Of a stretch of 20,401 nucleotides of DNA, positions 1-20,401 are shown piece after piece. A program made the position numbers and the translations under genes. This DNA is from a virus. Position 1 is the first letter of the stretch. Each line of letters opens with the position of its first letter. Below the pieces are notes generated by a model. It searched no databases. It was not told the DNA's origin and was given only the letters and a program-made list of their open reading frames with translations. The stretch is taken from the IMG/VR virus record IMGVR_UViG_3300010151_000267, positions 1 to 20,401 of that record; one strand, 5' to 3'.

Positions 1-1
1 A

Positions 2-25
2 CTAGAAGCTAATGAAGAAATGTAA
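2..25 (+). CDS. Possible C-terminal end of an upstream gene (partial)
   Basis: The frame entering from the left edge reads an acidic tail (LEANEEM) and stops at a TAA at 23-25. It would overlap the next micro-ORF by 14 bases. Short overlaps are common elsewhere in this window, so an upstream gene ending here is plausible. Only seven codons are visible, so no product can be named and chance is not excluded. Confidence 0.3.
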   Translation, partial: LEANEEM

Positions 26-83
26 AAAGGGTTGCAAGTGTAAAAAGTGCAAAGCCCGAATGAATCCAAAGAACCCTTATTAG
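12..83 (+). CDS. Cysteine/lysine-rich 23-aa micro-ORF
   Basis: This is an ATG-initiated ORF of 23 codons ending in TAG. The frame has a stop at 3-5, so translation cannot begin further upstream. Its product has nine lysines and four cysteines in the pattern C-x3-C-x-C-x2-C (C4, C8, C10, C13). That would suit a tiny zinc knuckle or a nucleic-acid-binding peptide, which is inference from composition alone. The stop lies two bases before the ATG of the next gene (86), a spacing typical of translational coupling. I do not recognise the family. The ORF is short enough to be chance, but the clustered cysteines and tight junction favour a real gene. Confidence 0.45.
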   Translation: MKKCKKGCKCKKCKARMNPKNPY

Positions 84-85
84 TA

Positions 86-430
86 ATGCCTAAAATAAAA
101 GAAATATTGAAGAATTATATAGAGACTCCCTATGGGGATATAGTCAGAAATGAATGGGGGGAGTTAGAGTTGGAGTATGCTACTGCGGACTTCTCGGAGT
201 TCTCTCCTAATATATCGGTAGATAATGAGATTGACACTTGGTTGATAGATAACGATTATAAAATATTGAGTAGAGGTATTTACTTTAATGATCCTATAGT
301 AGAGACGTTGAATTATATATATTATAATGAGAGCACAAACGACTATGAAGAGGTTGAGGTTCCTGTAGGTTATTCAGATGGCATTGAAATAGGGAGCTTT
401 ATGCTTAAATACAAACTAGAAAAGAGGTAG
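86..430 (+). CDS. Unknown 114-aa acidic protein upstream of the terminase genes
   Basis: This small protein is rich in Asp, Glu, Tyr and Ile, with no membrane segment, signal peptide or motif I recognise. I chose the ATG at 86 over the in-frame GTG at 47. The GTG lies inside the preceding micro-ORF, and the ATG follows that ORF's stop by two bases. The stop (428-430) is directly adjacent to the ATG of the next gene at 431. That places it in the same transcript as the packaging genes, so a role in packaging or late expression is possible but is only inference from position. The alternating hydrophobic/charged pattern suggests a small mixed alpha/beta fold. Confidence 0.7.
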   Translation: MPKIKEILKNYIETPYGDIVRNEWGELELEYATADFSEFSPNISVDNEIDTWLIDNDYKILSRGIYFNDPIVETLNYIYYNESTNDYEEVEVPVGYSDGIEIGSFMLKYKLEKR

Positions 431-967
431 ATGTATTTATTGAAGATAAGCAAGAAAGGAGAGGGTGTTGCTGATGAGGATAATGGGGTACTAGGTGTTC
501 CAGAGTTCCAGAAGATATTAAAGGAAAAGAAGTTAGGTGAGAAGGCAATGAGGTTTATAGCTTTGAGTCAGGATTATGATTCGCCTTATAGATACTTGAA
601 TGAGAAGGATCGAAATAGGCAGATAGCCACAGACATCTTTGGGAAGCCCTCCTGGGCTGACAATAAACATCCTTTGATACAAGCAGGTATAGAGAAGTAT
701 CGAAAACTACAGAGAGATCCTTTAGATGATCAGTTAGAAGCTTTTAATAAGAAGATAGACCAGTATACTACACTTATTAATGAATGGCATTTAGATCAGG
801 AGACAGCTGAGGACTTGCAGAAGGTTATGATAGGTATAGAGAAGCTCTTAGGAACTAGAACAGTTTTATTAGAGGCTATAGAACGTAGAGGAGAGAGAAA
901 AACAATTAGTGGTGAACAGACTCTAAGCTTTTTAGAGGATAGAGCTGTTAGACTAAAAGATGCTTAA
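431..967 (+). CDS. Putative terminase small subunit (by position), 178 aa
   Basis: The protein is largely helical and charged. Residues 34-70 contain a segment around DYDSPYRYLNEKDRN, and residues 95-155 look like a long helical or coiled-coil stretch. It sits immediately upstream of the terminase large subunit, and its TAA overlaps that gene's ATG by one base. Small terminase subunits, which recognise phage DNA and form a ring feeding it to the motor, are commonly encoded there and are typically 120-200 aa and helical. I see no clear helix-turn-helix, so the assignment rests on position, size and helicity. It could instead be an unrelated structural or regulatory protein. Confidence 0.4.
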   Translation: MYLLKISKKGEGVADEDNGVLGVPEFQKILKEKKLGEKAMRFIALSQDYDSPYRYLNEKDRNRQIATDIFGKPSWADNKHPLIQAGIEKYRKLQRDPLDDQLEAFNKKIDQYTTLINEWHLDQETAEDLQKVMIGIEKLLGTRTVLLEAIERRGERKTISGEQTLSFLEDRAVRLKDA

Positions 968-2799
968 TGGCTAAGAAGAATTTTGACGTACAGGCTTACA
1001 GGCCTATACCTAATCACGGGCACCCAAATCTAGACGCAGACAGTCTTGTATATCAAGATTACTGGGAAGAGGAAATGCATAGATGCATACACGGCTTTCA
1101 GCCGATAGGAGGTGATTGGATTCCTGGAAATTATTATTGGTATCTTAATTATTATATGATACTTGGTAATGATGGGAGTGATTCAAATCGTAAGACCCTT
1201 ATATACCCTTGGTATCGGGATATGGATAAGGAGTACTTTATGCTCTTTGATACATGTAGGAGAGAAGGTAAAGGAATGATAGTGATAAAGGCTAGGGATA
1301 AGGGATTCTCTTATATGAACTCAGGGCTGGTTGCGCATGAATTTACATTCTTTCCGCATTCCGAGGTCGGAATTGCGGCTGGGCTAGGGGTTACAGCACA
1401 CTCGTTTTTTGATAAAGTCAAAAAGGGGTTGATGAATCAACATCCAAATTTTCGGCATGGATGGTTGAAGGATACTAAGGATGTATTACGGGCAGGGTAT
1501 AGGCAGAAGAACGCTGAGGGGCGTTGGGAGATAGGCGGTTATCAGTCTGTTATACACTGTAGAACTATGGATGATCCTGAAGTATACAAGGGTGAGCGTT
1601 TATCTATAATGATATTTGAAGAAGCAGGGGAGTTTAAGAGATTGAAGAATGCATACATGTCGTCTAAAGCGTGTTTTATGGATGGGGCATTGCAGTATGG
1701 GGTGCCTGTTGTTGGTGGAACAGGTGGGGATATTGACGCAGCTTCTGCTGACTTTATGGATATGTATTATAATGCAGACGCATTTAATCTTATTCCTATG
1801 TTTATTCCTGCGTCAAGAGCGTTACATGGATTCTTTAGTCCTAAGACTGGAATTGATGACGAACAGAAAGCTTATGAGTACATAGAGGGTGAACGTAATA
1901 AGATATTAGAAGGTGGTGGAGATAGTAAGGCGTATAATTTGCATTTACAAAATTACCCCTTAACTATACAAGAAGCGTTCCTAAAAACTAAAGGTTCACG
2001 ATTTGATATAGCATTGCTTAATCAGCAAAGAGGCCGTGTTCAAGAACTTAAAGATCCTGAGCAGCATATCACTAAAGGTCATCTTGATTGGGTGATAAAC
2101 GATGAAGGTATGACTCATGAGGTTAAGTTTACTCCACACCCACACGGACCATATAAAATACTACACCATCCTAAGACTAATTTGTCTGGCTTAGATATTG
2201 GAGGTATTGATAGTTATGATCAAGATCAGGCTGGTGCAGCGCCATCTTTAGGATGCGCTATGATATTCCGTAGAATAGAGAATACTAACGTACCATACAG
2301 GCTTCCAATAGCAGAATATACAGATAGACCTGAAACTGCTGACATGTTTTTTGAGGGATGTCTAAAATTAGCCGTATATTACAACGCTCAAATGTTGGTA
2401 GAATACACTAAGATTGGTATACTAGATTATTTCCTTAGAAACAAGGCTCAGAGGTACTTAAAGACGAAACCTCGTAGCGCACATTCTCCTGGAACTAAGA
2501 CTAGAAACAATTACGGAGTCCACATGAATAAGCAAATTAAGGCGTATATGGAGTCTTTAATGTATGATTACATAAAGGAAAAGGCTGATGATATATGGTT
2601 TATAGACTTGTTGGATGAGCTATGCGACTGGGGTTCGCGCAATACAGATAGAGCTGTAGCTTTTGGTTTGTGTCTTATCCATGAAAATGATAACTTTGCA
2701 ATTGAAGTAAAAGATAGAGAACGGGAAACAATAAAAGAGAGTGGATTTATATATTATAAATATGATAGTAATGGTACGCCAATTAAATATACAAGATAA
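967..2799 (+). CDS. terL: Terminase large subunit (DNA-packaging ATPase and nuclease)
   Basis: This is the packaging motor: an N-terminal ATPase drives DNA into the procapsid and a C-terminal RNase H-like nuclease cuts the concatemer. Residues 35-65 hold a YWYLNYYMI-type segment that I associate with crAss-like and other Bacteroidota phage terminases. The P-loop region is 107-115 (IKARDKGFS), a deviant Walker A lacking the usual GK[ST]. Walker B lies near 213-221 (SIMIFEEAG), with Glu where Asp is usual. A coupling motif (VVGGTGGD) spans 248-255. The nuclease acidic residues are probably D410 (GLDIGG), E479 (LVEY) and D561 (NTDRAVAFGL). The length of 610 aa is normal for a large terminase. 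The start overlaps the upstream stop as TAATG, and the end overlaps the portal start in the same way. Confidence 0.93.
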   Translation: MAKKNFDVQAYRPIPNHGHPNLDADSLVYQDYWEEEMHRCIHGFQPIGGDWIPGNYYWYLNYYMILGNDGSDSNRKTLIYPWYRDMDKEYFMLFDTCRREGKGMIVIKARDKGFSYMNSGLVAHEFTFFPHSEVGIAAGLGVTAHSFFDKVKKGLMNQHPNFRHGWLKDTKDVLRAGYRQKNAEGRWEIGGYQSVIHCRTMDDPEVYKGERLSIMIFEEAGEFKRLKNAYMSSKACFMDGALQYGVPVVGGTGGDIDAASADFMDMYYNADAFNLIPMFIPASRALHGFFSPKTGIDDEQKAYEYIEGERNKILEGGGDSKAYNLHLQNYPLTIQEAFLKTKGSRFDIALLNQQRGRVQELKDPEQHITKGHLDWVINDEGMTHEVKFTPHPHGPYKILHHPKTNLSGLDIGGIDSYDQDQAGAAPSLGCAMIFRRIENTNVPYRLPIAEYTDRPETADMFFEGCLKLAVYYNAQMLVEYTKIGILDYFLRNKAQRYLKTKPRSAHSPGTKTRNNYGVHMNKQIKAYMESLMYDYIKEKADDIWFIDLLDELCDWGSRNTDRAVAFGLCLIHENDNFAIEVKDRERETIKESGFIYYKYDSNGTPIKYTR

Positions 2800-4976
2800 T
2801 GAGGAACTTTCCTAGTCAATTAATACCAGACTCGAAAAAGAATGAGAAGTGGTGCGAACAAATGCTTGATGCAATAGTTGGTAGTACAGGTCATTTGTCA
2901 AGCATAGAAAGTGGTCATCGAGCAAAAGATATAAGAAACTATGATGTGTATAATGGAAGGTTTGATCGTGAGGATTATAAATACCTTACAGAGCAATACG
3001 GTTATAGCTACCCAGCTCGACTAGTTAATTACCCTATAGTACAGCCAAAGATAGATTTATTACTAGGTGAAGATCTTCACAGACCTTTAGATACTAAGGT
3101 AGTTACAATAAATCAAGAGGCTATCAATAGAAAGGAAGACCATAAAGTAACTATGGTTATGAACAAGCTTCTAGAAGAAGTAAAAGAGGAAATGAAAAAC
3201 CTAGGTATGGAGACGAATACCGAAGGTCAGGAGATTCCAATCCCAGACGATATAGATACGTTTATGCGTTACAACTATAGAGAATCTATAGAGGAGTCTG
3301 TTCAGGATGGATTAGAGTTTCTAACTAATAGATATAAAATAAAGAATAGATTCAAGGAAGGGTTTAGAGATTTACTTATTACAGGTAAAGAATGTTATAG
3401 AATAGAAATTAAAGATGGAGATCCACAAGTAAGACGTGTAGATCCAAGATCTTTTGCTTATGATTTATCAAGCGAAACAGATGATTTAAGTGAGGCTAAC
3501 TGGATTACAGAGGAAAGATGGTTATCACCAAATGATATAATAGACGAGTTCGGAGATCAACTTGATGATAAGCAAATAAACTTAATAGAGTCTATCTCTA
3601 AACAAAATAATACAGACCTTTATTCTGAGTATGCAAACTGGTATTCTAAAGGTGACGGTGGGGATATGAGAGTTAAGGTGGTTCACGCTGAGTGGAGATC
3701 CTTAAAAAAGATACAATACAAATTAAGCCCTAATAAGCATGATAATGATAAGCCATTTAGGAAGATGGTTTCTGATAAATACAAGAAGCGTAAAGGTGAA
3801 AAGATTCGTAAGGTTGTTGTTGATGACATTTGGCAGGCTACAAAGATTGGTGGTTCGATTATGGTTAATTGTCAGCGAGTTCCTAATCAAATACGCTCTT
3901 TAGATGATCCTAGTGCTGCTAATTTAAGTTATGTTGGTTGCGTAAGAAATCATACAACTGGAAGTCCTGTTTCTATGGTAGACCTACTTAAAAACGTGCA
4001 GATGCTTTACAATATTGTAATGTATCACATAGAATTGTCTATGGCTCGCTCAGGTGGTAAGGCAGTGGTCTACGATGTAGCTCAAATGCCAGCTAATCTT
4101 GGAATGAATATGCAGGATATAATGTACCACATTAAGAATGATGGTATTATCCCTATAAACTCTAAGGATGAAGGATTACAGGCTCAAACCTTTAATCAGT
4201 TCCAACAAATAGACTTTACGCTATCTAGTTCTGTACAGCAACTTATAAACCTAAAAGTGATGTTAGAAGATATGGCTGGTCAAGTATCAGGTGTAACTAA
4301 ACAACGAGAAGGTCAGATTGAGCAGTATGAACAGGTAGGTAATCAGCAGAGAGCTGTAGTACAGTCTGCTACGATTACTAGATCTTGGTTCTGGTCACAT
4401 GACATGGTTAAGCAAGACGTATTAATGCGTTGTGCTAATCTAATGAAGATTGCGTGGGCTGAAGGTAAGAAGACTGCTACGGTATTTGGCGATGGAACAT
4501 ATAAGTTTATATCTATACTGCCAGATGTATCTCTTAATGACTACGGAGTATTCTTAGGTGACGGTGGTAAGGATGAGCAAATGAAAGCTGCTGTATCTCA
4601 ATTAGCACAATCAGCTTTACAAGGTGGTCAGATAGATATGTTAGATGTAATTAGAATTTATAAATCTGATACGTTAACAGAAGCTGAGCATATATTAGAA
4701 AGAGGTTTAGAAGCTGCTAAAGAAATGCAAGCTCAACAACAGCAAGGCATGCAAGAGCAAGCTCAAGCAGAGGCTGAAGCTAAAGAAAGAGAGTTACAAA
4801 TAGAAGTTGAAATGAATCAACTAGATAACGAAACCAGAATCAAGGTTGCTGAAATACAGCATCAATCGAAGCTTGAAACTGCCGAGATACTATCAGATGA
4901 TACTTATGGATCTAAACGTGCAGACGCAGCTTTAAATCAAATGGAAGGGCAGTTAAAAGGTCAGATTAAAAATTAA
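2799..4976 (+). CDS. Portal protein
   Basis: The portal forms the dodecameric ring at one capsid vertex through which DNA enters and leaves. Residues 70-96 read PARLVNYPIVQPKIDLLLGE followed by a downstream RP. Residues 496-514 hold VSGVTKQREGQIEQYEQVG. I recognise both as crAss-like portal signatures, the second probably lying near the clip/crown helices. The C-terminal region, about 631-705, is a Gln/Glu/Ala-rich coiled coil likely to form the barrel or extend into the capsid. At 725 aa it is long for a portal but fits the large portals of these phages. It follows the terminase with a one-base TAATG overlap, the classic terL-portal order. Confidence 0.9.
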   Translation: MRNFPSQLIPDSKKNEKWCEQMLDAIVGSTGHLSSIESGHRAKDIRNYDVYNGRFDREDYKYLTEQYGYSYPARLVNYPIVQPKIDLLLGEDLHRPLDTKVVTINQEAINRKEDHKVTMVMNKLLEEVKEEMKNLGMETNTEGQEIPIPDDIDTFMRYNYRESIEESVQDGLEFLTNRYKIKNRFKEGFRDLLITGKECYRIEIKDGDPQVRRVDPRSFAYDLSSETDDLSEANWITEERWLSPNDIIDEFGDQLDDKQINLIESISKQNNTDLYSEYANWYSKGDGGDMRVKVVHAEWRSLKKIQYKLSPNKHDNDKPFRKMVSDKYKKRKGEKIRKVVVDDIWQATKIGGSIMVNCQRVPNQIRSLDDPSAANLSYVGCVRNHTTGSPVSMVDLLKNVQMLYNIVMYHIELSMARSGGKAVVYDVAQMPANLGMNMQDIMYHIKNDGIIPINSKDEGLQAQTFNQFQQIDFTLSSSVQQLINLKVMLEDMAGQVSGVTKQREGQIEQYEQVGNQQRAVVQSATITRSWFWSHDMVKQDVLMRCANLMKIAWAEGKKTATVFGDGTYKFISILPDVSLNDYGVFLGDGGKDEQMKAAVSQLAQSALQGGQIDMLDVIRIYKSDTLTEAEHILERGLEAAKEMQAQQQQGMQEQAQAEAEAKERELQIEVEMNQLDNETRIKVAEIQHQSKLETAEILSDDTYGSKRADAALNQMEGQLKGQIKN

Positions 4977-4979
4977 ATC

Positions 4980-5010
4980 TTGAATTATTGATAAAAATTG
5001 CTTAATATTG
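4980..5010 (+). promoter_or_regulatory. Weak candidate Bacteroidota-type promoter before the scaffold-like gene
   Basis: In the 38-base gap between the portal and the next gene there is a TTG at 4980-4982 and TAATATTG at 5003-5010, 20 bases apart. The known Bacteroidota primary sigma-factor consensus is TTG with a TAnnTTTG box about 17-23 bases later, and this box differs at one defined position. Transcription would begin almost at the ATG (5015), giving a leaderless or near-leaderless message. AT-rich DNA produces such matches by chance. Confidence 0.2.
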
Positions 5011-5014
5011 CAAA

Positions 5015-6031
5015 ATGGAAGAGACAATGGAAAAAAAAGAGACACTAAGCGAAGAGGTTAAAGAATTTAATCCAAACGCTTTTGCAGAACTAGATGACTT
5101 AGTTGATAAAGTAGGTCATGTTGACGAAGAGCAATCTACAGAAAAAGAGCCTACAGCTCTGGTAGATGAGGTTGAATCTGAAGTACTACAAGAAGAAGAT
5201 GATGATTCAGATTTTGATTGGGGTTCAGAAGAGGTTAATGAGGTAGAAGAGGAAACTGTAGCTCAAGAAGTTAAGGATGATGATTGGGATTTAGAAGATC
5301 AGTCAGAGCCTAAAGAAGAGCCTGAAGGGGAAGTAGTTGAGGATCAGGGGGTTAACTGGGATGCGGTAGCAGAGCAGCTTGGCTTAGAGGGTTCGTCTAA
5401 GGAAGACATCATTGAAGCTTTAAAGGTAAAGAATGAGCCTGAAGTTAAAAATGATACAATTACAAAGTACGAAGGATACCTTCAATTTTCAGACAGAGAG
5501 CTATTAGCTGCTGATATGAAAGCGACAGGTATGGATGAGTATGATGTTGATGACTCATTAGACAGGATGGAAGATTCTGGAATGCTTAAACACGAAGCTC
5601 TTAAGATTAGAAAGCAATTAAAAAACGCTATTCGAACTGAAAGAACTAATGTTAAGAAAAGAGAGGAGTCAGAAGTACAAGAAAAATCCCAAGCTCAAGA
5701 AAAAGCAAGAAAAGACTTGCAAAATGAGTTAAAAGGATTTAAAAACTACCTTGGAGGCAAGGTAACAGTAGAACAAAGAAAAGATCTGTATAAGTATATA
5801 ACAACTGGGAATTTCAATGAGGACATATATAAGTCTCATGCCAATGTTGCGGAGGCAGCGTTCTTATGGAAGAACAGAAAGCAAATACAGAATATGTTGA
5901 GGTCGCAAGGCTTTGAAGACGGAAAGGGTAGTGTCTTAGACAACCTTTCAAATAGAGGAGGTAGAGGAAATAGTAAGCCTAAATATAAAACAGGCTCTGG
6001 ATTCGATGCTTCAGCATTTATGGGAGAATAA
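5015..6031 (+). CDS. Putative scaffolding protein, 338 aa, acidic N-terminal half
   Basis: This gene lies between portal and major capsid protein, the usual place for a scaffold, the internal protein that directs capsid shell assembly and then leaves or is cleaved. Residues 1-115 are extremely rich in Asp and Glu and probably disordered, with recurring Trp-acidic clusters (FDWGSEE, DDWDLED, NWDAVAEQLG). Residues 185-240 are a highly charged Lys/Glu/Gln helix typical of coiled-coil scaffolds. The C-terminus is basic and glycine-rich and ends in FDASAFMGE. An in-frame ATG at 5027 is an alternative start four codons downstream. No protease motif was seen. The identity rests on position and composition. 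Confidence 0.65.
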   Translation: MEETMEKKETLSEEVKEFNPNAFAELDDLVDKVGHVDEEQSTEKEPTALVDEVESEVLQEEDDDSDFDWGSEEVNEVEEETVAQEVKDDDWDLEDQSEPKEEPEGEVVEDQGVNWDAVAEQLGLEGSSKEDIIEALKVKNEPEVKNDTITKYEGYLQFSDRELLAADMKATGMDEYDVDDSLDRMEDSGMLKHEALKIRKQLKNAIRTERTNVKKREESEVQEKSQAQEKARKDLQNELKGFKNYLGGKVTVEQRKDLYKYITTGNFNEDIYKSHANVAEAAFLWKNRKQIQNMLRSQGFEDGKGSVLDNLSNRGGRGNSKPKYKTGSGFDASAFMGE

Positions 6032-6118
6032 TTTTAATGCTGTCAATGTTACGTTTTAAAAGTATAATTAAGTAAATGCAATTTTAAATTATTATTAAAT
6101 TTTTAAATTGTAAAAAAA

Positions 6119-7651
6119 ATGAAAACAACATCTGGATCGTTTGGGGTTGAAACTCAAGCGTCAAATTCGTTGGTAAGCGCTATGTTAAAGTATCCTGAGA
6201 TTGGATCTACTTTAATTCAGCAATACCCTCGTTTTGCACTAACGTACCTATTAGAAAGAACAGGTCGTCATGCAAACGTAAAAGTAATGAGCGATAAATC
6301 TTTCGAGTGGAAAGTTTTAGGTCGTTCAAATCGTGAAATTAAATTAGCTGATATTACAACTATTTCAGCTGCAGCAGGATCTGCAACAACTGTACTTTTA
6401 CCTGTTCTTAATAGAGATTTATCTATTAATGACGTAGTAATGATTGGTAATGCTGTTGGTACTGTAATTGGCCATACAGAAGATGATGGTTCAACAGTAA
6501 AAACAGGTACTAATAAACCGCCTGTTGGTCAAGCATTAGCTGCTCAACTTCAAGGTCACACAATTGCTACAGCTGATGCGTGGGGTTATCAAGTTAGATT
6601 CTCTAATGGTTATGGAGCTAGTGAACTTGCAGATAGCGCTATTGTTGCTCGTTTAGGTTCTGCTTTTGGTGAAGGTTCTTTAGGTACTTCTGTATCTGAA
6701 AGCACTGCTTACCCAGAAACTCATAAAAACTGGTTAACACTAAACAGACGTAAGCAATCTATTACAGGTTCTGCTTTAACTGATGTAACTTGGATTGAAA
6801 ACAATGGATCTAAATTGTGGTACTTTACTGCAGAGAAATTGTTTACTGATGAGTTTATGTATCAATTAGAGCTTCAACGATGGTTTGGTAGAAACAACGT
6901 TGGTACTGCTGCTGATGCTTATACTTTCCCAGGTCAAGCTGGTACTGTTGATAGTACTGCTTCTGCTTTAATGGGTGATGGTATTTTAGCTCAAATCGAA
7001 GGATCTATTAGCATGTCTTACAATGTTGGTAGTGATGCTGGTGAAGGTCTTACAGAAGACAAACTAGCTCGATTTATTGCAGAGCTTTCTCGTAACGCTA
7101 AATCTCCTGAAGGAAACGAATGGGTAGTATTTACTGGTACAGAAGGTCGATACCAATTCCACAGAGCTATGAAAGATATTTCTGTTGGAGCCTCTGTTGT
7201 TAGTGGTGCTGCTGGCGCTGCTTCTGGCGGATCTATGCAGTCTATGAAAACTGGTTCTGATGTATCTTTAGGTGTTAACTTTGTATCTTACTATGTATTA
7301 GGTAATAAACTTACTATTGCTTACTGCCCAGTATTTGATGATGTTAATGCTTTTGGTGCTGAAGCTGGTGCTGGTGGGTCTGGTTCTGGTGGAACTATGT
7401 CTGGTAAAATGGTATTCTTAGACTTCTCGTCTGTAGATGGTGTACCTAACATTCAGTTAATTGCTAAAGGATCTGATGGTCTTAACCGTAACTATGTGAA
7501 AAAATACATTCCTGGTATGGTTAATCCTTACGATCAAAAATCAATGTTGGCTGCTAACGGTGACGACTCATTCACATGTCAAATCATGTCTGAATCTGGA
7601 GTTATTGTTCGTAATCCTTTGTCTTGTGGTGTTTTAAGTGCTACACACTAA
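6119..7651 (+). CDS. Major capsid protein
   Basis: This protein probably forms the icosahedral shell and would adopt the HK97 fold common to tailed phages. The evidence is position (after terminase, portal and scaffold), length (510 aa, near the roughly 500 aa of crAss-like capsid proteins), and a glycine/alanine/serine/threonine-rich, cysteine-poor composition. The N-terminal stretch around 35-75 (YPRFALTYLLERTGR, then a FEWKVLGRSNRE segment) resembles the conserved N-arm of these capsid proteins. A Gly/Ser-rich loop lies near 412-428. Codon use is strongly biased to T-ending codons such as GCT and GGT, unlike the flanking genes, which fits very high expression. An 87-base AT-rich leader precedes it and a G+C-rich hairpin follows. 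Confidence 0.88.
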   Translation: MKTTSGSFGVETQASNSLVSAMLKYPEIGSTLIQQYPRFALTYLLERTGRHANVKVMSDKSFEWKVLGRSNREIKLADITTISAAAGSATTVLLPVLNRDLSINDVVMIGNAVGTVIGHTEDDGSTVKTGTNKPPVGQALAAQLQGHTIATADAWGYQVRFSNGYGASELADSAIVARLGSAFGEGSLGTSVSESTAYPETHKNWLTLNRRKQSITGSALTDVTWIENNGSKLWYFTAEKLFTDEFMYQLELQRWFGRNNVGTAADAYTFPGQAGTVDSTASALMGDGILAQIEGSISMSYNVGSDAGEGLTEDKLARFIAELSRNAKSPEGNEWVVFTGTEGRYQFHRAMKDISVGASVVSGAAGAASGGSMQSMKTGSDVSLGVNFVSYYVLGNKLTIAYCPVFDDVNAFGAEAGAGGSGSGGTMSGKMVFLDFSSVDGVPNIQLIAKGSDGLNRNYVKKYIPGMVNPYDQKSMLAANGDDSFTCQIMSESGVIVRNPLSCGVLSATH

Positions 7652-7668
7652 GATTATATACTATATGT

Positions 7669-7686
7669 GGGAGGAGTAATCCTCCC
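7669..7686 (+). terminator. G+C-rich hairpin after the major capsid gene
   Basis: GGGAGGA (7669-7675) pairs perfectly with TCCTCCC (7680-7686) across a four-base GTAA loop, giving a 7-bp stem in very AT-rich DNA. It starts 18 bases after the capsid stop codon and ends 36 bases before the next ATG. There is no uninterrupted T-tract after it, so it may act as a partial terminator, a processing site or a 3'-end stabiliser of the capsid message instead of a strong terminator. Confidence 0.5.
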
Positions 7687-7722
7687 CATTAGAACGCAAA
7701 CAACAATTAAAAAAAGAGAAAA

Positions 7723-8385
7723 ATGAAACATCCAGTTATTGTAAGGGTTAAAAAGCCCAAAAGATTTGTTTATTTAGGTTTAGGTTCAAGCTATAAAGAT
7801 CCAAAAGATCGAGGTAGAAGAAGAGACTTAAAAGATATAAACGGTGAGTCATATGATTTTGTTATGAGAAGCACTGCCACTGTTTTTGATTTAAATGATG
7901 AGCATGATAAACATGTTCACGATTGGTTAAAGGATTATCCTGGTATTAGTCAGCATTTAATTTTTGAAGATACCATAGAGCAAGAAATGATTTCTACAGA
8001 AGCAATGGTTGAATCAGCAGAGGCAATTCAAATTGCTGTTGCAATGACAGATAAAGAAGTATTAGATTTCTGTAAGCTAACAGGTATTAGAACTAAAGAT
8101 AATTCTATTGAGTTTGTTAAGGCTCAGGTTATTAAAATGGCTAATGATGATCCTAATAGATTCTCTAAAATAATTAATGATAGAGATAAGGATTATAGAG
8201 TGTTTATTGAGCATGCTATTGACGCAAAAAAGATTAACTTTGTAAATGGAACTTATAAGTATAACACTGAAACTATAGGTCTAACAGAAGACCAAGTAGT
8301 GCAGTGGCTTAAAGATAATAAAGACATTCACGCATTATTGCGAAAAGAAATGTCTGGTAATAAAAAAGCAAAAGCTAAGAAGTAA
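7723..8385 (+). CDS. Unknown 220-aa protein between capsid and ring genes
   Basis: I do not recognise this family with confidence. Residues 1-85 look beta-rich and basic at first (KHPVIVRVKKPKRFVYLG), then DLNDEHDKHVHDWLKDYPGI near 67-86. Residues 95-210 are predominantly helical, with a segment DPNRFSKIINDRDKDYR near 148-164 and a lysine-rich tail (NKKAKAKK). It lies between the major capsid protein and the first ring protein and overlaps the latter by one base (TAATG). That suggests a virion or head-completion role such as an auxiliary capsid protein, by inference. A clean A-rich leader precedes the ATG. No signal peptide or membrane segment is visible. Confidence 0.7.
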   Translation: MKHPVIVRVKKPKRFVYLGLGSSYKDPKDRGRRRDLKDINGESYDFVMRSTATVFDLNDEHDKHVHDWLKDYPGISQHLIFEDTIEQEMISTEAMVESAEAIQIAVAMTDKEVLDFCKLTGIRTKDNSIEFVKAQVIKMANDDPNRFSKIINDRDKDYRVFIEHAIDAKKINFVNGTYKYNTETIGLTEDQVVQWLKDNKDIHALLRKEMSGNKKAKAKK

Positions 8386-8975
8386 TGACATATACAGAGG
8401 CATACGCTCATATAGATAACCTGTTAGATAAGGCAGGTACGGCATATTTTACAGACACAGAAAAGAATCAATTCTTGGATTTGGCTGTACTAGAATACAC
8501 TAAGGGATTAATAAACACCTTAGAATCTGATGCTCAATCTATGGAGAAGATAGCGCCTTTGGTTAATAAGTCAGATTCTTTAGCTCAATCTTCTAGGGTT
8601 ATCACACTACCTACCAATATTCCTGTATACCATATATTAAGAGCTTATACAGCTAACAATGGATACCCTATAAACATAATGGGTTACGGAGAGTATGCAT
8701 CGGCTAAGGATAATCCTTTCCATAAGGCTGACACTAAAAATCCTGTAGGATTACTAAGAGGTCTGGTTATGGAGGTGATAGGGAATACAGAAAATGTGTA
8801 TTTAGAATACATAAAACTTCCTGAAGTTACTCATACAGGTAGTCACAACCTAGGTGGTTATGGTAAAAATTCTGGAGAAGAAATAGTAAATATTGCAGTT
8901 AGAAAGATGATGTTGTCATTGGAAGATCCAAGGTATCAGTTACAAATTAACGAGACCTCCGCTGAGAAGCGTTGA
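8385..8975 (+). CDS. Ring (neck/tail adaptor) protein, first of three
   Basis: This is probably a dodecameric ring protein that docks below the portal, comparable to head-completion or tail adaptor proteins such as P22 gp4. The N-terminal 10-50 is helical (DNLLDKAGTAYFTDTEKNQF), followed by a beta-rich middle beginning ITLPTNIP at 73-80 and a segment DNPFHKADTKNP at 109-120. A strand pair includes YLEYIKLPEV, and a closing helix lies near 163-180. This helix-beta-helix layout recurs in the two later ring-type genes. I recognise the DNPF and Y-x-K-L-P elements from crAss-like ring proteins. The gene starts in the upstream stop codon and ends with tandem TGA codons (8973-8978). Confidence 0.65.
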   Translation: MTYTEAYAHIDNLLDKAGTAYFTDTEKNQFLDLAVLEYTKGLINTLESDAQSMEKIAPLVNKSDSLAQSSRVITLPTNIPVYHILRAYTANNGYPINIMGYGEYASAKDNPFHKADTKNPVGLLRGLVMEVIGNTENVYLEYIKLPEVTHTGSHNLGGYGKNSGEEIVNIAVRKMMLSLEDPRYQLQINETSAEKR

Positions 8976-9001
8976 TGATTCTCTTTTCCTGCGTTAGATT
9001 G

Positions 9002-9023
9002 GGTGGTAGATTTCTCTACCCCC
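9002..9023 (+). terminator. Hairpin followed by a T-rich stretch after the first ring gene
   Basis: GGTAGA (9005-9010) pairs with TCTACC (9015-9020) across a TTTC loop. Two further G-C pairs (9002-9003 with 9022-9023) lie beyond one mismatch. ATTCTTTTA follows directly. It lies in the 68-base gap between two ring-protein genes. The shape fits a weak intrinsic terminator or an RNA processing/attenuation element inside the late operon. Confidence 0.4.
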
Positions 9024-9043
9024 ATTCTTTTAAAAAATAGAAT

Positions 9044-9667
9044 ATGACTTTAAATGAGATTGTTTACAATATCAAGAATATCGCTGAGGGTGGATACACT
9101 ACAGATGATAGTAAGTTAAGTACTCGTCAAATAAAGGCGTGGGTTAACTATCATAGATTAACTCTGTTGGAAGCATATACGAATAACGGAAAGAACATCC
9201 CACAGGGCGCTACTCAGAACTTAGGTATATTCACAACCCCAGACGAGGGATCGTTCCTTACACTGCCTAAAATAGCCTCATACGGAGATACTAGAGGAAT
9301 AACTAGTGTGACATCTGTAGATGGTAACATGATATTCGCTAGAACAACTCAAGATAAAATAGCATTCCAAGAGCATAGTAGGTTTACATCTGTAATGCCT
9401 AAGTTTTTCCTTGAAGAAGGTACTAAGTTGTACTTTGTTGGATCAGGTGAAGGAGAGCAGGTGAAGATAATTGGTATAGCAGAAGATCCTAGCGCTGTAT
9501 CTGGATGGGGAGGAGATGACTCCGAATACCCATTACCATCACAGCTTGTTGGTCCGTTGATTGAATCAATCGCTAAGGTTGAATTAAACATGACGGTTAA
9601 AACTACAGGAGATGTAATTAATAATGAAATGGAAGGAGATAGAGAAGTTCAAGCTCAAGGTAAATAA
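9044..9667 (+). CDS. Ring (neck/tail adaptor) protein, second of three
   Basis: A 207-aa protein with the same overall plan as its neighbours. N-terminal helices (YNIKNIAEGG, then LSTRQIKAWVNYHRLTLLEA at 25-44) are followed by a long beta-rich centre starting FLTLPKIASYGD at 71-82. Strand-like segments (FFLEEGTKLYFVG, EQVKIIGIAED) come next, then a C-terminal helix (QLVGPLIESIAKVELNMT). The opening, a short helix then a loop with DD and an S-x-RQI helix, matches ring proteins of crAss-like phages as I remember them. It probably stacks with the other rings to make the short tail tube between portal and muzzle. It stops with a one-base overlap into the HU/IHF-like gene. Confidence 0.62.
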   Translation: MTLNEIVYNIKNIAEGGYTTDDSKLSTRQIKAWVNYHRLTLLEAYTNNGKNIPQGATQNLGIFTTPDEGSFLTLPKIASYGDTRGITSVTSVDGNMIFARTTQDKIAFQEHSRFTSVMPKFFLEEGTKLYFVGSGEGEQVKIIGIAEDPSAVSGWGGDDSEYPLPSQLVGPLIESIAKVELNMTVKTTGDVINNEMEGDREVQAQGK

Positions 9668-10083
9668 TGTCATACATAACATATAAAGATATTTATAAAC
9701 AAATATCCAGTAGAGTAAGAGTAGAAGCGTCTGGCAGGAAAAAGACAAAAGCTATACCTTACTCTTTGTATTTTAAAATAGTTACTAAATTTTTCGAGAT
9801 TCTAGCCAGAGACTTAGTGGTTAGAAAACAAAGAATTTTCTTACCTTTGGGTTTAGGATTCTTGCATGTAGAAAAGAAAGAGCATACTAGAGCTTTTCAT
9901 ATACGAAAAGATATTGCCGAATCCAGACTGAAAGGTGAGCCTGTTAGGTACAAGGTTCCTATATTAGATGATTATTATTATAAAATAAGTTGGGCTAAAG
10001 GCGGTAAAGGTTTCCATAAGTGTAAACTTTATCCAGCTAAAAAAGTCAGAGAACTATTAAAAGATACATACAATGCAAGTTAG
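9667..10083 (+). CDS. HU/IHF-like DNA-binding-fold protein in the tail cluster
   Basis: HU/IHF proteins are small dimeric DNA-bending proteins. The characteristic saddle strand region is visible at 56-71 (RIFLPLGLGFLHVEKK), aligning by eye with the family's LPGFGTFEVRER. It is preceded by a helix (KIVTKFFEILARDL) equivalent to HU helix 2. The C-terminal helix (YPAKKVRELLKD) matches the family's closing helix. Residues 72-118 would be the arm and are longer and more basic/aromatic than in HU. At 138 aa it exceeds the usual 90-100. crAss-like phages are known to carry IHF-like genes in the structural block, which supports the call. It may be a virion component, not a free nucleoid protein. Its end overlaps the next gene by 11 bases. 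Confidence 0.65.
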   Translation: MSYITYKDIYKQISSRVRVEASGRKKTKAIPYSLYFKIVTKFFEILARDLVVRKQRIFLPLGLGFLHVEKKEHTRAFHIRKDIAESRLKGEPVRYKVPILDDYYYKISWAKGGKGFHKCKLYPAKKVRELLKDTYNAS

Positions 10084-10672
10084 TGTTAAAAGAATAATTG
10101 GAAATGTAGCTCGTAACTTAGGGTTGAATAATCCATCAGAACATATAGAGTCATTTATAGAATGGGCTTTTGAGGCTGAGGAAAAGATAGGCAGCTTTAG
10201 TACGTTTACAGACAAGGAGTCTGCTTTAACCGTGACTGACAGCAAAGCTTTATTACCTACAGATTTAATGACTTTAATAGATGTGAAAGGTATTACATTT
10301 ATGGAGCCCACTCAAAAAACATTTAAAGCAGATTCTTCTGGTGACAAGTATTGGATAGTAGGTAGTTATATACATTTTTCTAATGTTAAAGAAGGAACGG
10401 TAGATATAGCTTACAAAGCTTTAGCTACAGATGATGAAGGATTCCCAACAATAAAACAAGGACATGAAGATGCTGTTGCTCAGTATATTATGTGGAGGTT
10501 TAAATCTATAGAATATTATAACGGTAAGATTGCTAGATATATAGTTCAGGATTTAGAGAAGCGATGGTATTGGTTGTGCGGCCAAGCGAGAGGTAAAGAT
10601 AATTTACCTTCAGAAGCTGAGATGAGAAACATAGCAAAGTATTGGAATACATTAATCCCTGAGAGAGAATAA
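10073..10672 (+). CDS. Ring (neck/tail adaptor) protein, third of three
   Basis: A 199-aa protein with N-terminal helices (RIIGNVARNLG, then IESFIEWAFEAEEKIG at 25-40). A beta-rich middle contains ALLPTDLMTLIDVKGI at 59-74 and YWIVGSYIHFS at 93-103. The motif DDEGFPTIKQGHEDAVAQYI follows at 120-139, with a long C-terminal helical region rich in Trp and Arg. The GFPTI element followed by a helix resembles ring or tail-tubular proteins of crAss-like phages and P22 gp4-type adaptors. It starts inside the end of the HU/IHF-like gene and is followed two bases later by the muzzle gene. It therefore probably forms the ring that contacts the muzzle. Confidence 0.65.
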   Translation: MQVSVKRIIGNVARNLGLNNPSEHIESFIEWAFEAEEKIGSFSTFTDKESALTVTDSKALLPTDLMTLIDVKGITFMEPTQKTFKADSSGDKYWIVGSYIHFSNVKEGTVDIAYKALATDDEGFPTIKQGHEDAVAQYIMWRFKSIEYYNGKIARYIVQDLEKRWYWLCGQARGKDNLPSEAEMRNIAKYWNTLIPERE

Positions 10673-10674
10673 CT

Positions 10675-13600
10675 ATGGCAGAGCAATCTAAACCAAACAC
10701 TTTTAGTGGAGGTATGGTAACGGATTTAGATCCTGCATACCAACCTAAAGAATCTTACTTCACAGGACTTAATATTCGTGTAGTCACTAATGGAGATAAT
10801 TCATATTCGCTAGAGAATATCCAGGGTCCACAATTGGAATGGAATTTAAATACTCATACAGATGGTGTTTACTATACTGGTACAAACAGGTATGTTATTC
10901 ATGGAGCTGTAGTGGTTGATGATTATATCATAACTATAGAAGGTCAATTAACTGCCTCTAATAAGAACTGGAAGATAAGAAAATACATAATAGACTATTT
11001 GGGGGATATTAGTCTAGATGGATCATTAGATTCTGCTCTTTGGAGTGGAGCAGGATTGTTCAGCGATGATGCTGGTGAAATAGAAATGGAGGCTATCGCT
11101 GAAACAGAAAATATACACCGTATATATTGTACAGATGGTATATCACCACTACTGTCTATTAACGTCAAAGAAGATATAAGCGCATTGACGGTATCTGACT
11201 TTAAAGTGTTTAAGCCTAACATTATGGCATCAGCCACAGTGTCTAGTTTCACAGATAATGGTGGTAATTTACTTTGCGGTTCTTATAGTTATGTTTATAG
11301 GTTTAATACGGAAAACCAATCTAATTATACGGATTGGTCTCCAATGTCTAGAGCTATCAACATACCTATAAATAACGTTCAAGGGAGTGATAGCTTAACA
11401 ATTAAAGGGGCGACAGGATCAGATATATCAGCTCACACAGTTAAAGTAGGTATTACTGGTATACCAACTAATTATACTCATATAGAGGTTGCTCAAATTC
11501 ACTTTGTTGGTCCTAATGTTAGTACTATACACATTATTGAAAAGGCAGAATTACTTGGTGAAACTCATGAATTTGTTCATAGTGGATTTGAAACTAAAAC
11601 CTTAGTCGAAGGTGGCATCGCAGATGTTTTAATTAAAAACACAGTTTGGGATACGTGTAAGTCTTTAGCTCAAAAAGATAATAGGCTTTACAGTTCTAAC
11701 TTAGATCATTCAAGGTTAAGCCCTACATATAAGTCAATTGACGATATAGCTTCCTTGCTGGATAGTTATAAAGTAAAGTCATATAAGGCTGTATGGAATA
11801 GCGGTTCTCATAGTAGCTTTTCAGGTCAGACTGGCGCTGCTGGACTGAACGAGCATAGACATAAAAAATGTTACACCCTTACTAGCCCTGAAGATGACGC
11901 TACTAATTTTTTCAAGTTTATTCCAAATAACTACGGTACTGGAGCTAACCCAAAATATGTATTAGGGGCTGAAACTCCTGGATACACTAATAGCAGTAAT
12001 GACGGATTCAGAATAACATTCCAACACGAAAGCTATCCTATAGATGAGCACGCCACTGGTAGTGAAAGTTATTTTGCAACAACAGAAAAAGAAGTTACAA
12101 GTGGTCAGGATAGGTATTATAATGTTCCATTTAAAGTAAGCACAGTAGATTCAAATTACCTAAACTCAGTCAAGGGTCCTATAAACCCAAAGTGGGATAA
12201 TGAATTTAGGAGTTTTAGAAGGGGAGAGTGCTATAGGTTTGGTATTATTTTAATTGATAAAAATGGATTAGAAAGTTTTGTGCATCATATAGGCGATATA
12301 AAAATGCCTGATGGTAATGATCCTAATTACTGGAAGTTAAATGCTTCTGGATCAGGTGTAGAGGCTAATAACACATCCAACTATCCTCCTAATAATTGGG
12401 CTCCATTTAGTATGGCTAACTTATCTGCTGGAGGCACAGAGTATAGAACTGTAACGGCTCACGCTTTAATACCCAGAATAGACGTTAGGCTTCCAAGCGC
12501 TGTAACAGATATAATTTCAGGGTACAGAATAGTTAGAGCAGAAGTTACAGATGAGGATAAGGTAATGATAACTCAAGGATTGGCTAGTGACGTATTTAAG
12601 TATGACGACACAGATACCGACTCCACTATTAGTGGGCTTTATGGTGTTGGGTGGTTAGCAAATACAAGACTTAGAATATCAGGGGTTAATAATGGTGCGG
12701 TAACAGGTTTTTCTTCTGGTCATGAATCTCAACTTAGAAATCAATTGTCTTCAGGAAATTCTGGAATGCTATTAGACACTCCAGACGTAACTATAGGAGG
12801 TAAAAATTACCTACTTGGTAGTGGGTATAAAATCCAACCCTCGTATCTTATGGTTGGAAGAGGTACTGTAGGTAATTACGAAGAGAGGGGTATTATTATT
12901 TATGATGGCTTATCTCAAACAGACGCACAATTACCTAATGGTATTCACTCAGGCTTGTATAAATACAGTCCAGTAAAGCTAGGAAGTGATTTCACTGAAT
13001 TTACTGCGTACTCAGGAAATACAGCTCAATACGCTAATATTTCTGTAAGTAATTTAAGCGAGATTGGTTCTAGTTATGATGGAACTCAGGTTAATGAAAT
13101 AATTAAGGATACCGTCTATGTAAAAACAATTGTTAATGGTGAAGTTGTAAGTTCTACAGATACAGGGTGGAGTGCTAATTTTATAAATAAAGCAGCCATG
13201 GATGGTGATGCATCTCCAACTCATGAGGGTTCTATAAATTCATTAGGTCTAGTCGGTGACGGACCCTTAAGGGGTAATGACGTAATAGGCTCGTCAACAA
13301 AGCTATTAATTTCAATGGATGGAAATTGGATTAATTGTGGTGCATTTAAAAACACCACTACGGGCAACAGAATCCTTGTGGGTGAAGATGATGGTATTGA
13401 TTGGGGTTATACTAACCCTATTGGGAGTAATGATTATCCTACAACTGGATGGAGTAAAGGTAAGTGGGTGGTTGATTTAGTTAGAGATACAGATGATGGT
13501 AGTGGTGGAACAAACTTTGAGCAGTATGGGGGCGCAGGTAGTACTGCTCTTCAAAATACTAGATATATTCCTTGCTCTGATTTTACTCCAGTTGACGATT

Positions 13601-14997
13601 TTAACTCACAAGTTTCAACTGTAAATATAGATGGTGGGGATACGTTTTGCGATATGTATACCAGCCTATCTACGTTCAAAGAATCTAGTTCAGATAATGT
13701 TCAGTCTTTTGGAATAGCTGTACCTTTAGAAAGTTCTTATAATATGGGTTACAGGTCTGGATCTTATTATGGAAGTAGTTTAACTGCGGTAACAACACAG
13801 GAAGATTCATACCAGTATAATTTTGCTTATCACCAAGCCATAAACACAAAGGGTTATGTTCAAAAGCCTGCTGGATTCAATCCTAATACTCAATTCAAAA
13901 ATAAGATAGTTGCTTCGCAGGTAAAGCTTGCTGGTGAACCTCAAGATGCTTGGAGTTCCTTTTTATCTAACGACTTTATAGAGTTACCTTTAAAGCAAGG
14001 AGAAATTGTAGATCTTTTAAATTATAGAAATAACTTATACAGCATACAGTCGGATGGAGTTAGTTTAATCTCTATAAATTCTAGAGTATTAATTCAAGGC
14101 GAGGGAGCTTCTGCAGATATACAGATAGCATCTGGTACTGGAACAGTAATGGATAGATATGACTATTTAACCACTCAGTACGGGTCTAAATATTACAATA
14201 AGTCAATAGTCACTCCTACGGGTGCTTTCTTTTTAGATACAGAAAGAAGTGAATTATTGAAACTATCTGGGGAGGGTGTTAACCCAGTATCCCTAACTAA
14301 TTCCTACAAAAACTATATAGTAGGATTAACTAAAGATAAAACTATATTAACCTCTGAAAACAACAATCTGGGTAGTTTAACTCAGGGTTTGTTTACGGGA
14401 TACGACAATGAATTTAGAGAGTGCCACTTTACAATAGTAGATTCTGATGATTCCAAAAATAGTTTTGTAATCTCCGACTTAGACGGGAAACTTATTAGCA
14501 ACTTAGAGCTTTTAAGTGCCGCTACAACCACATCAATTGGTGCTATATTTTTTAAGAAATACATATCATATAAAAATAGATTATTTGGTATAGGTCATGA
14601 AACCGCAACAAGCAACAATGATAATATATATTTATTTAATTCAGATGTATATCAACACTTTAATGTTGGGATCGTAGTGAATGACAGTCCTACGATAAAT
14701 AAGATATTTGATACGTCAGAAATAATTAGTGATGTAACAAACACAACAGATACATTTACGTCTCATACCTTGTCGGACTCTACTGGTAGTGATGCTACAA
14801 CAGGTTCTAACGAGAGAATTAGAGAGGGTATTCATAGGGTTTCACTAAGAGGTGCATCTACGAGTAGAGCTAGAGGAAACTGGTTAAAACATACGATAGC
14901 TTATAGTCAGGCTTTATTAAGCAATAGCATTAACTCTGCTACTGATAAAAAATTTAATATATTTGCAGTAAACACAAGATATAGAAAATCAAATTAA
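10675..14997 (+). CDS. Muzzle / tail stabilisation protein, 1440 aa
   Basis: The largest complete gene here. Its N-terminus (FSGGMVTDLDPAY, then a YFTGLNIRVV segment, then ENIQGP, residues 10-52) is the hallmark start of phage stabilisation proteins (P22 gp10 type) and of crAss-like muzzle proteins, which close the distal tail and gate ejection. Residues about 1100-1340 show blade-like beta repeats (IVDLLNYRNNLYSIQSDGVS, then FFLDTERSELLKLSGEGV, then ISYKNRLFGIGHE). The end (IFAVNTRYRKSN) resembles the conserved C-terminus of these proteins. The size fits the very large crAss-like muzzle and is far above P22 gp10. The central region (about 300-1000) is Gly/Ser/Asn-rich, beta-rich and poorly conserved-looking, and may hold receptor-facing or fibre-docking parts. 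Confidence 0.75.
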   Translation: MAEQSKPNTFSGGMVTDLDPAYQPKESYFTGLNIRVVTNGDNSYSLENIQGPQLEWNLNTHTDGVYYTGTNRYVIHGAVVVDDYIITIEGQLTASNKNWKIRKYIIDYLGDISLDGSLDSALWSGAGLFSDDAGEIEMEAIAETENIHRIYCTDGISPLLSINVKEDISALTVSDFKVFKPNIMASATVSSFTDNGGNLLCGSYSYVYRFNTENQSNYTDWSPMSRAINIPINNVQGSDSLTIKGATGSDISAHTVKVGITGIPTNYTHIEVAQIHFVGPNVSTIHIIEKAELLGETHEFVHSGFETKTLVEGGIADVLIKNTVWDTCKSLAQKDNRLYSSNLDHSRLSPTYKSIDDIASLLDSYKVKSYKAVWNSGSHSSFSGQTGAAGLNEHRHKKCYTLTSPEDDATNFFKFIPNNYGTGANPKYVLGAETPGYTNSSNDGFRITFQHESYPIDEHATGSESYFATTEKEVTSGQDRYYNVPFKVSTVDSNYLNSVKGPINPKWDNEFRSFRRGECYRFGIILIDKNGLESFVHHIGDIKMPDGNDPNYWKLNASGSGVEANNTSNYPPNNWAPFSMANLSAGGTEYRTVTAHALIPRIDVRLPSAVTDIISGYRIVRAEVTDEDKVMITQGLASDVFKYDDTDTDSTISGLYGVGWLANTRLRISGVNNGAVTGFSSGHESQLRNQLSSGNSGMLLDTPDVTIGGKNYLLGSGYKIQPSYLMVGRGTVGNYEERGIIIYDGLSQTDAQLPNGIHSGLYKYSPVKLGSDFTEFTAYSGNTAQYANISVSNLSEIGSSYDGTQVNEIIKDTVYVKTIVNGEVVSSTDTGWSANFINKAAMDGDASPTHEGSINSLGLVGDGPLRGNDVIGSSTKLLISMDGNWINCGAFKNTTTGNRILVGEDDGIDWGYTNPIGSNDYPTTGWSKGKWVVDLVRDTDDGSGGTNFEQYGGAGSTALQNTRYIPCSDFTPVDDFNSQVSTVNIDGGDTFCDMYTSLSTFKESSSDNVQSFGIAVPLESSYNMGYRSGSYYGSSLTAVTTQEDSYQYNFAYHQAINTKGYVQKPAGFNPNTQFKNKIVASQVKLAGEPQDAWSSFLSNDFIELPLKQGEIVDLLNYRNNLYSIQSDGVSLISINSRVLIQGEGASADIQIASGTGTVMDRYDYLTTQYGSKYYNKSIVTPTGAFFLDTERSELLKLSGEGVNPVSLTNSYKNYIVGLTKDKTILTSENNNLGSLTQGLFTGYDNEFRECHFTIVDSDDSKNSFVISDLDGKLISNLELLSAATTTSIGAIFFKKYISYKNRLFGIGHETATSNNDNIYLFNSDVYQHFNVGIVVNDSPTINKIFDTSEIISDVTNTTDTFTSHTLSDSTGSDATTGSNERIREGIHRVSLRGASTSRARGNWLKHTIAYSQALLSNSINSATDKKFNIFAVNTRYRKSN

Positions 14998-14998
14998 T

Positions 14999-15589
14999 AT
15001 GGAAAATGCATTAGGGTTATATAATATTGTAAATTCTTATCAAAGGGATTCAGGTGATGGAACGTCTGATGATCAAGCCTTTACGATGAGTGATAAAATG
15101 CAGGCTAGGTTTGATGCTATAAAGTTAGAAAACCCAACTTTTACTGACGATCAAATACACGATCAAATCAAAAAGGAAGATGGCTCAAAGGCTGCGTCTG
15201 TCGCTGGAATTGCAGGGGCAGCATTAAGTGTTGCAAGTCAGTTCGGAGGAGATGAGAATCCATTAAACAAAAACCTAGCATTAAAGGGTGGTCTTACTGG
15301 AGTTGTTTCGGGAGCCTCTATGGGAGCTAAAGTTGGCGGAGTGCCAGGAGCTATTGCTGGAGGTATCGTTATGGGTGTTGCTGGAGCTTGGAAGGGCGAT
15401 AAAGAACAGACGACACAAGATAAGTTAGAGGTTAAAAACGAAGCCATTACTGCAAACACTAGTGTTGCAAGTAGTAATGCTGTGTCAAGCTCTATACTTG
15501 ATGATCGTTATAGAAAGAATGTCAGTAACTCTCTAAAAAATACTTACGGAGTAGGTGATATAGATAATTTTACAAATAAATATAGTTAA
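14999..15589 (+). CDS. Glycine-zipper small protein, putative cargo/ejection protein
   Basis: A 196-aa protein whose residues 66-81 and 97-131 are rich in Gly and Ala in a GxxxG-like pattern (SVAGIAGAALSVASQF, then VVSGASMGAKVGGVPGAIAG, then GIVMGVAGAW). This is characteristic of segments that insert into or pack against membranes. The flanking regions are hydrophilic. There is no N-terminal signal peptide. It sits directly between the muzzle and the lysozyme-bearing protein, where crAss-like and other podoviruses encode proteins stored in the virion and released with DNA. A role in forming a channel through the host envelope is an inference from the zipper and the position. The ATG is one base after the muzzle stop. 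Confidence 0.55.
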   Translation: MENALGLYNIVNSYQRDSGDGTSDDQAFTMSDKMQARFDAIKLENPTFTDDQIHDQIKKEDGSKAASVAGIAGAALSVASQFGGDENPLNKNLALKGGLTGVVSGASMGAKVGGVPGAIAGGIVMGVAGAWKGDKEQTTQDKLEVKNEAITANTSVASSNAVSSSILDDRYRKNVSNSLKNTYGVGDIDNFTNKYS

Positions 15590-15596
15590 GATAGTT

Positions 15597-17834
15597 ATGG
15601 ATAAGGCTGAGTTAGCAAAATACATGGAGAACCCAAATGTAAAATGGGTTTTATATAACATACTTAAACATGAGTCAGGAAAAGTAAATGGTAAAGTAAA
15701 TACTGGTGGTTTCAATGAGAGCGCTGGTGATAGTACTGCTTACGGTTCAGGACAGTTTATTGGAAAAACAAGAAATACTATATTAAATGATTATAGTATA
15801 GATGCTTGGTCGGATAGCTTAGAAGACCAACAATTAGCCGCAATAGCTTTAATGCACTCTAATGGCGACCTTGATGCAATAGCTGGTGGAGATTATTCTG
15901 GACTTAAAAGTAATAATTATTGGGAAGCTTTTTCTAGTGATGAAAATCATAAAAGACTAACTAAGAATAAACCTGCAGGGTGGGAGGATAAGTATACAAA
16001 TATGCAATCGGACTCTATACATGATCCTGCAGCAAGTTGGAGTAAGTTAAGTCCTGAAATGAAAAAAGAAAAGAAGGGGTGGTTTGATAGTAAGTATGGT
16101 GGAATGCCTAAAGGTTTTGATATAGGTGGTGGTGTTCCTACAGAAGAACAAGCGAAAGAAGATCCGAGATATGCTAGAAATAAATCTCCAAGATTAGATG
16201 AGGCTAAGGATTTTATAAAGCAATGGAAAGAAATACAAGGCAGTGAAAGAGTAGACAAAGAAAGAGCCCTTAAAGATTTAGCTAAAACACACCCTGGTTT
16301 TAAATATACAGTACCTGGATATGTTAAGGGTAAAACAAAAGGTCACTCAGGCGGTGTGAACCCTAAAAATTATACTGTAGGCCATATAGAAAAAAACGTT
16401 AATCTATTAACTTATCATAGGTTAAGCGATATTGATAAGTGGATAAATAACAGTGAGGCAGCCATATTAAAACAAGCTGATGCCGCAGATCAAATATCTG
16501 TAGGTGTTAAGCCAAGTTTAGTTTTAAAGGGTGTTGATGATAACATTTCTATCGCTAAAGACGAAAAGAATAATATACCTGCCACAGACGCCTCAAAGAG
16601 CCCTACTCCTGTTCTAACTGAAGATAATAAAGTAGAAAACTTTGTTGAATTACCTGAAATGGATGAATCTGCTTTGGTTGATCCAATAGTTGATGAGGAT
16701 GCAGATGTTGAAGATGATTTTGAAATAGAAGAAATTGATTTATCTTTAGCGCCAGAGCTTGAAAAAGATGAAGATCTTAGTTTTGAAGATTGGAAGATTA
16801 GATACCCTGACGGAACTCAAGAGGAGTACGATAATAGAGGGGTTACAGAGGGAGACTCTGGTTATCAAGACTGGTTGAAAGACAACCCTGGAGGAACTAA
16901 AGAAGAATATCAAAAGTATTTCGACTTACGAGGTGATACGTCTGGATTAGGTGAGGAGTCATTCCTAGATAAGATAGGAGGGCTATCATCTCTTATAGGT
17001 TTAGCTACAGGAGCTATGGGATTAGGTCAAGCATTAAAAGATGTAGACATCCCTAAAGATCCAAAGTTAGGCCCTGCTTTTCAACAAAGATTAGAAGAAT
17101 CTAAGAGGTTAGCGCAACAAGGGTTAACTCCATCTGAATTAGCTAAGGCTCATAATGATTTAGATTCATCTTATGCTACAGGTATAGAGAATATTGTTCG
17201 TGGTTCAGCAGGGAACAGAGCTCAGTTTTTGGCTGGGCTTGGAGGTCTTGATGTTGCACGTCAATCTGCCTTGATGGATATTGCAGTAGCTGATGCTAGT
17301 ATGCAAAGACAAAATCAAGATAAGTACGATAAGATGATGATGGTTAATGAGCAGTATGAAGCTGCTAGAACATCTAAGTATGATCAAGCAAAGTACGAGC
17401 AAGACATGGCAACTAAGTCTGCTGGAGCTGCTCTAGCTGGTAGTGCCTTATCAATGGTTAACGAAAACATAGGTAATCGCCAACTTAATAGATACAATAA
17501 GATGAAGACTGAAAAGCTTATGCGAGACATGGGTTATAGGAATGATTCTAACGGTAAATCTACCGAGAAGCAACTAGGGGTTGATCCTGATACTGGAGAG
17601 AAAGTTCAAACTAGCTTCTCTCTTCCTGGAGATGATAATTATGTGGTTCCGAATCTTCTTAGCGCAGATGAGCAAGTAATTAATACGGAGGTAGAGAATA
17701 ATCAAGCCTCCTTAATAGACGATAGTTCGTTAAACGAAACTAATTTACTTCCTTTTGATGCGTTTGATTTGTCTAGAAGAAAATCAAAACCGTCTGGGCT
17801 TATCAATCCAGATAACATATTATTTGAGTACTAA
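15597..17834 (+). CDS. Virion cargo protein with N-terminal lysozyme/transglycosylase-like domain, 745 aa
   Basis: Residues 1-130 resemble a phage muramidase or lytic transglycosylase: a helix ending in HESG (putative catalytic E26), then TAYGSGQFIGKT at 47-58, equivalent to the family's AYGxxQF/L motif, and EDQQLAAIALM at 76-86. This would locally cut peptidoglycan during DNA entry. Residues 174-270 hold glycine-rich linkers (FDIGGGVP, KTKGHSGGVNPKNYTVGH). Residues about 355-395 are strongly acidic. Two tandem DW...GT.EEY repeats follow at 396-445, then a hydrophobic segment at 460-480 (LSSLIGLATGAMGLGQAL). A long helical region at 495-660 includes VRGSAGNRAQFLAGL, which I associate with cargo proteins of crAss-like phages. 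The multi-part layout fits an ejected virion protein. Confidence 0.7.
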   Translation: MDKAELAKYMENPNVKWVLYNILKHESGKVNGKVNTGGFNESAGDSTAYGSGQFIGKTRNTILNDYSIDAWSDSLEDQQLAAIALMHSNGDLDAIAGGDYSGLKSNNYWEAFSSDENHKRLTKNKPAGWEDKYTNMQSDSIHDPAASWSKLSPEMKKEKKGWFDSKYGGMPKGFDIGGGVPTEEQAKEDPRYARNKSPRLDEAKDFIKQWKEIQGSERVDKERALKDLAKTHPGFKYTVPGYVKGKTKGHSGGVNPKNYTVGHIEKNVNLLTYHRLSDIDKWINNSEAAILKQADAADQISVGVKPSLVLKGVDDNISIAKDEKNNIPATDASKSPTPVLTEDNKVENFVELPEMDESALVDPIVDEDADVEDDFEIEEIDLSLAPELEKDEDLSFEDWKIRYPDGTQEEYDNRGVTEGDSGYQDWLKDNPGGTKEEYQKYFDLRGDTSGLGEESFLDKIGGLSSLIGLATGAMGLGQALKDVDIPKDPKLGPAFQQRLEESKRLAQQGLTPSELAKAHNDLDSSYATGIENIVRGSAGNRAQFLAGLGGLDVARQSALMDIAVADASMQRQNQDKYDKMMMVNEQYEAARTSKYDQAKYEQDMATKSAGAALAGSALSMVNENIGNRQLNRYNKMKTEKLMRDMGYRNDSNGKSTEKQLGVDPDTGEKVQTSFSLPGDDNYVVPNLLSADEQVINTEVENNQASLIDDSSLNETNLLPFDAFDLSRRKSKPSGLINPDNILFEY

Positions 17835-17857
17835 AATATACTTTTAAGAAATACAAC

Positions 17858-19750
17858 ATGGCAATAGACTACGGAGCAATGCAAGCTTTAACTGAAGTAT
17901 TTAAAGGTACATCAGAAGCTAGAAGAAATAGGAAGGCTGAAGAAGCACAGATGCGTCAAGAGATGCTCCAGCAGGAGAACATGGACTTCAAGAACGCTCA
18001 AATGGTTGGTCAAGAACAAGCAGCTATAGAGGCTTCTAGAGAGTCCTACTTAAAGCAGGTTCAGAAGATTCCTCACATGAGAGATTATGTGAATAATTAC
18101 TTTGACGAACAAACCTTAGAGTTTAAAGGGTTGATTAAATCTTTTAATGGTAGATACTCTACAGCTATGAGTAGCGGTAAGGTATTAGACTTTAGAGATA
18201 ATCTTATGACTAACCTAAAGAAAAGCGATAAGTATCAGCAAGGCGTTACCTCTGCTACTAACATGGCTCAGTTAGACGCTTGGTCTACGTCTGAAAAGAC
18301 GCAAGATTTAATATCTAGAAGAGATCAAATAAACAAGGCTGCATATTTAAGGGGTGAAACAGATTCCTTTGAACTTAGTGGATTAAGAGCTAAGTATGAC
18401 TCGGTTGATGCTGCGGATTACTATGAGGGAGAGCGACCAGATTTTGATAAAATATTTAGTAATCAATACGCTTCTATAGTTCATAATTGGGCTTTAGAAA
18501 ACGATGATGCTGATCAATCAAAGCTTACAGCTTTAGCAGAAAATTATTACCCTGGAGATCCAAATGGAAAAGAGAAATATCTTAAGCAATTTGCTCAAGA
18601 AGATATGGGAATAAAAGGTGCTTACGATACGAAGATGACTGGAACTAAAGAGTTACCTCCAGTAGCAGCTACAGCTAGAGTTAGAAATATATTTGATCAA
18701 ACAGCTAAAGGGCCTAACAGCGCTTACGGTATGCTTGCTAATGCAGCAGGGCAACCAATGATGCAGCAGTTTGGTTGCAAACCAGGCGGTCCTGAGCAGA
18801 AGGGTGATATGCAAATAGCAGGTTACGAAATATTTAACTCCGCTCCAGACGCTATATTAAAAGAGGCTAAATTCCAGTTTGGTGATGCTATGAAAAGCAA
18901 TGGTGATGGTACGTTTGATTTTACTCACGTTAAGAGAGCTTATGATGCTAATGGTGTTTACATGGATGATCAAGACGGAGATGATACTCACACCAACATG
19001 ACTTATAATGGAGCTCACATGGTTACTAAGGCAAGGTTTAGATTACCTGATGGAACTATTAAAGAGCAATTAATGGGAGATCCTAAAGATAGGGATTTAA
19101 TAAAATCATTAGAAAAAGAATGGGGTACAAATGTTACTTACGTTCCAACTATGGTTGCTACATTCCAAAACGATAATTGGGCTACGTGGTGGGATAAACA
19201 GGTTATGGTAGAAATGGACCCTAAGACTATGTCTATGGAGCGCATTATGGATAACACTGGAATGGAAGAGAAGATGCAAGAGTCTGCTGAAGGCTCAAGA
19301 GTTATAGCTAAACTATCTGGAGCGCCACAAGAAGATTTAGAAACTAATCTAAATGCTGTAAGAGCGCAACAACAGAAAGACGGTAATGCTTTCTATAAAG
19401 GTACTGGTGGTGAAGCTGGTGAAGACGCAACAATGGATGTAGTAGCAAGTTATTTTGCGCCTGAGTTTAATGTAATGCAAGGGGCTGAAGATTCTAAAGG
19501 AATACTTTACTCTATCGCATCTACAGCAGCCAAGAATCAAGGTGGAGATTTTGCTAGCAATTCTAAGCAATATATGAATGCTATAGGTAATCTTATGAAG
19601 GCAACGGATAGTAATGGGAAAAAATTCCAGATGGCTATAGAGAGTAAGAATCCAACAAATATTTATAATGTTATGAATACTATGTTTGGAGACATTGGGG
19701 ATAAGAATGAAATCCTTAAATTAGCAGAGATTTGGAGTAACTACAATTAA
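17858..19750 (+). CDS. Putative virion cargo/internal protein, 630 aa
   Basis: I do not recognise a catalytic domain. Residues 1-60 form a charged Glu/Gln/Arg helix (ARRNRKAEEAQMRQEMLQQE), and residues 60-200 stay mainly helical. The middle (about 290-460) is mixed and contains a DDQDGDD cluster near 370-376. The C-terminal third is Ala/Met/Asn-rich. There is no signal peptide or clear membrane segment, and a single cysteine lies near 305. The position between the lysozyme-bearing protein and another long internal-type protein supports a protein packaged in head or tail and ejected with DNA. Its ATG follows a 23-base A-rich gap without a Shine-Dalgarno sequence. Confidence 0.6.
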   Translation: MAIDYGAMQALTEVFKGTSEARRNRKAEEAQMRQEMLQQENMDFKNAQMVGQEQAAIEASRESYLKQVQKIPHMRDYVNNYFDEQTLEFKGLIKSFNGRYSTAMSSGKVLDFRDNLMTNLKKSDKYQQGVTSATNMAQLDAWSTSEKTQDLISRRDQINKAAYLRGETDSFELSGLRAKYDSVDAADYYEGERPDFDKIFSNQYASIVHNWALENDDADQSKLTALAENYYPGDPNGKEKYLKQFAQEDMGIKGAYDTKMTGTKELPPVAATARVRNIFDQTAKGPNSAYGMLANAAGQPMMQQFGCKPGGPEQKGDMQIAGYEIFNSAPDAILKEAKFQFGDAMKSNGDGTFDFTHVKRAYDANGVYMDDQDGDDTHTNMTYNGAHMVTKARFRLPDGTIKEQLMGDPKDRDLIKSLEKEWGTNVTYVPTMVATFQNDNWATWWDKQVMVEMDPKTMSMERIMDNTGMEEKMQESAEGSRVIAKLSGAPQEDLETNLNAVRAQQQKDGNAFYKGTGGEAGEDATMDVVASYFAPEFNVMQGAEDSKGILYSIASTAAKNQGGDFASNSKQYMNAIGNLMKATDSNGKKFQMAIESKNPTNIYNVMNTMFGDIGDKNEILKLAEIWSNYN

Positions 19751-19759
19751 AATAAAAAA

Positions 19760-20401
19760 ATGGCAGATTTAAATGAACTTATCAGTCAAGCAAGTAGTAA
19801 TGAATCTGGCACAGGAGGTAAGTCCAGTTTATTAGACTATGCTGATAAACCTCAAGAAGTAGAAACAGGTCAAGGATCTCCTGGGCAAGATCCAATGTTG
19901 TCTCAAGAAGATGTATCTCAGTTATCACGACAAGGTGCTGTGTCTGCTGTTGAGCAACAAATAGATCCAGGAGTAGGTGGTCTTTCAGAGAGAGATAGAC
20001 AAGCCATTACAGATACAGGAGTAGATCCTGAATTAATATTTGAAGGTAATGCAGAGAAGTTCGGTAAGAGCTTAGTAGCTGGTGTTGGTGTCGTTGTAAA
20101 CGATGTGGGTAATATGATGGATTATGCATCAATGACTTTACTCCCAGACGAAGTAAGAAAATCTGATACATTCAAGAGTATAGTAGAGAGACTACCCTCA
20201 GCACACAATCTTGGTGATGCCCTACAGAAGTGGGGTGAGGTTCATCAATCCCCAGGGTTAGATGAGTTTACATTAGACGATTTATTTAAAGTAGAGTTTT
20301 GGGCAACTGATGTTGCTAAGACTTTACCATATATGGCTTCCATGTTAATACCTGGGCAAGCTGGAGCAAGTGCTGCAACTAAAGCTATGACGTGGGCTGC
20401 T
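19760..20401 (+). CDS. N-terminal part of a probably large internal virion/ejection protein (partial)
   Basis: The ATG at 19760 opens a frame that stays open for 214 codons to the window edge. It begins nine bases after the previous gene's stop, within an A-rich leader. Residues 1-75 are polar, Gln/Ser/Gly-rich and probably flexible. Residues 95-125 are more hydrophobic (KSLVAGVGVVVNDVGNMMDY). Near the edge, TLPYMASMLIPGQAGASAA (about 189-207) is a candidate membrane-associated or hydrophobic helix. A flexible N-terminus followed by alternating hydrophobic helices is common in giant ejected proteins of podoviruses. In crAss-like phages, very large proteins, some carrying a virion RNA polymerase, follow the tail block. 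Whether this gene is one of them cannot be seen here. Confidence 0.75.
   Translation, partial: MADLNELISQASSNESGTGGKSSLLDYADKPQEVETGQGSPGQDPMLSQEDVSQLSRQGAVSAVEQQIDPGVGGLSERDRQAITDTGVDPELIFEGNAEKFGKSLVAGVGVVVNDVGNMMDYASMTLLPDEVRKSDTFKSIVERLPSAHNLGDALQKWGEVHQSPGLDEFTLDDLFKVEFWATDVAKTLPYMASMLIPGQAGASAATKAMTWAA

Follow-up and report, generated by a model that had tools for sequence, protein, structure and literature searches.

A lysozyme-like front on a crassvirus cargo protein that is likely an exchangeable wall-cutting module

In the crassvirus PhiCrAss001, the genes behind the muzzle gene encode the cargo proteins C1 (gp45) and C2 (gp46). The parts of the crassvirus structural atlas that deal with cargo report both proteins in virions by mass spectrometry, place residues 214 to 245 of gp45 inside the tail barrel and residues 425 to 552 in the capsid at the portal, and expect gp45 to exit from the N to the C terminus (PMC10172136). 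According to the same parts of the atlas, cargo sets vary, with an epsilon group without detectable gp45 and others without gp46, and constrictions of <50 Å are argued to require partial unfolding of cargo proteins (PMC10172136). In the podovirus ejection proteins of the T7 type, the peptidoglycan hydrolase domain found in gp16 can move to the homologue of gp15, a type of swap that Swanson and colleagues, in the portion of their work bearing on this point, describe as a theme in the mosaicism among related phages (PMC8954989).

The window analyzed here is the whole 20,401-base virus record IMGVR_UViG_3300010151_000267 of IMG/VR and represents a fragment of a crassvirus genome. Membership in the Crassvirales is indicated by Pfam matches to the muzzle and ring families together with portal and terminase PHROGs; the PHROGs of the terminase, the portal, and the major head protein are matched farther upstream in the window. 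All features of the window given with coordinates lie on the plus strand. Tail ring protein 1 (10073..10672; Pfam CrAss_Ring_1, PF24228, 1.4e-38) is followed by the muzzle protein of 1440 amino acids (10675..14997; crAss_MUZ, PF25731, 5.1e-107), which marks both the crassvirus and the cargo position. Behind the muzzle stand a small gene of 196 amino acids with a glycine-rich hydrophobic stretch (14999..15589), the studied open reading frame (ORF) of 745 amino acids with an ATG start (15597..17834), the second in this series, and a 630-amino-acid gene (17858..19750), which occupies the place of cargo protein 2 by position and is not matched by Pfam crAss_CARGO2 at E values up to 1. The muzzle family is over the cut-off in all 10 relative records searched, a set to which locus L009 does not belong. 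In the loci that reach far enough, the order is muzzle, small gene, cargo-type gene, a gene of 605 to 653 amino acids, and a long ORF that runs off every locus, with up to 2241 amino acids visible. The small gene encodes 177 to 245 amino acids in these loci and 491 in L045. Its last ∼15 residues are conserved among relatives (mostly YGxxDIDNF) and the remainder is strongly variable, which suggests that the upstream gene is itself mosaic. In Cellulophaga phage phi14:2, the genes from g071, which is matched by the window muzzle, to g066 carry MS/MS notes. Judged from these counterparts, a protein encoded at this position is probably packaged as virion cargo, its N terminus pointing toward the exit.

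The studied ORF is open throughout and begins 7 bp past the preceding stop codon. The motifs from which the earlier note derived a muramidase-type domain are all found where it placed them, namely, HESG with E26 (codon at 15672-15674), AYGSGQF at residues 48 to 54 (15738-15758), and EDQQLAAIALM at residues 76 to 86 (15822-15854). They lie in a putative lysozyme-like N-terminal module of residues 1 to 143 (15597..16025), referred to below as type A. The module is followed by a variable middle of residues 144 to 455 (16026..16961), which contains an acidic stretch with 50% D/E over 40 amino acids from residue 354 (16656-16775) and two copies of the repeat F/YxxW...PxGTxEEY, at residues 396 to 411 (16782-16829) and 423 to 438 (16863-16910). 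The conserved C-terminal part, called the chassis here, comprises residues 456 to 647 (16962..17537) and shows 76 to 89% identity between the window and eight other close relatives; a variable C-terminal tail with the stop codon completes the gene (17538..17834). The acidic and repetitive parts described in the earlier note are present, but its hydrophobic part is mild only, with a 19-residue Kyte-Doolittle maximum of 1.21 at residue 462, too weak for calling a membrane helix. The two copies of the repeat stand directly ahead of the chassis in the window; one copy each is found in L008, L013, L004, and L024, and the same expression finds none in L003, L016, L015, L011, and L045. The repeat may represent a short binding motif.

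The gene is present in 11 contigs besides the window, which together give 10 distinct proteins with the window included; for this gene, L008 and L009 are near-copies with 99.96% identity, and L011 and L012 are 100% identical. A scan of IMG/VR with the muzzle leads to three loci, L002, L003, and L004. The muzzle of L002 is identical to that of the window, and this locus ends inside the muzzle; L003 and L004 contain an orthologue with a C-terminal part nearly the same as that of the window and an unrelated front. Further relatives were obtained by scans with the C-terminal part and with a motif pattern of the front, and the copy in L024 is cut by the contig end. The counts are lower bounds, because the last viral pattern scan, which returned no new contig, missed the known L016 contig. 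A chassis of ∼192 amino acids is common to nine of the distinct proteins at 70 to 98% identity. The remaining protein, from L045, combines a type A front with a distant chassis (hhalign E value of 2e-5 against the other nine), and the gene order of this locus is the same.

The fronts of the 10 distinct proteins fall into five types, with four proteins of type A, three of type B, and one each of types C, D, and E. Among nine of these proteins (L045 left out), the first 150 amino acids show 11 to 22% identity between types and 45 to 95% within types. Type A is found in the window, L008 (with its near-copy L009), L013, and L045. Type B (L003, L015, and L016) is lytic-transglycosylase-like. The full-length type B proteins match phrog_196, labeled "baseplate hub," at 1e-16 to 2e-13, and the matches to phrog_196, phrog_4928 (function unknown), and phrog_21656 ("peptidase") range from 1e-9 to 3e-17. 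Type B further matches 211 phage records at E values up to 0.01; among the best 15 of these 211 matches, 3 are annotated as transglycosylases and most as hypothetical, and the match from Pantoea phage Survivor, annotated as a lytic transglycosylase, shows the same E-T-G ... GLIQF order as type B. Type C (L004, 14653-15150) is of the NPGNI type. It shares the NPGNI start with the N terminus of gp16 from Kayfunavirus vB_CtuP_B1, annotated as a peptidoglycan transglycosylase, and a tblastn E value of 0.3 over 85% of the query makes this comparison thin evidence. In a two-sequence alignment, type C contains HQ where the vB_CtuP_B1 gp16 domain contains HE; type C possibly has a different catalytic site or is an inactive head. 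Type D (L011 and its copy L012) is Pesticin-like with an E value of 4.2e-4, and type E (L024) is Phage_lysozyme2-like with an E value of 6.8e-4 obtained only with the cut-out front; both matches fall short of their curated cut-offs. Comparison of the front types by hhalign, with thin alignments, gives no significant result for any of the 10 pairs (P values of 0.095 to 0.48), and a grouping of types A, B, and E into one family is unsupported by these comparisons. As the hhalign input alignments are thin, a remote common fold of the five fronts may nevertheless exist.

Searches beyond these contigs return little. The whole protein has no match in 50,697 phage records; in the same records, the type A fronts of the window and L045 give one chance-level row each and that of L013 none, the chassis gives three rows at E values of 3 to 9 and the L045 chassis none, and the D and E fronts have no match at an E value of 0.01. 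A single-protein scan for close relatives yields three pattern stretches, none confirmed, and scans with the type A front return only contigs already found. In cellular genomes, 64 pattern stretches were obtained, none of which was confirmed, and a second scan gave no pattern matches. PDB sequence searches with the whole protein, the chassis, and fronts A, C, D, and E show nothing credible.

Enzymes of the lysozyme-like superfamily and glycoside hydrolase family 23 (GH23) share a pattern in which the first long helix carries an invariant glutamate close to its end and a G-x-x-Q-F block follows. This pattern is present in all four distinct type A proteins, with E26 and with G50, Q53, and F54, and the structural model shows a helix at residues 13 to 27. 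Further residues unchanged in all four are A48, T58, R59, D69, A70, W71, Q78, A81, W109, and E110, and the blocks A-[YF]-G-[SA]-x-Q-F and D-A-W are kept in every distinct member. The underlying alignment has five rows, of which two are near-copies; the rows come from separate contigs, and identity with the window goes down to 33%. Because these residues are kept in four of four distinct proteins at identities as low as this, the type A motifs exceed chance.

Family and structure searches are less distinct. The first 135 residues of the window protein show a Pfam Phage_lysozyme2 hint with an E value of 0.026 and 15.1 bits against a cut-off of 28.2; the full-length protein does not match this family at E values up to 1, nor do the fronts of L008, L013, and L045, so that the hint is present in one of the four distinct type A fronts. 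Among these fronts, phrog_17230 ("tail fiber protein/ lysozyme") is matched by L013 only (E value of 0.0072), and phrog_25870, of unknown function, is matched by the window front at 0.0025 and by L013 at 0.017. Type A thus lacks a substantial match in Pfam, PHROGs, or NCBIfam, the NCBIfam matches being weak and unrelated, and has no PDB sequence match at an E value of 10; Pfam SLT (PF01464) is absent from the window protein. An AlphaFold model of type A built on the five rows has a pLDDT of 71 and a pTM of 0.76, with residues 31 to 52 partly below 50; an earlier model with a pLDDT of 55 is too poor for use alone. Foldseek finds nothing significant for the type A model, with best E values of 6.9 in the PDB and 4.0 in BFVD. 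In VIA-align, the best two of three rows are the Ralstonia chitinase entries 3w6d and 3w6e, with Z scores of 4.2 and 4.0 over 104 to 105 residues at an rmsd of 4.1 to 4.2, and the third row is a death-like domain with a Z score of 2.3; the first model gives a single row, the same chitinase, at a Z score of 3.2. The chitinase, from Ralstonia sp. A-471, which we take to be a GH23 enzyme with a lysozyme-like fold, is hence the best VIA-align hit for both type A models, and the aligned ranges contain E26 and W109. Judged from the ends of these ranges alone, Glu141 of the chitinase would sit near E26; identity is 10 to 15%, and a Z score of 4 is within the range of unrelated models. Since, by the tool's own warning, Z scores of about 4 are common among unrelated models, these rows suggest a lysozyme fold for type A and do not prove it. 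In hhalign comparisons of type A with type B, type E, and T7 gp16, 19, 67, and 13 of 100 column shuffles, respectively, reach the real score.

The muramidase-type front put forward in the earlier note thus stands in part: E26 is invariant, weak lysozyme matches occur, and relatives carry hydrolase-like fronts in the same slot, but no family cut-off is reached. Three alternatives bear on this result. The front could be derived from a lysozyme and inactive, the protein being structural cargo with a folded plug, an assembly part, or a peptidoglycan-binding piece at its N terminus. The missing cut-off for type A, the glutamine of type C at the place of the glutamate in Kayfunavirus gp16, and the repeats and acidic linker, which suggest binding roles, are in line with this explanation; it appears unlikely in view of the invariance of E26 and of the replacement by other lysozyme-like or transglycosylase-like modules rather than by arbitrary domains, which argues for a shared wall-cutting task. 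Distinctly unlikely is a helical cargo front of another fold without glycosidase function, in which the ES and GSGQF motifs merely resemble those of lysozymes. The Foldseek result, the profile comparisons at shuffle level, and the absence of the Pfam hint from three of the four distinct type A fronts are compatible with it, whereas the best VIA-align rows belong to a single chitinase, with ranges that include E26 and W109, and relatives fill the slot with other hydrolase-like domains. A late-acting endolysin fused by chance to a structural protein and serving host lysis instead of entry would explain a lysozyme-like front in a window where the family search (PHROGs for 16 of the 20 ORFs of ≥80 amino acids, the four on the minus strand left out, and Pfam for 7) finds no other lysin, but it is highly improbable given the location within the tail and cargo block, the large nonenzymatic remainder, the conserved chassis, and the incomplete coverage of the genome by the window, which leaves room for a separate endolysin elsewhere.

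These sequences are best read as encoding a cargo protein with a wall-cutting enzyme at its front. The gene probably encodes a crassvirus cargo (ejection) protein in which a variable linker joins an N-terminal module of the lysozyme or transglycosylase kind to a conserved C-terminal part and the front is an exchange cassette. In the proposed mechanism, the C-terminal part would anchor the protein or fold with other cargo, and the protein would be packed with its N terminus toward the tail exit, so that the N-terminal module leaves first and opens the murein locally, and the channel and DNA follow. This route may include the threading through the tail and the periplasmic refolding that the earlier note described. 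The unfolding argument drawn from the constrictions of <50 Å may or may not apply to a small front domain already in the tail; because residues 214 to 245 of gp45 are already located in the tail barrel of PhiCrAss001, a front domain placed there need not cross the portal channel at ejection. The exchange cassette would run from near the start codon up to where the conserved part begins, with relatives carrying different wall-cutting modules on the same chassis.

The mosaic pattern is evident at the DNA level in a comparison that covers 9 chosen pairs of the 36 possible among nine loci. L003 (type B) and L004 (type C) share 86% identity over the 13,324 bp that end where the upstream gene starts, followed by a break of ∼140 bp inside this gene, 82% identity over 397 bp extending 6 bp into the cargo-type gene, ∼1.6 kb without DNA similarity, and 79% identity starting 8 bp ahead of the chassis. 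Beginning with the final ∼90 bp of the upstream gene, L003 instead follows L016, at 90% identity over 9,578 bp. L013 (type A) and L011 (type D) show 87% identity upstream and share a 65-bp stretch where the upstream gene ends; identity is 85% across the chassis and 77% across the gene behind it. For the window (type A) and L004 (type C), identity is 76 to 81% upstream, where similarity already stops at the muzzle end, 76% around the chassis, and 78% downstream. The left edge of the unlike cassette falls in the last ∼50 to 100 bp of the upstream gene in three of the nine pairs (L003/L004, L013/L004, and L013/L011). Within L003, the L004-like and L016-like parts join in a stretch of about 100 bp (13726-13826) where the upstream gene ends; this join may be a product of recombination or of assembly, and an assembly chimera is conceivable for this one locus. 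Chimeric assembly is rejected as an account of the whole pattern, as several pairs are alike on both flanks of the cassette and two cassettes recur in second contigs (L008/L009 and L011/L012).

Trees give a more differentiated picture. In the muzzle tree, L003 (type B) and L004 (type C) are sisters with support of 100/100, type B needs three changes, and the types are unclustered; the rows of L016 (938 amino acids) and L045 (1145 amino acids) in this tree are incomplete, and the L045 branch is very long. In the chassis tree, type B forms a single clade (97/95), and four changes, the minimum possible, suffice for all five types; this tree is poorly resolved, with one of seven branches well supported, and 14 of 200 shuffles need as few as four changes. 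Since the chassis tree needs the minimum of changes, and in agreement with the long L003-L016 stretch, front and chassis appear to travel together in part; the trees do not show free swapping on a fixed chassis. Related middles are found behind different fronts in L008 (A) and L015 (B) and in L013 (A) and L004 (C), and therefore finer joins also occur. A more far-reaching proposal, to which we give somewhat less than an even chance, makes the cargo gene a site dedicated to exchange: the chassis and the 3′ end of the upstream gene, both conserved, would serve as homology arms, wall-cutting heads of at least five families would be swapped between them, and the entry enzyme would change with the remainder of the ejection machine untouched.

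Compared with PhiCrAss001, the protein stands in the same place as gp45, behind the muzzle and before cargo protein 2, with gp45 being the first gene there and the studied ORF the second. The portal-binding domain CARG1 (PF25725) is absent from the window protein at E values up to 1 and matches gp45 itself at 2.3e-66. An hhalign comparison of the chassis with gp45-type proteins gives a P value of 0.006, and a rerun gives 0.21, or 0.014 with L045, against 0.04 to 0.64 for the rerun's control families; direct homology of the chassis and gp45 is not established. Residues 657 to 709 of gp45 contain an S-x-GNR...AGL...D stretch that resembles one in the C-terminal part of the studied protein, in an alignment that is not significant. 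The family search matches no peptidoglycan-cutting domain in gp45. The glycine-rich hydrophobic region is located inside gp45 in PhiCrAss001 and in a separate upstream gene in the window: phrog_37425 is matched by a glycine-rich stretch of gp45 (1.9e-5) and by the small gene of the window (0.0028) and of L008 (6.6e-5), and it is not matched by the small gene of L003. Because of this resemblance, the role of C1 may be split over two genes here, a point weakened by the low complexity of the sequence. In phi14:2, g070 (L006, 13515-15296), located behind the muzzle, combines a CARG1 match (2.8e-10) with the HExxH-like stretches HEFTH and HEFIH, and a peptidase-like cargo may therefore replace glycosidases in this phage.

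For crassviruses, the locus provides a concrete candidate for the crossing of murein; it sits at the protein terminus that should exit first and varies between near relatives. Whether entry enzymes match host wall chemistry becomes testable, and five natural front modules on one carrier are available for comparison. The main text of the structural atlas does not contain the words "lysozyme," "muramidase," "peptidoglycan," or "transglycosylase" (PMC10172136), and "peptidoglycan," "endolysin," and "transglycosylase" are absent from the Crassvirales order review. Among the papers listed by a literature search, mostly judged at the title and abstract level, none was recognized as describing a crassvirus cargo protein with a wall enzyme. 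As far as this search goes, novelty lies in crassvirus cargo as the group concerned, in how many fronts occur on a single conserved chassis, and in the sharpness of the edges, and the protein, described as lysozyme-like cargo, is likely best viewed as a crassvirus cargo protein with an exchangeable wall-cutting front.

The T7 gp14/gp15/gp16-type ejection proteins of podoviruses likewise include a large internal virion protein with a peptidoglycan-cutting domain at its N terminus, and their genes likewise form a short operon behind a tail-tip gene. Swapping of hydrolase domains is known from these proteins in the portion of the T7-group work cited above (PMC8954989). T7 gp16 matches SLT at 2.6e-31, and gp16 of Kayfunavirus vB_CtuP_B1 has the NPGNI-type front and no SLT match, which means that the gp16 slot varies in the T7 family as well; the two differing N-terminal domains lie in L062 (2495-2974) and L064 (3596-4075). 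Given the domain swapping of T7 gp16 and this variable slot, the phenomenon is of a kind already known. The chassis found no T7-type protein in the PDB or phage searches, which involve no direct comparison with gp15 or gp16. In contrast to the T7-type proteins, type A has no SLT match, and the related crassviruses show five fronts on one conserved chassis.
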